This document shows positions 1-64,000 of a DNA stretch of 64,000 nt, piece by piece. The stretch comes from a bacterium (GTDB lineage: Bacteria > Verrucomicrobiota > Verrucomicrobiia > Verrucomicrobiales > Akkermansiaceae). Numbering within the stretch: position 1 is the stretch's first letter; the number at the start of each line of letters is the position of its first letter. Position numbers and translations under genes: made by a program. The notes under the pieces are model-generated. The model saw nothing but the letters and a program-made list of their open reading frames with translations. It had not been told where the DNA came from and made no database searches. The DNA is taken from contig JAAEZT010000005.1 of the NCBI GenBank assembly GCA_018222765.1, positions 73,663 through 137,662 of the forward strand, given 5' to 3'.

Positions 1-1199
1 GGCGTAGTCTGGCTATCAAGAATAGCGAAAGGAATACCGCGGTTGATGGTGACGACGTTCTCGCCAGCCGGTCCCTGGAAGCCTTGTCCACGTCCGGTCC
101 AGTGACGGCCAGCATCCATAAACTTGCCGGTCCAGAGCAGATCGACGCTCATACTGTCGCCACTGAAGGCGAGGTTGACGTTTTCGAAGTATCCCACGCC
201 AATGCCGCGCGGGTCGGTGCCGGCGATGAAGTTCCGGTAGATCGTCGCTTCATTGACCGGAGGAGTGAGGGGAATAGAGGCCCCCTTGGACTTTTGTTTC
301 GCAGGCTTGTCGGAAAGGCTCTGGTTATTGATGCCAGGGCCGCTCCATGAAAGAGCGATCACTTCATTCCCGGTATTTTCGAAGTATTCGATTCTGATTT
401 CGTTGCGGCCTTTCTTGAGCTTGGTCGATTTCTTGGTGGGTGTTCCGGCAGGGCCGTTACGGTCGCGGGTGATGATTTCCTTGCCGTTGATGATCAAGGC
501 ACCGCCATCGTCGGTGTCATAGACGAAGGTGTATTTTCCTTCGGCGGGAGCGTTGAGCCAGCCTTCCCAGACCAAGCCGAAGTTGTCTTTGCGGTCGGCG
601 TGTTTGACTGAGATGAGTCCGCCTTTCTCTTCCTCAACGTTCTTGGCTTTGGACTTGCGGAGGGCGGCGAGGTTTTTGAAGTCACCGTGGTGAATGTAAG
701 AAAGGAGATCCTGGATTTTACCTTTTTTGTTTGCAGGACTGGATTCGGATACCGCGCCTTTGTAGCCTGGGATGGGGTATTTCTCGAGAAGCTCGGCGGC
801 TTCCCACATTTGCGAGCGATTCTTGGACACTTCGCGGGATGCTTTGATATCGGAGACTGAGACAGACGATTCCTTGTGCCCCCAGCTGGAGCGCACGTAG
901 GTGATGATAGAGGAAAGTTGTTCGTCGGTGAGGGCGCTACCTTGGGGAGGCATGACAAGATTGTATTCCTTGCCCGCGGCGTGGATGGGCCCCTGAAGTC
1001 CGTGTAGCACGAGCTGGATCATACGATCGGGTTTTCCTTTAACCCATTCGCTTCCTGCGAGAGGGGGGAATTGTCCATTGCCAATGCCTTTCCCGTCGGG
1101 AGCGTGGCAGGCGCTACAGTAGAGGGTGTAGTTGCTCTTCCCGTCTTCCGCGAGGAGGGGAGGGGTGGCGAGGAGGGTTAATGCGAGAAGATGCTTCAT
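1..1199 (-). CDS. Exported c-type cytochrome with PA14 domain (C-terminus beyond window edge)
   Basis: The gene starts with ATG at 1199 and is still open at base 1, so its C-terminus is missing. A cleavable signal peptide (residues 1 to about 17, MKHLLALTLLATPPLLA) precedes a monoheme cytochrome c domain with CSACH at residues 28-32 and a later VMPPQG segment that can give the axial Met. A PA14-type beta domain follows at roughly residues 185-290 (GWLNAPAEGKYTF, DTDDGGALIING), and then a region seen in large PVC-group exported proteins. PA14 domains usually bind carbohydrate. The combination is typical of planctomycete/verrucomicrobial surface proteins of unknown substrate, probably periplasmic. 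The cytochrome part resembles the one encoded at 30775-31548 (PPLAGSEWV in both). Domain calls are firm; the function is unknown. Confidence 0.85.
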   Translation of the reverse strand, partial: MKHLLALTLLATPPLLAEDGKSNYTLYCSACHAPDGKGIGNGQFPPLAGSEWVKGKPDRMIQLVLHGLQGPIHAAGKEYNLVMPPQGSALTDEQLSSIITYVRSSWGHKESSVSVSDIKASREVSKNRSQMWEAAELLEKYPIPGYKGAVSESSPANKKGKIQDLLSYIHHGDFKNLAALRKSKAKNVEEEKGGLISVKHADRKDNFGLVWEGWLNAPAEGKYTFVYDTDDGGALIINGKEIITRDRNGPAGTPTKKSTKLKKGRNEIRIEYFENTGNEVIALSWSGPGINNQSLSDKPAKQKSKGASIPLTPPVNEATIYRNFIAGTDPRGIGVGYFENVNLAFSGDSMSVDLLWTGKFMDAGRHWTGRGQGFQGPAGENVVTINRGIPFAILDSQTT

Positions 1200-1462
1200 A
1201 AAGGTCTGAGAGGTAATACGTGGTTCGGGAGGCTGTCTGACAAGAAATCTTGGGTCAATGTGGGAAAGAGCCCATTTCTCTGCTTCAGAGTTCAGGTTGC
1301 AATAGGAGTATTTTTTTTAAAGCGTTGTTTTTTAGGTTATTATGTAACTATTGTTAATGGGTCTTAAGCAAAGGACTAAAATTGAGACTGGAATATTGGA
1401 GTAAAAGTGATTAGTATCCGGCGCCGGGCAGGCCCAGGCTTCGTCCGTAAATCAAGACACTT
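1200..1462. promoter_or_regulatory. Divergent intergenic region
   Basis: AT-rich spacer between the leftward cytochrome gene and the rightward desaturase. It must hold promoters for both. A TAAAAT hexamer at 1377-1382 could be a -10 box for the desaturase, but I could not pair it with a well-spaced -35 box. Confidence 0.3.
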
Positions 1463-2572
1463 ATGAACTTCCGTATACCGTTTCACCGGGTCAATTGGGT
1501 CAACACCTCTTTCTTATTCGTTATTACCACCCTTGGAGTCATTGCAGCTCCGATCTTCCTATATTTGCATGACCTCAACTGGATCATGTGGAGCATGTTC
1601 GCCTTCTACATGATTGCGACCGGCCTGAGTATCACTCTCGGCTACCACCGGCTTTTCTCTCACCTTTCTTTCAAGGCCAAGTGGCCTGTTCGGTTGGGAA
1701 CCCTGATTTTTGGAGCCTGCGCCTTTGAGAACTCAGTCCTCCACTGGGCTTCCGATCATCGTCGTCACCACAAGCACACCGACCACGACGAAGATCCCTA
1801 TGACATTACCAAGGGCTTCTTCTGGGCGCACATCGGTTGGATTCTTTTCAAGCTCGATGCCGAGCAGCCGATGGACAACGTGAAGGATCTCCGTCGTGAT
1901 CCTTTAGTTCGTTTTCAAGACAAGTTCTATGTTCTCATTGCCTTTGTGGCAGGGTTGATTTTCCCAGCCGTGGTTGGCTACTTCGCGATGGGCGGCATGG
2001 TTGGAGCGCTAGCCGGCTTCCTAATTGTTGGTGCTCTTCGAGTTGTTCTCGTGCAGCAGTCGACTTTCTTTATTAACTCGCTCTGCCACTGCGTTGGCAA
2101 TCAGCCATACTCAACACGTTGCTCCGCTCGCGACAGCTGGATTATGGCCCTTGTTACCTATGGTGAGGGATATCACAACTACCACCACGAATTTCAGCAC
2201 GACTACCGCAATGGGGTGAAGCCCTGGAATTTCGACCCAACCAAGTGGTCGATCATGTTGCTCCATAAGCTCGGTCTTGTGAGCGACTTGCGTCGTGTGG
2301 CGACCAGTAAGATCGTTGCTGCTGAAATGAAAGAAGCCCAGCGCAAAGCAGAGGTTCGCCTCGCCGAATTGGCCGCTCAGGATGGCACTGTTTGCGAGCA
2401 CGCCGTGGCCAAGGTCAATGAGCTCATTGAGAAGCTCAAAGAGAACATCAATGAGTTTGAGACAAGTTTCTCCGAGTCGCTGGAATCATCCCGCGAAACC
2501 CTTAAGCGCTGGCGTCGTGAGACCCGTGCTTTGATGAGTGGCCTCGGTGAGTTGCGTCTTCGGTCAGCTTAA
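1463..2572 (+). CDS. Acyl-CoA/acyl-lipid delta-9 type fatty acid desaturase with C-terminal coiled coil
   Basis: Integral-membrane di-iron desaturase of 369 residues that introduces a cis double bond into fatty acyl chains. The three histidine boxes are intact: HRLFSH (62-67), HRRHH (99-103) and HNYHH (238-242), plus the accessory NSLCH near 205-209. Hydrophobic segments lie at about 15-35, 40-60, 158-175 and 178-195. After the usual end of the desaturase core (about residue 270) there is a charged, Ala/Glu/Lys-rich helix of about 90 residues predicted to form a coiled coil, which is not part of a standard stearoyl-CoA desaturase. The small gene at 2593 follows after 20 bases, possibly in one transcript. 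Desaturase family is certain; acyl-CoA versus acyl-lipid substrate is not resolved. Confidence 0.93.
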   Translation: MNFRIPFHRVNWVNTSFLFVITTLGVIAAPIFLYLHDLNWIMWSMFAFYMIATGLSITLGYHRLFSHLSFKAKWPVRLGTLIFGACAFENSVLHWASDHRRHHKHTDHDEDPYDITKGFFWAHIGWILFKLDAEQPMDNVKDLRRDPLVRFQDKFYVLIAFVAGLIFPAVVGYFAMGGMVGALAGFLIVGALRVVLVQQSTFFINSLCHCVGNQPYSTRCSARDSWIMALVTYGEGYHNYHHEFQHDYRNGVKPWNFDPTKWSIMLLHKLGLVSDLRRVATSKIVAAEMKEAQRKAEVRLAELAAQDGTVCEHAVAKVNELIEKLKENINEFETSFSESLESSRETLKRWRRETRALMSGLGELRLRSA

Positions 2573-2592
2573 GAGGTTTCCTCGAATTACAA

Positions 2593-2952
2593 ATGAGCAC
2601 CGAGCTTGATTTAGGTCCCCAGCCGCTGGAGAGCATCCTGAATGGATGGGGATTGAGTCATCACAATCTGGTGGAGGTTTCTCCAGAGCAGCTCACCCAC
2701 AAGCAGGTTCAGCGGGCGTCATCCGGTCGGAAACTGACGCTCAAAATGAAGCAGAAGGTCTCACGAACCCTTAATTTCGCCGTCTGGGGGCGTCTCACCA
2801 ACGAAGAGCGAGAGCAATTTGTCGAGTATTTCCCCAAGCATCTTTTCAATTACAACAAAGGATACGAAGAGGGAGACCCCAATGTGGAGATGTATTCTCT
2901 TTTGGAGGGGCGAAAAATCCGGCGGGATTTCCTCGAGGAACTTGGTCTCTAG
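2593..2952 (+). CDS. Small conserved-looking hypothetical protein, 119 aa
   Basis: No family recognised. The protein is soluble, without signal peptide or TM segment. Residues about 14-60 are helical and basic and end in GRKLTLKMKQKVSRTLN, which could be a helix-turn-helix-like or nucleic-acid-binding segment. The C-terminal half is acidic/aromatic (REQFVEYFPKHLFNYNKGYE). It sits 20 bases after the desaturase and 52 bases before the Lon-like protease gene, so the three may be cotranscribed. Codon use looks like its neighbours and ATG at 2593 is the only sensible start. Real gene likely; function unknown. Confidence 0.7.
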   Translation: MSTELDLGPQPLESILNGWGLSHHNLVEVSPEQLTHKQVQRASSGRKLTLKMKQKVSRTLNFAVWGRLTNEEREQFVEYFPKHLFNYNKGYEEGDPNVEMYSLLEGRKIRRDFLEELGL

Positions 2953-2983
2953 GAACAATTTACGGTTCTTGCGTTGGCAGAGA

Positions 2984-2999
2984 GAGAGGTTAACCTCTC
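2984..2999. promoter_or_regulatory. Perfect 16-bp palindrome before the Lon-like gene
   Basis: GAGAGGTTAACCTCTC is a perfect palindrome centred at 2991/2992 and ending 5 bases before the ATG at 3005. The left arm contains a purine-rich GAGAGG that could also serve as the ribosome binding site. As DNA it could be an operator; as RNA it would hide the Shine-Dalgarno in a small stem. No regulator is known. Confidence 0.35.
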
Positions 3000-3004
3000 G
3001 CTTA

Positions 3005-4156
3005 ATGAGATTCTTCAGCCTCCTTTTTTTGATGGCTCATGGTTCGTTTGGAGCGGAGCCAGCCCTGTTGCAATCCAAGGTGAAAGGTCTTTTGGTGGTC
3101 GACCTTGGCAATGGTTCCTATGCCGGGACCGCCAGCCAGATGAATGCCACGGCTATTCCTGCTGAAGAGAGGGAATCGAATTTTCAACTGCGCTTTAATC
3201 AACGGGTCGGGAAAATGATGACTTCAGCCACGGCGGAGGTGGAAAAACTGATGAGAGTGAGGCACCGGGACAAGATTCCGAAAGGCTACGTCATTGAGTT
3301 TGGTTTTTCAGATAAACACACTCCTAAAGACGGACCTTCGGCGGCGGTTGCATGTGGCTTGATGGCCGACGCCATCATCTCGGGGAATCCGCTTGATCAA
3401 AAATTTGCGGTAACCGGCGACATGACAGCGACCGGAGAGGTTCGCCCGGTGGGTGGCGTGGGAGCCAAGATCAGAGGAGCAATGCGTAAAAATTGCACCG
3501 TCTTTTCTGTGCCTGCGGGAAATCGATCGGTGGTGGAAGATCTTTACGTCAGTCACGGAATTGAGGCGGTGGCTAAGATTCAGATTATTACCGTTTCTCA
3601 GTTTGAGGAAGCGGTGACGATTAGCAGGGCGACCAAATCGAAAGAAGTGGCGCAGGCTTTTGCGGACTTTGAGATGGTCCAGAAAGCGGTCTTGAAGAAT
3701 TCCGGGAACGCGGGACATCCCAAGGTGCGGGAGAAGCTCAAATCGATTTTAAAAACAATTCCCCATCACGAGTCGGCCCGCCTCATCGCTCTCCACGGAA
3801 TGAAGCGGGGCCCCAAGCGTTTGTCGCTGGCGGGTTCGCTGCAAGAGATTGATGGTGCGGCCAAGGAACTTGGAGCGGTTTTTAATAATGGCAGTTTTTC
3901 ATCGCCTGGATTCGATGATCCACTCTGGGAGAGTATCGCCAGATTGGATCGATTGAAGTTGGCCGTGGATGTGCGGACGAAGCCATTTTTAATGTCCTTC
4001 TTGAAAGTAGGAACATTTGTGAAGCTAAACCGGGAGCGTAAGGTTCTGCGTGAGAGTGAAGTTACCGAGTTTGCAACGCTGGTAAATAATATCGATGTCG
4101 AGCGGAATAAGCTAATGAGTAATAAGAAAATCCGTGAGGAGATGCTCGACGAGTAA
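3005..4156 (+). CDS. Exported Lon-type (peptidase S16) serine protease domain protein
   Basis: The 383-residue protein starts at ATG 3005, chosen because it gives a clean signal peptide (MRFFSLLFLMAHGSFGA). Residues about 30-190 match the Lon proteolytic domain. The nucleophile is S112 in PKDGPSAA and the general base is K155 in PVGGVGAK. Their spacing of 43 residues equals that of E. coli Lon S679/K722, and TGEVRPVGG is the typical Lon strand before the lysine. There is no AAA+ ATPase and no Lon N-domain. The remainder (190-383) is helical with no recognised domain. It is probably a periplasmic or envelope ATP-independent protease; substrates are unknown. Stand-alone S16 domains exist (for example PDZ-Lon proteins), but no PDZ is visible here. 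Confidence 0.85.
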   Translation: MRFFSLLFLMAHGSFGAEPALLQSKVKGLLVVDLGNGSYAGTASQMNATAIPAEERESNFQLRFNQRVGKMMTSATAEVEKLMRVRHRDKIPKGYVIEFGFSDKHTPKDGPSAAVACGLMADAIISGNPLDQKFAVTGDMTATGEVRPVGGVGAKIRGAMRKNCTVFSVPAGNRSVVEDLYVSHGIEAVAKIQIITVSQFEEAVTISRATKSKEVAQAFADFEMVQKAVLKNSGNAGHPKVREKLKSILKTIPHHESARLIALHGMKRGPKRLSLAGSLQEIDGAAKELGAVFNNGSFSSPGFDDPLWESIARLDRLKLAVDVRTKPFLMSFLKVGTFVKLNRERKVLRESEVTEFATLVNNIDVERNKLMSNKKIREEMLDE

Positions 4157-4318
4157 AGGTATTTTTATGGGGTGGGGATTTGGAGCGAAGTCCCGGGGTT
4201 TGAACTGACAGAGAAGAGCTTGATTGGATGCTCATCGCCAGCCCATGTCGTCGATGGAAAATCGTCGTCGATGGACGGGTATTTGGGATCGTAGCCGACC
4301 CAAAAATAGCCTCCTTGA

Positions 4319-5335
4319 TTAAGCGAACTGGCTGAGGAAGCGGGTGTCGTTCTCGATGAGGAGCCGGATGTCCTTGATGCCATATTGGATCATGGCGAGG
4401 CGGTCGAGGCCCATGCCGAAAGCGTAGCCGGTAAGTTCGGCGGGATCGAAGGCGGTGTCGCCGCGGCTTTCGTTGATCGCTTCGAAGACAGCGGGGTCGA
4501 CCATGCCGCAACCGGCGACTTCGATCCACTTGGGAGCTTCTCCTTTGACCTGAAGTTTTACGTCGATTTCGAAGCTTGGCTCAGTGAAGGGGAAGAAGTG
4601 TGGGCGGAAGCGGACTTCCGTATTGTCGCCGAACATAGCGCGGTAGAAGAATTCGAGGGTGCCTTTGAGGTCGGAAAGACGGACGTCTTTGTCGACATAG
4701 AGACCTTCGAGCTGGTTGAAGACCGAGAGATGGGTCGCGTCGATTTCGTCGCGACGATAAGCAGAGCCGGGAGCGATGATTTTGACGGGTGGCGTTTGCT
4801 TTTCCATGGTGCGCACCTGCACAGAGGAAGTGTGCGTGCGGAGGAGCTTGCCTGAGTCGAAATAGAAAGTGTCGGAGTCGTTGCGGGCCGGGTGATCAGC
4901 CGGGGTGTTGAGGGCGTCGAAGCAATGGAACTCGGTTTCGATTTCCGGACCGTCGGCAAGGGCGAAGCCGAGGCGGCGGAGAATCTGAATCGCGCGGTCT
5001 TTGACGATAGTGAGAGGGTGAAGTGAACCGGTCGCGACGGAGCGGCCTGGCATGGAGGGGTCGAGTCCTTCTACGGAGGCGGAATCGGCGGCGTCCTGCA
5101 GGCTTTGTTTTCGGGCGTCGAGGGCAGCGCCGATAGCATGCCGGGCAGTATTTAGGGCGGCTCCGAGCTTGGGCTTCTCCTCGTTGGAAAGATTGCGCAT
5201 CTCGCCAGCGAGAGCATTAAGCGGGCTTTTCTTGCCGAGAAACTTCACACGGGCCTCTTCGAGGGTGGCTTCGGTGTTCGCAGCCTCCACGGCGGCGAGG
5301 GCTTCGGCTTGGATTTGCGTCGCTTGCTCAATCAT
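4319..5335 (-). CDS. pheS: Phenylalanyl-tRNA synthetase alpha subunit
   Basis: 338 residues, normal PheS length. The N-terminal coiled coil for tRNA binding covers about 1-85, followed by the class II catalytic core. Motif 2 lies around GSAYRRDEID, the F-P-F motif is HFFPFTEPSFE, and motif 3 is GYAFGMGLDRLAMIQYGI near the C-terminus. It charges tRNA-Phe together with PheT in an alpha2beta2 enzyme. It lies downstream of rpmI and rplT, the standard neighbourhood, but pheT does not follow. The next gene is convergent and ends at 4156, so the beta subunit must be encoded elsewhere. A terminator at 5440-5475 separates it from rplT, so pheS probably has its own promoter in 5336-5439. Confidence 0.97.
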   Translation of the reverse strand: MIEQATQIQAEALAAVEAANTEATLEEARVKFLGKKSPLNALAGEMRNLSNEEKPKLGAALNTARHAIGAALDARKQSLQDAADSASVEGLDPSMPGRSVATGSLHPLTIVKDRAIQILRRLGFALADGPEIETEFHCFDALNTPADHPARNDSDTFYFDSGKLLRTHTSSVQVRTMEKQTPPVKIIAPGSAYRRDEIDATHLSVFNQLEGLYVDKDVRLSDLKGTLEFFYRAMFGDNTEVRFRPHFFPFTEPSFEIDVKLQVKGEAPKWIEVAGCGMVDPAVFEAINESRGDTAFDPAELTGYAFGMGLDRLAMIQYGIKDIRLLIENDTRFLSQFA

Positions 5336-5439
5336 GCGGGGAATTGGTTATGGGAAAGGGGAGGCTTGGTCAAGACTATGGCGAGCGGGTGCCCAGCCCG
5401 CTTTGACTTTGTTTTGGGTAAAGCCACTTTCCATCGCAC

Positions 5440-5475
5440 AAAAAATGGCCGCGTCCCGTGGGAGCGCGGCCATTT
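5440..5475 (-). terminator. Rho-independent terminator after rplT
   Basis: Perfect 11-bp stem: AAATGGCCGCG at 5443-5453 pairs with CGCGGCCATTT at 5465-5475. The loop can itself pair partly (TCCC with GGGA). On the minus strand the stem is followed by a T run (complement of the A run 5440-5445). It ends the rpmI-rplT transcript, 20 bases past the rplT stop. Confidence 0.9.
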
Positions 5476-5495
5476 GAAAGGTTGGTCGTTTGGAC

Positions 5496-5867
5496 TTAGG
5501 AAGCCTTCTTTTGTTCGAGGGCGGCCTTCGCTTGTTCAACGATTCCGTTGAAGGTTGCGATGTCGGTCACGGCGAGATCGGCGAGAATCTTACGGTCGAG
5601 AGTGATCCCGGCAGCGTTTAATCCTTCGATGAAGCGTGAGTAGGTCAATCCTTCGGCACGGACGGCAGCGGAGATGCGCTGGATCCAGAGGCGACGGAAT
5701 TGTCCCTTGCGTTTCTTACGGTCACGATACTCATACTGGCGGGCCTTGTAGACGGCGTCCTTCGCGTAGCGGTAAAGCTTGGAACGGAAGCCGCGGAAGC
5801 CTTTCGCGCGGAGGAGGATGCGTTTGCGACGTTTCCGGCTGGCCGGACTGTTAGTTGCTCTTGGCAT
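5496..5867 (-). CDS. rplT: 50S ribosomal protein L20
   Basis: 123 residues, very basic N-terminal half ([18 protein letters not shown]) and the L20 signature [19 protein letters not shown] followed by [15 protein letters not shown]. It is an essential early assembly protein of the large subunit that binds 23S rRNA. It follows rpmI by 133 bases and is followed by a strong terminator. In enterobacteria L20 also represses rpmI-rplT by binding the mRNA. The rpmI-rplT gap holds one hairpin (5966-5984) but no obvious L20 pseudoknot. Confidence 0.98.
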
Positions 5868-5965
5868 TTTCTTTTTTTGGCTGAACGAATCGTTGGTTGT
5901 TAATTCACTCCTACAGTCTCACTCGTTCAAAGGTTCTTTTCGGGAAAAGACAGGCTGTATGGAGG

Positions 5966-5984
5966 CCGCCCGTTTTGCGGGCGG
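5966..5984. other. Hairpin between rpmI and rplT
   Basis: CCGCCCG and CGGGCGG form a 7-bp GC stem with a 5-base loop. No T run follows on the minus strand, so it is not a standard terminator. It could be an attenuator or a processing or L20-binding element of the rpmI-rplT mRNA. The role is a guess. Confidence 0.35.
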
Positions 5985-6000
5985 GGTCATCGTCGTGTGG

Positions 6001-6210
6001 TTAGCGAAGAAGAAGGTTTCTCTTCACGTTCTTGATGTCTGCATCGGAAACGAGAGTCGCTTTCCCCAGATTTCTTTTCCGTTTCCGGTTTTTCTTCTGA
6101 AGAATGTGACGTTTGCCTTGTTTGCGGCGCAGAATCTTACCGGTGCCAGTCACTTTAAAGCGTTTGGCTACGGACGATCTGGTTTTTGACTTGCAAGCTT
6201 TGCGTGCCAT
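6001..6210 (-). CDS. rpmI: 50S ribosomal protein L35
   Basis: 69 residues, highly basic, with the L35 pattern K-T-R-S-S-V-A-K-R-F near the N-terminus and GKRHILQKKNRKRKRNL in the middle. It is a structural protein of the large ribosomal subunit. It usually follows infC; here the upstream gene on the same strand is acnB, with its own terminator-like hairpin, so rpmI-rplT probably form a two-gene unit with a promoter in 6211-6270. Confidence 0.97.
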   Translation of the reverse strand: MARKACKSKTRSSVAKRFKVTGTGKILRRKQGKRHILQKKNRKRKRNLGKATLVSDADIKNVKRNLLLR

Positions 6211-6269
6211 GGGAGCGCGTTTCTAGTAGGAGTCGGGCCGAATGCAAGCAGTTTTCGGGGGAAATGAGG

Positions 6270-6310
6270 AATAAAAAACGCCCTCTGTAGCGAGGCAGGA
6301 GGTGTTTTGA
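6270..6310 (-). terminator. Probable terminator after acnB
   Basis: On the minus strand a stem with CCTC pairing GAGG and AAC pairing GTT across a small internal loop is followed by six T's (complement of the A run around 6273-6278). It lies in the 116-base gap between acnB and rpmI. The stem is imperfect, so the call is tentative. Confidence 0.5.
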
Positions 6311-6326
6311 AATTTTGGGCCGTTTT

Positions 6327-9104
6327 CTACGAGGCGGTGAGGAGGTCCTGCTTCGGGGGAGCGAATTTGGTGAGCTTGATCCCTTCCACGGCCGCTTTGT
6401 ATTCCTCAAAGCTTGGGGTTCTGCCGAGGATGGCGGAGAGGACGGCCACCGGAGTGGAGGAAAGGAGGGATTCTCCTTTCTTGCGCTCGGAGTCTTCCAC
6501 GACGCGGCCCTGGAATAGGCGGGTGGAGGTGGCCATGACGGTGTCGCCTTTGGCGGCCTTTTCCTGGTTGCCCATGCAGAGGTTGCAGCCGGGACGCTCG
6601 AGATACATCATATTCTCGTATTCGGTGCGGGCTGCTCCTTTGGGATCGTTGTCGTCGAAGACGAAGCCGGAATACTTCTGCAGGATGTCCCAGTCGCCTT
6701 CGGCTTTGAGTTCATCGATGATATTGTAAGTTGGCGCCGCCACGACGAGGGGGGCGTTGAATTTAACCTCGCCATTTTGCGCTTCGAGATTGCGGAGCAT
6801 TTGGGAGAGGATCTTGAGATCTCCTTTGTGAACCATGCAGGAGCCGACGAAGCCGAGGTCGACTTTCTTGTCGCCGCCGTAGAAGGAAAGCTCGCGGATG
6901 GTGTCGTGGGTGTATCGCTTGGAGACGTCATCGTTGTAGACGTCGGGGTCGGCGATCATGGGTTCGACGATCTCGTCGAGGTCGACAACCACTTCGGCGT
7001 GGTAGCTGGCGGTGGCATCCGGAGTGAGGGGAGGCTTTTCGCCGGACTGGACTTCAGCAATGCGCTTGTTGGCCTTGTCGACGAGTCCCTGGAGGACGCC
7101 GCCTTCGTTGTCCATGCCCTTGTCGATCATGATCTGAATGCGGCCCTTGGCGATCTCGAGAGACTCGATGAGCGTGTCGGGTTGGGAAATACAGATGGAA
7201 GCCTTGGCTTTCATTTCGGCAGTCCAGTCAGTGAAGGTGAAGGCCTGGTCGGCAGGAAGGGTACCGAGGTGGACCTCGATGATGCGGCCCTGGAAGACAT
7301 TGTCGCCGCCGAATTTATCGAGCATCTGCGATTGCGTGGCGTGGACGACGTCACGGAAGTCCATGTGGTCTTTCAGAGTTCCCTTGAAGGTGACTTTGAC
7401 CGACTCGGGGATTGGCATGCTGGCTTCGCCGGTGGCGAGGGCGAGGGCCACGGTGCCGGAGTCCGCTCCGAAGGCGACTCCTTTTGACATGCGGGTGTGG
7501 GAGTCGCCGCCGATGGTGATATCCCAGTCGTCCACGGTGAGGTCGTTGAGGACTTTGTGAATGACATCGGTCATGGCGTGGTAGTCGCCCTCGGGGTCAC
7601 GTGCGGTGATCATGCCGAACTTATTCATGAAGGACATGAGCTTTGGGATATTAGCTTGGGCTTTCTTGTCCCAAACGGACGCGGTATGGCAGCCGGACTG
7701 GTAACCTGCATCAACAACGGGAGAAATGACGGTGGCGGCCATAGCTTCGAGCTCCTGCATCGTCATCAGGCCGGTGGTGTCTTGGGAACCCACGACGTTG
7801 ACCTCGACTCGGAGGTCGGAGCCGGCGTGCAGAGTGAGGCCTGGGGTGGTGCCGACGGCGTTGCGGTTGAAGATTTTTTCAACAGCAGTGAGGCCTTGCC
7901 CTTCGTGGGAGATTTCCTTGGATGGTGCGAAGACGACGGGGGCCTCGGTGCCGAGAGTTGAGGCGGCGAAGCTCTGGAGCTTCTTGCCGAAGACGATGGC
8001 ATAAGAGCCGCCGGCTTTCATGAACTCCTTCTTTTGAGGAGTGAGGGCTTTGGAGATGTCGATGAGCTCGGTGTCGCCCTGGTAGAGTTTTTTAGTCTTC
8101 GTGTTAATGGTGAGGACGGTGCCGGTTTCGACGGAGTAGGTTTGTTCGAGGATGGCTTCGCCTTCGTCGTCCAGAAGGGTGTTGCCTTCGGCGTCTCTCT
8201 TTTTGGCCCAGTTCTGCAGATCGAGGCCGATGCCGCCGGTGACATCGACGGTAGTGAGGAAGATGGGGGAAATGCCATTCGTTCCCGCTACGATGGGCGC
8301 AAAGTTAACGAAGGGGACGTATTTGCTCGCTTGTTTGCCTGTCCAGAGGGCCACGTTGTTAACGCCGGACATGCGGGAGGAGCCGACGCCCATGGTGCCT
8401 TTTTCGGCGATGAGCATGACACTCTTGTCTGGGTGGAGGCGCTTGAGAGCTTCGATTTCCTTTTGGGCGTCCGGAGAGATGAGGCACTTGCCGTGGAGTT
8501 CGCGGTCGGAGCGGGAGTGGGCCTGGTTGCCGGGAGAGAGGAGGTCGGTGGAGATATCGCCTTCGCCGGCGATGTAGGTGACGATCTGGATTTCCTCCTG
8601 AATCTCGGGAAGCTTGGTGAAGAACTCGGCATTGGCGTAGCTTTCGAGGAGATCCTTGGCGATCGTATTGCCTGCCTTGAAGGCGGCGGCGAGTCGCTCC
8701 ATATCAGCATCGTAAAGGAAGACCTGGGTTTTGAGGACGTCGGAGGCCTGGGCGGCGATGGAGGCATCTTCGCCAAGGGCGAGGTCGAGAAGAACCTCCA
8801 TCGACTTGCCGCCCTTCATATGGGAGAGGAGTTCGAAGGCAAAGGTCGGGGAGATCTCTTCAATGACGGAGCTGCCCAGAATGACCTCTTTGAGAAAGGT
8901 GGCTTTTTCGACCGCCGCACTCGTGGTGCCGGGCAGGGTGTTGTAGATCAGAAAATTGAGGGAGTCCTCGCGGTGCTCGTTGCCGGAGTCCTTAATCTGC
9001 GTGATGATTTCGGCCACCAACTCACCGCTGTCGATGGGTTTGGGGTGTAGTTCTTGATCTTTGCGATCCTCAATTTCTTTGATGTAGTCCGAATACAGGC
9101 TCAT
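6327..9104 (-). CDS. acnB: Aconitate hydratase B (bifunctional aconitase / 2-methylisocitrate dehydratase)
   Basis: 925 residues, the length expected for AcnB. It interconverts citrate and isocitrate in the TCA cycle and can act on 2-methylisocitrate. The order is the AcnB one: N-terminal helical HEAT-like domain (about 1-160), swivel domain (about 170-385) and then the three catalytic aconitase domains. The [4Fe-4S] ligands are visible as GSCMVH in the middle of the core and as PGCNLCMGNQ (C-x2-C) near the C-terminus, followed by the substrate-binding ATSTRLFQGR. The start at 9104 gives MSLYSDYIKEIE. It is probably transcribed alone, with a 409-base gap upstream. Confidence 0.97.
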   Translation of the reverse strand: MSLYSDYIKEIEDRKDQELHPKPIDSGELVAEIITQIKDSGNEHREDSLNFLIYNTLPGTTSAAVEKATFLKEVILGSSVIEEISPTFAFELLSHMKGGKSMEVLLDLALGEDASIAAQASDVLKTQVFLYDADMERLAAAFKAGNTIAKDLLESYANAEFFTKLPEIQEEIQIVTYIAGEGDISTDLLSPGNQAHSRSDRELHGKCLISPDAQKEIEALKRLHPDKSVMLIAEKGTMGVGSSRMSGVNNVALWTGKQASKYVPFVNFAPIVAGTNGISPIFLTTVDVTGGIGLDLQNWAKKRDAEGNTLLDDEGEAILEQTYSVETGTVLTINTKTKKLYQGDTELIDISKALTPQKKEFMKAGGSYAIVFGKKLQSFAASTLGTEAPVVFAPSKEISHEGQGLTAVEKIFNRNAVGTTPGLTLHAGSDLRVEVNVVGSQDTTGLMTMQELEAMAATVISPVVDAGYQSGCHTASVWDKKAQANIPKLMSFMNKFGMITARDPEGDYHAMTDVIHKVLNDLTVDDWDITIGGDSHTRMSKGVAFGADSGTVALALATGEASMPIPESVKVTFKGTLKDHMDFRDVVHATQSQMLDKFGGDNVFQGRIIEVHLGTLPADQAFTFTDWTAEMKAKASICISQPDTLIESLEIAKGRIQIMIDKGMDNEGGVLQGLVDKANKRIAEVQSGEKPPLTPDATASYHAEVVVDLDEIVEPMIADPDVYNDDVSKRYTHDTIRELSFYGGDKKVDLGFVGSCMVHKGDLKILSQMLRNLEAQNGEVKFNAPLVVAAPTYNIIDELKAEGDWDILQKYSGFVFDDNDPKGAARTEYENMMYLERPGCNLCMGNQEKAAKGDTVMATSTRLFQGRVVEDSERKKGESLLSSTPVAVLSAILGRTPSFEEYKAAVEGIKLTKFAPPKQDLLTAS

Positions 9105-9462
9105 GATGGCGTGAAGAGTGTAAATTAATGCGCGAAATTTCTGATTTCCCCACGGGTTCGGTGGGTTGCGTAAATTGCGGAGCAGGTTCTAGGCCGGAAT
9201 GACGGCAAGAAAAACCCCAAATACGTCAAGATTGGAAGATTTTGACTCTCCGAGAGGGGAATAAAGTCCGCAGATACGATTGTTTCGGTAGTGAACAGTC
9301 CGCAGAGGAGCGACCATTAAGTCGCCGGCCTCCGACTCTTTATGGGTGGGGGTGCGGTGGAATCGCTTGAGTCGAAAGTCACCAAGGGCAATTCACAGGC
9401 TGGCAGATCATCCTACACCGAGCTTGGTTGAGAGGCGGTGAGGGCGCCGCGGCGGCATTCAT
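9105..9462. other. Long intergenic region upstream of acnB, no gene seen
   Basis: No convincing reading frame on either strand. It contains a 10-bp direct repeat, AGTCCGCAGA, at 9265-9274 and 9297-9306. Short inverted repeats include GCGAC/GTCGC around 9309-9323 and AGTCG/CGACT just after. The part next to 9104 must hold the acnB promoter and leader. No known riboswitch, SRP RNA, 6S RNA or tRNA pattern was recognised; the paired arms on the plus strand leave a small RNA possible. Confidence 0.4.
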
Positions 9463-9492
9463 AAAAAAAGCCCAGCGGGTGAGGCCGGGCTT
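9463..9492 (-). terminator. Rho-independent terminator of the ClpP-fold protein gene
   Basis: AAGCCC (9468-9473) pairs with GGGCTT (9487-9492). On the minus strand the stem is followed by a run of seven T's (complement of 9463-9469). It lies 21 bases after the stop codon of the gene at 9514-10839. Confidence 0.8.
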
Positions 9493-9513
9493 GTTGAAAA
9501 TTGTGGGACGGTC

Positions 9514-10839
9514 CTACTTAAAGCGGTAGTAGCCGTCGGGGTTATACATGAGGTAAACGTCCTTCGGGTTGCGACGGGGAAGGATCATGTAAGGGTTTCC
9601 TTTTTCGTCGATGGCAGGAACGAGTCCATCGGGTCTTGAGATGGCCCCAGCCTCGGAGGTGCGGGTCACGGTTACGACCGGCTTTTTGGCATCGGGATTT
9701 TTGAGGAGCGAAGTTTCATGGATGCGCTCGACGACATTGTCGACCCACTTGAGTTTTTTGGCGTCGTCACCGAATTCGGTCCAGTCGCCGGACTTGGTCT
9801 TGTTATACATCATTTCGATGAATTCGTCGGAGGTGATGCCCATTTTCTGGGAAATGGGATCAGCAAGGCGAGCCCACCATTTCTTCATGTCTTCGTAGTT
9901 TTCCTTTTGATCGGTGAGGTTTAAACTTGAGAACATAAAGGTCTGACTGATCTGGTGGTGAAGGATGACAGCATTGGGATAGGCGTATGATTTCTCAGCC
10001 AGGGTAGTAATGCAGGCGGCCATGGAGGCGGCGAAGGACTTCACGACAACATAGACGGGAGCTTCCGAGCCTTCCATTGCTTTGAGAATACGGTAGCCGG
10101 CCATGACGGATCCGCCGGGTGAGTCATCAATGACGATAAAGATGGGCTTCTCGGGGTCCTTGTTGTTGAAGTAATTGATACGCGTGGTGACTTGGTCCGC
10201 TAGCCGAGAAGTGACTGGTCCGTTGAACGGAATACGGCGGTCAGAGACGACGAGGGTGCCATTCTTAAGGAGGGGGTTTGCGAGATACTTCGGAGTGGCA
10301 TTGGCGTAGTTCTCACGCTTCTCCTTGGCTTCTATCTCGGAGATCTCCGCCTGAAGGGCGCTGGTCTTCAGGGAAGAGGCGGCCTGGAGGGCTTTGACTT
10401 CGCTGGCGAGTTTGTCAGCTTCAAGTTTGGCGAGGGAGGCTTCACGGGTGAGCTTTTCCTTTTCCGCCGTGAACTTGGAAATGGCATCGGCAGATTTGGA
10501 AGATTCCTTCAGGGTGGCGAGGGCAAGCTTCTCGGTAAGGATTTCTTTTTCGAGTTTCAGGACAGCTAGTTCTGCGCGAAGGTCGTTGGTCTCGTTTTTT
10601 GATTTTTCGGCGGCAAGAGCGTTGTGAAGGGTCAACTCCTCCTGATCCTTCCGGGCTTGTTCGAGTTTGGAATTTTTGGGCTTTCCCGGAGCTTTCTTGG
10701 CTCCCTCCTTCTTTTTCGCAGGAGCGGCCTCGACTTCTTTTTTCGCGATGGGCGCGTCTTTCTTGGCTGGGACTTTGGCGGGATCGCCGTGGGCGGCCAT
10801 GGTCAGAATGGCGGCCAGAGTGAGGCTGGTTTTCAACAT
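9514..10839 (-). CDS. Exported ClpP/SppA-fold serine protease-like protein with coiled-coil N-terminal half
   Basis: 441 residues. A signal peptide (MLKTSLTLAAILTMAAHG) leads into an Ala/Lys-rich linker and a long coiled coil (about 60-175). Residues about 190-375 have the ClpP/crotonase fold: DDSPGGSVMAGY is the ClpP oxyanion/handle region, S272 in SFAASMAA the nucleophile and H295 in ILHHQ the base. Where ClpP has the catalytic Asp the sequence seems to offer Asn (around YNKTKSGDW), by manual alignment, so activity is not assured. The C-terminal 60 residues are unique. It is probably a periplasmic or membrane-associated oligomeric protease or scaffold, not a partner of ClpX/ClpA. The gene at 10892 lies 52 bases upstream on the same strand. 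Confidence 0.8.
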   Translation of the reverse strand: MLKTSLTLAAILTMAAHGDPAKVPAKKDAPIAKKEVEAAPAKKKEGAKKAPGKPKNSKLEQARKDQEELTLHNALAAEKSKNETNDLRAELAVLKLEKEILTEKLALATLKESSKSADAISKFTAEKEKLTREASLAKLEADKLASEVKALQAASSLKTSALQAEISEIEAKEKRENYANATPKYLANPLLKNGTLVVSDRRIPFNGPVTSRLADQVTTRINYFNNKDPEKPIFIVIDDSPGGSVMAGYRILKAMEGSEAPVYVVVKSFAASMAACITTLAEKSYAYPNAVILHHQISQTFMFSSLNLTDQKENYEDMKKWWARLADPISQKMGITSDEFIEMMYNKTKSGDWTEFGDDAKKLKWVDNVVERIHETSLLKNPDAKKPVVTVTRTSEAGAISRPDGLVPAIDEKGNPYMILPRRNPKDVYLMYNPDGYYRFK

Positions 10840-10891
10840 GGTGGAAATTACGCCTGAAAAGAGACCAATCTACAACTTTTTTGGTCCAGTC

Positions 10892-11749
10892 TTAATTTCC
10901 TGCCCGCTTTGCTTTGCGACGGCGGCTCAGGATGATGAAGAGGAGGATCATCGAGAGGATGAGAATGACAGCGCCGAGGGCAGCGAATTGCTTGGCTTTA
11001 TCAGCCAGTTTGTCGGATTCGATGAGGGCGTCGGGTGGCGTAGCTTCGGGAGAGTAGGCCAGAACGAAGAACCCGTCCTTCAATGAGGCGCCAGTGAGTT
11101 TGTTGAGCTGGAGTTGGAGGGCGTCCTCTTCTTTGAGCTCGCCGGAGATCATGATGCGGGAGATTCCCTCGAAGAAGGCTTCGGGCATTTCCCCCTTGGA
11201 GGGAGTGAGGGTTTCCAGGTTGAAGATGAGTTTTCCCGAGGTGAGGAGAGGTTTGGCGGTAAAAGTCCCGTTAATATTATTGTCGCGTCGCTCGATGCTG
11301 AGGAGGGAGCAGACAAATTCGGGGAGTTCTTTGGTCGAACTGAGTGGGAAGTGGATTTGGCCGGAGATGAGATCGGGTGTGATTGATTCGATGGAAAGTT
11401 GCCCGCGGAAATTCTTGAGGTCGTCGAATTGAGCTACGGCGAGGTTGAGGTCCTCGGCCGAGAGTTCAATTTGGGCGGCGCGTTTGTTTTCAATTTCGTG
11501 AGCGAAATGGCGGAGGCGGTTTGAGAGGGAGTTGACGGCCTGTTCACGGCCTTCGAGTTTGAGGATGGGCGTGGGTTTGGCTTCTTCGTCGGTAAATTCC
11601 ACGAATGAGCTGGTTTGCTTCTTGAGAAAGTAAGCGGCTGACGAGATCAGCACGAGAATGACGAGCCCCATTACAATGAGAATGAGACATCCGGCGAAGG
11701 GCGAGCGGGTTGCTTGCTCTTCGGGTTTCTTGGTTTCTTCGTCGGCCAC
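10892..11749 (-). CDS. Two-TM envelope protein of unknown function
   Basis: 285 residues, family not recognised. A charged cytoplasmic N-terminus (MADEETKKPEEQATRSPF) precedes TM1 (about 19-42). A large domain of about 200 residues between the membrane segments is followed by TM2 (about 255-276) and a basic tail RRRKAKRAGN. The external domain contains regularly alternating strands (GQLSIESITPDLISGQIHFPL, FNLETLTPSKG) that suggest a beta-rich, lipid-binding or LolA/AsmA-like fold, but this is only an impression. It is probably cotranscribed with the ClpP-fold gene downstream and divergent from mnmA. Confidence 0.75.
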   Translation of the reverse strand: MADEETKKPEEQATRSPFAGCLILIVMGLVILVLISSAAYFLKKQTSSFVEFTDEEAKPTPILKLEGREQAVNSLSNRLRHFAHEIENKRAAQIELSAEDLNLAVAQFDDLKNFRGQLSIESITPDLISGQIHFPLSSTKELPEFVCSLLSIERRDNNINGTFTAKPLLTSGKLIFNLETLTPSKGEMPEAFFEGISRIMISGELKEEDALQLQLNKLTGASLKDGFFVLAYSPEATPPDALIESDKLADKAKQFAALGAVILILSMILLFIILSRRRKAKRAGN

Positions 11750-11826
11750 GTCGGGACCATGGGCATGGAATTCTGAAGATTGAACTCTGAACTTTGAAAA
11801 ATGCGTAGGAGCGGTAGGTTTTTGCT

Positions 11827-12915
11827 GTGGCGCGGATCATGGTCGGATTATCAGGCGGGGTGGATTCCTCGGCGGCGGCAGCTTTGCTCATCGAGCAAGG
11901 ACACGAAGTCGTGGGCGGCTATATGAAGAACTGGATCAATGAGGAAGGGCTGCCGGGAGATTGTCCCTGGGAAAGTGATCTGGATGATGCCCACGCGGTT
12001 GCGAAGGCATTGGGGATTGAGTTTCGCGTGGTGGATTTGATCGACCAATATCGTGAGCGGATTGTGGATTACCTGCTGGAGGGATATCGCGAGGGAATTA
12101 CGCCGAACCCGGATGTGATGTGCAATCGGGAGATGAAATTCGGAGTCTTCCTCGACTATGCGTTGAAGCAGGGATTTGAAGCAGTGGGAACAGGGCACTA
12201 CGTGCGCCGAAGGGTGCGCAAGGATGGCTCGGCGGATTTGTTGCGGGGGGCTGACCCGAATAAGGACCAGTCGTATTTTCTGGCAATGATGACGCAGCTT
12301 CAGGCAAAGCACGCGCGTTTTCCGGCGGGCGAAATGCTTAAGCCGGAGGTGCGTGAGGTGGCGCGTCGGTTCAATCTGCCGACGGCGGAAAAGAAAGACA
12401 GCCAGGGGATTTGTTTTATCGGGAACATCAAAATGAGTGATTTTCTGCGGCATTACGTTCCGGATTCACCGGGCGAGATTGTTGATCCCGATGGCAGGGT
12501 GATGGGACGGCATGATGGGTTGCATTTATACACCATGGGTCAGCGGAAAGGACATGGCGTGGCGTCACCACGGGAGGGGATGGCTTATGTCGTGGTGGGG
12601 AAGATTCCGGAGAAAAACCAACTCGTGGTGGGTTGGGATGAGATAACGACGTCGGGGCTCTACACTTCGAAGTGCACCGTGGGTTCGCTGTCGTGGTTAG
12701 GCGAAGCTGTGACGGAGGGGAGGGTTGAAGCGCAGCCACGTTATCGAGCGAAGGGAGAAATTGTCACGGTGCAGCAGACCGACGAAGGGAAACTCGAGGT
12801 GGAATTTGCGCGGCCACAACGGGCGCTGACGCCGGGACAGATTTGTGCATTTTATGAAGGCGGTCGCTTGCTGGGCGGTGGTGTTTTTGAGCGGGTGGGT
12901 GATCCTACTTTGTAG
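11827..12915 (+). CDS. mnmA: tRNA-specific 2-thiouridylase
   Basis: 362 residues starting at GTG 11827. It makes the 2-thio group of wobble uridine 34 in tRNA-Lys, -Glu and -Gln, using ATP and persulfide sulfur. The PP-loop ATP motif SGGVDSS is at residues 9-15, the catalytic cysteines are C99 in VMCNREMKFG and C196 in GICFIG, and DSQGICF and YFLAMMTQLQ are family-typical. The GTG is kept because MARIMVGLSGGVDSS matches the family N-terminus. The last 11 bases overlap the 3' end of the convergent epimerase gene. Confidence 0.97.
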   Translation: MARIMVGLSGGVDSSAAAALLIEQGHEVVGGYMKNWINEEGLPGDCPWESDLDDAHAVAKALGIEFRVVDLIDQYRERIVDYLLEGYREGITPNPDVMCNREMKFGVFLDYALKQGFEAVGTGHYVRRRVRKDGSADLLRGADPNKDQSYFLAMMTQLQAKHARFPAGEMLKPEVREVARRFNLPTAEKKDSQGICFIGNIKMSDFLRHYVPDSPGEIVDPDGRVMGRHDGLHLYTMGQRKGHGVASPREGMAYVVVGKIPEKNQLVVGWDEITTSGLYTSKCTVGSLSWLGEAVTEGRVEAQPRYRAKGEIVTVQQTDEGKLEVEFARPQRALTPGQICAFYEGGRLLGGGVFERVGDPTL

Positions 12916-13849
12916 GCTCTTTGAGAGTCTCGGGATACTTGGCGCGCCAGAGTTTCACTGCATTCTCGATCTGCTTGGTTTGGCGGGTCGGTGAGAGTTC
13001 CCAGGTCAGAGGCATCTCGGGTTTGAAGTGCTTGAGAAGTTGGTCGTATGGCAGGCTGCCGGTGAGGGGGACGCGGTGATCGCGGTCGGGCCATTGCACG
13101 TCGTGCAGGTGGGCGCCAATGAGATAGGGTTCCATTTTGGCTAGCCATTGGTCGTGATCGAGGAGGCCCAGATTGTGCTTTAGGCCAACGTGGCCAAAGT
13201 CGTGCCAGTAGCCGATTTGCGGGCAGTCCGCGAAGTGTTCTTGAAGAGCGACCATTTCTCTTTCGTCGGGGACGTCTTCGTATTTGGACCGTGACTCGAC
13301 GGCGAGAACGACACCGGCTTGCTTGGCTGGTTCGATGAGGCGTTCGAGAACATCGATGGCACGTTTGTAATACCTGGGGCCGTTTTTTTCACGTTTTCGA
13401 ACTGCGGCGAGTTTGTCGTCGGCGTAATCATCGGAGAGTTGCTCTCCGTTCTTGAGTTTTTTAGTGAGCAGCTTGGTCCAATCCCGATGGGGCATGTTGG
13501 GGATGGAACCCATGTGCAGAACGACATAGCTGGCGTTGAAGCGTTTGGCCATTTCGAGGGTCTTGAGCGTTTCACTGTAGGCGCGGGAGCGCTCCGGCGG
13601 GTGGTCGGAGGAGTATTGATACGCGTCGGGCGCATCGATCATGATCTCGGTGGGCGAGGGAAAGTAATTGTGCACGCCAACACAATTAAAACGACCGGCA
13701 TCGAAGGCCCGCTGGATCCCTGGGAGCTTGGCCACCGTCATGCCGTGGGAAAGTTCCATGGTGTCGAAACCCAGTTCGAGGATTTCGTTGATCATGTGCT
13801 CGCCATCCGTGTGGCGGGCGTTGTTCCAGCAGGTTGAGAATGCGAGCAT
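12905..13849 (-). CDS. Sugar phosphate isomerase/epimerase (xylose isomerase-like TIM barrel)
   Basis: 314 residues. AP-endonuclease-2/xylose-isomerase-like TIM barrel with plausible metal ligands in AVESRSKYED (Glu), GYWHDFGHVG (His/Asp), GAHLHDVQW (His) and LTWELSP (Glu). No signal peptide, so it is cytoplasmic. Such enzymes epimerise or isomerise sugars, inositols or hydroxypyruvate; the substrate cannot be read from sequence. It lies 73 bases downstream of a sulfatase on the same strand, which fits use of a desulfated sugar. The stop codon overlaps the 3' end of mnmA on the other strand. Confidence 0.85.
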   Translation of the reverse strand: MLAFSTCWNNARHTDGEHMINEILELGFDTMELSHGMTVAKLPGIQRAFDAGRFNCVGVHNYFPSPTEIMIDAPDAYQYSSDHPPERSRAYSETLKTLEMAKRFNASYVVLHMGSIPNMPHRDWTKLLTKKLKNGEQLSDDYADDKLAAVRKREKNGPRYYKRAIDVLERLIEPAKQAGVVLAVESRSKYEDVPDEREMVALQEHFADCPQIGYWHDFGHVGLKHNLGLLDHDQWLAKMEPYLIGAHLHDVQWPDRDHRVPLTGSLPYDQLLKHFKPEMPLTWELSPTRQTKQIENAVKLWRAKYPETLKEPTK

Positions 13850-13922
13850 GTTCTATATCGACGAATGAACGATTGGGACTGGGAGTGCGAGAGTCGGGTT
13901 GGGTTTCGGGCTTTCCGGAGGG

Positions 13923-15683
13923 CTATTGGGTTTCCACGATGCAGTAGAAGGCTCCGGTTTCTCCTTTTTCGGAAATGAAGACAGGAGCAAGGGCGTGAGA
14001 GCCTTTGGTGAGTTTGGTTGTGAAGCTAATGACGGCGTCTTTTTCACCGACCGGTTTGGAGGCGATTTCCTTGCCGTTGATACGGAGAGAGGCGGTGGTC
14101 ATCTTGAGAGAGACCCCATCGTTAACGCGGAAGGCTTTGGAGGCTCCGGGGACATCTTTGCCCGGAGGAAGTGAGGCGATGATGGGGTGGTTGGCTTCGG
14201 TGGGCCAGCGACGGAGAGAGACTTTGTAGGTTCCCTCCTTGAGAACCTTGACCGCCCAGTGACCACCGAACTGTCTTGTCTGTGCCCCCTGGCCTCTGCG
14301 GATGTGGCCTTGGTTCCACGGTGGGGAAATATTGAGCCAATCGTGCGCGGTCATGGTGACAGACGGGTGGTCGGGATGGCCTAGATAGATTTCGGTAGTC
14401 TGTGCGAAGGTCGGCTCAAGCTCGGACCACCAAGCGTCGTAAAAGGCTCGCATTTTTTTGACCTGGTTTGGCTTGTTCTTGGCGAGGTCTTTTTTCTGAC
14501 CAGGATCGGCTTTGATGTCGTAGAGTTCCTTGCCATTGATGAGTCGGTATTGCTGGGACATCACGGCGGATTTACGCCATTTGACGGGGTCCACAACACG
14601 CTGGGAATCGGTGACAAGGTAGCGGTCGGGCCACTCGGCGCTCGCATCAGAATCGAAGAGGTTCTTGAGTGAAAGACCATCGAATTTGACATCGCCTTTG
14701 TTGGAGACTTCGCAGACGTCGAGAAGGGTGGGGACGAGATCGACGGCGTGGGAAAGGGTGTCGATCTTGCGGTGTTGGTTGAGTCCGGCAGCGGGCCAAT
14801 GAACGAACATGGGGACCCGGTGTCCTCCGTCGTATTCCGATCCTTTTCCGCCTCTCATGCCCGCGTTAAAGATGTTGCGGCCGGTGGCGGTTCCGTTGTC
14901 GGTGGTGAAGATGAAGATGGTGTTCTCTTCGATGCCTAGTTCTTTGATGAGCTTGCGGGTTTTGCCGACGTTCTCGTCGATGTTGGTAATCATACCGAAA
15001 AAGGCCGCGATCTTGTCCTCCTGGTCTTTGTAGAGATCGAGATACTTTTGTGGGCAATGAAGCGGGCCGTGTGGCGCGTTGAGGGAAATGTATGCCAGGA
15101 AGGGCTTTTTCGCTGCGGCGTTTGTCTTGATGAAGTCGTTGGCCTTGTTGAAGAAAACGTCGGTGCAGAATCCCTTGGCGGGAACGATCTTGCCATTGTG
15201 GAAGTAGTTTCCGTCGAAGTAGGAGTTGTCCCAGAGGTCGGGAGTTTGTCCCACGCCGCCGCCGCCGTGGCGGTAGACTTCCGTGAAGCCGCGATCTTCG
15301 GGGCGGTATGGGTAGTTGTCGCCGAGATGCCATTTGCCGAACATGCCGGTGGCGTAGTCGGAGGAGAAATGTTGCCCGAGGGTGACTTCGTTTTCACGAA
15401 TCATCGAGCGGCCCTGAATGGTGTGCCAGACGCCGGTGCGGTTGGTCCAGTGACCGGTGAGAAGCGCGGCACGGGTCGGCGAGCAGGTCGGAGCAACGTG
15501 GTAGTCGGTGAGGACGGTTGATTCGTCGTGGAGCTTGTCAATGTGGGGCGTCTTGATGACAGGATTGCCGTGGCAGCCGAGATCGCCGTAGCCTTGGTCA
15601 TCGGTGATGACGATGACGATGTTGGGTTTCTGACTAAAAGCCAGAGACGTGGAGAGGGTGAGCAAAAGAGTGGTGAGACGCAT
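13923..15683 (-). CDS. S1-family arylsulfatase, Cys type, exported
   Basis: 586 residues from ATG 15683; a TTG further upstream is in frame but only this ATG gives a clean signal peptide (MRLTTLLLTLSTSLAFS). The formylglycine site is C67-S-P-T-R71 and metal ligands are visible in VITDDQGYGDLG (Asp pair) and FTTDNGTATG. Sulfatases hydrolyse sulfate esters, here probably from algal or host polysaccharides in the periplasm. The last about 130 residues after the core form an extra beta-rich module. Cys must be converted by a formylglycine-generating enzyme or anSME; neither gene is in this window. The epimerase gene follows after 73 bases. Confidence 0.93.
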   Translation of the reverse strand: MRLTTLLLTLSTSLAFSQKPNIVIVITDDQGYGDLGCHGNPVIKTPHIDKLHDESTVLTDYHVAPTCSPTRAALLTGHWTNRTGVWHTIQGRSMIRENEVTLGQHFSSDYATGMFGKWHLGDNYPYRPEDRGFTEVYRHGGGGVGQTPDLWDNSYFDGNYFHNGKIVPAKGFCTDVFFNKANDFIKTNAAAKKPFLAYISLNAPHGPLHCPQKYLDLYKDQEDKIAAFFGMITNIDENVGKTRKLIKELGIEENTIFIFTTDNGTATGRNIFNAGMRGGKGSEYDGGHRVPMFVHWPAAGLNQHRKIDTLSHAVDLVPTLLDVCEVSNKGDVKFDGLSLKNLFDSDASAEWPDRYLVTDSQRVVDPVKWRKSAVMSQQYRLINGKELYDIKADPGQKKDLAKNKPNQVKKMRAFYDAWWSELEPTFAQTTEIYLGHPDHPSVTMTAHDWLNISPPWNQGHIRRGQGAQTRQFGGHWAVKVLKEGTYKVSLRRWPTEANHPIIASLPPGKDVPGASKAFRVNDGVSLKMTTASLRINGKEIASKPVGEKDAVISFTTKLTKGSHALAPVFISEKGETGAFYCIVETQ

Positions 15684-15699
15684 AAGGATGACGGACTGA

Positions 15700-15987
15700 T
15701 TATTGAGAAGTAAGATAGGTGGCAATCGGCAGAGCGGGGATCATGATAAGTGCGAGGATGATGGCAAGACGAGAACACCGAAATTGATCAAAGATAACCT
15801 GCGTGAGCAGGATCGCAACGAGGGTGAAGGCGGGGAGTCGGACGAGGTAGAAGGAGAAATTGTCATCCTGAATCGAGTCGCCGAGAGGGATGCCGCCGAG
15901 CCATTTCCAGCCGAAAGTGAGGAGGTAGATCGCGAGTCCGAGGTAGAGGAATCGGTCGGGTCGGCGATAAAGGGAGGGTGCGGCCAT
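15700..15987 (-). CDS. Small three-TM membrane protein
   Basis: 95 residues, no family recognised. Three hydrophobic segments lie at about 13-32, 46-64 and 72-92, with a short polar loop GGIPLGDSIQDDNFS between the first two. It ends 16 bases before the sulfatase start on the same strand and is divergent from ddl. Composition and the clean N-terminus MAAPSLYRRPDR favour a real gene. Function unknown. Confidence 0.65.
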   Translation of the reverse strand: MAAPSLYRRPDRFLYLGLAIYLLTFGWKWLGGIPLGDSIQDDNFSFYLVRLPAFTLVAILLTQVIFDQFRCSRLAIILALIMIPALPIATYLTSQ

Positions 15988-16057
15988 CTGGTGGCGCTAT
16001 TGAAATAGGAGAATTGAAAATTGAAAGATGAGATTTGAAGAGAGAGATTCGGTGCAG

Positions 16058-16987
16058 ATGAAATTGGATCGCAATTTATTGATTACCGTCCTGATGGGCG
16101 GTCCGGGAGCGGAACGGGATGTTTCTCTCGCCTCGGGGAAGGCTGTCCTGAAAGCGCTTACGGATCAGGGATATCAGGCGGTGGGCGTCGAAGCGGTTGA
16201 TGAAACGCCGGAGATTCCGGAAGGGACGGGTTTGGTGTTTAATGTTATCCACGGGACTTTTGGAGAGGACGGGGGACTGCAGCGCTATCTGGAGGGATTG
16301 AAAATTCCCTACACTGGAGCGGGGACGGAGACGAGTGAAGTCGCTTTTGACAAGGATCTGAGCAAGCAGCGTTTTGTGGCGGAAAATGTCCCGACGCCTG
16401 CTTCGGAGATGGTCGATTGCTCGGAAGGAGTTCGTTTGCCGAAAATGCCGGTGCCATTTGTGGTCAAGCCGCCCCGGGAGGGTTCGAGCGTGGGGATTCG
16501 GGTCGTGAAGACCGAGGAAGAGGCTCTTGCTGCGATGGAGTATGCCGCGGAATTCGACAAACATCTTCTCGTGGAGGAATTTGTGGAGGGTCGGGAATTG
16601 ACCGTGGCGGTGATCGACGGGGAGGTGTTTCCGGTGGTGGAGATCATTCCTCCGGACGGAGAGTGGTATGATATGGCGACGAAATACCCGTGGTTGAGCG
16701 GGAAATCGGGTGGAAGCCAGTATGTTTGTCCGGCGGTTCTGACGCCCGAGGAAGAGGGCATTGTGAAGGCTGCCGCGAAGAAAGCTTACGATGCGCTGGG
16801 AATTGAGGTTTACTCGCGGGTGGATGTGTTGTTAAATTCGTTAGGAGATCCTTACGTCTTAGAAGCCAATACTATCCCCGGAATGACCGAAACCAGCCTT
16901 TTACCAATGTCTGGGGAGGAAGCGGGTCTTTCATTTGGCGAACTTTGCGTAAGGATTGCCGAGATTTCTCTCGGCGCCCGAACCTAA
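16058..16987 (+). CDS. ddl: D-alanine--D-alanine ligase
   Basis: 309 residues of the ATP-grasp fold. It joins two D-Ala for peptidoglycan precursor synthesis in the cytoplasm. Family marks are VLMGGPGAERDVSLASG at the N-terminus, HGTFGEDG, the ATP-grasp loop FVVKPPREGSSVGI, and YSRVDVLL plus LEANTIPGMTETSLLP at the C-terminus with the Mg ligands. ATG at 16058 (MKLDRNLLITV) matches the family start; an in-frame ATG at 16028 would add 10 residues and cannot be excluded. It is the first gene in this window of a division/cell-wall cluster, 10 bases before ftsQ. Confidence 0.96.
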   Translation: MKLDRNLLITVLMGGPGAERDVSLASGKAVLKALTDQGYQAVGVEAVDETPEIPEGTGLVFNVIHGTFGEDGGLQRYLEGLKIPYTGAGTETSEVAFDKDLSKQRFVAENVPTPASEMVDCSEGVRLPKMPVPFVVKPPREGSSVGIRVVKTEEEALAAMEYAAEFDKHLLVEEFVEGRELTVAVIDGEVFPVVEIIPPDGEWYDMATKYPWLSGKSGGSQYVCPAVLTPEEEGIVKAAAKKAYDALGIEVYSRVDVLLNSLGDPYVLEANTIPGMTETSLLPMSGEEAGLSFGELCVRIAEISLGART

Positions 16988-16997
16988 AGTAGACCCC

Positions 16998-17906
16998 ATG
17001 TTTCAACGCCGCACATCGAGACGCCGCAACCGCGAATCGCGTGACCGTATGCTTGCCCTGAAGGTGCAATCACCGCGGATTCTGTTCTTCGACTTCCTTA
17101 AGCTGGGAGGGAGGTTCATGAAATTTGGTTTGATCTTGACGACGGTGATGGCACTGGCCTTTGTCGCCCGTCTTGGCTGGGAAGAGCTTTTCGTGAAAAA
17201 CACCGAGGAGTTCGGTATCAAGGAGGTGCCCCTGACTGATTTCGAGGGCGAGGCTCCGCGGTTTTTAACCCACAGCCGGATCGTGGTCACCACGGGTTTG
17301 GACTTGGATGCCAGTATTTTTGCCCTCGATACCAACGAGTTGGAGGAAACCTTGAGAAATCTTCCCGAGACCACCGAGGCGCGCGTGACCCGGCGACTGC
17401 CGGGGACTTTAAAAATCGAGGTGAGTGAGCGGACTCCGGTCGCTTGGTTGGATTGTGATCAACTCGGCATCGTGCAGCGCGATCGCGCGGCGGGCTTGTT
17501 GATCGATGAAGCCGGGGTGCCATTCAAATGTGCTTCACAGACTCTCTGGAATTTTGCGGAGCGACTGCCGGTGATTCGTGTTTTGCGAGCCGAGGATCAC
17601 GAGATCATGGAAGGTCAGGAGATCAAACACGAGGGACTGCAATACGCCTTGGATCTGGTGAACCTGGCCTCCGCTTCCATGGAGGGTTTCGAGCGTCCGG
17701 CCTGGGTCATTGTGAAGGACGAGATTACCCTCGAAATGATGACCCTTGGAAAAACGATTGTCACTCTCTCTTATTACGAGCAGGAACATCAACTCCAAAA
17801 GCTTACCAAGCTTATTGGCCATGCCCGGGCCAAGGGCAGGGAGTTGAAATCAGTAAACCTCATTCCGGATAGATTCGTTCCCGTCACATATCGGGATGAG
17901 CTCTAA
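16998..17906 (+). CDS. ftsQ: Cell division protein FtsQ-like (POTRA domain)
   Basis: 302 residues from ATG 16998. A basic cytoplasmic tail (MFQRRTSRRRNRESRDR) precedes one TM helix (about 40-58). A POTRA domain follows at about 85-155 (SRIVVTTGLDLDASIFALDT, LPETTEARVTRRLPGTLKIEVSE) and then the FtsQ beta domain. FtsQ bridges early and late divisome proteins in the periplasm. The position between ddl and ftsA is the classical dcw order and supports the call, since FtsQ sequences diverge strongly. It is separated from ddl by 10 and from ftsA by 14 bases. Confidence 0.9.
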   Translation: MFQRRTSRRRNRESRDRMLALKVQSPRILFFDFLKLGGRFMKFGLILTTVMALAFVARLGWEELFVKNTEEFGIKEVPLTDFEGEAPRFLTHSRIVVTTGLDLDASIFALDTNELEETLRNLPETTEARVTRRLPGTLKIEVSERTPVAWLDCDQLGIVQRDRAAGLLIDEAGVPFKCASQTLWNFAERLPVIRVLRAEDHEIMEGQEIKHEGLQYALDLVNLASASMEGFERPAWVIVKDEITLEMMTLGKTIVTLSYYEQEHQLQKLTKLIGHARAKGRELKSVNLIPDRFVPVTYRDEL

Positions 17907-17920
17907 GTTGAAATCGAACA

Positions 17921-19129
17921 ATGGCGCGTTCAAAAATTCATGTAGGTCTGGAGATTGGTTCGACCAAGACCGTGATGGTGGTGGCGGAGATCAAACCGGA
18001 TGAATCAGCGAAAATTCTCGGTTTGGGCGAGACCCGCTCCGCCGGAGTGCGGAAAGGAGAAATTGCCGATTACAAGCAAGTGAGAGCCTGCGTAAAAGCG
18101 GCCTTGCTTGCGGCGGAAGATGTCAGTGACGTTGTCATCAAGAGTGTTTTTCTTGCGGTGACGGGGAGTCACATCGAGGGTGTCAATAACACGGGAACCT
18201 TTCGTCTTCCCGACGACGAACAAGAGGTGGATCGCAGCCACTTGGATGAGGTCCGGGAAATCGCCCGCGACATCGCGATCGCGAGTGATCATGTTTATCT
18301 TCATCATCTTTCGCGGCATTACACTCTCGACGGCCAAACGCACACCACGCAGCCCTATGGATTGCTGGGACGGACTCTCGATGCGGACTATCACATTGTT
18401 CACGGCGTACGGACCCGCATTCAAAACAGCATTAAATGCGTGCGGGAGATTCCTCTTGAAGTCGATGATGTTGTCTTTGCCCCCATTGCTTCGGCCCAGA
18501 TTTGTTTGAATGCCGAGCGCAAGCAGGACGGCGCCCTCGTGATCGATATCGGAGGAGAGGCGACCGACTATGTTCTTTATCTCGACGGCTCGATTGCGGC
18601 TTCGGGTTGTGTTCCGGTTGGGGGGAATCACGTCAGCAATGACATTCACCTCGTGACGCATATTCCATTTACTAAAGCCGAGAAAGTGAAGATCGCCGAA
18701 GGGCATGCCTCCGCTGACCCCGCGCACTCGGTGGGCGTGGTGAAAGTTGATGACGAGCAAGGCGCGCCCGCTGTGGAAATTAAGCGTCAATTGCTCAACG
18801 ATGTGATTCGCGGGCGTCTGGAAGAGACTTTTGAGATTGTCCTGGAGCGCCTTCCCAAAGGCGCGCTTAATCAAGTGGGAACGGGAGTCTTTCTCACCGG
18901 GGGAACGAGTCAGATGCGTGGTATTGGTGAACTTGCCTCAGAGGTCTTTGGCATCCCCGCTTATAAGCCGGAACAACCCGATGTTAGCGGCGTGCATGCC
19001 TACTTCAAAGACCCTCAATACGCCACCGCTCTCGGCCTAATCCGCTACGCTCAAATTCTTGACGAGGAAAAAGGCGAAGCCAAAAGCGGAGTCGTCAAAG
19101 GCGTCATCAAAAGCCTTTGGCCGTTTTAG
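17921..19129 (+). CDS. ftsA: Cell division protein FtsA
   Basis: 402 residues, actin-like ATPase that tethers FtsZ filaments to the membrane. The phosphate-binding loops are GLEIGSTKTVMVV at the start and VIDIGGEATDY in the second half; FLTGGTSQMRGI is the adenosine motif. The C-terminus GVVKGVIKSLWPF is the amphipathic membrane-targeting helix. Unlike the usual dcw cluster it is not followed by ftsZ: a 169-base spacer and a small unrelated gene follow. ftsZ is presumably elsewhere in the genome. Confidence 0.96.
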   Translation: MARSKIHVGLEIGSTKTVMVVAEIKPDESAKILGLGETRSAGVRKGEIADYKQVRACVKAALLAAEDVSDVVIKSVFLAVTGSHIEGVNNTGTFRLPDDEQEVDRSHLDEVREIARDIAIASDHVYLHHLSRHYTLDGQTHTTQPYGLLGRTLDADYHIVHGVRTRIQNSIKCVREIPLEVDDVVFAPIASAQICLNAERKQDGALVIDIGGEATDYVLYLDGSIAASGCVPVGGNHVSNDIHLVTHIPFTKAEKVKIAEGHASADPAHSVGVVKVDDEQGAPAVEIKRQLLNDVIRGRLEETFEIVLERLPKGALNQVGTGVFLTGGTSQMRGIGELASEVFGIPAYKPEQPDVSGVHAYFKDPQYATALGLIRYAQILDEEKGEAKSGVVKGVIKSLWPF

Positions 19130-19198
19130 GGAAAACGAGTGCGTGGCAGAGGCTTGCAGTTGAGACGGCGCATTTCCCCCGAAGACCTCAGGCGGAGG

Positions 19199-19221
19199 GA
19201 TTCCAGAGGGGGGATGGAATC
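19199..19221. other. Hairpin after ftsA
   Basis: GATTCCA and TGGAATC form a 7-bp stem around a purine loop of nine bases. No T run follows, so it is not a typical terminator. It lies in the 169-base gap after ftsA. Confidence 0.3.
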
Positions 19222-19298
19222 GTAAGGAGTAGCAGTCCCGGGATATTCTTCACATCGGGAGGCTAGACATTTCGGTCGTGGTCGGCAACAAGTCCGGC

Positions 19299-19589
19299 AT
19301 GAAGAAATTTTTCTCTCTGGAGGCGAGTAATCACAAACCGGCCCGCCTTGCCGATAAGATCAAATCGGAGGTGCGTAAATACCTCAAGCGGGAGCGGAGC
19401 AAGGAATTGCCCGAGGGCGTGGATTTCTGGGATTTCGGCTGCCGACAGGGGGAAAGTGCTGAAAATGCCCAATCCTTGCATGAAAAGGAGATTGGGAAGG
19501 CGATCGATCAGGCCTTGTTAGCGGAATGGAAGGGTATTTACCTCGAGATTCTGGCGAAACCGGGGGTTCGGACGAAGCGGGAGCGCTAA
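19299..19589 (+). CDS. Small conserved protein (resembles the DUF6172 family)
   Basis: 96 residues from ATG 19299; a GTG at 19278 would add seven. The sequence HKPARLADKIKSEVRKYLKR, then LPEGVDFWDFGC and a final EILAKPGVRTKR fit a small family of uncharacterised proteins that I recall as DUF6172. It is soluble and basic. The gene stands alone between ftsA and the respiratory operon. Function unknown. Confidence 0.75.
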   Translation: MKKFFSLEASNHKPARLADKIKSEVRKYLKRERSKELPEGVDFWDFGCRQGESAENAQSLHEKEIGKAIDQALLAEWKGIYLEILAKPGVRTKRER

Positions 19590-19723
19590 AATGACGCAAT
19601 ATCCCCTTTTTTCGCGATTAAAGAGAGATCATTTCCGAAATGGCTGAAATCAAAGGTCTTTGTCTTCTTGATTTTCGGGGGTGTTGTCTGTGGAGCGCAA
19701 AATTAAGCTATTTTGTCACGACA

Positions 19724-19747
19724 AGCCCTCCGATCGAGGGCTGGTTT
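19724..19747 (+). terminator. Possible weak terminator before the respiratory operon
   Basis: AGCCCTC (19724-19730) pairs with GAGGGCT (19736-19742) around a 5-base loop, followed by GGTTTT. The T run is short, so it could equally be part of the leader of the following operon. Confidence 0.4.
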
Positions 19748-19784
19748 TAGCTCGTAAAGCCTTAATTTTGCCGGTCTCTCAAAC

Positions 19785-19832
19785 TTTGTGAAATTTTTCA
19801 CAAATAGAGCTTGTGAAAAATTTCACAAGCTC
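19785..19832. promoter_or_regulatory. Tandem CRP/FNR-type operators upstream of actA
   Basis: There are two palindromes. The first, 19785-19804, has arms TTTGTGAAA/TTTCACAAA around a TT. The second, 19807-19832, has arms GAGCTTGTGAAA/TTTCACAAGCTC around an AA. Both contain the TGTGA-N6-TCACA core of CRP-family sites. Their centres are 25 bp apart and the second ends 17 bases before the actA ATG. A regulator bound here would control the whole respiratory operon. The closeness to the start codon suggests repression or a leader position rather than classical class I activation. The second palindrome would also fold as an RNA hairpin. Confidence 0.7.
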
Positions 19833-19849
19833 CTAAAATTCGCTCAGCG

Positions 19850-20593
19850 ATGGCTAATTTCTTTCCTCGTTGGGCAAATTTAATGCCGCTGAAAATTGCG
19901 GTTTGCCTCGGAGCAGTCGGTGCTGGTGTGGTAGCGGGTATTACTTATTATGCTACGCCGAAGGCGCAGCGTGTGGGATATCAACCTACCCAGCCGATCC
20001 ATTATGATCACAATCTTCACGCGAATCAGCTCGGTATGGACTGCCGATACTGCCATAGCTTTGTGGAGCATTCCGGGCATGCCAATGTGCCGACGGCAAA
20101 TACGTGCTGGAATTGTCACAGCAGCATTAAGAAAGGCTCGCCAAAGTTAGCCGGACTTCGTGCTGCCATGGCGGTCGACGAAAACCACGCTCCTCTTCAG
20201 GATGCCGATGGCAATGCTGTTGAGGGTAAGCCGATCAAGTGGGTTCGGGTGCACAAGTCCCCTGATTACGTCTACTTCAACCATTCCGCACACCTGAACC
20301 GGGGAATTTCCTGTCAGAGCTGCCACGGAGACGTGCACAAGATGGAAAAGGTCTATCAGGCCGAGAGTCACTCGATGGGTTGGTGTCTCGACTGTCACCG
20401 CAATCCTGAGGAGCACGTCCGTCCGCTCGAAGAGGTCTATAATCTTGATTACGATCCCGCCGAATATCTCGAAGAGAACGACGTAAGAGATCTGGATAAC
20501 AATCGGATCACCGAGCCCGAAGAATTTGGCAAGTTCCTTGTCGCCCACTGGGGCATTCAGCCCAAAGAGTCCTGTGCGACTTGTCACCGTTAA
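19850..20593 (+). CDS. actA: Alternative complex III subunit ActA, pentaheme cytochrome c
   Basis: 247 residues with one N-terminal TM (about 12-34) and five CxxCH motifs: CRYCH, CWNCH, CQSCH, CLDCH and CATCH. ActA carries electrons from the ActB iron-sulfur chain/quinol site toward the monoheme cytochrome and oxidase, on the periplasmic side. First gene of the long operon, 15 bases before actB, directly behind the tandem palindromes. Five hemes agree with known ACIII. Confidence 0.95.
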   Translation: MANFFPRWANLMPLKIAVCLGAVGAGVVAGITYYATPKAQRVGYQPTQPIHYDHNLHANQLGMDCRYCHSFVEHSGHANVPTANTCWNCHSSIKKGSPKLAGLRAAMAVDENHAPLQDADGNAVEGKPIKWVRVHKSPDYVYFNHSAHLNRGISCQSCHGDVHKMEKVYQAESHSMGWCLDCHRNPEEHVRPLEEVYNLDYDPAEYLEENDVRDLDNNRITEPEEFGKFLVAHWGIQPKESCATCHR

Positions 20594-20607
20594 TTTGAAA
20601 CCCTGAG

Positions 20608-23600
20608 ATGAGTAAACGCGTCTGGAATCCACCAGTAGCTCCACACGAGAGCGACTCTGTCACTGCTTGGCGTAGTGTTGGAGAAAAAGAAGGATCACTA
20701 AATTTCCGCAATCTTCTCGAGCGTGAATTCCCGGCAGGGGATACCTTGACCGAAGAGGAGCAAAATGTTTCCCGTCGGAACTTCACCAAACTCATGGGGG
20801 CCTCGACCGCTCTGGCTGGTCTTGGGTTGGCGGCTTGCCGTCGTCCCGAAAGTTACATCGTCCCTTATAAGAAGGCCCCAGAGTGGATCATCCCTGGAAA
20901 GCCACTTTTCTATGCCTCGGCTCACCCGCAAGTCGGAGGGGCTGTGCCTTTGGTGGTGACGACGTACGAAGGTCGTCCGACCAAGATTGAAACCAACACT
21001 GATCATCCCGACGGGAACGGCACCAATGCCTTCACTCAGGCTTCGGTCCTCGATCTCTATTCACCGACTCGCTCACAGAAGGTCATCAAAGGCGGCCAAG
21101 TCGCAACCAAGGGCGAGTTGAAAGATGCCCTTGCCGCTCTCGATCTCTCGAAGACCGCGTTGGTTTTCGGAGAAGATGATTCACCAACTCGCAACCGCCT
21201 CGCCAAGCAATTTGCGGAGAAAGGTGCGACTTTGATTTCTTACGAGCCGCTTTCGCCGAAGTCTCACAAAAGGGGAACGACTCAGGTGATCGATTTTGCC
21301 GGTGCAGATCGCATTCTCTCGCTCGACTGCGACTTCCTGGGAAATGACACTGTCGGCAATGGATGCGAGTTTTCGCGCCGTCGTCAGGGAGGTAATGAAA
21401 ACTACGATCAGGAAGGTGATGTCGATCCTGAAAAGATGAATCGCCTTTATCAGGTGGAGACGCAATTCAGTCTCACCGGAGGAATGGCCGATCACCGTTT
21501 GCGGGTGGCCCCTAGTCGCGTCGCCATGGTGGCTGCCGAAATCGCGAGATCGTTTGGAATCGCCGTGGGTAACCCTCCAGATGAAGAGGAAAAGGCTGCT
21601 CTTTTTCCAGGCGGATCAGCGGATCTCTTTGATCAATGGATCGGTGCTTGTGCGGCTGACTTGACCGTTGCTGGTTCTGGTGCCTTGGTCGTAGCTGGAT
21701 CGCGTCAGACCAAGGAAGTTCACGATCTCGCGGCCGCAATCAATGCCAAGCTTGGCGCGGCCGCGGTCAAGACGGTGAAGACTGACCTGGGGCAGTACGG
21801 CTCTCTTGCTGACCTCTCCGCCAAGTTAGAAGGTGGCGACGTTGAAAACGTTATTCTGATGACGCCTGCCGATCCGGTCTTCGATGCCGATGGATTTGCC
21901 GAGGTGTTTGGGAAGGCCCAAACAACCATTCACTGGGGCCTTCGCAACAATGCTACGGCGTGGGCTTGCGACTGGCATGTTCCGGCAGCGCATTATCTCG
22001 AAAGTTGGGGGGACGCCCGCAGCAAGAGGGGTGTATACACCTTGATCCAACCGATGATTCTTCCGCTATACGGAGGTGTTTCCGAATTGGAGTTTCTCCA
22101 CGTTCTCGGCGGAGGTGAGTTTGCAAAAGGTGATTTCTCTCCGGCAATGGGAGAAGTGAAGACGACCTTCGGGGAGTTAACTGGCAAGTCTGATTCTGAG
22201 ACATGGGGCGAGGCCTTGAGAGAGGGCTTTGTAGCCGACACCTCATACGAAAGCGCTGAAACCCCCAGCGTAGATTTGGTCAACGCTCAATTGCCCGCAG
22301 CACCGTCGCCAACAGCGCTTGAACTAGTTTTCTCGACCGATGCCTCCGTTTACGATGGGCGCTATATCGAGAATGCCTGGCTTCAGGAGGCACCCGACCC
22401 AATCACGAAGTTGACTTGGGATAATGCGGCTCAAGTTTCCCCACAGACGGCCAAAGATCTCGGTCTCTACGATAAGATTATCAAGTTGGAAACCAAGACG
22501 GCTGAGGAAGCTCACATTGGAGAGGGGGAAAATGCCCGCGCTCCCATGATCACCATTGAGGTGGGCAACAGAAAGCTCACCGTGCCCGTTTTGATTGCGT
22601 TTGGTCATGCCGACAATGCCCTGACTCTCCCGGTAGGATACGGTCAAGCTGCCGACGATGATCGTGCCGGTGTCAACAAGCTTGATCCGGATGCCGCGGT
22701 TGTCGGGCACGTCGGGGTGAACACCGGATTTAATACCTATTTGTTGCGTTCCGCCGAGACTCCTTACTTCGCTACCGGTGTGAAGGTTTCCGAAACGGGC
22801 GAGACATACAAGGTGGCCCTGACCCAAGAGCACCATTCGATGTATGGTCGCGCTCTGGCGCGGGAGATCTCCACCGATGATGTGTCCGGAAAAGGGGACT
22901 ACAAAGCGCAGCTTGAAAAGGTTAAAAAGCAGGGAATCGATTCTCACGTTCCTCCTAATATTTCGCTCTATGATCCGAAGGGCGGGATTTGGTCAAAGTC
23001 GGATATGGCCAAGAAGACCCACCTTTCCGATGAAGTCCATCAGTGGGGAATGGCGATCGACCTAAATACCTGCACAGGATGTAATGCATGTTTAATTGCC
23101 TGCCAGGCCGAGAATAATATTCCGGTTGTGGGCAAAGACCAAGTCGCGATGGGTCGCGAGATGCACTGGATCCGTATGGATCGCTACTTTGCCTCTCAGG
23201 AATACGAATACAGCGGCGGTCACAAGGTCAAGGACAAGGAAGGCAACAAGATTGCTAATCCTGACTGGGTTACGCAGAATCCCGAATCGATTCCGCAACC
23301 GGTTTCCTGCGTGCAGTGCGAGATGGCCCCCTGCGAGACAGTTTGTCCGGTGAATGCCACGGTCCACACCGAGGACGGCATCAACTCGATGGCCTACAAC
23401 CGTTGTATCGGAACGCGTTACTGCGCCAACAACTGCCCATACAAGGCCCGTCGTTTCAACTTCTTTGACTACAACAAGCGCAACCCGCTGATCAAAGGTA
23501 ACCTCTACAAGGGGCCTTTCGGTGAAAAGCAAGTGGGGGAAGCACCGCATCTCCAGAGAAACCCCAACGTGTCTGTTCGGATGCGTGGTGTGATGGAGAA

Positions 23601-24027
23601 ATGCACCTACTGTGTGCAGCGTCTTGAGTCCGCCAAGATCAAGCAGAAGCAGCAGCACAAGCAGAAAGTTGCGAGAGCCGGCCTTCATTCCGCCAAGGTC
23701 GAGATTGACCCGAAGAAGGATCTTCGTGTTCCTACCGACAGCATCCAAGTGGCCTGCCAATCAGCCTGTCCGAACGGGGGGATTTCCTTTGGAAACTTGC
23801 TCGATGAGGATTCACAAGTTGTCCGAGCGAAGGGCAACGAGCTTGATTCAATTAAGATCCTGAAAGGCGATAATTATAAGAAGATTGAAGGCAGCAAGCG
23901 CAACTACGACTTGCTCAACTACGTCAATACCCGTCCGCGCACGAGCTACCTGGCCCGTGTGAAGAATCCGAATTCGAAAATGCCCGATGCGAAATTCCTC
24001 GGTCAGGCAACGATCAACATTCACTAA
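20608..24027 (+). CDS. actB: Alternative complex III subunit ActB (molybdopterin-oxidoreductase-like fused to Fe-S domain)
   Basis: 1139 residues. A Tat-type motif SRRNFTKLMGAS (55-66) lies after a long N-terminal extension. Residues to about 780 form the molybdopterin-oxidoreductase-like domain, which in characterised ACIII has no Mo cofactor. From about 800 the ferredoxin-like part holds CTGCNACLIACQ, CVQCEMAPCETVCPVN, CIGTRYCANNCPY and CTYCVQRL with CQSACP, giving three [4Fe-4S] and one [3Fe-4S] in the known complex. It relays electrons from quinol oxidation to the c hemes. actC follows after 31 bases. Confidence 0.95.
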   Translation: MSKRVWNPPVAPHESDSVTAWRSVGEKEGSLNFRNLLEREFPAGDTLTEEEQNVSRRNFTKLMGASTALAGLGLAACRRPESYIVPYKKAPEWIIPGKPLFYASAHPQVGGAVPLVVTTYEGRPTKIETNTDHPDGNGTNAFTQASVLDLYSPTRSQKVIKGGQVATKGELKDALAALDLSKTALVFGEDDSPTRNRLAKQFAEKGATLISYEPLSPKSHKRGTTQVIDFAGADRILSLDCDFLGNDTVGNGCEFSRRRQGGNENYDQEGDVDPEKMNRLYQVETQFSLTGGMADHRLRVAPSRVAMVAAEIARSFGIAVGNPPDEEEKAALFPGGSADLFDQWIGACAADLTVAGSGALVVAGSRQTKEVHDLAAAINAKLGAAAVKTVKTDLGQYGSLADLSAKLEGGDVENVILMTPADPVFDADGFAEVFGKAQTTIHWGLRNNATAWACDWHVPAAHYLESWGDARSKRGVYTLIQPMILPLYGGVSELEFLHVLGGGEFAKGDFSPAMGEVKTTFGELTGKSDSETWGEALREGFVADTSYESAETPSVDLVNAQLPAAPSPTALELVFSTDASVYDGRYIENAWLQEAPDPITKLTWDNAAQVSPQTAKDLGLYDKIIKLETKTAEEAHIGEGENARAPMITIEVGNRKLTVPVLIAFGHADNALTLPVGYGQAADDDRAGVNKLDPDAAVVGHVGVNTGFNTYLLRSAETPYFATGVKVSETGETYKVALTQEHHSMYGRALAREISTDDVSGKGDYKAQLEKVKKQGIDSHVPPNISLYDPKGGIWSKSDMAKKTHLSDEVHQWGMAIDLNTCTGCNACLIACQAENNIPVVGKDQVAMGREMHWIRMDRYFASQEYEYSGGHKVKDKEGNKIANPDWVTQNPESIPQPVSCVQCEMAPCETVCPVNATVHTEDGINSMAYNRCIGTRYCANNCPYKARRFNFFDYNKRNPLIKGNLYKGPFGEKQVGEAPHLQRNPNVSVRMRGVMEKCTYCVQRLESAKIKQKQQHKQKVARAGLHSAKVEIDPKKDLRVPTDSIQVACQSACPNGGISFGNLLDEDSQVVRAKGNELDSIKILKGDNYKKIEGSKRNYDLLNYVNTRPRTSYLARVKNPNSKMPDAKFLGQATINIH

Positions 24028-24058
24028 TCTCTGAGAATCTATTCCTGCGACTGAACCT

Positions 24059-25588
24059 ATGTCCGAAGCGACCACACAGTCTGAAAACAACGCGCCCGAG
24101 GTGAAGATCCCGGTGCTTGAGCGTGAGAAGTTGATTCTCAACGAGCGTTCATACCACTGGATCACCGAACGGATCTGCGGAGTGATTGAAAACCGCCAGC
24201 CCTTCCTTTGGTGGATCCTGTTCATCCCCAGTGCCCTCATTGCTCTCATCGGAGTGGTTGGCGGCCTGACTTACCTCGTTTCGACCGGGGTAGGGGTATG
24301 GGGAAACACCAACCGTGTGATGTGGGGATGGCCTATCGTGAACTTCGTTTTCTGGATTGGTATTGGTCACGCCGGAACACTGATCTCGGCGATTCTTTTC
24401 CTGACCCGCCAAAATTGGCGAACCTCGATTAACCGCGCGGCTGAAGCAATGACGATCTTCGCGGTGATGTGTGCCGGTATTTTCCCGGCCTTCCACGTTG
24501 GTCGTGTCTGGATGGCCTGGTTCCTCGCTCCGATCCCGAATTCCAACGCGATCTGGCAGAACTTCAAATCGCCTCTTCTTTGGGACGTTTTCGCGGTGTC
24601 GACTTACTTTACCGTGTCATTGATCTTCTGGTTTCTCGGCATGGTTCCCGACCTCGCGACTATTCGCGATCGTTGCAAGCCCGGCATCCGCAAGTTTATG
24701 TACGGCTTGTTCTCCCTCGGCTGGCGCGGTGGAAACCGCCAATGGAGCCACTACGAGATGGCCTACCTTCTTCTCGCTGCTCTTTCCACTCCTCTGGTGC
24801 TCTCAGTTCACTCGGTCGTTTCGTTCGACTTCGCAACCTCCGTGGTTCCCGGGTGGCACACCACCATCTTCCCGCCCTACTTCGTGGCGGGTGCGATCTT
24901 TGGTGGATTTGCCATGGTGCTCACGATCATGATTCCAGCCCGCGCCATTTATGGTCTGCACGACATGATCACGATGAAGCATATCGATAACATGGCCAAG
25001 ATCATCCTCCTGACCGGGACGATCGTGGGTTATGCTTACTTGATGGAGCTCTTCATCGCCTTTTATTCCGGAGCAAAATACGAGGGCGCGGCCTTCCTCT
25101 ACCGAATCGACGGGCCGTACTGGTGGGCCTACTACGCCATGATGAGCTGTAACGTGCTCTCGCCCCAAATCTTCTGGTTTAAGAAGATGCGAGAAAACCT
25201 CTGGGTCGTCATGATCGTCGCGATGTGTGTGAACATCGGAATGTGGTTCGAGCGTTTCGTGATCATTGTCACCACTCTGGCCCGCATGTGGCTGCCGGGT
25301 GACTGGAAGACCTACAGCCCGAGTGACGTTGATGTCCTGACCTTTGTTGGAACGATCGGCATGTTCCTCGCCCTCTTCCTTCTCTTCCTCCGATTCCTCC
25401 CATGTATTAACATTGCCGAGGTCAAGTGGACTCTCAAAGAGAGTGATGCTCATGACGACGACAAAAAGGCCCATCCTGACGACGGCGTCGAAGTTATCGA
25501 AGCCTACCAATACGAAATTCACGAAAACCCCGACGGTGCTGCCATTGAGGCTGGTCGCGAGGTGAAACCAGCTGCAGAAAACGCATGA
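24059..25588 (+). CDS. actC: Alternative complex III subunit ActC (NrfD-like quinol-oxidising membrane subunit)
   Basis: 509 residues with about ten TM helices of the NrfD/PsrC fold. It binds quinol and is proposed to take part in proton translocation. NrfD-type marks include [12 protein letters not shown] near the N-terminus, [20 protein letters not shown] and [15 protein letters not shown] charged, His/Asp-rich C-terminal tail of about 55 residues ends the protein. Its stop codon overlaps the actD start (ATGA at 25585-25588), so the two are translationally coupled. Confidence 0.95.
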
Positions 25589-26142
25589 GCACGAAAGTCC
25601 GCAGAGTCTACGGCTACCTAGCCGAATTCAAAAACGCCTCGCAGCTTTACAAGGCTGCCGAGAAAGTCCGCGATGCCGGGTTTAAGAAGTGGGATTGTTA
25701 CACTCCTTATCCGGTTCATGGCCTCGACGATGCCATGGGTGTAAAGCGTTCAATTCTTCCTTACTTTGTCTTCGTCGGAGGTCTCACCGGTTTCATCACC
25801 GCGATCATCCTGGCATACGGCACGCAGGTCGGACTGTACCCCACCATTGTGCAGGGTAAGCCCGCAAATATCCACACCATCTCGGCCTTTTTCCCGGTGA
25901 TGTTCGAGCTGACCATTCTTTTGTCTGGTTTCACGGTGCTTTTCGGCCTTCTTGCCCTGATCGGTCTGCCACGCTGGAATCACCCCATCTTCTCGAGCAA
26001 GCAATTCTCGCGGGTGACCGACGACAAATTCTTCATCGCCATCGAGGCGCGTGACGCCAAGTTCTCTGCTGAGGCAACGAAGTCACTTCTCGACGAAATC
26101 GGCGGCGCTAACATCGAACTTGTGGAGGACGATTCAGAGTAA
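25585..26142 (+). CDS. actD: Alternative complex III subunit ActD
   Basis: 185 residues (DUF3341 family) with two TM helices (about 58-80 and 105-130). Cytoplasmic parts flank them: the N-terminus carries the [23 protein letters not shown] motif typical of ActD. It is a structural subunit of ACIII. It overlaps actC by four bases and actE follows after three. Confidence 0.93.
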
Positions 26143-26145
26143 CCC

Positions 26146-26772
26146 ATGAAATACTTTTTCTTAGCTTACCTTGCTGTGGCACTCCTCGTCGTTGGAGTGT
26201 TGGGTTTCCGTGGTGACAAGTTTTCTCAGGCACCTCTCGAGGTTTTTCCAGACATGGATAATCAGGATAAGTTAAAAGGGCAGATGCCCTCCGGCTTCTT
26301 TGCTGATGGGGTGGGATCTCGCAAGCCAGTCATGGGCACGGTTCCCCGTGGCGCTGACAGCGGTGTTCTGCCGATCGAATTCGGAGCAGGTCGCACCGGT
26401 TACTACTTCACCGGAGCACTTGGCGATAAATTCGGCAATGGCATGCCCGAGGAGCTTAAGCTCGAGAGCGCAGAGGACAGCCGGGCGCTTCTCACCCGCG
26501 GTAAAGAAATGTATGATGTTAATTGCGCGATCTGCCACGGCGAGTCCGGAAACGGAAAAGGCGTCATCAACCAATTCGAAGGCGCGATGAAGGGCAATAT
26601 TGCCAATCTTCTCACTGATTCCTTTAAGCAAGTCGCTGCTCCCGACGGTTACATATACGAGGTTATCTCAAACGGCAAAGGCCTGATGGGTGGCTACAAA
26701 CACAATCTTCCCGTGCGGGATCGATGGGCCATCGTGGCTTATCTCCGCGCTCTTCAGGCATCCGCCAAATAA
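26146..26772 (+). CDS. actE: Alternative complex III subunit ActE, monoheme cytochrome c
   Basis: 208 residues. An N-terminal hydrophobic anchor (about 3-20) is followed by one cytochrome c domain with CAICH (127-131) and GLMGGYKHNLPV near the C-terminus, which holds the probable axial Met. In characterised ACIII, ActE is the exit heme to the oxidase. Many ActE are lipoproteins; no lipobox cysteine is visible here, so anchoring is by the helix. Confidence 0.92.
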   Translation: MKYFFLAYLAVALLVVGVLGFRGDKFSQAPLEVFPDMDNQDKLKGQMPSGFFADGVGSRKPVMGTVPRGADSGVLPIEFGAGRTGYYFTGALGDKFGNGMPEELKLESAEDSRALLTRGKEMYDVNCAICHGESGNGKGVINQFEGAMKGNIANLLTDSFKQVAAPDGYIYEVISNGKGLMGGYKHNLPVRDRWAIVAYLRALQASAK

Positions 26773-26796
26773 TTTTTCAAATCAGCTGATCGAGAC

Positions 26797-28134
26797 ATGG
26801 CACACCAAGTCACATCCAAAGACATCCCGACCGACGGCGAGCATCTTGAGAAAAGCAAAATCGCTCTTCTCCAGACCATCACCGGTGGAATTGCGGCTGT
26901 CGGGCTCGTTGCGAGTATCGCATTTTTATTCTTCGGTGGCGGTGAAAACGGCACGAAGTTGCACGGATCCTATTCCTTTTCCTGGCTCCTCGCGGTCTTC
27001 TTTGTCCTGACGATCGCCATGGGCGGTTGCTTCTGGACCTTCCTCCACAATCTCTCGAATTCAGGGTGGGGGACTTCGGTTCGCCGACTCATGGAGAACT
27101 TGGGCTTTGTTTTCCCATTCCTGGCGCTTTTCGCTATTCCTTTCCTCTTCCCCGGCGTGCAGCAGTATCTCTGGGAGTGGATGACTTCATTCAAGGCTGC
27201 CGTGGGAGCTCACCCGGGGATGTCTTCGAGTGATGCCCTCATGCATAGCGAAAACATGCATGACCATCTTCTTGCGAAGAAAACCTTTTATCTCAGCCCA
27301 GGATTCTGGCTGGCCCGTTTTTTCCTGTTCTTTGGTCTTCTTGGATTTTTCATCTGGTTCGTGCGTGGTTTTTCCATCAAGCAGGATACCGATCCCAATC
27401 CCGGCACCAAGAATCTCTTCGCAGCCCGCAAGCATTCTTCGTGGTCAATGATCGTTTTTGGGGTGACCTTGACCTTCCTCGCCATCGACTGGGTAATGGC
27501 TCTCGATTATTCATGGTTCTCCACCATGTTCGGGGTATACGTCTTCGCCGGATCAGCTCTCAGCAGTATGGCCGTTCTCATATTGACCGCGCTTCTGCTT
27601 CAAAAATTCGGTTACCTCAAGAAGGTTGTCACCGAGGAGCACTTCCATATCATGGGTAAGCTCACCTTCGCCTTCACGGTGTTCTGGGCCTACGTGTCCT
27701 TCTCCCAGTTCTTCTTATACTGGTATGCCAATATCCCGGAGGAAACACGCTACTTCATCCTGCGAAATACCGGAAACTGGAATGTTCTTAGTATCGGTCT
27801 GGTCTTCCTGCACTTTGCCCTGCCATTCCTCGTGCTCCTTCGTTCCGATGTGAAGAAGAAGCCCAAGTTCATGATCATTCTCTGCATCTACATTCTCGTG
27901 GTGCACTTTGCTGACGTCTATCATATGATTATCCCGGAACGTGGACCCTCGGTGGGTCTGGTCGTGGAACATCAGGCTGAACTCTGGCTCAATCATTCCT
28001 TCTGGGGAGATTTCCTCGCTCTGGTAATTGTCCTCTCCGGATTCGTCTTCTTCTTCCTCCGCAATTTAACCTCCGCTGCTCTCTACCCGAATCGCGATCC
28101 CCGCATTCTGGAGTCAGCCAACCTTCATAATTAG
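26797..28134 (+). CDS. actF: Alternative complex III subunit ActF (second NrfD-like membrane subunit)
   Basis: 445 residues with about ten TM helices, NrfD-like and paralogous to ActC. Recognisable segments are WLLAVFFVLTIAMGGCFWTFLHNLS, SGWGTSVRRLMENL and MALDYSWFSTMFGVYVFAGS. It is taken to be a pseudo-quinol site or proton-path subunit of ACIII. It is followed after two bases by the small gene at 28137. Confidence 0.94.
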   Translation: MAHQVTSKDIPTDGEHLEKSKIALLQTITGGIAAVGLVASIAFLFFGGGENGTKLHGSYSFSWLLAVFFVLTIAMGGCFWTFLHNLSNSGWGTSVRRLMENLGFVFPFLALFAIPFLFPGVQQYLWEWMTSFKAAVGAHPGMSSSDALMHSENMHDHLLAKKTFYLSPGFWLARFFLFFGLLGFFIWFVRGFSIKQDTDPNPGTKNLFAARKHSSWSMIVFGVTLTFLAIDWVMALDYSWFSTMFGVYVFAGSALSSMAVLILTALLLQKFGYLKKVVTEEHFHIMGKLTFAFTVFWAYVSFSQFFLYWYANIPEETRYFILRNTGNWNVLSIGLVFLHFALPFLVLLRSDVKKKPKFMIILCIYILVVHFADVYHMIIPERGPSVGLVVEHQAELWLNHSFWGDFLALVIVLSGFVFFFLRNLTSAALYPNRDPRILESANLHN

Positions 28135-28136
28135 TC

Positions 28137-28478
28137 ATGGATCATACCCGCGATAATCCGCTCAAGCGATTCGCTGCCTTTTGGATAGCGGCTCTCCTCA
28201 TTGCGAGCTTTGCCATTGCCTGCGTCATTTTTCGTCCAATGACCCACGGAGATGTCACTACTAACTATGACGTGAAGTCTGAAGCCCGGATCGAGCTCGT
28301 GTCCGAAGCCCGCGCTGCGCAGGAAGCCGCTCTCAACACGGCCGCCCTTGAGAAAGCGATCACCGAACCATCTGATAATCTTCACAAGCAGGTTCCCACG
28401 CCTGGTTCCAAGCCACTCGTTGCACCCGCACCCGCGGAAACTCCCAAGGAGGACGAAAAACCTGCCCCCGCAGAATAA
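28137..28478 (+). CDS. Single-TM Ala/Pro-rich protein of the respiratory operon
   Basis: 113 residues. One TM helix (about 13-32) is followed by a charged helix (EARIELVSEARAAQEAALN) and a Pro/Ala/Lys-rich tail. No heme or metal motif and no recognised family. It starts two bases after actF and ends 27 bases before the CcoN-like gene. Size and topology suggest an accessory subunit or linker between ACIII and the following oxidase-like module, but this is inferred from position only. Confidence 0.75.
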   Translation: MDHTRDNPLKRFAAFWIAALLIASFAIACVIFRPMTHGDVTTNYDVKSEARIELVSEARAAQEAALNTAALEKAITEPSDNLHKQVPTPGSKPLVAPAPAETPKEDEKPAPAE

Positions 28479-28505
28479 GGAGCACCACTAACTACTTTTC
28501 TTTTC

Positions 28506-30014
28506 ATGGCCGAGACTACTTCCAATGCCGATTCCCTCGATGTCGACCTGCGTGCGGCGATCGACCGTTCGCTGCGTCATCCCGTGATGTTCTTTTTTTC
28601 GAGCGGTGCCGTTTGGCTCGCCCTCTCAATCGTCCTTGGATTGATTGCTTCTGCAAAAAAGCACGCGCCCGATTTCCTTAATTGCTTTTCCTTTTTGGAT
28701 GCCGGAAAGATCGATGCCGCTCATATGAGCACCCTGACTTATGGATGGGGAGCCCAGGCTGCCTTCGGAATGCTTATTTGGCTGATGTCCCGCCTTTCCC
28801 GCAAAGAATGCACCGCCTCGGGAGTTATTCTCGTTGCCGGGCACATATGGAATGCTGCCGTAGCCTACGGAGTTCTTTGTATCATGGGTTCCGGATCCCT
28901 GGGGCCGTGGTTCGAGAGTTCCGGAGTTGCCGGGATGGAATTTCCAGGCGGGGTATGGGTTGTTCTTTTGGTCAGCTTCATCATGATCTCGATCTGGTCC
29001 CTGATTCAGTTTCAAGTTCGTGATGCCGGCCACGTTTATGTCAGCCAGTGGTATCTCCTCGCAGCGATGCTTTGGCTCCCATGGATCATGGTAACGGCAT
29101 GGCTCTTTGTCTTTGTCTTTGACGGAAGTCCCCTGATGGCCACCGGAATTGCTTCCTGGTTCAAAGGAACCGTCTTCGCCCTCTTCTTTTTGCCAGTTGC
29201 ACTTGCGAGTGCCTACTACCTTGCTCCGAAAGTCACCGGACGCCCGGTATACAGTTACAATATCGCCCTCTTCGGATTCTGGTCTCTCGCCGTGATAGGG
29301 CCTTGGGTGGGAATGCAGAAATTGGCCGGGGCACCAATTCCTCAGTTTCTTCCCGCAGCCGGAGCTGCCGCCATGGTGATGATCCTCATTCCCGCACTTT
29401 CGGTCGGAGTGAATATTCTCCGGACCGTGCAAGGTCATGAAAAGACCGTCGCGCTGAGCCCCTCAATGAGATTCACTGCCTCCGGAATCGTCCTCTTTGT
29501 GGGGTATGGAGTTCTCTCTTTCGCCTTGAACAACAACATTGGCCTGAAGGTTTCCCAGTTTAGCTATGCGGGATACGGTTTGGATATCCTTGGCCTCTAC
29601 GGAGTGTTCTCCCTCTGTGCCTTCGGTGCAATTTACTTTATCGTTCCCCGCATAACCCGCCGTGAGTGGCTTTCCCGGCGCTTCATTCGCTGGCACTTCT
29701 ATCTTTCCCTCTACGGACTTGCCTCGATCGTGATTTGCGCCGTGGTTGGCGGTTTCTTCCAGGGGCAGGGGACTGAGGATCTGACACAGCCTTTCCTGAC
29801 GGGAGCACGGCGAGCCGCTGCATACGGATGGGGCATTACCCTTGCTTGGGGTTTCCTTCTTCTCGCGAACCTATTCTTCTGCCTCCATCTTCTCCTGATG
29901 TGGGCCCGCCTCGGGCGTCGTTCCTCCCACCCGACTCTCCTGAACAATCATCATGCTGAAAGTCCCCACGGACCGGAAGGGGAGGTTGATAACTACGGGT
30001 CAGCGACTGTTTAA
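28506..30014 (+). CDS. CcoN-like (cbb3 oxidase subunit I) protein lacking the catalytic metal ligands
   Basis: 502 residues with about twelve TM helices and clear CcoN colinearity: RDAGHVYVSQW (CcoN RRVKHIYVANW), AYYLAPKVTGRPVYSYN (CcoN MYYFIPKQAERPVYSYR) and AIYFIVPR. Aligned without gaps to the CcoN consensus around these anchors, YGHN is FKGT (CuB His to G221), the crosslinking Tyr is G265 and the CuB His pair is Q271-K272. GHVHSGALG is GLDILGLYG, so the heme b3 and second heme b histidines are L359 and I361. Only H73, the first low-spin heme ligand, is kept. It cannot reduce oxygen by the known mechanism. Gene position between ACIII and aa3 oxidase suggests a structural or wiring role. 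The frame is intact and the rest well conserved, so it is not a pseudogene. Confidence 0.9.
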   Translation: MAETTSNADSLDVDLRAAIDRSLRHPVMFFFSSGAVWLALSIVLGLIASAKKHAPDFLNCFSFLDAGKIDAAHMSTLTYGWGAQAAFGMLIWLMSRLSRKECTASGVILVAGHIWNAAVAYGVLCIMGSGSLGPWFESSGVAGMEFPGGVWVVLLVSFIMISIWSLIQFQVRDAGHVYVSQWYLLAAMLWLPWIMVTAWLFVFVFDGSPLMATGIASWFKGTVFALFFLPVALASAYYLAPKVTGRPVYSYNIALFGFWSLAVIGPWVGMQKLAGAPIPQFLPAAGAAAMVMILIPALSVGVNILRTVQGHEKTVALSPSMRFTASGIVLFVGYGVLSFALNNNIGLKVSQFSYAGYGLDILGLYGVFSLCAFGAIYFIVPRITRREWLSRRFIRWHFYLSLYGLASIVICAVVGGFFQGQGTEDLTQPFLTGARRAAAYGWGITLAWGFLLLANLFFCLHLLLMWARLGRRSSHPTLLNNHHAESPHGPEGEVDNYGSATV

Positions 30015-30036
30015 GAAATTTCCAAGTCCTTCAGAA

Positions 30037-30771
30037 ATGACATTCAAATCTTTTATTTTCGGATTGCTCGCCAGCTTTGGGTTACCATGGCTTGCTGTGG
30101 TTGTTTTTCCTTTTTCCAAAATGCGTGCCCTTGACCCTGCTAAATTCGAAGAGGGTGATAGAAAAGGCCAGGCATACAGCCCGATGAGGGACGGACGGGT
30201 GAACGAAGGGTCAAAGATCTACGGACAAGAAGGATGCTACCACTGTCACACGCAGTTGATTCGCCCAACATACGCTGGTCCGGATGTGCATCGCGATGAA
30301 TGGGCCGGATTGCGACTGACTGCAGATAACCCCGACACTCGTCGTGAGACTGTCCCGACTGATTACGAAGGCGAGGACGTCGCACACATTGGTTTGGGCC
30401 GGGTCGGGCCGGATCTCTCCAATCTGGGGCGTCGTCTTGATCATTACTTGAAGGGAAGAGATCTCACGCCCGAAATGTGGCTTTATCTCCACCTCTACAG
30501 TCCGCGGACCAACACTGGCTATGTTGACAACGACCAGGAGATCCACTCGCATTCCACTTGTCCTTCCAAGTCTGGTTTATTTAAGGAAATTCCGGCAGTT
30601 CAAGCTGGCGGACAGGCTCTCCCGCTTTATACTCCGGACGGCGTGGCCGTCATTCCGACCGACCGGGCCCGTGCTCTTGTCAGTTACCTTGCGTCCCTGA
30701 AAAAAGACACCCTCGGTGCTCCTCTTCCAGAGGCCTATAATTTGAATCCAACTGCTCCCACAAAGGAATAA
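30037..30771 (+). CDS. CcoO-like monoheme membrane cytochrome c
   Basis: 244 residues from ATG 30037, chosen because it puts the TM anchor (about 3-25) at the N-terminus as in CcoO; an ATG at 29953 would overlap the CcoN-like gene by 62 bases. EGCYHCHTQLIRP is the CcoO heme site (CxxCH at 67-71) and VGPDLSNLGRR follows as in CcoO (TGPDLARVGG). Where CcoO has SNMPGYPWLF with the axial Met, this protein reads STCPSKSGLF. The sixth heme ligand would therefore be C175, or one of the histidines just before it in EIHSHS. It is the natural partner of the CcoN-like protein; the third gene of the set follows after three bases. Confidence 0.88.
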   Translation: MTFKSFIFGLLASFGLPWLAVVVFPFSKMRALDPAKFEEGDRKGQAYSPMRDGRVNEGSKIYGQEGCYHCHTQLIRPTYAGPDVHRDEWAGLRLTADNPDTRRETVPTDYEGEDVAHIGLGRVGPDLSNLGRRLDHYLKGRDLTPEMWLYLHLYSPRTNTGYVDNDQEIHSHSTCPSKSGLFKEIPAVQAGGQALPLYTPDGVAVIPTDRARALVSYLASLKKDTLGAPLPEAYNLNPTAPTKE

Positions 30772-30774
30772 AAC

Positions 30775-31548
30775 ATGTCTGATCAACAGTCATCTGGGGA
30801 CCTTCGTCCTGATCTCGACGAGAAAATCAATGTCGCTGATGCCCACGCTTCGCTTGGGGAAACTCCTGCGGTGAATCGTGAAAAGCGTGTCACTGAAAAT
30901 GGCATGGAGCCCGTTTCCCTTGGACTGATTCTTCTTTCTGGATTCGTGATGCTTGTTGGAGGAGCAGTCCTCGGAAAAGGCGGGGGATTTTTCGATTATG
31001 ACGAACTTTATCTCGACGGCATGGTGCGCGCACCCGATACAGCCGGTCCTCCTCCTGTTATTCTTCCAGCACCTGCATTGGCTCTCCTCAGCAAGGAGGG
31101 CGCGAAGGTTTACTCGAAATGCGCCGGTTGCCACGGAGCGGGCGGAGCAGGGGGATCTGGGATTCCTCCTCTTGCGGGTTCCGAGTGGGTCACCGGACCG
31201 ACCGAACAGCTTTCTCAAATCATTTACCACGGGGTGTCCGGACCTATCGAGGTCGGCGGGGTTGCGTATAACGGCGTAATGCCAGCGCAGGGGCTCGGCC
31301 TTGGAAAGAAGGAGCTTGCCGCAGTGATGACCTACATTCGAAACGACTGGGGTAACAAGGCGTCTGTTGTTTCTGTTGAGCAAGCCGCCAAGGCTCTCGA
31401 AATCGCCAATGCGCGTGGAGATGGGGCGGTGACTGTCGAAGAACTTAAAAAGAATTACGATAAGGACCTTGCAGGGGCAGAGTTGCTTCCCGAGACCTTG
31501 ATCGATCCAATCACCTTTGAGCCTGTCGAGGTCCAGGCCGCAAAATAA
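30775..31548 (+). CDS. Membrane-anchored monoheme cytochrome c (CcoP-like position)
   Basis: 257 residues: a charged cytoplasmic N-terminus, one TM (about 48-66), a linker and a cytochrome c domain with CAGCH (116-120) and NGVMPAQG giving the axial Met. About 60 C-terminal residues after the domain include an EF-hand-like ANARGDGAVTVEEL. CcoP normally has two hemes; this has one. It resembles the cytochrome domain of the gene at 1-1199. It may pass electrons between ActE, the CcoO-like protein and CuA of the aa3 oxidase. coxA follows after 24 bases. Confidence 0.88.
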   Translation: MSDQQSSGDLRPDLDEKINVADAHASLGETPAVNREKRVTENGMEPVSLGLILLSGFVMLVGGAVLGKGGGFFDYDELYLDGMVRAPDTAGPPPVILPAPALALLSKEGAKVYSKCAGCHGAGGAGGSGIPPLAGSEWVTGPTEQLSQIIYHGVSGPIEVGGVAYNGVMPAQGLGLGKKELAAVMTYIRNDWGNKASVVSVEQAAKALEIANARGDGAVTVEELKKNYDKDLAGAELLPETLIDPITFEPVEVQAAK

Positions 31549-31572
31549 TTTCATCTCAAAAACACAAGACTT

Positions 31573-33447
31573 ATGAGCGCAGACTCTCACGATGACCACC
31601 ATCATCAACAGTCCTTTTGGACTAAATACCTTTTTTCAACCGATCACAAGACCATCGGAATCCAGTATGGTCTGGCTGCTGGAGCGTTTCTCTTATTCGG
31701 GTTTTTCCTGATGATTGTGATGCGCTGGAGCATCGCGTATCCCCATGAGCCGCTCCCCGGTTACTTGAGCTGGATTTTTACCGATGGCTGGAAAGCACGT
31801 TGGTTGGATGGGGGTAAAGTAACAGGGGAGACCTACAACATGTTCGGTGCGATGCACGGAACAATCATGGTTTTCCTTGGGGTTGTGCCTCTCGGTTTCG
31901 CAGCTTTTGGTAACTACGTGACCCCTCTCCAGATTGGTGCTCCCGATATGGCCTTCCCAAAACTCAATATGGCCAGCTTCTGGGTTTATCTGCTTGGAGG
32001 ACTCATCATGTGCGCCAGCTTCTTCATGGAGTCAGGTGCAGCCAAGTCCGGATGGACCAACTACTCACCGCTCGCCGGCTATGCGGACAAGCAGATTGTG
32101 AATCAGCTTCTGGCTGGCCAGACGCAATGGTTGATCGGATTAGTCTGTCTGATTACTTCTTCACTGCTCGGTTCAGTAAACTTTGTCACTACCATCATCC
32201 AACTGCGCGCCAAGGGATTGACTTGGATGCGCCTTCCTTTCTTCGTTTGGGCCATGTTGGTGACCGGATTCCTTCTCCTCCTTGCCTTCCCACCGCTTGA
32301 AGCCGCCGGCATTATGCAGCTGATGGACCGGATGACTGGTTCGTCATTCTTCATGCCTTCCGGACTTTACTCTCGGACCGATGGAGTGATGGAGCTTTCC
32401 GGCAGTGGTAGTCCGCTTCTCTTCCAGCACCTCTTCTGGTTCTTGGGACACCCTGAGGTGTATGTGCTCCTTCTGCCGGCCATTGCTTGTGTCGCGGAGA
32501 TTATTCCCTGCCACACCCGTAAACCTCTCTGGGGATACAAGCCTATGGTGTGGGCGGTGATCGTTCTTGGATTCCTCTCCTTCATCGTCTGGGCGCACCA
32601 CATGTATCTCACTGGAATGGGACCGGTCATTTCGACCTTCTTCCAAACAACCACGGTTCTGATTTCAGTGCCCTCGGTGATTCTCCTCACCTCCATGATT
32701 ATCTCGCTGTGGGGCGGTTCCATCCGTTTCACCATGCCAATGATCTGGGCGGCGGCCTTCCTGCCTATGTTCGGAATTGGTGGTCTTACTGGACTCCCGC
32801 TAGCCTTCAACCTGGCGGACCTGCACCTCCACGACACCTATTACGTGATCGGGCACTTCCACTACGTGGTAGCCCCCGGAATTCTCTTTGGTCTCTTCGC
32901 TGGTGTTTACCACTGGTATCCCAAGATGACGGGTCGCTTCATGGACAACACACTTGGGCATCTTCACTTCTGGCCGTCCCTGATTTGCATGAACTTCCTT
33001 TTCTTCCCGATGCTTACCCAGGGAATGGCAGGTTTCCACCGCCGTTGGTATAACGGTGGGGACGCCTACCTTGAAAAGGCGTCCGATGGAATTAATGTCT
33101 TCGGCCTGACCGTGGCCGAAAAAATCTCACTCAACGAGGTAATGACTGTTTCCGCGATTGCGCTCGCACTTGCCCAGGTTCCTTTCCTAGTGAACATGTT
33201 TGTAAGTTATTTCTGGGGTAAGAAAGTCACTAGTGACAACCCCTGGGATGCAACCACCCTCGAATGGGCTACTCCGACGCCTCCGGGACACGGAAACTTT
33301 ACCTTCGACATCTCGGTTTACCGCGGTCCATACGAATACAGCCGTCCTGATCATGGTGAGGACTACTTCCCCCAGTGGGAGGAACCCAAGCGCTCCGAAT
33401 CCGGTGAGGACGAGAGCGAAGAACCCGCCGAGGAAACCAAGGCTTAA
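31573..33447 (+). CDS. coxA: Cytochrome c oxidase aa3-type subunit I
   Basis: 624 residues, twelve TM helices. It reduces O2 to water and pumps protons. All metal ligands are present: heme a H95 and H430, heme a3 H428, and CuB H293, H342 and H343, with the crosslinking Y297 in GHPEVY. The D-channel is complete: IGAPDMAFP Asp and the E295 of HPEVY mark an A1-type enzyme. By contrast the K-channel lysine (in PTGIKVFSW of typical A-type oxidases) is replaced: the sequence is PSVILLTSM, with Leu at that place. Long His-rich N-terminus and an acidic C-terminal tail. coxC follows after 21 bases. Confidence 0.96.
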   Translation: MSADSHDDHHHQQSFWTKYLFSTDHKTIGIQYGLAAGAFLLFGFFLMIVMRWSIAYPHEPLPGYLSWIFTDGWKARWLDGGKVTGETYNMFGAMHGTIMVFLGVVPLGFAAFGNYVTPLQIGAPDMAFPKLNMASFWVYLLGGLIMCASFFMESGAAKSGWTNYSPLAGYADKQIVNQLLAGQTQWLIGLVCLITSSLLGSVNFVTTIIQLRAKGLTWMRLPFFVWAMLVTGFLLLLAFPPLEAAGIMQLMDRMTGSSFFMPSGLYSRTDGVMELSGSGSPLLFQHLFWFLGHPEVYVLLLPAIACVAEIIPCHTRKPLWGYKPMVWAVIVLGFLSFIVWAHHMYLTGMGPVISTFFQTTTVLISVPSVILLTSMIISLWGGSIRFTMPMIWAAAFLPMFGIGGLTGLPLAFNLADLHLHDTYYVIGHFHYVVAPGILFGLFAGVYHWYPKMTGRFMDNTLGHLHFWPSLICMNFLFFPMLTQGMAGFHRRWYNGGDAYLEKASDGINVFGLTVAEKISLNEVMTVSAIALALAQVPFLVNMFVSYFWGKKVTSDNPWDATTLEWATPTPPGHGNFTFDISVYRGPYEYSRPDHGEDYFPQWEEPKRSESGEDESEEPAEETKA

Positions 33448-33468
33448 ACCGCACAACTTTCTAGATCC

Positions 33469-35175
33469 ATGGAAATCCCATTTGTCGTTAACGCCCGCAA
33501 AGACACCGGTCTCAATAATTCAAAGGTTGGTATCTGGCTCTTCCTCGCTTCCGAGGTGACTCTCTTTGGAGGTCTCTTCTCAGGCTACCTTTTCCTTCGC
33601 CTCTACGCCGATTACCCCTGGCCGGAGCGCGCTCTTCCGATCCTCCCCGGATTGATTAACACCTTTATTTTGATCGGTTCATCCGTGACGGTGGTTTTTG
33701 CTTGGGCGGCTCTCAAGATGAGGGAGTGGCGGAAGTTTCAGGTCCATATGTCGATTACGATAGCGTGTGCCCTTGGGTTCATGGTGTTGAAGGCAATCGA
33801 ATACAACGCCAAGTTTAGTCACCATGCCGTGCGTATTAGCGATAGCGGTCCGGTGGAAGGATATGGAATTCTCGAGGGACACAAAAAGAAGGTGGTCCTT
33901 GAGGAGAATGATCGTCTGCATGTGGTCCACAAAGAGAATGGGAAGTATCCCGAGGAATCTTTTGATGCCAACCGCATTGTTTTCAAGGCTTCGGAGATGA
34001 CCTTCACTCTGACCCGCCCGGTTCACGATGCGTTTGTGATTGAGATTTTGAAACAGGCCGCGAAGAGAGACTCGAAAATCACCCTCGTCGAAGACTATGC
34101 GGTCATGGATGAGGATCAGATCGGGAAAGATGGCGCTGAGAAAACCAAGGTCTTGAAAGCCGGTGACGAACTGACCACCGATGCGCTCGATAAAGCTGAG
34201 AATGTTTTCCTCGATTCCCGGGCACATGATTCAGCCATTCGCACCAACTTTGAAAAGGCCTCCTGGGCATGGATCCGTGATGAAAAAGGGATTGATAAAC
34301 CCGGTTACAACATCATCGATTTGGAAGTCTGGAAAGAACGTCGCAAGGAGGACAACGAGAAGTTGAAGCCCTTGATGATTGGAGCTGAATCTGGAATTAC
34401 CTTTAGGGTTGAACCAGCTCTGACCCTGATTCTCGAACCAAGTTGGATGACATCCAACGGTCGCAACACCGAGCAGCTCAAATTGCGCGATGACACGGTG
34501 ATCAAAGGGGAAATGCTCGAAAGTCCAATGATTCTCGGAGTTGATGCCATTGACTTTAGCTTCACCGCAATGCGGGCCAGGGAGCAGGGTCTCGATCCTG
34601 CTGCAGTGATCGAGAAAAGTTGGATTGTTCAGGAGCCTCAGTTAAAGGCGATTTGGGAAAATCATCAGGAATGGTTAAAGGGGGAGACTGCCCGTCTTGC
34701 GAAGAAAGATCGTGAGCCATCGGATCTTGATAAGTATCGCGTCACCTGGCAAAAAATCGTGGCATACGGTCAGGCAAAGGAGGCTGATCCTGACGCAGAC
34801 CTTGCCAAAATGGCTGAGGAGCAAACTTTGGCGCTCCCAGGCTGGTTGGATGGGTTTGCAGGTGCCGATCACTACAATCCGGAGATGGTCAAACACTTCC
34901 CTGAGGTGAGCATTCCCCGCGACAAGGTCGACTTTGAGTCAACCTTCACTCCGAAATGGAACACCTACTATGCCATTTATTTCACCATTACCGGGCTCCA
35001 CGGACTTCACGTGATCGGTGGTATGATTGTTCTCGGATACTACCTTTTCTTCGGACGCAAAATGTATGATAGTAACCCTGACTGGCTCGCAAACCGCGTC
35101 GAAGTCGGGGGGCTCTTCTGGCACTTTGTAGACCTTGTCTGGATCTTCCTATTCCCGATCCTCTATTTGATGTAA
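33469..35175 (+). CDS. coxC: Cytochrome c oxidase subunit III with large inserted domain
   Basis: 568 residues, about three times the usual length. Five TM helices of standard subunit III are recognised: TM1 20-46, TM2 57-82, TM3 93-112 (ending in the EY motif), TM4 about 499-528 (TGLHGLHVIGG) and TM5 about 547-568 (GGLFWHFVDLVWIFLFPI). Between TM3 and TM4, where about 20 residues are normal, lies a charged insertion of about 375 residues without heme motif or cysteine. By subunit III topology this loop faces the periplasm, the side of the cytochromes. The frame is continuous and the insertion is lysine/glutamate-rich with alternating beta and helical stretches; no family recognised. Confidence 0.92.
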   Translation: MEIPFVVNARKDTGLNNSKVGIWLFLASEVTLFGGLFSGYLFLRLYADYPWPERALPILPGLINTFILIGSSVTVVFAWAALKMREWRKFQVHMSITIACALGFMVLKAIEYNAKFSHHAVRISDSGPVEGYGILEGHKKKVVLEENDRLHVVHKENGKYPEESFDANRIVFKASEMTFTLTRPVHDAFVIEILKQAAKRDSKITLVEDYAVMDEDQIGKDGAEKTKVLKAGDELTTDALDKAENVFLDSRAHDSAIRTNFEKASWAWIRDEKGIDKPGYNIIDLEVWKERRKEDNEKLKPLMIGAESGITFRVEPALTLILEPSWMTSNGRNTEQLKLRDDTVIKGEMLESPMILGVDAIDFSFTAMRAREQGLDPAAVIEKSWIVQEPQLKAIWENHQEWLKGETARLAKKDREPSDLDKYRVTWQKIVAYGQAKEADPDADLAKMAEEQTLALPGWLDGFAGADHYNPEMVKHFPEVSIPRDKVDFESTFTPKWNTYYAIYFTITGLHGLHVIGGMIVLGYYLFFGRKMYDSNPDWLANRVEVGGLFWHFVDLVWIFLFPILYLM

Positions 35176-35219
35176 TTTCCCTCTCCTATTCGTAATACAC
35201 TTTCTAAAGGACAATTCCC

Positions 35220-35603
35220 ATGGCTGATTCAGTTGCAGAAATTCAAAAGGCAAAGAAGCTCTATTTCTTTATTGGAATGCTTCTCTTCTTCTTCACCGTT
35301 GTGACCGTGCTGGTGGCGACTGTCGAGGCACTCGATTTTGGTGATCACGGTTTTGACGGGGTGGATGCCACCATTGGTTTGATCATCGCGGCGTTCAAAG
35401 CTTCGTTGGTGATGATTATTTTTATGCACCTCAATCACGAGAAGCCCTTGATTTACTTTTTCTACGGATTAGCTCTTCTCATGGCCTTCTTCTGTTTGTG
35501 GCTCATTGGCTGGTCCAAGAGTGATCCCATTCAGTTTGGAAACCCGACGAAAGTCGATGGATTCTACAATCCGGCGAATCCAGCTACCGACGTTCACGAT
35601 TAA
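35220..35603 (+). CDS. coxD: Cytochrome c oxidase subunit IV
   Basis: 127 residues with three TM helices (about 14-36, 49-68, 76-98). KASLVMIIFMHLNHEKPLIY is the typical prokaryotic subunit IV segment. It stabilises the subunit I/III contact. It follows coxC by 44 bases; an Ala/Asp-rich C-terminus ends in DVHD. Confidence 0.92.
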   Translation: MADSVAEIQKAKKLYFFIGMLLFFFTVVTVLVATVEALDFGDHGFDGVDATIGLIIAAFKASLVMIIFMHLNHEKPLIYFFYGLALLMAFFCLWLIGWSKSDPIQFGNPTKVDGFYNPANPATDVHD

Positions 35604-35615
35604 ACTTTCTATCCC

Positions 35616-35822
35616 ATGTCGATCAAAGGATTCCATCTCATCTTCATCGCAATTGCGGCTCTTTTCTTTGCTGGATTCGGTGTGTGGGCGGTGTTTTTTG
35701 ATTCGGCACAAGAGGCCGGATCGGCCGTCGAGGCCTTCGGGGTCGTCGGGTTTGTTGCTTCGGCCGTTCTGATCGTTTACGGCATTCGCTTTTACCGCAA
35801 AACTAAATCAATTATTGTATAG
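35616..35822 (+). CDS. Small two-TM protein of the oxidase operon
   Basis: 68 residues with two hydrophobic segments (about 6-28 and 40-60) joined by an acidic turn (DSAQEAGSAVE) and a basic end (YRKTKSIIV). No family recognised. It starts 12 bases after coxD. Probably a small accessory subunit of the oxidase; inferred from position. Confidence 0.8.
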   Translation: MSIKGFHLIFIAIAALFFAGFGVWAVFFDSAQEAGSAVEAFGVVGFVASAVLIVYGIRFYRKTKSIIV

Positions 35823-35834
35823 AACATTTTAAAG

Positions 35835-36050
35835 ATGATTACGGATACCTTTCAACTGGCTTGCTCCACTTGCGCCAACAATTTTCTGCACTCCGACAAC
35901 GACGCCGCGGGCTGGGCCATTGCTGTGATGCTCTTTGTTATCGTGCCTTTGGCTGGGGGTATTCTCGCCTTGTTCATTCGGATGGCCCGCCGGGAGAGAG
36001 CCGCTCTTGATCCCCAGTATAGCGACGATTACATCCCGCCGTCTTCTTAA
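35835..36050 (+). CDS. Small one-TM protein with Cys pair in the oxidase operon
   Basis: 71 residues. The N-terminal part contains a CSTC pair (residues 10-13). One TM helix (about 26-48) is followed by a basic stretch RMARRERA and a polar tail. The positive-inside rule places the Cys pair in the periplasm, where it could bind copper or form a disulfide. It lies 12 bases after the previous gene and 20 before coxB. No family recognised. Confidence 0.78.
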   Translation: MITDTFQLACSTCANNFLHSDNDAAGWAIAVMLFVIVPLAGGILALFIRMARRERAALDPQYSDDYIPPSS

Positions 36051-36070
36051 CTCCCACTCTCACTTAACTC

Positions 36071-36877
36071 ATGTTTGTTTCACTCAATTGGTCAAAATGG
36101 CTCGGAATCCCCGAGAATTTTTCCGAGCACGGTAGCAGCGTCGATCATCTGATCGATATTACCCACTGGTTCATGTTTGCTCTTTTCATCGGCTGGACCT
36201 TGTTTTTCTTCGTTTGCCTCTGGAAATTTCGGGCTTCCAAGAATCCCAAGGCAAATTATCACGGAGTGACCAATCACGTTTCCAGCCACCTTGAGATTGG
36301 CGTGGTCATTATTGAAGCCGTTCTACTTCTTGGTTTTGCTTTCCCTCTCTGGTGGGAGCGGACGGATCAGTTCGACGAGGTTCAGCAGACGGACCCGGTT
36401 CGTGTTCGCGTTATCGGCTACCAATTCGGATTCAACTACCATTATCCTGGCGAAGACGGAATCTTTGGTCGTATCGACCGGACCCGTGTTGCCGCCGTGG
36501 GTGACCCCTGTATTGATCCTGATGATCCCAATGGAAATGACGATTTTGTCTCGGGCGTCTTGAAGCTGCCCGTCAATCGCAATTCCATTCTACAGATCAC
36601 CTCGACCGACGTGATTCACAATTACTCTATTGTCCCAATGCGGATTCAGCAGGATGCTATTCCCGGACAGGATATCCCAATGTGGTTCAAGCCGATCAAG
36701 GAGCTCGAGACCCACGTCATTTGCGGCCAACTCTGTGGAGAAGGTCATGCTAACATGAAGGGCTTTATGGAAGTGATCAGCGACAAGGCCTTCCGGGGTT
36801 GGGCTGCCGAGCAAAGCGCCACGGCACTCCAAAAGAGCAAAGCTTCCCAAGGGGCTGCTGCGTTAGCCCAGAAGTAA
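36071..36877 (+). CDS. coxB: Cytochrome c oxidase subunit II (CuA)
   Basis: 268 residues with TM helices at about 32-51 and 74-93 and a periplasmic cupredoxin domain. The CuA ligands are complete: H183 and CGQLCGEGHANM (C218, C222, H226, M229). No cytochrome c domain is fused. The usual QWYWSYEYP segment, whose first Trp accepts electrons from cytochrome c in well-studied enzymes, reads QFGFNYHYP, with Phe at both Trp places. Last gene of the operon, although coxB is usually first; a strong terminator follows after 24 bases. Confidence 0.95.
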   Translation: MFVSLNWSKWLGIPENFSEHGSSVDHLIDITHWFMFALFIGWTLFFFVCLWKFRASKNPKANYHGVTNHVSSHLEIGVVIIEAVLLLGFAFPLWWERTDQFDEVQQTDPVRVRVIGYQFGFNYHYPGEDGIFGRIDRTRVAAVGDPCIDPDDPNGNDDFVSGVLKLPVNRNSILQITSTDVIHNYSIVPMRIQQDAIPGQDIPMWFKPIKELETHVICGQLCGEGHANMKGFMEVISDKAFRGWAAEQSATALQKSKASQGAAALAQK

Positions 36878-36901
36878 GCAACTTCTTCTTTTTTGATTCT
36901 C

Positions 36902-36927
36902 AAACCCCGGTTCGTCCGGGGTTTTTT
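36902..36927 (+). terminator. Rho-independent terminator of the respiratory operon
   Basis: AAACCCCGG (36902-36910) pairs with CCGGGGTTT (36916-36924) around TTCGT, followed by more T's to 36927. It ends the transcript that begins upstream of actA. Confidence 0.95.
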
Positions 36928-37229
36928 GTCTCCTTGGTGGACTTAACCCGCGCTTCCGATCTATTCATTGGAAGAGCGAAAGTAGGTTGCCCAAGAAAGC
37001 CTTCTTTTTATCAGGAAAAGTTGCTTCCGAGAGGTAGAGAATGATCGGAGTGGGCACGATTCTTCATTGGCGTTCCTGTAACGGTCGCATTTGGTAAGGG
37101 AGGCCTAAGGGTCCAGAGTGAAATCTTTAGGGACTTTATTCATGGGCTACTCTCCTTTTCTGATGTCCGGAGAGTGCCGGATGTGGAACGGAGAGTTTTT
37201 TGTAAATCTCCACGGGATTGTAGCGCGTT
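36928..37229. other. Intergenic region between convergent transcripts, no gene seen
   Basis: No convincing reading frame. Short inverted repeats lie at 37150-37174 (CTCTCC with GGAGAG) and 37166-37181 (TCCGG with CCGGA), in the stretch downstream of uxaC; one of them may act as its transcript end, but no good T run follows on the minus strand. Confidence 0.4.
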
Positions 37230-38648
37230 TTAGGCAAGCAGGTTTTCCTTGTGATGGGGAAGCCCGAAGTAGCTCTTGGCATTGTGGTAGCAAATGTTGC
37301 CGACCATGTCGCTGAGAAGCTTTTCGTCGTTGGGGAGTTTTCCGTCTTCGACGTCCTGACCGATGATGTTGCAGAGCAGGCGTCTGAAGTATTCGTGACG
37401 GGGGAAGGATAAAAAAGAACGCGAGTCGGTGAGCATTCCCACGAAGTGCGCGAGCAGTCCGATGGATGAGAGGGTGTTGATTTGGTCCTCCATGCCTTGC
37501 AGGGTGTCGTTGTACCACCATCCGGAGCCAAATTGAACTTTCCCACGATGAGGGGATTCCTGGAACGAACCACAAGCGCAGGCGAGGACGGCGTTATCTC
37601 TTGGGTTGAGGTTGTAGAGGATGGTTTTAGGGAGCTTGTTGAGCTCGCTGAGTGAGTCGAGAAAATTCAGGACCGGTTCGCCCTGAGGCCAGTCGCCGAT
37701 GGTATCGAATCCGCTGTCCGGTCCGAGTTGGTTGAATAAGCGGGTATTGGGATTCCGTCTGGGGCCGAGGTGGAGCTGCATTGTCCAATCTGCTTCGGCA
37801 TTCCATTGGCCGACGTAATACATGATCATCGCTCCGAAGGCGTCGGTGTCTTCGGGGGAAGCTGCGATGCCTTCGCGGGCTGCGGAGAGAATACGGTCGG
37901 CATCGCCTTCGTGGCATGGATTGGCCAGGGCATAGCGCATTCCGTGGTCGGTGAGACGGCAGCCCTTGGCGTGGAAATAGTCGTGACGGCTCTTTAGGGC
38001 GCTGAGAAGATCGGCGCTGGATTTAATATCGGGATCGAGCTTATCGAGCCAGGCGTTGAGGAGCTCCGGGCGGTCAACGAAGAAGGCCTTGTCTGGACGG
38101 AAGGTAGGGTAGACTTTGGTGGAGCAATCAGAGTTGTTGGTGACATCGTGATGTATCAGGTCGTCGGTGGGGTCGTCGGTGGTCCCAACGGCATCGACAT
38201 TAAATTTGCGAAGCAGTCCGCGTGAGGAAAAGTCGGCTTCCTCGAGGCGCTCGTTGCAACGCTCCCAGATTTCATCGGCCGTAGCGGGACTCAAAAGCGT
38301 TTCGATCCCGAAGCAGCGGCGGAGTTCGAGGTGAGTCCAGTCGTAGATTGGGTTACGAAGAGTGTTGGGGATGGTTTCGGCGTAGGCCTGGAATTTTTCA
38401 CGGGCCGGAGCGGCGCCGGTGATATGTGATTCAGGGATGCCATTGGCCCGCATGGCGCGCCATTTGTAGTGGTCGTGTCCCAGCCAGAGCTCGGTAATGT
38501 TTTCCCAGCGGTGATCGTTGGCCACTTCCTCGGGCGGAAGATGGGTGTGGTAGTCGATGATCCACTGATGGGCGGCCGTTCCGTGGTAAAGGTTCCGGGC
38601 GGTCTCGCTGAGGAGAAGAAAGTCGTCGTCGAGATAAGTTCTGGGCAC
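37230..38648 (-). CDS. uxaC: Glucuronate/uronate isomerase
   Basis: 472 residues, the standard UxaC length. It converts D-glucuronate to D-fructuronate and D-galacturonate to D-tagaturonate in the cytoplasm. Amidohydrolase-like metal motif H34-T-H36 in DYHTHLPP, NGIPESHITG and TTDDPTDDL are typical, and the C-terminal MLTDSRSFLSFPRHEYFRR is a family hallmark. It lies 22 bases downstream of the TPR protein gene, last in a four-gene minus-strand run. Uronates released from sulfated polysaccharides (for example ulvan-type) would be a logical source, given the sulfatases nearby; that link is inference. Confidence 0.95.
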   Translation of the reverse strand: MPRTYLDDDFLLLSETARNLYHGTAAHQWIIDYHTHLPPEEVANDHRWENITELWLGHDHYKWRAMRANGIPESHITGAAPAREKFQAYAETIPNTLRNPIYDWTHLELRRCFGIETLLSPATADEIWERCNERLEEADFSSRGLLRKFNVDAVGTTDDPTDDLIHHDVTNNSDCSTKVYPTFRPDKAFFVDRPELLNAWLDKLDPDIKSSADLLSALKSRHDYFHAKGCRLTDHGMRYALANPCHEGDADRILSAAREGIAASPEDTDAFGAMIMYYVGQWNAEADWTMQLHLGPRRNPNTRLFNQLGPDSGFDTIGDWPQGEPVLNFLDSLSELNKLPKTILYNLNPRDNAVLACACGSFQESPHRGKVQFGSGWWYNDTLQGMEDQINTLSSIGLLAHFVGMLTDSRSFLSFPRHEYFRRLLCNIIGQDVEDGKLPNDEKLLSDMVGNICYHNAKSYFGLPHHKENLLA

Positions 38649-38670
38649 GGGGGAAGCCTAGCGCTTGGAC

Positions 38671-40764
38671 TTAATTGATGTCGAGCGCTTCTTCCAGAGC
38701 CGGGTCGGCGGGTGCTCCCAGACGGAGGGCGTCGCGATAGTGAACTTTGGCCTCGGTGAGTTTCTTTTCGCGGTAGCGGAGAACGGCGAGGTTTTTGTGT
38801 GGTTCGTGGAGCGTTGGGTCGAGGGTAATGGCTTCCTTAAAATGGAATTCAGCATTTGGGTAATCGTTGCTGCGCCCCGCGATATTTCCCAGAATGACGT
38901 GGGCTTTGGCGTTCTCCGGTTCCATGGAGAGTGAGGACTGCAGTTCGCTTTGAGCCTCGGGATAGAGTTCGGTTTTATAATAAGCGTCTCCCAAGAGGAA
39001 GTGGGCGTAGGGGACTTTTTGTTCACCAGCAACGAGGATAGCCTGCTTGAAATTCTTGGCGGCTTCGGACGGGTCACCCAAACGGTTTTGGACAATGCCT
39101 AGGTTGACCATGGACGGCCAGGCTCCGGGATCTTCTTCGATGATGAGTTCGAGGTTTCCACGGGCGGCCTGGAAGTCTTCCCTGGCGAAAAGGCGGTGAG
39201 CCACGCGGTCGAGGTCGCGGGTGAGTCGTTGAAGGTCCGCTTGCGCGGCAAGGCGCTCGGCCGGGGTGGTGCTGATACGGTTGGTAACGCTGTGACTGAG
39301 GGCTGCTTCGGCTTCGATGTCATTCAAGGTGGGGGTGTAGACCTCGGTGAGTTGATCCACCGCCTGGGACCATGCCTCATCCTTGATTCCCATGCGCGCG
39401 GCCTGTGCCACAAGGAGATTACCCGTTTTCTTTTGGGCTTTGATCTGAACTTGTAGACGTTTGACGACGTTGCGGAGGAGTTCGGATTCTTGTCGTTCCA
39501 CGTGGAGAGCATCTCCTTTGGCTCCGGCGAGAAGATCGGACTGCGCCAGCTTAAGACGCTTCTCCAGATCGGCGAGGCGGAGTTCGCTTGCCTTGTTTTC
39601 CTTTTGCAGACTTAAGATTTTTGATTTGGCCGTTTCCAATGCGACCTTGGCCTTAATAATCTGGTTTTTGGAGGCGTTGGAGTCGTTGTTAATGAGAGAG
39701 AGCTTTTTTCGGGCCTCGATAAGCTCCTTGGAGAGGCCCACGTTTTGGGTGATGAGCTGTTGTCTGGCATCGTTTTCTTTTAAGCCTAAAAGGGTAGTCA
39801 TGCTTTCGCGTTCCTTGAGTAGATTCTCCCGTTCGGTTTTGAGCTCCGTCACCATCGACTGGGACTGCTCGAGCTGAATTGCGAGGTCTTTGATCCTGGT
39901 ATTGGCTTCAGCAAGGAGTTTATCCTTCTCCGCCATTTGGGCGCGGAGGTCATCCATCTGGTCTTGTTGCCCTTTGATAACTCGTCCATTCACGTTGCGC
40001 TGTTTCTCAATGGTGGCGAGGAGTGCTCTTTCTTTTTCGCGGGCTGTAGCGAGGGCACGTTGGGTCGCCTCGAGCTGACGGAGGGTTTTTCGTTGGGCTG
40101 AAAGGGCCTGATCCCGTGAAACTTCCATGGCGTCACGTTCACGACGGAGTTTGGTGATCTCGTCGTTGAGCTCGGCGATCTGGTCTCGGAGTGGAGCCGA
40201 GGCAAGATAGGTGCGTTTTTGCTCCAGTCGATCAATTGCCTGTCGGAGGGCCGCTGCGTTGGCGCTGCGGGAGTTGGGGATTTTGGAGAGTTGTAATTTG
40301 AGGGCTGCGATTTCGCCTCGTAGCGCGGAGATCTCCTGAGTTTCCAAAGAGTTCTTTTCGATGCGATCGGGGATAGCCAGTGGTTTGGGGGCGTTGCCCG
40401 GGAGCTCGAGGAGCGGGCTGATACCTTTGGATTGCTCTTTTTGTTGAGCCAGCGCTTTTTTATGGATGGCCTCCATAGCGTCAGTGGTGAGTTTTTGTCG
40501 GTCCGCCACCATGTCCTTTTTGAATCGGGGATGGTTGACCATCACGGTGTCGAACAAGGTGCGGGCTTTTTTGTATTTGGTGAAGGCGCCGACATAGTCC
40601 TCTTTCTTTTCCAGATCCTCCGCGTCTTTGGTGTAGAGCCAGGCTTGGAAGTAGATGTCTTTGGGGTCGAGTTGAGCCAGTTGCTCGGGAGTTTGCGCCT
40701 TGAGGGCGGTGCAGAGGAGCGCGAGGCCAAGAAGGGTAGAGGTCAAGTGCCTGAGATGTGTCAT
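38671..40764 (-). CDS. Exported coiled-coil and TPR-repeat protein
   Basis: 697 residues. A signal peptide (about 1-23, ending CTALKA) is followed by a helical region (36-120) and a very long coiled coil (about 140-455, heptad-like, Glu/Lys/Leu-rich). C-terminal TPR repeats cover about 530-690 (NLGIVQNRLGDPSEAAKNF, FLLGDAYYKTELYPEAQSEL, NLAVLRYREKKLTEAKVHY). Probably a periplasmic scaffold for protein-protein contacts; exact role unknown. Such proteins are frequent in Verrucomicrobia. It is in line with ruvC upstream (47-base gap) and uxaC downstream. Confidence 0.88.
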   Translation of the reverse strand: MTHLRHLTSTLLGLALLCTALKAQTPEQLAQLDPKDIYFQAWLYTKDAEDLEKKEDYVGAFTKYKKARTLFDTVMVNHPRFKKDMVADRQKLTTDAMEAIHKKALAQQKEQSKGISPLLELPGNAPKPLAIPDRIEKNSLETQEISALRGEIAALKLQLSKIPNSRSANAAALRQAIDRLEQKRTYLASAPLRDQIAELNDEITKLRRERDAMEVSRDQALSAQRKTLRQLEATQRALATAREKERALLATIEKQRNVNGRVIKGQQDQMDDLRAQMAEKDKLLAEANTRIKDLAIQLEQSQSMVTELKTERENLLKERESMTTLLGLKENDARQQLITQNVGLSKELIEARKKLSLINNDSNASKNQIIKAKVALETAKSKILSLQKENKASELRLADLEKRLKLAQSDLLAGAKGDALHVERQESELLRNVVKRLQVQIKAQKKTGNLLVAQAARMGIKDEAWSQAVDQLTEVYTPTLNDIEAEAALSHSVTNRISTTPAERLAAQADLQRLTRDLDRVAHRLFAREDFQAARGNLELIIEEDPGAWPSMVNLGIVQNRLGDPSEAAKNFKQAILVAGEQKVPYAHFLLGDAYYKTELYPEAQSELQSSLSMEPENAKAHVILGNIAGRSNDYPNAEFHFKEAITLDPTLHEPHKNLAVLRYREKKLTEAKVHYRDALRLGAPADPALEEALDIN

Positions 40765-40811
40765 GGGCTGATTGATGGTATCAAAGGTGCGTTTGGTCGA
40801 AAAGAGGCGAT

Positions 40812-41315
40812 TTAGACCTGTCTTCGGTCAAAGAGAGCGGCACGGAGCGGGTCAGATGCCTGCATATGTGCCAAGGCGATGGCGAGGGCGTCGGCGGCGT
40901 CGGAGGGGGGAGTTTCGGGAAGGCCCAGCAAGGCCCTGATCATGAAGGCAACTTGCCCTTTGTCGGCGTTTCCTTTACCGACGATGGCCTTTTTGACTTT
41001 TTTGGGGGAATATTCATAAACCGTTAGCCCGTGGCTGGCGGCGGCGATGAGTGGGGCGGCACGGGCCGCTCCCATGGAAATGGCGGTGCGGTGGGATTGG
41101 ACGTAGATGATGCCCTCGACGGCCACTTCGTCGGGTTCCCATTTCGTGATGAGATTCTTAATGCCGGTGCAGATCGCTTCGAGGGCACCGGATTGGGGGA
41201 TCTTCGCCGGAATGGAAATGACGCCGTAGTCGAGTGCTTTAGCGTTTTGGTGATCGCCCTCGAGGATGGCATACCCGGTATTTCGGATCGCGGGATCGAT
41301 ACCAAGAGTGCGCAT
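40812..41315 (-). CDS. ruvC: Crossover junction endodeoxyribonuclease RuvC
   Basis: 167 residues, RNase H-like fold. It resolves Holliday junctions with RuvAB. The four acidic metal ligands are in place: D7 (GIDPAI), E67 (AVEGII), D139 and D142 (SDAADALAIALAH). KKVKKAIVGKGNADKGQV is the typical DNA-binding basic stretch. It is 12 bases downstream of the helicase gene; ruvA and ruvB are not nearby. Confidence 0.95.
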   Translation of the reverse strand: MRTLGIDPAIRNTGYAILEGDHQNAKALDYGVISIPAKIPQSGALEAICTGIKNLITKWEPDEVAVEGIIYVQSHRTAISMGAARAAPLIAAASHGLTVYEYSPKKVKKAIVGKGNADKGQVAFMIRALLGLPETPPSDAADALAIALAHMQASDPLRAALFDRRQV

Positions 41316-41327
41316 AGTGAGGGAATT

Positions 41328-42536
41328 CTAACGACGCTTGCGTCCGCCTCCACGACGAGGCTTACGGATGGGCTTGCGCTTTTCGGTATCGAGCATGGCG
41401 GTGTATTGATAATTGAAACCGTCTAGTTTCTTGCGCTCGATTTTCTTGTTCACGAAGCCTTCGACGGATTCAGCAAATTCCAGTTCGTCAGCAGTGAGGA
41501 TGGTGAAAGCATCTCCTTCTTTTTCGGCACGACCGGTTCTTCCGATACGGTGAACGTAGTCTTCGGCATTTTCGGGGACGCGGTAGTTGATGACGTGAGT
41601 GACGTCGGAGATGTCAATTCCACGGGCGGCCACGTCGGTGGCGACGAGGATTTTATAGCGACCTTCTTTGAAGCCTTTAAGAGCTTTCATCCGATCATTT
41701 TGTTTAATGTCGGAATGCATCACCGCAACAATGTCTCCGACTTGATCGGTAATGAGATGAGAGACGACATCGGCTTCCTTGCGGGTTCGCGTGAAGATCA
41801 TGACCGAGTTGTAGTCGGTCTTGCTGAGGAGAGCCAAGAGGAGTTCGTCACGTTGTGGCATGGCGACGGGGAAGAAGGAATGCGAAACAGTCGAGGCCAC
41901 TTCGGCCCGGGCGATCTCGACAGACTCTGGATCGGTGAGGCACCATTCGGCAAAGCCTTTGATGACTGGTGGCATAGTGGCCGAGAAGAAAAGAGTCTGC
42001 CGGGTTTGCTCTTCGTTGTTCCAGGGACAGAGATTGATGATCTTGCGAACCTGTGGAAGGAATCCCATGTCGAGCATACGGTCGACTTCATCGAGGATGA
42101 GAACCTTAATGGCTCCGAAACGCATTGTGCCGCGGAAGAAGTGATCGATGAGACGACCGGGAGTTGCAACGACGATGTCGGCGCCATTTTTAAGATCTTC
42201 GTCTTGTTTGCCATGTCCGACGCCACCGTAGAGAAGCGCCACCTTGCAACCGGTGTGCTTGCCGTAGTGTTCGAATTGTTCGGCCACCTGATGGGCCAAT
42301 TCGCGGGTGGGTTCGAGGACGAGGATTTGCGGTTTTCCGAGGGCCTCGATCTTGGAAAGAGAGGGGAGCGCGAAGGCTGCAGTCTTTCCGGTTCCGGTCT
42401 GGGAGGCTCCAATGAGGTCCTTTCCCTCGAGGATGAGCGGGATCGCCTGGGCCTGAATTGGGGTCGGGTTCTCATAGCCAGACTCGGTGATGGCTGTGAG
42501 GACGGTCTCTTTAAGACCCAGTTGATCAAATCGCAT
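41328..42536 (-). CDS. DEAD-box type ATP-dependent RNA helicase (DEVD variant)
   Basis: 402 residues, RhlE-like. Q motif FDQLGLKETVLTAI, Walker A ASQTGTGKT (44-52), Ia PTRELA, Ib TPGRL, motif II DEVD (149-152, Val instead of Ala), motif III SAT and motif VI HRIGRTGR, plus a basic tail RKPRRGGGRKRR for RNA binding. It unwinds RNA duplexes in ribosome assembly or RNA decay. First gene of the minus-strand group helicase-ruvC-TPR-uxaC, divergent from chrA with a 96-base promoter gap. Confidence 0.96.
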   Translation of the reverse strand: MRFDQLGLKETVLTAITESGYENPTPIQAQAIPLILEGKDLIGASQTGTGKTAAFALPSLSKIEALGKPQILVLEPTRELAHQVAEQFEHYGKHTGCKVALLYGGVGHGKQDEDLKNGADIVVATPGRLIDHFFRGTMRFGAIKVLILDEVDRMLDMGFLPQVRKIINLCPWNNEEQTRQTLFFSATMPPVIKGFAEWCLTDPESVEIARAEVASTVSHSFFPVAMPQRDELLLALLSKTDYNSVMIFTRTRKEADVVSHLITDQVGDIVAVMHSDIKQNDRMKALKGFKEGRYKILVATDVAARGIDISDVTHVINYRVPENAEDYVHRIGRTGRAEKEGDAFTILTADELEFAESVEGFVNKKIERKKLDGFNYQYTAMLDTEKRKPIRKPRRGGGRKRR

Positions 42537-42632
42537 AGAGGGGAAGTAGGGAAAGACTCAGGAAATTCAAGGTTTACTATTGCCAGATCTCGGAATTGAC
42601 AGGATGGAAAAATCCGCCTTTTTAGGGGTGTC

Positions 42633-43778
42633 ATGTACAGTGCTTGGGAATGTTTTATGGTGGCTCTTCGTCTGGGATTGACCTCGTTTGGTGGTCCGGT
42701 GGCTCATGTGAGCTATTTTCGGGAAGAATATGTCACCCAAAAGGGCTGGGTTTCCGAAGAACGCTTTGGGGAATTGATGTCGCTGACGCAGTTTATTCCC
42801 GGGCCGGGGAGTAGCCAATTGGGAGCGGCGATTGGCTACGAAAGGGCCGGATTATTAGGGGGATTCGCGGCCTGGGTGGGATTTACCCTGCCCTCGGCAA
42901 TAGTCATGGTGCTGGTGGCACTGGGAATTGGTGACCTCTCGGGAGGTGGAATGGAGGGGTTATTGCGTGGGTTGAAGCTGGTGGCTCTGGCCGTGGTAGC
43001 GGGAGCTTGGCTGGGAATGCGGCAATCGCTGGCTCCCGATCTGAGGCGAATGGTGATCGCGATAGTGGCATTTCTGGCACTGTATTTCACCACGCCGGCC
43101 TGGATGACAATTGTCGTCATTGCCGCTGCCGGACTGATTGGGGTTTACTTTCTACCCGGTGATGAAAAAGGAGGGAGCGGGCTGAGCCAGAGAAAGGGAA
43201 TTCTGGGGTGGGTCGCCTTGGTGGTGTTTTTCGTGATCTTGTTTGCGACCTTGGCGAGTGAAAATGCCTTGGCTGGAATTTATCGTGCCGGAGCTTTGGT
43301 TTTCGGCGGAGGACATGTCGTGCTTCCGATGTTGCGCGATACCATGGTGGGAGGAGGTCTTATGACCGAAGAGGTTTTCCTTGGTGGCTACGGGGCGACA
43401 CAAGGCGTTCCGGGACCGGTCTTCACCTTTGCGGCTTTTCTTGGGGCGCGAGTTGAGTTTTTTGGAAGCCCGTGGCTGGGTGCCGGTGCCGCCATCGGTG
43501 CGGTCTTTCTTCCCGGGATGTTGCTCTTGGGCGGAACAATGAAAATCTGGAATCGTCTTCGCGGTCGGGCCTGGGCGCAGCGGGCCGTGCAAGGAGCGAA
43601 TGCCGCTGTGGTGGGCGTGCTGGGAGTGGCCTTGGCACAGATGGCTGCGAGTGGGTCGGTGGGCGGCTGGCTGGATGCGGTGGCCTTGGTCGCGCTGTTT
43701 TTGATTCTCAGGAAGAAATTGATTCCGGTTTGGGCGCTCGTTCCTTTGGCCGCCGGGGGAGGTTGGTTAATGGGTTGA
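42633..43778 (+). CDS. chrA: Chromate transporter (CHR family)
   Basis: 381 residues with two homologous CHR domains (about 4-170 and 190-378) and about ten TM helices. The signature of the first is LTSFGGPVAHVSYFREEYV and FIPGPGSSQLGAAIGY; the second has FGGGHVVLPMLRDTMV and GATQGVPGPVFTFAAFLG. ChrA exports chromate using the proton gradient, but many homologues transport other anions such as sulfate. With four sulfatases nearby a sulfate role is possible though speculative. Transcribed alone. Confidence 0.94.
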   Translation: MYSAWECFMVALRLGLTSFGGPVAHVSYFREEYVTQKGWVSEERFGELMSLTQFIPGPGSSQLGAAIGYERAGLLGGFAAWVGFTLPSAIVMVLVALGIGDLSGGGMEGLLRGLKLVALAVVAGAWLGMRQSLAPDLRRMVIAIVAFLALYFTTPAWMTIVVIAAAGLIGVYFLPGDEKGGSGLSQRKGILGWVALVVFFVILFATLASENALAGIYRAGALVFGGGHVVLPMLRDTMVGGGLMTEEVFLGGYGATQGVPGPVFTFAAFLGARVEFFGSPWLGAGAAIGAVFLPGMLLLGGTMKIWNRLRGRAWAQRAVQGANAAVVGVLGVALAQMAASGSVGGWLDAVALVALFLILRKKLIPVWALVPLAAGGGWLMG

Positions 43779-43842
43779 TCGTTGCTTCTTTCGACGGGGA
43801 CAGGATTTTCTTTCACCCGGACGGAAAGGCTGCGGCCAAAGT

Positions 43843-43861
43843 AAAAAGCCGTCGGTGGCTT
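43843..43861. terminator. Probable bidirectional terminator between chrA and sulfatase
   Basis: AAGCC (43846-43850) pairs with GGCTT (43857-43861) around six bases. A T run follows on the minus strand (complement of 43843-43847) and a weaker TCTTT on the plus strand. The stem is short. Confidence 0.45.
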
Positions 43862-43930
43862 CTTTCAAAGTTGGCTCCTCGATAATTTGCGGTGCCAAGA
43901 TCTGGTTGGGCTGGTGAAAAGGGGCTCTCT

Positions 43931-45352
43931 TTAATAATCTTTGCCCTGATCACTGGCATCGACGGAGGCTTTCCAAGTGGTCCAGGCTTGGATCATTTTT
44001 TTGAGCGCTTGTGGTTTTTCGGTGGCAAGGTTTTTGCTTTCACCCGGGTCGGTGGCGAGGTCGTAGAGTTCCCAGTTTTTTGATTTGGTGCCGCGATAGG
44101 CTTTGAGGTTTCCATCGTGCCAGGCGGCTTGTCCTTTGATGTGGAAGCCAAGAGCGCGGGGGCGTTTGGTTTCTTTTCCTTCGATTAATGGAATCAAGCT
44201 GATTCCGTCGAGCGGTCGATCGTCGGGCATCTCGATTCCGGTAATCTCAAGGATAGTTGGGAAGTAATCAACGGTGCAGGTTGCCATGTCACTGGTGGTG
44301 CCGGGTTTGATTTTGGCGGGCCACTCGATGAGTCCCGGCACACGGACGCCGCCTTCGTAGAGGCTGCGCTTGCGACCCCGGAAGGGACCTTGCTGACCGG
44401 GGGCGCCGTCTTTTCCTTCGGGCCCGTTGTCGGAGCAGAAGGTGACGACGGTATTCTCGGCGATACCGTGTTTACGAAGGCTGTCGCGGAGGCGGCCGAC
44501 GGCACGGTCGAGGGCGGTGACGCAGCCGTAGTAGTTTTGTTGGAAGCCGGTGGTTTTTCCGTTGGCGTAGCTGGCCGCGTCTTCCGGACTTGCCACGACG
44601 GGGAGATGGGGCGCGTGAAACCAAACAATGGCTACGAAGGGCTTCTCCTTGTTTTTGGAAATGAAGTTGAGGGTGTGATCAACGATGACATTGGAGTCGT
44701 CCCCGAGAAGGTCTTTGGACTTCGGGTCGACCATGGCGTCGAGGCCGGTCCAGTAGTGTGTGCCGTAGAGAGTTCGTTTTTCACCTTCGGGGATTGCGTG
44801 CCAACCATTTTTGGAAGCTGAAGTGAAGTCGGAGCCGGACTTTTTGGCTGGTTTCCACATAGCGTCGTAGGTGGGGGTTTTGGCTTCGGTCGCGAAGGTT
44901 GTGTCGACGGCGTGGTGCCAGGGTGGCGAAAAATTTTTCTTTGATTTCGCACCACGATTGGATTCGGTAACCTTCGTGGTGAGAGTTCCCATGTGCCATT
45001 TTCCAAAGTGGCCGGTCGCGTATCCTTTGGAGGCGAGAGCTTCGTAGATCGTGAATTCGCCTTTGCGGAGGTGGCCGTTGTTCGCGGTGTAGATACCGGT
45101 GCGATCGTGATGTCTTCCGGTCACGATGGAGGCGCGGGTGGGGGAGCAGACCGGAGCTTGAGCATAAAAACGAGATAGGGTGAGTCCATTCGCAGCCATC
45201 TTATCGAGGTTGGGAGTGCGGATGTGTTCGCCACCGTTGAAACCAACGTCGGCCCAGCCGAGGTCGTCGCACATGATGAGAACGAAGTTGGGTTGACGTG
45301 CTGAAAGTGAAGCGCCCATGATTAAGAGGAGGAGAAATATTTTTGGAGGCAT
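43931..45352 (-). CDS. S1-family arylsulfatase, Cys type, exported
   Basis: 473 residues with signal peptide (MPPKIFLLLLIMGASLSA). The formylglycine site is C69-S-P-T-R73; the metal Asp pair is in LIMCDDLGWADVG and the C-terminal metal site in TFCSDNGPEG. GKWHMG is the conserved Lys segment. Compact, without extra domain. Acts on sulfate esters in the periplasm. It is 31 bases downstream of the glucoamylase-like gene on the same strand. Confidence 0.94.
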   Translation of the reverse strand: MPPKIFLLLLIMGASLSARQPNFVLIMCDDLGWADVGFNGGEHIRTPNLDKMAANGLTLSRFYAQAPVCSPTRASIVTGRHHDRTGIYTANNGHLRKGEFTIYEALASKGYATGHFGKWHMGTLTTKVTESNRGAKSKKNFSPPWHHAVDTTFATEAKTPTYDAMWKPAKKSGSDFTSASKNGWHAIPEGEKRTLYGTHYWTGLDAMVDPKSKDLLGDDSNVIVDHTLNFISKNKEKPFVAIVWFHAPHLPVVASPEDAASYANGKTTGFQQNYYGCVTALDRAVGRLRDSLRKHGIAENTVVTFCSDNGPEGKDGAPGQQGPFRGRKRSLYEGGVRVPGLIEWPAKIKPGTTSDMATCTVDYFPTILEITGIEMPDDRPLDGISLIPLIEGKETKRPRALGFHIKGQAAWHDGNLKAYRGTKSKNWELYDLATDPGESKNLATEKPQALKKMIQAWTTWKASVDASDQGKDY

Positions 45353-45383
45353 GTCTGAATTGGGAGTGTGTTGCGAAGCGGCA

Positions 45384-46610
45384 TTAGCCCTGTTTATTTT
45401 TGTTAAATGTAAAGCGGGTGTTCTTTTTGAAGAAGCTCATTCCGAGATAAGGATGAAGTGTGGCCAGCCCGAAGAGCATGGATGAATAATCGATGGCTTC
45501 GATGCGATGCGGTTTCCATTTGGGATAATCGAGGCTGAATCGAGGCAGGATTTCGCCAACTGAAGTCTTCAAGCGGCGATCGGGATTTTGCCAATGCTTG
45601 AGCAGGTGGGTGCGAGCGAGAGGGAGGGCGGGTATGAATCCCGCGATGATGTGTGGCGATACCATGGTCCCCGGGTTTTTCTGGTAGTCGGAGGCATGGT
45701 AACCTGCTGTTGGGGTGATGCCGGCTCCGCAGCCCCAGAGTTCGGGGGCTTTTGTTTTTTGTGAGCAAGCCCGCTGATCGGCTTGGGCCTGCGCCTTCAT
45801 GAGTTTCAGGTATTGAGGATTTGTCGCTCCCGCGTGGCTCATGAAAAAAGGAAACTGAATCATAAAGGAGCAATGTGCTTTTTTACGCCCGTCATCAAGG
45901 AGTTGAAGCCCTTGGTCTTCCCAACGGGGAATCTCTTCAAATGGGAGGATGGTTCCTTTTCGGTCTTCCTCTTGTTGTCTCTCACCGACGAGCCAGGCGA
46001 GGATATAGTATTCGCTAAAGAGCTTGGTGCGTGACTTTGGGCGGGGCTTGCCATCTTCCATGATCATGTGCAGCCACGCACCATTTGGGGTGGCCAGGGT
46101 GAGCTCCCAATTGATCGAATTCCATAGTTTGTCAGCCTCCCGGTGAATACTTCGATCGTCAAAAGTGTTCCGGCAAAACAAGGCGCCAACCACCATGATA
46201 GCGGTGTCGATAGTCGAGTGTTCTGATCTGCCTGTCCCATCGCGATCTGAGAAGAAATGTCGGAAAAATCCCGCTTTCTCACGAGTGCCCGGCATTCCGT
46301 TCAGAGTCTGCAAAGTCTGAAGAGCCATCTTTTGAGCGTTAGGGTTTCGTTTGATCTCGTGTTCCATGCAGAGGGCAATCAAGCCGACTCCGATCGCGGC
46401 AGTGGAACATTGGTGGTTCGATGACTTGTCTTTCCCAACCAAATAAGAATCGAGATAGAGGCCTTTCTTGGTTCGCTGAAGCTTACCAAAGAAGTCGAGG
46501 GTTGAATGAAATAAAGGGCCTAACTCATTACCGGTGGGCTCGGCCGCTTTGATTGCGGTGGGTGCAAGAGTGGAGCCCAGAAGCAATTGGTGCAATTTCC
46601 TTCGGTTCAT
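45384..46610 (-). CDS. Exported glucoamylase-like alpha/alpha-barrel protein
   Basis: 408 residues. The N-terminus MNRRKLHQLLLGSTLAPTAIKA looks like a Tat signal. The body is helix-rich with features of glucoamylase-like/GH144-type proteins: TIDTAIMVVGALF (typical TA.ll.G.l), a central SEYYILAWLVG and LWGCGAGITPTAGYHASDYQ followed by an SP..A.G..P stretch that matches the active-site loop layout of that family. Homology is distant, so a sugar-hydrolase role is a guess, but it fits the neighbouring sulfatase and serine hydrolase. It starts 12 bases downstream of the hydrolase gene. Confidence 0.7.
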   Translation of the reverse strand: MNRRKLHQLLLGSTLAPTAIKAAEPTGNELGPLFHSTLDFFGKLQRTKKGLYLDSYLVGKDKSSNHQCSTAAIGVGLIALCMEHEIKRNPNAQKMALQTLQTLNGMPGTREKAGFFRHFFSDRDGTGRSEHSTIDTAIMVVGALFCRNTFDDRSIHREADKLWNSINWELTLATPNGAWLHMIMEDGKPRPKSRTKLFSEYYILAWLVGERQQEEDRKGTILPFEEIPRWEDQGLQLLDDGRKKAHCSFMIQFPFFMSHAGATNPQYLKLMKAQAQADQRACSQKTKAPELWGCGAGITPTAGYHASDYQKNPGTMVSPHIIAGFIPALPLARTHLLKHWQNPDRRLKTSVGEILPRFSLDYPKWKPHRIEAIDYSSMLFGLATLHPYLGMSFFKKNTRFTFNKNKQG

Positions 46611-46622
46611 CTTTGGGTTGAT

Positions 46623-47792
46623 CTAATTTTTGAACGATGGGATGAGAGTCTTGGGAAGATTTTTGAGAGTTGAGCCCATTCCCTTGTTGTGGGCGGTGAC
46701 GATGGCGATGAGGTCGAGCTCTGGGAGCATGAGGATGAATTGGCCGCCGGCACCTCGGCCGGAGCGGCAGTCGTAGGTTTTGTCGCCGATCTTAACATCG
46801 TGCCGCCACCAGAAGAATCCATACGAGGTATCTCTGGGATTCGTGTGGATTTTTGAAGTGGCGCGGTCGACATACTCAGCGGGGATCAGTTGTTTGCCAT
46901 GCCACCTTCCTCGGTTCATTGTGAGTAATCCCCACTTGAGCATGTCGCGGGAGCGCATGCTGCTTCCGGCGGCAGATTTAGGAAGTCCACTAAGATCGTC
47001 CTGCCAGCCATATTGGGTGATGCCGAGTTTTCCAAGGACTTCGGTGTTGATGAAATCGCGGGCGGTTCCGGGAACCGAGGCTTCAAGAACCTGCATTGCG
47101 ATGGAGGGGTCCGCTCCTTGGTATTTGAAAGGGCGCGGCATGGGGGGAATGGGGGCGCTGTGTTTGAGATAGGCGGCGATCTGGCCCTGGCCCTTGAGTT
47201 TCTTCGGTGACTTTCGCAAGACGGCGACTTTGTCTTTGGCGATTCGGATGCCGGAGCGCATGTTCATTGCTTGGGCGAGCGTGATGTCTTTTGCTCCGTC
47301 GACGACCTCGTTGGGGTCGACCTCTTTGAGCCGGTTCAAAACGGGTTTATCGAGATCCTCCATGGTAAGATGTCCGAGCTGGATGGCGCGCCCGACGGCC
47401 ATCGCGGTGTAGGACTTGGTGATCGACATCTGGTAGTGTGGGTAGTTGATGCGCCCTCTCCTGAAATAGGATTCAAAGACGAGTTTTCCGCGGTGGGAAA
47501 GTAAGAGGCTATCGATGTCGCCGTGTTTGCCTGCAGCGATTTCAGCAGCATGGGCGAGAACTACTTTCTTTTGATCCTCTCCGAGAACTCCGACGGGGAT
47601 GCCGTCTTTGAGGTCTGTGGGAGAAAGGTCAATGAAAGGCTTTTTGAGGTCGGGGATTTTGGCCTCGGCGGCGTATGAAATATCGACGGCATTGAGATCG
47701 GTGATCTCGGGAGCGAGTCCGTTGGCGGTCTCTTCGGCCCAGGAAATGCCGGGCAAGAGGGCGAGGCTAATGATCAAGAGAGTATTTTTCAT
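46623..47792 (-). CDS. Serine hydrolase of the beta-lactamase/class C (esterase) family, exported
   Basis: 389 residues with signal peptide (ends about GISWA). S123-I-T-K126 is the catalytic SxxK and the third motif (KTG/HTG place) reads RGAGGQF. FEVEV-like strands and MRSGI follow the class C pattern. Most such PVC proteins are esterases or peptidases rather than antibiotic-resistance enzymes; here removal of acyl groups from polysaccharides is plausible from context. First gene of a three-gene minus-strand operon (hydrolase, glucoamylase-like, sulfatase). Confidence 0.92.
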   Translation of the reverse strand: MKNTLLIISLALLPGISWAEETANGLAPEITDLNAVDISYAAEAKIPDLKKPFIDLSPTDLKDGIPVGVLGEDQKKVVLAHAAEIAAGKHGDIDSLLLSHRGKLVFESYFRRGRINYPHYQMSITKSYTAMAVGRAIQLGHLTMEDLDKPVLNRLKEVDPNEVVDGAKDITLAQAMNMRSGIRIAKDKVAVLRKSPKKLKGQGQIAAYLKHSAPIPPMPRPFKYQGADPSIAMQVLEASVPGTARDFINTEVLGKLGITQYGWQDDLSGLPKSAAGSSMRSRDMLKWGLLTMNRGRWHGKQLIPAEYVDRATSKIHTNPRDTSYGFFWWRHDVKIGDKTYDCRSGRGAGGQFILMLPELDLIAIVTAHNKGMGSTLKNLPKTLIPSFKN

Positions 47793-48049
47793 CGAGTGCT
47801 ATTTACGCTTTTCCTGTCGTGGAGGTGGGGGAGTATGACGATTTTTCCCCTACCTTACTACTAGGAATTTTCTTTTGGCAGAAAGGGGAAGGGACATCAT
47901 CCTGCAGCACCTCTACGAACGGAAAAATTTCGGTAGATTGCCGCAACGAGCCACGAATTGATTTCGGGGCAATGTTTCGGACGTATCGAGAATTTGGGAT
48001 GAAGATGGATACTTTGAACAAAGGGCTCAAATGTTTGGGTATAACAGAC

Positions 48050-50170
48050 ATGACTAAGATTTTGCGTTTTTTTAATCGGGCGATTAGATTATCTCCTTCC
48101 CGTTCCCGATTTTTCCCTCTGGAACGGTATTCGGTTTCCGGTTGGATTTTTTTTGTGAGTCTTCTTGGTCCGCTGCTCCAAGCCGGGGAGAAACCGAACG
48201 TCCTCCTGATTCTGGTCGACGACCTGAAACCAGTCATGGGCTGTCATGGCGATTCGCTGGCGAAGACACCTCACATGGACAAGTTATCGGCCCGCGGAAT
48301 GCGCTTTGATCTCGCGTATTGTAATCAGGCCGTTTGTGCACCATCGCGTTTCACTCTGATGCTGGGATCTCATTCTACTTCAACCGGGCTTTACGGTCTC
48401 GGCAGCCACCTAAGGAAAACCTGGCCGAATGCCGTGAGCATGCCACAGTATTTTGCAAAGTATGGCTATCGGACCGAGTCTCTCGGGAAAGTCTATCACA
48501 TCGGCCATGGTAATAGAGGTGACCCCGAATCGTTTTCGGTCCCCCATTTCAAGGAAAAGGTCATCGAATACGTCGATCCCGCATCGAAGCCGGAAGGCGG
48601 GTTAACTCGCGAAGAGGCCATGTTTCAAAACCAACCAGCCCCCCCGGGAGGGATGAACAAGCTTCCCCGGGGAGCCGCTTTTGAATCACCCGATGTCGGG
48701 GACGACGCCTACGCCGACGGTCGGGTCGCTGCGGAGACAGTCGAGCGTCTCAAGGCCGCGAAGCAAAGGAAGGAGCCGTTCTTTATCGTTGCAGGTTTCG
48801 CGCGGCCTCATTTACCGTTCTCGGCACCCAAAAGATATTGGGATCTATATGATCCTGAAAAGTTCGATCTGGCACAACACTCCGATCTCCCGGAAGGCTC
48901 ACCCAAGGTGGCCCAGAAGCGTGGCGGGGAAATCCGCAACTATTTCCCGGTTCCCGACAAGAACGACCGCGCGCAGATTACCGATGAATTGGCTCGTAAA
49001 CTCATCCACGGATACTACGCCAGCACCAGCTACGTCGACTCCCAGATTGGCAGGGTGACCGACGCGCTTGAGCGACTCGGTTTGGCTGACGATACTATTG
49101 TGGTCCTCTGGGGCGATCACGGCTTTCATCTCGGCGACCTCGGGATCTGGACCAAACATACCAACTACGAGCAAGCCAATCGTATTCCAATCTTGATCTC
49201 CGCACCTGGTGTGACCCAACCAAATTCGTCGACTCTTCAGTTGGCAGAGAGCGTAGACATTTTTCCGACTCTCGTAGAATTGGCCGGTCTCCCGGCGCCG
49301 GCAGGGCCACAGCCAATCGATGGCGTCAGCCTCGTGCCCGTGCTAAAAGATCCCGCTGCACGAGTTCGTGATCACGCATTCCACGCCTACCCCAAAAGCA
49401 AGATGGGCCGCGCAATTCGCACCGAACGATTTCGTCTCGTAGAATGGAAAAAACCCGGCACACCACGCGAGTCAGCCGAAATCGAACTTTACGACTACCG
49501 GGAAGATCCTCTGGAGACAAAAAACCTCGTCAGAGAAAAACCAGCTGAAGTGAAACGCTTGCGGGCGATTCTGGATCGTTACCCCGAAGCGGTCGGTCGT
49601 GACGGCAAGCCGGTAAAAACGGCAAAGGTTGACGAGGGCAGTGAGGCGAGACAGGTAGCTGCCCATCCAAAGTCGCCGAAGATCGCGAAGCGGAATCTTC
49701 GCATCATCACCGAATCCAGATCCCACAAAACGGGTAGTTTGCCTCAAGGTGTGCTTTTAGCCCAGGGCGGACGCGAGCACGGATACGCTCTGCATTTTCT
49801 TCCGGGTGGTCGGCCGGCCTTCGATGTCAGGATAAACGGAAAAGTGACCCGCATCGCCGGGGAAGATCCCGTCAAGGACATGGCCCGGTTGGAAGCGAAG
49901 CTCGACGCCAAAACGATGAGACTCTCTCTGAATGGAAAGATTCTCGTGAGTACGAAATCACCCGGACTCATCCCCGTGCAGCCCAAAGATCCACTCTCAG
50001 TGGCGATGGATACGCTCACCAATGCGGGTGATTACGTTGTGCCGAATTCCTTCAACGGAAACGTTCTGGCGGTCCGAATTGAAGGTGGCGGCAAGCCATT
50101 CGTGATTTCCAATTTGGAGATCGGAACGTCGGAAGCGACAGGGAAAAACAAACCAATAATGACGGAATAG
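48050..50170 (+). CDS. Iduronate-2-sulfatase-like S1 sulfatase with C-terminal LamG-like domain
   Basis: 706 residues from ATG 48050, chosen because the hydrophobic signal segment (WIFFVSLLGPLLQA) then lies within the first 50 residues. In-frame ATGs at 47999 and 47819 exist but the extra residues look non-coding. The formylglycine site is C96-A-P-S-R100; LVDDLKPVMGCHG carries the Asp pair, and LWGDHGFHLGDLG is the C-terminal active-site motif typical of iduronate-2-sulfatases. Residues about 535-700 form a beta-sandwich of the LamG/concanavalin type (ALHFLPGGRPAFDVRING), probably for carbohydrate binding. Transcribed divergently from the hydrolase operon. Confidence 0.9.
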   Translation: MTKILRFFNRAIRLSPSRSRFFPLERYSVSGWIFFVSLLGPLLQAGEKPNVLLILVDDLKPVMGCHGDSLAKTPHMDKLSARGMRFDLAYCNQAVCAPSRFTLMLGSHSTSTGLYGLGSHLRKTWPNAVSMPQYFAKYGYRTESLGKVYHIGHGNRGDPESFSVPHFKEKVIEYVDPASKPEGGLTREEAMFQNQPAPPGGMNKLPRGAAFESPDVGDDAYADGRVAAETVERLKAAKQRKEPFFIVAGFARPHLPFSAPKRYWDLYDPEKFDLAQHSDLPEGSPKVAQKRGGEIRNYFPVPDKNDRAQITDELARKLIHGYYASTSYVDSQIGRVTDALERLGLADDTIVVLWGDHGFHLGDLGIWTKHTNYEQANRIPILISAPGVTQPNSSTLQLAESVDIFPTLVELAGLPAPAGPQPIDGVSLVPVLKDPAARVRDHAFHAYPKSKMGRAIRTERFRLVEWKKPGTPRESAEIELYDYREDPLETKNLVREKPAEVKRLRAILDRYPEAVGRDGKPVKTAKVDEGSEARQVAAHPKSPKIAKRNLRIITESRSHKTGSLPQGVLLAQGGREHGYALHFLPGGRPAFDVRINGKVTRIAGEDPVKDMARLEAKLDAKTMRLSLNGKILVSTKSPGLIPVQPKDPLSVAMDTLTNAGDYVVPNSFNGNVLAVRIEGGGKPFVISNLEIGTSEATGKNKPIMTE

Positions 50171-50222
50171 GGCGAGGCAGTGCCCCTGGAGAATGCGGGT
50201 CGAGAGGGATGGAAGAAGTCCT

Positions 50223-50948
50223 TTATTTGCCCTCGGCATTGTTTTGGAGAATCCGTCGCGCGCGTTCCTGGATTCGTGGTTCGGAGTCGCTTTCGACGAG
50301 GTATTCGAGCCATTCGGTGACGTTGGGATCGTTTGCCATGGGGGCGAGCGTTTCGAGGGCCTGGCCGCGCATTTTTGGGGATTCCTCTTCGCCAATCCAT
50401 TCTAGGATGTTGGTCCGGAATTCTCCGTTGGTGGTCCCACGGAGATTTTCGAGGAGCTGCCAGCGAAGGTAGCTGCCTTTGGGGTCGTCCAACGAAGCGG
50501 TCCACAGAGGCATCATGGAGGAGACGATTTCATCGTCGATGCCGCCGCCGTCCTTGAGTGAAGAGAGAGTCTTGACCCGCTCCCAGTTGTCGCGCTCGGT
50601 GTCGAGGACGATGGCGCGGGCCTCCGCCAGTTTTTCTTTTTGTTTTCGGAAGTGTTCGAGCACGCCGAGGTCCTCGAGTTGTTGCTCGATTTTACTTGGA
50701 GTGACGCTAATGGAGGTCAGTTGCGATTCGGAGAGATCTTGGTTCGCGGCTGGGGCTTCGAGTTCGTTGACGGGTTGTTGGATTGCGTCGGTGAACCGGG
50801 CTAGCTCGTTCTCAAGGGTGCGGACTTTGGCTTCGAGTCGGGCGGTTGATTGCGCGGGTTCTGCAGGCGAAACTGTGGGTTTTTTGGTGAGAGAGACAGC
50901 AAGAGCGGCAAAGGAGAAAAGAAGGGCCAGAATGGAAAGGGCTTTCAT
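50223..50948 (-). CDS. Exported protein with coiled coil and HEAT-like repeats
   Basis: 241 residues. Signal peptide or N-terminal anchor (MKALSILALLFSFAALAVSL) followed by a short coiled coil (STARLEAKVRTLENELARF, about 34-55). Helical repeats in the second half (LLENLRGTTNGEFRTNILEWI, GQALETLAPMANDPNVTEWL) look HEAT-like. No family recognised. It converges on the sulfatase gene with a 52-base gap. Function unknown. Confidence 0.75.
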   Translation of the reverse strand: MKALSILALLFSFAALAVSLTKKPTVSPAEPAQSTARLEAKVRTLENELARFTDAIQQPVNELEAPAANQDLSESQLTSISVTPSKIEQQLEDLGVLEHFRKQKEKLAEARAIVLDTERDNWERVKTLSSLKDGGGIDDEIVSSMMPLWTASLDDPKGSYLRWQLLENLRGTTNGEFRTNILEWIGEEESPKMRGQALETLAPMANDPNVTEWLEYLVESDSEPRIQERARRILQNNAEGK

Positions 50949-51242
50949 GGGAATGCAGGAGGAGTGACAGATTTGAATGAGATTGGCGAGTTGGAAGGAG
51001 GCAAGGAGAATTGTGTTGGGCAGAGGGGAAAAGTGAAAGTCAGTTTTTTCAGAAAATTGAACGGGGAATAGGATGTTTATTCTCTCCTGCGTGTTCCAGT
51101 GCTCATCTCAGTTTTCATAGTCCCACCGCCTCCCGTGTTTGCAGATGCCGAAACCATGAGTCAGATATAAGTCCGTTATTGTTTTGGATTTTTCTGCAAA
51201 ATGTCCTCGCTCCGCTCCGCGAAGAATGGAGAATCACCCATC
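50949..51242. other. Intergenic region, no gene seen
   Basis: Spacer of 294 bases between the divergent genes at 50948 and 51243. It must hold promoters for both. No clear boxes, hairpin or coding sequence was recognised. Confidence 0.35.
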
Positions 51243-52148
51243 ATGAACCGACGCAAGTTTTGCTCACTGACAGGGACCTCGCTGGCTGGAATGGCCGCCG
51301 GTCCAGCCTTTGCCGATCATCACGGAGGCGATGCCAAGCCTTTCAAGGCGATGTTCGCGCCGCACAGCGGTCTTCTGCCCACCGGTCCCAAGGACTACCT
51401 CGACCAGATGAAGTTCGCCTATGATCACGGCTTTCGGGCGTGGGAGGAGAACTGGCTATCCCGCAAGGACGCCAAGCTCTGCGAAAAGGTTGGCGAGTTT
51501 GCCAAAGAGAAGGGCATCCTTCTTGGAGTTACCGTCATCACGGGTGGTAACGGAGTGAAGTTCTGGGATCCAGGCGAAGACGGAATCAAAAACATCTTGG
51601 CCGACATGAAGAAGGGCGTGGAGCATTGCAAGCGCACCGGGCAGACCAACATGACTATGATTCCAGGACCACGGGACCCCAAAATGCCCTACGAAGAGCA
51701 AATCAAAAAAGCCGCTGATCTCATGAAGCGCTGCTGCGATATTGTCGAGGAGCACGGAATCATTCTGGCTCAGGAGCCTCTCTCACACGGCGTCAAAGGT
51801 GGTCCTCCTTTGCTTCGATCATTCGAAGATGGCCACAAGCTCTGCACCGCTGTGAATCGCAAATCCTGTAAAGTTCTCGCCGACTTCTTCCACGAGGGAC
51901 AGATTGGTAATGGGCCCAAGCTCATCGAGAATGCCGAAAAAATCTGGGATCAGGTCAGCTACATTCAGTATGGCGACTCACCTGGCCGCAAGGAACCCGG
52001 TACCGGTAAGCTCGACTATGTCGCCGTGACAAAGTTTCTCCGCAAAAAAGGCTACACCGGCCCGATTGGGATGGAGCACGGCGCCAGTAAGAAGGGCAAG
52101 GAGGGACTTGATGCTCTCATCTCTTCCTATCGTAAAATCGACGCCTAA
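51243..52148 (+). CDS. Tat-exported TIM-barrel protein (hydroxypyruvate isomerase/epimerase-like)
   Basis: 301 residues from ATG 51243. NRRKFCSLTGTSLAGMAAG is a Tat signal peptide with the twin Arg. The rest is an AP-endonuclease-2/xylose-isomerase-like barrel with plausible ligands in LAQEPLSHGV (Glu), LADFFHEGQIGN (Asp/His), YIQYGDSPG (Asp) and GPIGMEHG (Glu). In PVC bacteria such exported forms are common in glycan-degradation loci. The substrate is unknown. It is transcribed alone, convergent with the PhoD-like gene. Confidence 0.88.
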   Translation: MNRRKFCSLTGTSLAGMAAGPAFADHHGGDAKPFKAMFAPHSGLLPTGPKDYLDQMKFAYDHGFRAWEENWLSRKDAKLCEKVGEFAKEKGILLGVTVITGGNGVKFWDPGEDGIKNILADMKKGVEHCKRTGQTNMTMIPGPRDPKMPYEEQIKKAADLMKRCCDIVEEHGIILAQEPLSHGVKGGPPLLRSFEDGHKLCTAVNRKSCKVLADFFHEGQIGNGPKLIENAEKIWDQVSYIQYGDSPGRKEPGTGKLDYVAVTKFLRKKGYTGPIGMEHGASKKGKEGLDALISSYRKIDA

Positions 52149-52280
52149 TCGGCGGCACCGTTTTGGGGCATTCGGACCTCAATTCGGGAAAAGATTTCAA
52201 AATGCCCTCCCGCCATTTCGGTGGGAGCGGCATGAGGTCGCTTCAGGAAATTTCCAGAGGGAAATTAGTGGAGAGATTTT

Positions 52281-54905
52281 TTAGAGGGTGGTGATGGTTT
52301 GAGAGTGGGATTCTTTGCCGTCGAAGGCGGTGAGAATGAGTTGAGTGCCGGGGGCGATGCTGGGAAGGGTTTTAAGCGGCAGAGTGCCGTCGGGTCGGGA
52401 GCGGGTGCCGCGGATGGGGCGACCGTCGGTGTGGGCAAGGCGGAGGTCAGCATTGGGGAGAGTTTTGATGCGGGGGAGTTTGCAAGTGGCTGCCTGTCCG
52501 CTTTGGGAGGCGGTTTCGGTGAGGGAGCCGCCGCCGCGCGGAGTTTCGCCGGGGGCATCAATCAGGTTGCGTATGCGTAAGCCGATTTTTGGATCGACCT
52601 CGGTGGGGTCGAATTCCATTTCGAGGAAGTTCCAGTAGAAGGGGTCTTCCTTTTTCTGAGGCTGAAGATCGGGAGTGGCATGTTCTTTATGATAGAGGCA
52701 ATGGACGTCGAGCGGGCGGCCGTCGAAGTCTTTCATGCTGGGGCCAAAGCCGGGGATGACGGAGCGTCCGCCGCTGCGGCCGATGGGGCCGAAGGAGCAT
52801 TCGATGAGATTGAAGTCGGTGTTCTTGATGATGCTGCCATTGTGCACATCGCCGTAGACGGTGACGATGCCATCGCGCTCGGAGAGGAGTTCGATGAGCC
52901 GGTCGGCTCCGGCTTTGACCCATCCGGCGTAGTCGGCGGCGACGCGGTCGCGTTGCTCAAAGACAGTGTTGCCGCCTTTATTCCCACTCCAGATGGTGTG
53001 GAGGCCATTGAGTCCGGTAAGGCAAATGAGAGGGGCGGAATCGGTGCGGATGAGTTGTTGCAACCAAGCGAATTGTTCTTCGCCGAGAAGGGCGCGGGTG
53101 GGGTCGGCGCGGTCGTATGCGTTCTCAACATGATCCCAGCCCCAATCTTTCCAGATGTTGGTGTCTTGCGAACTGCGCCAGAGCCGGGCATCGACGATGG
53201 TGAGGGTGAAGTCGCGGCGCGGCATTTTCCAGGCGCGCCACTTTTTTGGATTAGCGAGAGGGTCGACTACCTCGGCTCCGGTGACGAGGTGATGAACGAT
53301 TTGAAAATTGCGTCGCATGTATGAGGCGTCCTGCCCGAGTCCGTCGTGTTTGCGAATCGCGATTTGCTCGGGGCCTTTCACGTCATCCATGCCGTAGTCG
53401 TGATCGCCGGGGTTGATGATGTTCCAATGCTGCATCATCTGCCAGCGGGAGGTCGGGCCGAAGATGGAATTGGCGATAATTTTGTAGGCGTCATCGGTGC
53501 TGGGTGGATAGAGGACGAGCTCCATATACCAGACGTCATCCTCCCAAACCATGATCTGGAAATTGTAAGCATCGAGGTGCTTGTAGGATTCGACTGAGGG
53601 TTGATCACGGACTTGCCAGTCATCGCCTCCGCCTAGAATTTTGAGGCCGGCATCGGTGCGTTGTTGCAGGCCGGAGGTGATGGCGTGACAGCTGAGGCCG
53701 CAGAGCTTGTAGGGCGCCTTGAGCTGGGGAAGGCGTCCCACGTAAGTGCCGGAAGCGGGAACATCTCCGACCAAGCCCGTGCCGGGTCCGCAGGCGTCGG
53801 AGCCAATGCGGGGATCGGCGGTGACGTTTTCTCCGTCTTTCCAAATGGTGTAGTAGAGCGTGGCGTCGCCCGGGCTTTTAGGGAGAGTGGTGGTGATGAC
53901 GGAGGTGTTGCGTCGGAAGTCGTTGTTGACGATTTTGGCGGTTCCGGAGATGGGGATCTTTTCCCAGTCTGCGGTGGGAGATTCGGAAACGCGAACCTCG
54001 GCCTTCTTGCCGTCGGAGGCGAAGACGCTCACAAATTTAACCTGCCACTTGCCGTCGACTTTTTTGAGGGTGTCGCCGAGCGGGTAGCAGGCGGAGCATT
54101 CGGCGTGACCGACGGTGAGTGGTTTGTTTTCGCCGGGGTCGAGCGAGACATCGGAGATTTCAAAGTCGATGAGGCCGCGAGTGGCGACGCCGAAGTAGCC
54201 GGAGCTTTGAGTTTGGGGAATGTTTTCGAGAGTGAGGGTGCTGGAGTTGAGCGTGGTGGTAACCTTGGTGCCTTTAACTTCGAGGGAGAGAGTAAATTGG
54301 TCGCCTGGTTTGAGGATGGGAGCTTTCGTTTTTTTGGGAGCAGGGGCCTTTTTCTTTCGGCTGATGGGCTTTTTAAGTTCGGCGAGATGACCGTTGTCCT
54401 GATATCCGATGATGGTGGCTTTTCTAATTTTGTTGTATCCCTCGAAAAGACTACGCCCTCCGATGGCGATCCCGAGTTGGCCGTAGCCGGGTTGATACAT
54501 TTTCCAATCGGCATTGTCGCCTTTGGGAACCGCGGGAGCATCGGCGTGGTAGGTGCCTTTAATCGTGATGGTGTAGTTGCCGGTGAGTTTCCAATCGCGT
54601 CGCCAAAGAATTCCGTGGGGGAGAGAGGGATCGTAATCAGTCTCCATCTTCCTTTTTTCATGGGTCTCGGAGTGGTAGGGAAATCCGGTACGGCGCGCGC
54701 GGTCGCCAACATTTTTGAGTCGGCGGCGTAGGGCCCCGCTTTTGATTTGCCAGTAGCCGGGGTTGAGCGATTCCCACTCGGAGCCGTGGACAAAGGAATC
54801 GGGGCGGGAGAAGCCATCGATAGCGACGGGAGCATGTCTTCCGCTGAGAGTCGGAGTGAGCGCGAGAGTGGCGGAGGTGGTTTTGAGAAAGTGACGGCGG
54901 TCCAT
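52281..54905 (-). CDS. Large Tat-exported PhoD-like metallophosphatase with extra N-terminal beta domain
   Basis: 874 residues. MDRRHFLKTTSATLALTPTLS is a Tat signal. Residues about 30-260 are a beta-rich domain resembling the LamG/3-keto-disaccharide-hydrolase (DUF1080) type (GYFGVATRGLIDFEISDVSL). A Fn3-like spacer follows, and the PhoD-type metallophosphatase core covers about 380-830, with DHDYGMDD as metal motif and VTVYGDVHNGSI as second metal site. PhoD enzymes release phosphate from phosphodiesters, but PVC homologues may act on other esters. Located just downstream of a sulfatase (6-base gap). Confidence 0.85.
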   Translation of the reverse strand: MDRRHFLKTTSATLALTPTLSGRHAPVAIDGFSRPDSFVHGSEWESLNPGYWQIKSGALRRRLKNVGDRARRTGFPYHSETHEKRKMETDYDPSLPHGILWRRDWKLTGNYTITIKGTYHADAPAVPKGDNADWKMYQPGYGQLGIAIGGRSLFEGYNKIRKATIIGYQDNGHLAELKKPISRKKKAPAPKKTKAPILKPGDQFTLSLEVKGTKVTTTLNSSTLTLENIPQTQSSGYFGVATRGLIDFEISDVSLDPGENKPLTVGHAECSACYPLGDTLKKVDGKWQVKFVSVFASDGKKAEVRVSESPTADWEKIPISGTAKIVNNDFRRNTSVITTTLPKSPGDATLYYTIWKDGENVTADPRIGSDACGPGTGLVGDVPASGTYVGRLPQLKAPYKLCGLSCHAITSGLQQRTDAGLKILGGGDDWQVRDQPSVESYKHLDAYNFQIMVWEDDVWYMELVLYPPSTDDAYKIIANSIFGPTSRWQMMQHWNIINPGDHDYGMDDVKGPEQIAIRKHDGLGQDASYMRRNFQIVHHLVTGAEVVDPLANPKKWRAWKMPRRDFTLTIVDARLWRSSQDTNIWKDWGWDHVENAYDRADPTRALLGEEQFAWLQQLIRTDSAPLICLTGLNGLHTIWSGNKGGNTVFEQRDRVAADYAGWVKAGADRLIELLSERDGIVTVYGDVHNGSIIKNTDFNLIECSFGPIGRSGGRSVIPGFGPSMKDFDGRPLDVHCLYHKEHATPDLQPQKKEDPFYWNFLEMEFDPTEVDPKIGLRIRNLIDAPGETPRGGGSLTETASQSGQAATCKLPRIKTLPNADLRLAHTDGRPIRGTRSRPDGTLPLKTLPSIAPGTQLILTAFDGKESHSQTITTL

Positions 54906-54911
54906 GTCAGC

Positions 54912-56264
54912 TTACTTCTTTGATTTCTTCTTTTTGCGGCCTCTCGTCATTTGTTCGATGGCTTTGAGCTCGGTGGCCTGGCCTTCGTCGCCGCATTGCT
55001 TCATCCAGACGGCGAGCTTAGAGCGAAGTTCGTTCATCGTTTCGGCGTGCTTTTCGTCGCCGGCGAGGTTGTTGAGTTCGAGCGGGTCGGTGATGATGTC
55101 GTAGAGCTCTTCCTTGGGGCGCGATTGATAACGTTTGACGAGAGCTTTGGCTTTCGGGGTGTCGACGGTGAGCCAGCTCTTGAATTCAGGAGAGTTGGTG
55201 CAGGCGTTTTTGAATTTGGCTTCCGGAGTAAGGTTCCAGATGAATTTAAATTTCTCCGAGCGGATGGAACGAATGCCATAGTGAGGCGAACCGGAATTGA
55301 TGCCCTTGGTGGTCATGATGCCGTGGACGTGTGTTTTGTGAGTTTCTTTTCCAGCGAAGACCGGAAGGAGGCTTTTTCCTTGAAGGGAAGGATCAGGAGT
55401 GCCTCCGGCCGCTTCGACCCAGGTGGGAAGGAGATCGATGTATTCGATCATTGCGGGATTGGTGGTGCCGCGTTTGATCTTGCCAGGCCAGCGGGCGATG
55501 AGGCCGGTTTGGAGCCCGCTGTCGTAACAGGTCCACTTCGCGAAGGGCATGGAGCTGCCTTGTTCGCTGGTGACGACGAGGAGAGTGTTGTCGGAGAGTT
55601 TGTGTTTTTTGAGAAGTTGCATCGCCCGGCCGACTTGACTGTCGTAATAGGTTATCTCGGCAAGGTAGCGGGACATAGCGTCGCGGATGGCGGGGGTGTC
55701 GACGAAGTAGGGTGGGAGTTGAATATTGGCGGGAGGATAGCGGGAGGCGTCGCCTTTGTTCCAGGGTGAGTGAGGCTCGTTGGAGCAGAGGAGAAGGCAG
55801 AAGGGATTTTCTTTTTCGGTGCAGTCCTTCATGAAGGAATCGACTTTGTCGAAATTAGGATTTTTTCCGTCGGGGATTTTTTCCCAAGCAAACACGCTGC
55901 CTGGAGAAACGTGGGTTTTTCCGCTTTGAGCAACGCGGTAGCCGAGGGCTTTGAGATATTGCACGACGCTCTTGGTGCCATTTTCGACGTAAGTGTGATT
56001 CGGGTAGGCTCCGCTGGTGACTGGATAGAGTCCGGTGTAGATGTTATGTCGGGTGGGAGAGCACATCGGCGCAGTTTGGAAGCAACGGGTGAAGCGCATT
56101 CCTTCGCTGGCGAGTTTGTCGATGTTGGGCGTGTGGGCCTGTCCGCCGTAGCACCCGAGATCACGGAAGGTGCAGTCGTCGGCGATGATGAAGACAATGT
56201 TGGGCTTTGTGGCGGCAGTCGAAATGACGCAGCTCATGAGGGCGATGTAAAGGGTGCGAAACAT
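54912..56264 (-). CDS. S1-family sulfatase, Cys type, exported
   Basis: 450 residues from ATG 56264, chosen because it gives the signal peptide MFRTLYIALMSCVISTAA; the frame is open further upstream but that part looks non-coding. Formylglycine site C68-S-P-T-R72; metal Asp pair in IIADDCTFRDLGC; VTSEQGSSMPFAKW is the heparan-N-sulfatase-like third motif. The closest type seems to be the N-sulfoglucosamine sulfohydrolase group. Basic C-terminus (RGRKKKKSKK). In a run of four minus-strand genes; the PhoD-like phosphatase gene at 56309 is 44 bases upstream. Confidence 0.93.
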   Translation of the reverse strand: MFRTLYIALMSCVISTAATKPNIVFIIADDCTFRDLGCYGGQAHTPNIDKLASEGMRFTRCFQTAPMCSPTRHNIYTGLYPVTSGAYPNHTYVENGTKSVVQYLKALGYRVAQSGKTHVSPGSVFAWEKIPDGKNPNFDKVDSFMKDCTEKENPFCLLLCSNEPHSPWNKGDASRYPPANIQLPPYFVDTPAIRDAMSRYLAEITYYDSQVGRAMQLLKKHKLSDNTLLVVTSEQGSSMPFAKWTCYDSGLQTGLIARWPGKIKRGTTNPAMIEYIDLLPTWVEAAGGTPDPSLQGKSLLPVFAGKETHKTHVHGIMTTKGINSGSPHYGIRSIRSEKFKFIWNLTPEAKFKNACTNSPEFKSWLTVDTPKAKALVKRYQSRPKEELYDIITDPLELNNLAGDEKHAETMNELRSKLAVWMKQCGDEGQATELKAIEQMTRGRKKKKSKK

Positions 56265-56308
56265 AGGAGGTGATAGGATGTGAATTCGGCTGTGGCTCGG
56301 CGCCGCCG

Positions 56309-57679
56309 CTAGAGCTTCTCGATGTGGCCGACCTTCACCGCCCCATCGTTGGTGGTGAACCACTCGGCTTTGGCTTTTCCGTTCTCCACGGTGATACCAA
56401 GGAATCCTCCTTTGGCGCTAAAGTAGCGATGCATCGGGGCTTTGCCGGGGTTGCCGCCATACTGGTGCTGGTCATTGATGGGGCCGCAGCCGAGTTCGAT
56501 TAATCCGGTGCCGGGATCCTTCGAGCAATACTGCCAGTGGCGGTCGCCGCAAATGACGTAGGTGTTTTTCATCGGAGCAAGGAAATCGCGGAGCTCTTGG
56601 CCTTCGTGGAAGAAGGCTTTGTTGGCGTGGTTGTCTGATTTGCCTTTTTTGTCGGGGCCGACTATCGGGCCGGGGGTAATGAGGAATTTGTAAGTGGCGT
56701 TGGACTCGCTCATCGTTTTCTTGAGCCAGGCCTTTTGTTCGGCACCGAGGATGGTTTTGTTGGGGCCATCTTTATCACGATTGGCAGACCGGAAGTCGCG
56801 GTTCTCGGTGAGCCAGATTTGCAGGTCCTTGCCCCAACGAATGGTGCGGTAGGTCTTCTCTCCCATCGGGACTTGCTCGCGGAAGATGGAAAGGCCTTGG
56901 GCGAAGGTAAGGTCGCCGTAGGTTTGGCCGGGCCAGCAATCGTTCTTCAAGGTGTCGTGGTCGTCCTTCATGAAGTAGGAGGAAACCTGTCGATGAAAAT
57001 TCTGATTGTGCCGATAAGCGAACATGAGGTTCCACTTGGCACGAGCCTGCGCCACGTTCTTGGCGAGAGGTGCTTTATCATAATAGAGGATGTCTCCGGT
57101 GTGGACAAAGAAGTGAGGCTTGAAGCCAAGCATTTGCTTGAAAGTCAGGTGGCCGTCGGCACCCGCGTCGATGCTGCGAACAGCCTGACATGTCGAAACG
57201 ATGAAACGAACGGGTGTTTCTGATTTGCCTTCGGGTGCGGTGTGGAAGCCTCCGGTGATTTTTGAGGCGATCTTCGAGTCTTTGTTTTTCCGGCCCTCTA
57301 CGATGAGTTCGTAGTGGTGACCGGGAAGGAGGTCAGTAAGGCGAAACTGATGAGAAAAATCGGTCTCAGCCTTGATTGGTTTCCAGGGTGAATATTGAAT
57401 CGCGGTTTTGACTCCGGTTGCCCGATGGCCGACCCTGGCTTCGCCTTTCATCCCCGGAACAACCCCGAGAGGCATGTCGATTTTGTCCTTATCTTTTTTT
57501 TCCAGTCCCTCGGTGAAGATAGGGAGTTGGTCGAATTTCGCGGAGTCTTTTTCCGTGAGACGTGCCCAGATTATGGCGGAGTTTTGATCGACTTCGCCGA
57601 CTTTGATTCCGGAGGCGAAAAAGGGGGCCTCATCGGCTGCAAGCAGGCCGATGAGCGAGAGGAAGGCGAAAGGTCTCAT
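56309..57679 (-). CDS. PhoD-like alkaline phosphatase D family protein, exported
   Basis: 456 residues with signal peptide (MRPFAFLSLIGLLAADE). An N-terminal Fn3-like PhoD_N domain (about 18-150, IIWARLT) is followed by the metallophosphatase core: FFVHTGDILYYDKAP, KDDHDTLKNDCWPG and YVICGDRHWQYC supply the metal ligands. Last about 60 residues complete the sheet. A second, unrelated-length PhoD-like protein is encoded at 52281. It starts 3 bases after the tricorn protease stop, so the two are probably cotranscribed. Confidence 0.93.
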   Translation of the reverse strand: MRPFAFLSLIGLLAADEAPFFASGIKVGEVDQNSAIIWARLTEKDSAKFDQLPIFTEGLEKKDKDKIDMPLGVVPGMKGEARVGHRATGVKTAIQYSPWKPIKAETDFSHQFRLTDLLPGHHYELIVEGRKNKDSKIASKITGGFHTAPEGKSETPVRFIVSTCQAVRSIDAGADGHLTFKQMLGFKPHFFVHTGDILYYDKAPLAKNVAQARAKWNLMFAYRHNQNFHRQVSSYFMKDDHDTLKNDCWPGQTYGDLTFAQGLSIFREQVPMGEKTYRTIRWGKDLQIWLTENRDFRSANRDKDGPNKTILGAEQKAWLKKTMSESNATYKFLITPGPIVGPDKKGKSDNHANKAFFHEGQELRDFLAPMKNTYVICGDRHWQYCSKDPGTGLIELGCGPINDQHQYGGNPGKAPMHRYFSAKGGFLGITVENGKAKAEWFTTNDGAVKVGHIEKL

Positions 57680-57682
57680 GAG

Positions 57683-60600
57683 TTATTCTCCTTTGGGGAA
57701 GGTCCAGGGTTTTGGTGCGGGGAGCGAGAGAAGGTGCTTCACAGCGGCCTCGAGTTGACGGTCTTTGCCACTCTCGCGATCTTCGGGATTGTTAGCGACC
57801 TTGATATCCGGTTCGAGTTCCGTGTTTTCAAGGTAGTTGCCATCGGGACCAATCGTTGAAACTTGGGGAATACCGAAGATGATGGTGCGGTCGTGAAGAC
57901 GCTCCCACCAGACGGCGGTACCCGTTCCCGGGACAGGCATGCCGACGAGTTTTCCGATTTCCAAAGTCTTGTAGGCGAATGGGAAGAGGTGCGCGTCGGA
58001 GTAATTGCCCTCGCCCATGATGACAGCGGAGGGTTTGGTCCAACGGAAGAGCGGTTCGCCACCCATATTGCTTTGACCGCGAGGGTAGAATCTCAGGAAG
58101 GTTTTTCCGCTGAGGAAGGTGGTGAGGTCTTCGGTGAGCCAGCCGCCGCCATTGAAGCGGGTGTCGACGATGAGCGCATTCTTGTCGGTGTGGTGCCCGA
58201 ATACTGAGGCATAGGCATCGCGAAATCCGCTGTCATTCATCTGACGAACGTGCACGTAACCCAACTTTCCGCCGGAGAGTTCTTCGGTTTTTTGGCGCAT
58301 CTTTTTAATCCAACGACGATAGAGGAGTTCGCCTTCTTGCCCCCCCGAGATGAGACGAATAACTTCCTCCCAGCGTTTATTGTCGGCTGGATTGAAGAAG
58401 GAGAGGAGAACGCGTTCGCCGGCCTTTCTGTTGAGGCGCTTGACGTGGTTTTCGCCTGCGGCGATCTCGTTGCCGTTGATCTTTTCGATGATCGTTCCGG
58501 CAGGGAGTTTTTCGTCGAGAAGATCAAGCGGGCTGCGGGGGATCACTTCGAGAATGCGAATCCCGGGGCCCTTGTGGTCCCAATCATGGTAAATACCCAG
58601 CGAGGCGGTGGAGTCGCCGGTGCTAAATGACGGACGGTAGAAACAACCGGTGTGCGAGGCATCGAGTTCGCCGAGCATTTCGCTGACCATTTCAGCGAAG
58701 TCGTAGTTGTTGTTAATAGCGGGGAGGAGCTTCTTGTATTCCTTGCCATAAAAATCCCAATCGGCCCCGTGGAGATCGGTGCGGTGGAATTTCTCGCGGA
58801 CCTGCCGCCAGATGTGCTGGAACATTTCCGTGCGTTCGGCAGCGAGGTCAAAAGTGATTTCTGAATCGTAGGAGAGGGACTTAGATTTGCCGTCACCGGT
58901 GCCGATTTTGTGAAGGCTTCCTCCGGCCAGAACGAAGAGGTTTTTTCCGTCCTCGCTGATATGGATGTCAGTGGATCCGCTGCCGCCTGCACCGCCGAGG
59001 CTGGTGAGGAGCTTGGTTTCTTTCTTATAGAAATCGTGGGACCAAATCTGGAATTTCTTACGCTCACTTCCCATGTAGAAAACCTTGCGTCCGTCTGGAG
59101 CCACCACAGCCCCTTCGAGATTGGTGGAGTGAATCGAGAGCCGTTCGATGCGGTCCTCAACACCTTCGGGATCGAGAGTTTTCTTTTCTTCGAAGAGCTT
59201 TTCCCAGTCTTCGTCTTTGATTTCGTCGCGCTCGGCTTCGGTGAGTTGAAAAAGTCGATGAGCGCGGTTGGTCAGGAAGCCGGCATAGATGTCGAGTTCG
59301 CTGCCCCAGCTCCCGTGTGATTTTTTGCCGTGGCGGTTGGAGATCCAAAGGGCGGCTTCGCCATTCCAGGCCCACTGGGGAGCCATGTCGTAGTAACCGT
59401 TTCGGCTCAGGTCGATGGGCTCGGATTTGCCGTCGGCGGCGACCAGAAAGACATTTTCGGTCCAACGTTGTTTTTGTAGAAGCATCGTAAGGAGGTTCTT
59501 GCTGTCGGGCGACCAGGAATACTCGATATCGCCATCGGAGTAGGAATAGGAACGACTACCGTCGTGCAAGGTGGTGCTGGTCTTTTTCTCCACATCATAA
59601 ACGCGGAGTTGCACACGATCCTGGAGGTAGGCGATCTGTTTGCCGTCGGGCGACCAAAGGGGCTGGAATGTTTCATCGTCTCCGGCGAGGAGGGTTTCTT
59701 CCGTGAGGGTCGTGGAGAGGTAAAAACTCTTCTCTTGCTCACGCGCGATGCTGGTAGTGTAGAGGTTCCAGCTGTTGTTACGTTCCGAGGCGTAGACGAG
59801 TTGGCGCCCCTCGGGATGGAAACTCACCGAGCGTTCCTGCTCCGGAGTGTTGGTGATGCGCTTGGTGGTCTTGTGGTCGATGGAGGTGACGAAAATCTCT
59901 CCCCGGGCGATGAAGGCAATCTCGTTGCCCTTTGGTGAAACAACCATCTCGGTAATGGAATTCGAGAGCTTGACCATTTCGGAATTCGTTTTGTCGTCGG
60001 TCTGAATTGTGACACGGATTTTTTTCGGAGCTTCGTTACCTTTTTCCTGCACGAAGATGTTTCCGTGGTGGCTGAAGGCAATCTTTCGGTTTTTGGATCT
60101 GCTAAGGAAGCGAACAGGGTGCTTGTCGAAAGTGGTGAGCTGTTTTGGCTTGGCGTTCTTTTTAATCGAGCTTTGCCAGATGTTGAAGCACCCGCTTTGT
60201 TCGGAGAGGTAGAGAAACTCCTTATTGTCAATCCAGACGGGATTACGGTCCTCGCCGACGAAGTTAGTAATCTTGCGATGTGATTTTTTGTCCCAGTCGT
60301 AAAGCCAGACGTCCCGGGTGACCGAGGAGGTGTGGTGCTTGCGCCAGGGGTCTTCGTAGCCCTTGCGGTCGTGGTAGAGGAATTGTTTTCCGGAGGGGGA
60401 GAAGTTAACGTTTTCCGAAGGGATCGCGAGGAGCTTGGTGATGCGGCCGCCATTGACGGGAGCGAGATAGGTTTCGCCCACGCGGCGATTGGGAATATCG
60501 AGGGATTCCGGAGCGTCGATGCGGGTGGATTCGAAGATGACTTTCTTTCCGTCGGGCGTGAAGGACGTCGGGATGTCGTTTTGGGAATGGAAGGTGATAC

Positions 60601-60889
60601 GCTTGGCTTTGCCGCCTTTGGCTGAAATGAGAAAGACGTCGAAGTTGCCGTGCCGATTGGAGGCAAAGGCGATCGATTTTCCATCGGGTGACCAGACCGG
60701 GTGGTAGTCCCGCGCAAGGTGTTGGGTCAGGGAGCGTGCTTCGCCACCGGAGGAGGGGACTGTGTAAAGGTCCGCGCCGTGCGTGAAAACGATCGTTTCG
60801 CCGTTGGGAGAAATGGCAGGATAGCGCAGCCACTGGGGAGCGGCTTGGGCAAGCCCAAGAGTGGCAGCGAGAAGAGTGATGATTCGCAT
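57683..60889 (-). CDS. Tricorn-type S41 protease with beta-propellers, exported
   Basis: 1068 residues from ATG 60889 (signal peptide MRIITLLAATLGLAQA; a start 15 bases upstream is also open). TolB/WD40-like propeller blades fill about 25-660 (PVWSPDGKSIAFASN, PLWSPDGKQIAYLQD). C1, PDZ (about 765-850) and C2 domains follow as in tricorn. The catalytic residues match: SH in GELDASHTG and the nucleophile SD in GNYSDAHLFPF. Archaeal tricorn is cytosolic; bacterial homologues carry signal peptides and act in the envelope on peptides. It is 67 bases downstream of the PVC heme protein and 3 bases before phoD-like. Confidence 0.93.
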   Translation of the reverse strand: MRIITLLAATLGLAQAAPQWLRYPAISPNGETIVFTHGADLYTVPSSGGEARSLTQHLARDYHPVWSPDGKSIAFASNRHGNFDVFLISAKGGKAKRITFHSQNDIPTSFTPDGKKVIFESTRIDAPESLDIPNRRVGETYLAPVNGGRITKLLAIPSENVNFSPSGKQFLYHDRKGYEDPWRKHHTSSVTRDVWLYDWDKKSHRKITNFVGEDRNPVWIDNKEFLYLSEQSGCFNIWQSSIKKNAKPKQLTTFDKHPVRFLSRSKNRKIAFSHHGNIFVQEKGNEAPKKIRVTIQTDDKTNSEMVKLSNSITEMVVSPKGNEIAFIARGEIFVTSIDHKTTKRITNTPEQERSVSFHPEGRQLVYASERNNSWNLYTTSIAREQEKSFYLSTTLTEETLLAGDDETFQPLWSPDGKQIAYLQDRVQLRVYDVEKKTSTTLHDGSRSYSYSDGDIEYSWSPDSKNLLTMLLQKQRWTENVFLVAADGKSEPIDLSRNGYYDMAPQWAWNGEAALWISNRHGKKSHGSWGSELDIYAGFLTNRAHRLFQLTEAERDEIKDEDWEKLFEEKKTLDPEGVEDRIERLSIHSTNLEGAVVAPDGRKVFYMGSERKKFQIWSHDFYKKETKLLTSLGGAGGSGSTDIHISEDGKNLFVLAGGSLHKIGTGDGKSKSLSYDSEITFDLAAERTEMFQHIWRQVREKFHRTDLHGADWDFYGKEYKKLLPAINNNYDFAEMVSEMLGELDASHTGCFYRPSFSTGDSTASLGIYHDWDHKGPGIRILEVIPRSPLDLLDEKLPAGTIIEKINGNEIAAGENHVKRLNRKAGERVLLSFFNPADNKRWEEVIRLISGGQEGELLYRRWIKKMRQKTEELSGGKLGYVHVRQMNDSGFRDAYASVFGHHTDKNALIVDTRFNGGGWLTEDLTTFLSGKTFLRFYPRGQSNMGGEPLFRWTKPSAVIMGEGNYSDAHLFPFAYKTLEIGKLVGMPVPGTGTAVWWERLHDRTIIFGIPQVSTIGPDGNYLENTELEPDIKVANNPEDRESGKDRQLEAAVKHLLSLPAPKPWTFPKGE

Positions 60890-60956
60890 GCCGCAGCCTT
60901 TCAAAAACGTGGCGAGACCGGAACCACAAAAGTATTCTTTTCTCAGCAGCAGTGGC

Positions 60957-63900
60957 TCACTTGGCGATGGGTTGTGAGATGCGGAGGTAGGCGAATAGGT
61001 TTCGGAGGGCGGTGTCGTCGAGGCCGTTGAGGAGGCCGTTGGGCATGATGCTGCGGCCGACGGGTTTTAGGGCGCTGATTTTTTTTCGGGGAATGGTGAG
61101 GTCCGTTCCGTCAAATCCCCGCAGGACAATACTGTTTTGATCTTCGTCGGAGAGGAAGCCACTGAGGACTCGCTTGTCGCTGGTTGTGATAACGATGTTC
61201 TCATAGCCTTCGCGAATTTCGGCATTGGGCTCAAGAATGCTCACGAGCATCGTGCCGAGATCGTCGCGTTGATAGCGGGTGAGGTCCGGGCCGACATTGC
61301 CTCCTTTGAAAAAGAGTTTATGGCAACTTGCGCACCGGGCGGTGAAGATGGCCTCTCCGGCGTAGGGATCTCCGGGGCGCTCGGCGAGGATCTTTTGCAG
61401 GGCTTCGGAGCGGAGGGAGGGGGTTGGCTTTTCGGGTTCAGGGAAGTGCTTCAGAAGCAAGGAAGACACCGCTTTATCATCGTGAAGCGCGAGGCGGCTA
61501 ATGAGGTCGGGTGGGATTTGATCTGGAGCGATGTTTTCTAAGAGAGTCGCTGCCCAAGTGGGACGGGAGGAGAGGAGGTTCAAGGTGGAGGCTTGCAGAG
61601 ATGGGGAAAGTTTGGGGTGAAATTTCACGAGGACCTCACCGATTTCCTTGTCCTTGTAGATTTGTAAGGCGGTGATGGCGGCGCGGGGGAGGTCGGGTTC
61701 GTCCGCTGAGATGATGAGGGTGAGGAGTTGCTTCCAGACCTCGGAGGTTCCTTGATAGCTTCCGAAGGCGCGGATGGCGGCGAGTCGCTCTGCTTGCGCT
61801 GCCTGTTTGTTGGTGAGTAATTCGAGACCCTCGGCGAGAGCTTGTGGCTCGCCACTTCGGATGCGCATGGAGAGAGATGATTTGTCCAACTTGAGAGTGA
61901 GTTCGTCGGGGAGTATGGGGACGGTGCGACCTTCGAAAGCCTTCTCGAATCCTTTAGTGAGCGCGGCGCGTCCTGCTTCATCGGGAGCGAGTTCGAAGAG
62001 GCGGGCGCAGGTCAGGAAATCGCGACGGGATCCGGCCTCGGCGAAACGGCGCATGAGTCGTGGGGCGATTTCCTTCAGGAATAAGAGCGAGGACCAAAGT
62101 TTTTTGTCATTGAGGGTGGCGATGATGGTTTCAGAGTGGTTTTCGCAGTGTGCTTCCAAAACATGCCATGCCATGAGCGGGATGAAGGGGTCGTTGAGGT
62201 GATTGGGTTGGGAGATGATCTGATTGGCGAGGGCGAGGGACTGTTTGTGTGGTAGACGACTTGCGGTGGAGAGAATCTGGCATTGGACCTCGGCGGTTTC
62301 TCTTCCGGTGCGCGATAGGATTTGAGCGAAGAGATCCGGCTCAATTTTTTTGTCGTCTCCTGAGAGTCTGATGATCCAGGCCCGAACCATTGGAGCAGGG
62401 TGGTCGAGATAGTGAATTGCGGTGCTAGCGCTCAGTTTTCCTATCTGATGGAGAATCCAAAGAGCCTCCAAGGCTGGGTGGGAATCATTTCCCTCAAGGA
62501 GAGTTTTCAAATGTGGAACGAGGTAGGGATCTGCTCGTTGGGCCAACAAACGAACGGCGGTTTGGCGATGCCAAAGGTTGTCGTGAGTGAGGAGCGCGAG
62601 GAGTTCCGAGGTTGATTTCGCCTCGAGGTTTCGATCCTCGATAAGTGATGAGGCCTTTCCCTTAAGGCGATAGATGCGTCCGCTGTTGGGGTCGATCTGG
62701 CCTTGATAGTTTTGGCCGTGGGCGATGTATTGTTCGCGGAAGTCAGAGAAGATGACGCTGCCGCAAGGAGCATTGGCGAGATAAACCGGGCGAAAGGTAA
62801 GGTCTTTGCTGCGAAGCGGGAATCCGGTGTCGGTAGTCTTGAAGGTGCTCCCGGTTGGGATGCGGTTGGAGGAGATCAAGGTATGGTGCAGGGGATCGAC
62901 ACTGAGAAATTGTCCCTGCATACGGGAAGGAAGAGCGGGGGCATCGATACAGACTCCGATGTGGGAAAAGCGCGGGATCGAGTTGGTGCTCGCCATCATG
63001 GTGAGTTCTCCAAAAGCGAATGGATTGGGTGGCGGCCCGAACTTGCCGGGGTTCTTTCCTTGCTTGAGATACTGACCGTTTTGGATGAAGTGAAAGCCGC
63101 GTGTTCCGGCGCCATTGTGTCCGCTAAAGAGTCTCCCTTCGGCATCAAAGTGCAGGCCGAAGGTGTTGCCACCGCCGTCGGCAAAGACTTCGAATTCTCT
63201 CGTTCGGGGATGATATCGCCAGATGATGGGGCCTTCGTTGTAGGTCGGTGGATCATCGTAGCCGGGTCGTGTCACGCGGCTGGTCGTGGTGCTCCCTTGT
63301 CCACCGTAGAGCCAGCCGTCGGGTCCCCAGGCGAGACCATTGGCCACGCTGTGGGTGTCTTCGAGCCCGAAACCAGCAAGTCGGATCTCGGGGTCGCTGT
63401 CGGGAATGTCGTCTCCATTTTGATCAGGATAAAAGAGGAGGTAGGGGGTGTGCATAACCCAAATGCCTCCCCAACCCCGGACGACGGAGTTCGCCATGTT
63501 GAGTCCGGTGAGGACATTCTTGCTCGTTTCATAAACACCATCGCCGTCGAGGTCTTCGTGCACGCTGATGATGTCGGCTCCGCGATCATGATTAGGCGGC
63601 GCGGGCGGAACGCGGTCATACTTTGAGCGGTAGTATTGGTCACGGCCGATCATGGCGAGTCCGGCGGGATAAGGGTATTGGCGGTATTGCGCGACCCACA
63701 TGCGGCCCCGGGTATCAAAACTGAAATGAGTAGGTTGTGCGATTTCGGGTTCGCTGAGTAAGGCGTCGACTACGAGGTCATCGTCAGTTTCCAGCAAGGC
63801 GAGATCTTCACCGGGAGGAACCTGCCGACCGCGGATGGGTTCGATGGTGCGGGCGAGAGGTCGGCTGGAGAGCCTGAACTGATTGGAGGAATAAGCGGCG

Positions 63901-64000
63901 TGCTTGGGCTTTTCCGGGCTACTTGCGAAATCGTCTTTGGAAGGAGCGGTGGTGGTGAACTGCCACTCGCCTCCTAAAACAAGTTCGTTGAAGTAATCGA
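60957..64000 (-). CDS. PVC-type membrane-bound dehydrogenase/HEAT/heme-binding protein (N-terminus beyond window edge)
   Basis: The frame is open from 64000 to the stop at 60957, about 1013 residues seen. In order: a tail of an upstream domain, a beta-propeller of the PVC dehydrogenase type (GRMWVAQYRQYPYPAGL, HEDLDGDGVYET, GLAWGPDGWLYGG), HEAT-like repeats (LLALLTHDNLWHRQTAVRLLAQ, about 390-790) and a C-terminal heme-binding domain with CASCH, NVGPDLTRY and a final NGLLNGLDDTALRNLFAYL. This is the Pirellula/Verrucomicrobium heme-domain architecture. It probably oxidises sugars or derivatives in the periplasm; the substrate is unknown. It heads the minus-strand run PVC-tricorn-PhoD-sulfatase-PhoD. 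Confidence 0.92.
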   Translation of the reverse strand, partial: DYFNELVLGGEWQFTTTAPSKDDFASSPEKPKHAAYSSNQFRLSSRPLARTIEPIRGRQVPPGEDLALLETDDDLVVDALLSEPEIAQPTHFSFDTRGRMWVAQYRQYPYPAGLAMIGRDQYYRSKYDRVPPAPPNHDRGADIISVHEDLDGDGVYETSKNVLTGLNMANSVVRGWGGIWVMHTPYLLFYPDQNGDDIPDSDPEIRLAGFGLEDTHSVANGLAWGPDGWLYGGQGSTTTSRVTRPGYDDPPTYNEGPIIWRYHPRTREFEVFADGGGNTFGLHFDAEGRLFSGHNGAGTRGFHFIQNGQYLKQGKNPGKFGPPPNPFAFGELTMMASTNSIPRFSHIGVCIDAPALPSRMQGQFLSVDPLHHTLISSNRIPTGSTFKTTDTGFPLRSKDLTFRPVYLANAPCGSVIFSDFREQYIAHGQNYQGQIDPNSGRIYRLKGKASSLIEDRNLEAKSTSELLALLTHDNLWHRQTAVRLLAQRADPYLVPHLKTLLEGNDSHPALEALWILHQIGKLSASTAIHYLDHPAPMVRAWIIRLSGDDKKIEPDLFAQILSRTGRETAEVQCQILSTASRLPHKQSLALANQIISQPNHLNDPFIPLMAWHVLEAHCENHSETIIATLNDKKLWSSLLFLKEIAPRLMRRFAEAGSRRDFLTCARLFELAPDEAGRAALTKGFEKAFEGRTVPILPDELTLKLDKSSLSMRIRSGEPQALAEGLELLTNKQAAQAERLAAIRAFGSYQGTSEVWKQLLTLIISADEPDLPRAAITALQIYKDKEIGEVLVKFHPKLSPSLQASTLNLLSSRPTWAATLLENIAPDQIPPDLISRLALHDDKAVSSLLLKHFPEPEKPTPSLRSEALQKILAERPGDPYAGEAIFTARCASCHKLFFKGGNVGPDLTRYQRDDLGTMLVSILEPNAEIREGYENIVITTSDKRVLSGFLSDEDQNSIVLRGFDGTDLTIPRKKISALKPVGRSIMPNGLLNGLDDTALRNLFAYLRISQPIAK

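Follow-up and report, generated by a model that had tools for sequence, protein, structure and literature searches.

In Rhodothermus marinus and Flavobacterium johnsoniae, whose ACIII forms supercomplexes with oxidases, the oxidase genes often lie directly after those of ACIII, a direct hand-over of electrons has been proposed, and the association of ACIII with aa3 or caa3 oxidases is known (PMC5928083). In verrucomicrobial methanotrophs and Opitutaceae, ACIII adjoins a C-type oxidase, which two papers take as cbb3 (PMC6688271, PMC8498564). The window described here, a 64,000-nucleotide stretch of DNA from a member of a family that we take as Akkermansiaceae (f1), resembles the second group in that CcoN- and CcoO-type genes adjoin its ACIII genes, and differs from the first in that its ACIII and aa3 oxidase genes are separated by those of a dead C-family module and of a cytochrome c. 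To our knowledge, the R. marinus and F. johnsoniae supercomplexes hold no CcoN/CcoO module. Within the open-licence literature of PubMed Central that we searched, which leaves most subscription papers outside, we found no account of a CcoN next to ACIII that lacks its ligands.

The CcoO-like protein of the window, P0001, also invites comparison with c-type hemes that are bound by His and Cys. Potentials near -180 mV for TsdA and at or below -400 mV for SoxAX are given in PMC6879331. TfcP, which carries Cys exactly at the Met position, lies at -304 to -320 mV; electron transport is judged unlikely for it, and Cys variants accumulate poorly (PMC8833165). P0001 shares with these proteins a Cys at the distal axial position, and TfcP is the closest parallel, with a role outside electron transfer; these are, however, other proteins in other contexts, and the ligation in P0001 is inferred from sequence. 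We propose, with a probability of roughly 0.55, that a dead C-family oxidase has been kept as a non-catalytic module of ACIII, the heme of its CcoO-like subunit being His/Cys-ligated, probably of low potential, structural, and off the main electron path.

Organization of the Locus

The genes of interest form a co-directional run of actABCDEF, an anchor protein, the CcoN-like and CcoO-like genes, a cytochrome c gene, and an aa3 set in the order I, III, IV, II (Table 1), with the ACIII operon upstream. ActD matches Pfam PF11821 (E 6e-60), ActC matches NrfD, and ActC and ActF match solved ACIII chains (6f0k/6btm); ActA is multiheme, ActE is mono-heme, and ActB has iron-sulfur domains. The order Act-CcoN-CcoO-cytochrome c is conserved. 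Of 34 order-level loci, 32 have CoxA directly after this run and 31 have ActF before the module, the other three ending at contig ends. Between positions 28000 and 31700 no promoter-like sites were found (1.6 expected from shuffles), and terminator-like sites number 13 on both strands, against 4.7 expected.

Table 1. Coordinates of the superoperon features in the window.
Feature	Coordinates	Strand	Basis or remark
ACIII genes ActA-ActF	19850..28134	+	starts 19850, 20608, 24059, 25585, 26146, 26797
113-aa membrane-anchor protein, no heme motif	28137..28478	+	no Pfam match
CcoN-like subunit, 502 aa	28506..30014	+	COX1 E 2.6e-34; ccoN 78 bits vs cut-off 583
CcoO-like mono-heme cytochrome c, P0001	30037..30771	+	244 aa; FixO/ccoO matches under curated cut-offs
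Heme c attachment motif CYHCH, Cys67-His71	30235..30249	+	translation; CxxCH in all rows tallied
Cys175 codon TGT, axial Met position	30559..30561	+	translation and alignments
Mono-heme cytochrome c, CAGCH and GVMPA	30775..31548	+	PF00034 E 6.7e-11
aa3-type oxidase subunit I	31573..33447	+	COX1 E 1.6e-128, CtaD_CoxA; ligands intact
Oxidase subunit III, long insertion	33469..35175	+	PF00510 in two stretches
Oxidase subunit IV (COX4_pro)	35220..35603	+	profile match
Oxidase subunit II, CuA residues	36071..36877	+	COX2/CoxB only

ActE keeps its His and Met in 65/65 cases, and the operon cytochrome c has CxxCH and Met in all 183 rows, counted as the best match per locus with the loci of one genome unmerged; a merged recount gives 178 genomes. 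Subunit II retains its CuA residues in 26/26 rows; in the window's own subunit II the profile matches (COX2/CoxB only) gave no sign of a fused cytochrome c domain. Since the relevant residues of ActE, cytochrome c, and CuA are all kept, electrons have an intact route from ActE by way of cytochrome c to CuA that does not need the CcoO heme. No ligand of aa3 subunit I is replaced in any row, although many of these ORFs end before the later ligands. Subunit III is 568 aa long, with an insertion of ∼350 residues that splits its family match.

The small protein in the gap between ActF and the CcoN-like gene resembles the N-terminus, with its anchor and stalk, of an anchored cytochrome c with a single heme in sister genera. 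Homologues at the same spot in three loci (L036, L063, L064) bear CxxCH by eye, and the heme domain seems to have been lost in the window's lineage. One of these loci, L036 from genus g10 of f1, has the run ACIII-CcoN-CcoO-cytochrome c with no aa3 subunit I inside its 19 kb; in the six g10 genomes searched, a strong COX1 match lies on another contig or, in G281, ∼10 kb further on. A strict bridge from module to aa3 is thereby weakened as an explanation, since both g10 and genus g3 (below) have genomes that keep the module with no aa3 set directly following.

The Axial Ligand Position of P0001

P0001 is a relative of CcoO/FixO (PF02433, TIGR00781), with which it shares the EGCYxCHxQxIRP heme motif, the GPDL and HLYxPR segments, and the column of the ligand loop; it differs in having Cys for the axial Met, in its sub-cut-off scores, and in its dead CcoN partner. 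The preliminary description of this DNA had called the heme motif intact, and a single intact CxxCH is indeed present in the EGCxxCHxQ context. Profile searches place the protein just under threshold for FixO (28.6 bits, cut-off 29.6) and under that for ccoO (32.3, cut-off 200.65), and sequence comparison with solved structures finds cbb3 subunit II chains, aligned over the heme motif alone. It matched nowhere else in the source genome. An alternative start at the upstream ATG at 29953 was rejected because Met1 at 30037 is common to 73/73 stand-alone f1 rows.

The Met of the SxMPxYPWL motif, which we take to be the axial heme ligand in cbb3 structures, provides the reference point for the ligand loop. 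When the canonical CcoO half of a relative is aligned to PDB 3mk7_B, Met falls on Met (motif SKMPSYPWL), and in joint alignments Cys175 of P0001, within the loop STCPSKSGLF (residues 173-182), falls in the axial-Met column of canonical CcoO halves of the SNMPAYPWLF type. The Met of the SxMPxYxxL loop is absent from P0001, and Cys occupies the distal axial position by alignment, as in His/Cys cytochromes c. That a Cys stands in place of the axial Met was the central claim of the preliminary description, and it is borne out, as is the invariance for which an orthologue alignment had been suggested as a check: Cys175 equivalents occur in 91/91 f1 genomes read, from 15 genera.

Further detail comes from 73 stand-alone f1 proteins; the fused g3 proteins were left out of this set as their membrane half is unalignable. 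Cys175 is among 21 fully invariant positions, and it is encoded by TGC in 40 rows and TGT in 33; because both codons are used, it is the residue and not the DNA that is kept. The ligand-capable residues found after the heme motif in at least 80% of rows are Tyr79, His152, Tyr154, Cys175, Tyr217, and Lys222. His152 is part of the HLYxPR segment, which is found also where Met persists, and no conserved ligand candidate besides Cys175 is new to f1. After the heme motif, Met stays below 30% of these rows in every column, and another Met was rejected as the axial ligand. The preliminary description had also offered a nearby His as the sixth ligand; this option falls away, as the His just before Cys175 is restricted to L001-L004.

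We therefore consider it most likely, from this pattern of conservation, that the heme of P0001 is bound by His71 and Cys175; the conservation fits an iron ligand without proving it. An AlphaFold2 run on the window protein and L031-L035, from a six-row alignment, gave a mean pLDDT of 50, too low for the distance from Cys to iron to be read. A different use of Cys175, in binding copper, a disulfide partner, or a sulfur species, with the heme five-coordinate or on a non-conserved residue, appears very doubtful. Such a use would sit well with the Ser, Ala, Arg, or Lys that stands at this position in some other operons with a dead CcoN, which suggests that the fold is viable without a strong ligand there. 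Against it, Cys175 is the sole Cys after the heme motif in 68 of the 73 rows, it stands in the ligand column itself, and the Pro right after it is kept in 71. Many of the source genomes are fragmented assemblies, which might suggest that the change stems from an error of sequencing or assembly, or that the gene is a pseudogene in decay; the same Cys in 91/91 genomes, the two codons, and strong conservation elsewhere in the protein already contradict that reading, to which we give almost no credence.

Loss of the Oxidase Site in the CcoN-like Partner

The CcoN-like protein has near full-length homology to CcoN (PF00115, TIGR00780), and all five of its PDB matches are cbb3 CcoN chains. Unlike CcoN, it is without the ligands of heme b3, CuB, and one side of the low-spin heme. 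At the six ligand columns, which read HHHHHH in the canonical CcoN of relatives, the window protein reads HGQKLI. The one His kept is the first of the low-spin heme (His73), and five of the six His of heme b, heme b3, and CuB are missing, so that the six-His set of cbb3 subunit I is not present: the CuB His of the WYGHN segment is replaced by Thr or Gly, depending on the alignment, the CuB His pair by Gln-Lys, the heme b3 His by Leu, and the second heme b His by Ile. The preliminary description was thus right that the oxidase site of this partner is gone, and from the loss of ligands the encoded CcoN-like complex is predicted not to reduce O2.

Among 40 class- and phylum-level loci, all six His are found in 18 and not in 22; ActC is encoded in 35 of the 40, the other five being one locus on a 5-kb contig and four phylum-level loci (L310-L313). 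The intact relatives share the ACIII operon, and the CcoO of all those read has Met. In the 53 dead rows of the tree described below, 16 have no His at the six columns, 27 have one, and 10 have two. The first low-spin column holds His in 27 of these rows and Phe in 8, and a His in the b3 column survives in one, L277. In L039, L294, and L295, all of them dead, both low-spin columns are occupied by His, and low-spin heme b may still be bound there. Two f2 genomes (G073, G104) carry an intact CcoN/CcoO/cytochrome c set (L209, L210) plus a dead copy close in sequence. A text search for GHxH as a marker of the intact site was abandoned, since the string is found in 3/53 dead rows and is missing from 6/24 intact ones.

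In a CcoN tree of 77 rows, rooted on canonical CcoN and with the fused g3 proteins left out, dead forms make up two groups nested among intact ones, which takes two changes, both forced by starred branches; a single clade of dead forms is only weakly rejected (p-AU 0.038). A second tree left out 21 of the 77 rows, some because they were long or fast and others from among the order-level rows, as well as the residues around the ligands; its 56 rows need four changes, at least three of them forced, and reject a single clade with p-AU 0.00041. The changes on the tree and the p-AU values together make more than one independent loss of the site probable, with the genes staying beside ACIII throughout.

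The distribution of other oxidases was also read. All 28 dead-form genomes examined have another COX1 match, at E 1.6e-91 or better; in the source genome the COX1 matches are aa3 subunit I and the CcoN-like protein only. In G392, which has an intact copy of the operon, that copy is the only COX1 match.

Order of Events across Families

The ligand residue of the CcoO-like protein was tallied by genome, with loci of the same genome merged, over genomes drawn by search and then picked to cover genera rather than sampled at random; L175, which ends before the ligand column, was entered as unreadable. The preliminary description took Met in most orthologues as the observation that would count against it, and here the outcome is divided: Met is absent from the f1 genomes read, and class-wide the 189 operon members read comprise 80 with Met and 94 with Cys, f1 being the most heavily sampled. 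Met is found in 24 of 25 members of f2 (the remaining one is truncated and unreadable), 17 of 18 of f4 (one Ala), 3 of 3 of f6, and 36 of 40 further class- and phylum-level members (two His, one Arg, one Lys), and f3 has seven Ser, three Cys, and two His (n = 12). Canonical cbb3 CcoO halves or fragments from the same order have Met in 22/22 genomes, as do the second, intact copies of the two f2 genomes. Because the neighbouring cytochrome c, ActE, and these canonical paralogues keep Met, its loss is specific to the CcoO-like protein.

The operon CcoN of f2, f4, and f6 is dead, and the CcoO-like protein still has Met there, apart from the one Ala in f4 and the unreadable member of f2; the loss of the oxidase site is hence older than the Cys. 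By this reading, the Cys arose after the site was lost, once on the branch leading to f1 and a second time in f3. The Cys had been described as paralleling the loss of the site, and that account holds for the loss itself and fails for a joint origin. In the dead-CcoN rows with Met, the heme may still be an electron carrier.

In the 77-row set, Met is present in 24/24 intact rows and in 30/53 dead rows, with 23/53 dead rows non-Met, and at least six changes between Met and non-Met are needed, all among dead forms. The dead forms account for 36.8 of 46.9 branch-length units, and the association of Met loss with a dead CcoN is not significant given branch length, since by length alone all six changes would fall among the dead forms ∼23% of the time (0.78^6 ∼0.23).

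The Fused Module of Genus g3, Probably Akkermansia

Genus g3, which from its place in f1 we take to be Akkermansia, was sampled with 36 genomes. These comprise the full set of 17 that have a CcoO match and 19 without one among those listed. In the seven g3 modules read, one fused protein of ∼660-960 aa combines a membrane part, CcoO, and cytochrome c, and Cys is at the ligand position in 7/7 of the CcoO parts. Only the CcoO and cytochrome c parts of one such protein (L169) have Pfam matches; its position and one weak match (L172, 4e-06) suggest that the membrane part descended from CcoN. ActC is encoded in 17/17 of the g3 genomes with a CcoO match, and a COX1 family match is missing in 16 of them, the exception (G350) having one elsewhere. 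The module therefore appears to be linked more closely to ACIII than to aa3. Among the listed genomes without a CcoO match, 9/19 have a diverged ActC; these nine of the 26 ActC-carrying g3 genomes, with those lacking a CcoO match drawn from those listed, imply that ACIII can do without the module there and that the module can be lost.

A separate observation in g3 concerns a di-heme peroxidase family. A strong CCP_MauG match (E < 1e-40) occurs in 22/26 genomes with ActC and 2/10 without, over the 36 genomes used, where those without a CcoO match are among those listed (Fisher p 5.6e-4, kinship ignored). ACIII perhaps feeds a peroxidase in this genus.

The co-occurrence also bears on the possibility that P0001 is a sensor or small-molecule site, in which Cys would leave the iron on reduction or oxidation, so that NO, CO, sulfide, or peroxide could bind, with the module gating or protecting ACIII. 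Strict conservation of the Cys in f1 suits such a function, and work on thiosulfate dehydrogenase describes a Cys ligand that dissociates with a substrate mimic (PMC9562282). The peroxidase link is, however, one of co-occurrence only, with kinship ignored; profile searches gave no regulatory domain match in the module, and sister families with the same operon retain Met. We regard a sensor as improbable.

Proposed Role of the Module

The Cys and its invariance, the loss of CcoN ligands, the conservation of the operon, and the repeated loss are read from sequence. From these we infer a Cys-Fe bond, a low potential, a scaffold role, and an electron route, as follows. The CcoN-like and CcoO-like proteins would be what is left of a cbb3 (C-family) oxidase whose genes stood with those of ACIII in Verrucomicrobiae and which was probably also in physical association with it. 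With its O2-reducing site lost, the task of reducing O2 would now fall to the aa3 oxidase downstream or elsewhere in the genome, and the CcoN-like protein would remain as a membrane scaffold. Together with the CcoO-like protein, it would hold the His/Met cytochrome c of the operon near the exit heme of ACIII (ActE), from which electrons would travel by way of this cytochrome c to the CuA centre of subunit II or a different acceptor in the periplasm. Ligation by His71 and Cys175 in Akkermansiaceae would lower the potential of the CcoO heme by hundreds of mV, taking it off the path from menaquinol to cytochrome c and leaving it a mainly structural role.

The low potential is argued by analogy with characterised His/Cys cytochromes. 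The menaquinone/menaquinol couple has a potential of about -70 mV. Since the His/Cys potentials are below that of menaquinol, a CcoO heme with this ligation would be ill suited to carry electrons from menaquinol to cytochrome c. The preliminary description had expected the heme to change its place in the electron path; we judge removal from the path likelier, because in other operons with a dead CcoN the ligand position has wandered to Ser, His, Ala, Arg, or Lys.

The alternative, that the CcoO-like heme is a working relay from ActE to cytochrome c tuned to low potential by Cys ligation, we hold to be unlikely. It draws on the heme motif present in every row tallied, on a gene order that puts the CcoO-like protein between ACIII and cytochrome c, on the Met still present in many relatives, and on the fact that a single uphill electron step is tolerable over short distances. 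Measured His/Cys c hemes have potentials (PMC6879331, PMC8833165) that lie below menaquinol, and a relay is hard to reconcile with Ser, Ala, Arg, or Lys at the ligand position of some other dead-CcoN operons.

The proposed role of the module as a non-catalytic part of ACIII has a bearing on the verrucomicrobial methanotrophs. AMO genes are present in 5/5 genomes searched of family f8, which marks f8 as methanotroph-like. In the two f8 operons read of the five (L296, L297), CcoN is dead and an aa3 set lies downstream, arranged nearly as in the window. The published accounts read the oxidase of methanotrophs and Opitutaceae as cbb3, whereas the CcoN ligands are absent in L296 and L297, and the "cbb3 oxidase" beside ACIII in verrucomicrobial methanotrophs looks, from these sequences, like such a dead form.

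Conclusions

For the larger account we would give even odds: the ACIII-cbb3 unit of Verrucomicrobiae would have lost its O2 site more than once, the gutted oxidase becoming permanent non-catalytic subunits of ACIII; in Akkermansiaceae the heme c would be a structural His/Cys heme, in Akkermansia the module would be fused in the absence of a heme-copper oxidase, and the "cbb3 oxidase" of the methanotrophs would be the dead form. If this is true, the turning of a heme-copper oxidase into a part without an O2 site, more than once, would be an unusual fate for the superfamily and would reveal which services other than catalysis ACIII requires of its partner. A test of whether a respiratory heme can be demoted to a structural part is offered by the natural series from Met to Cys to Ser/His to a fused module without oxidase. 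For annotation, dead genes that are counted as high-affinity cbb3, as in verrucomicrobial methanotrophs, would lead to a wrong oxygen physiology.
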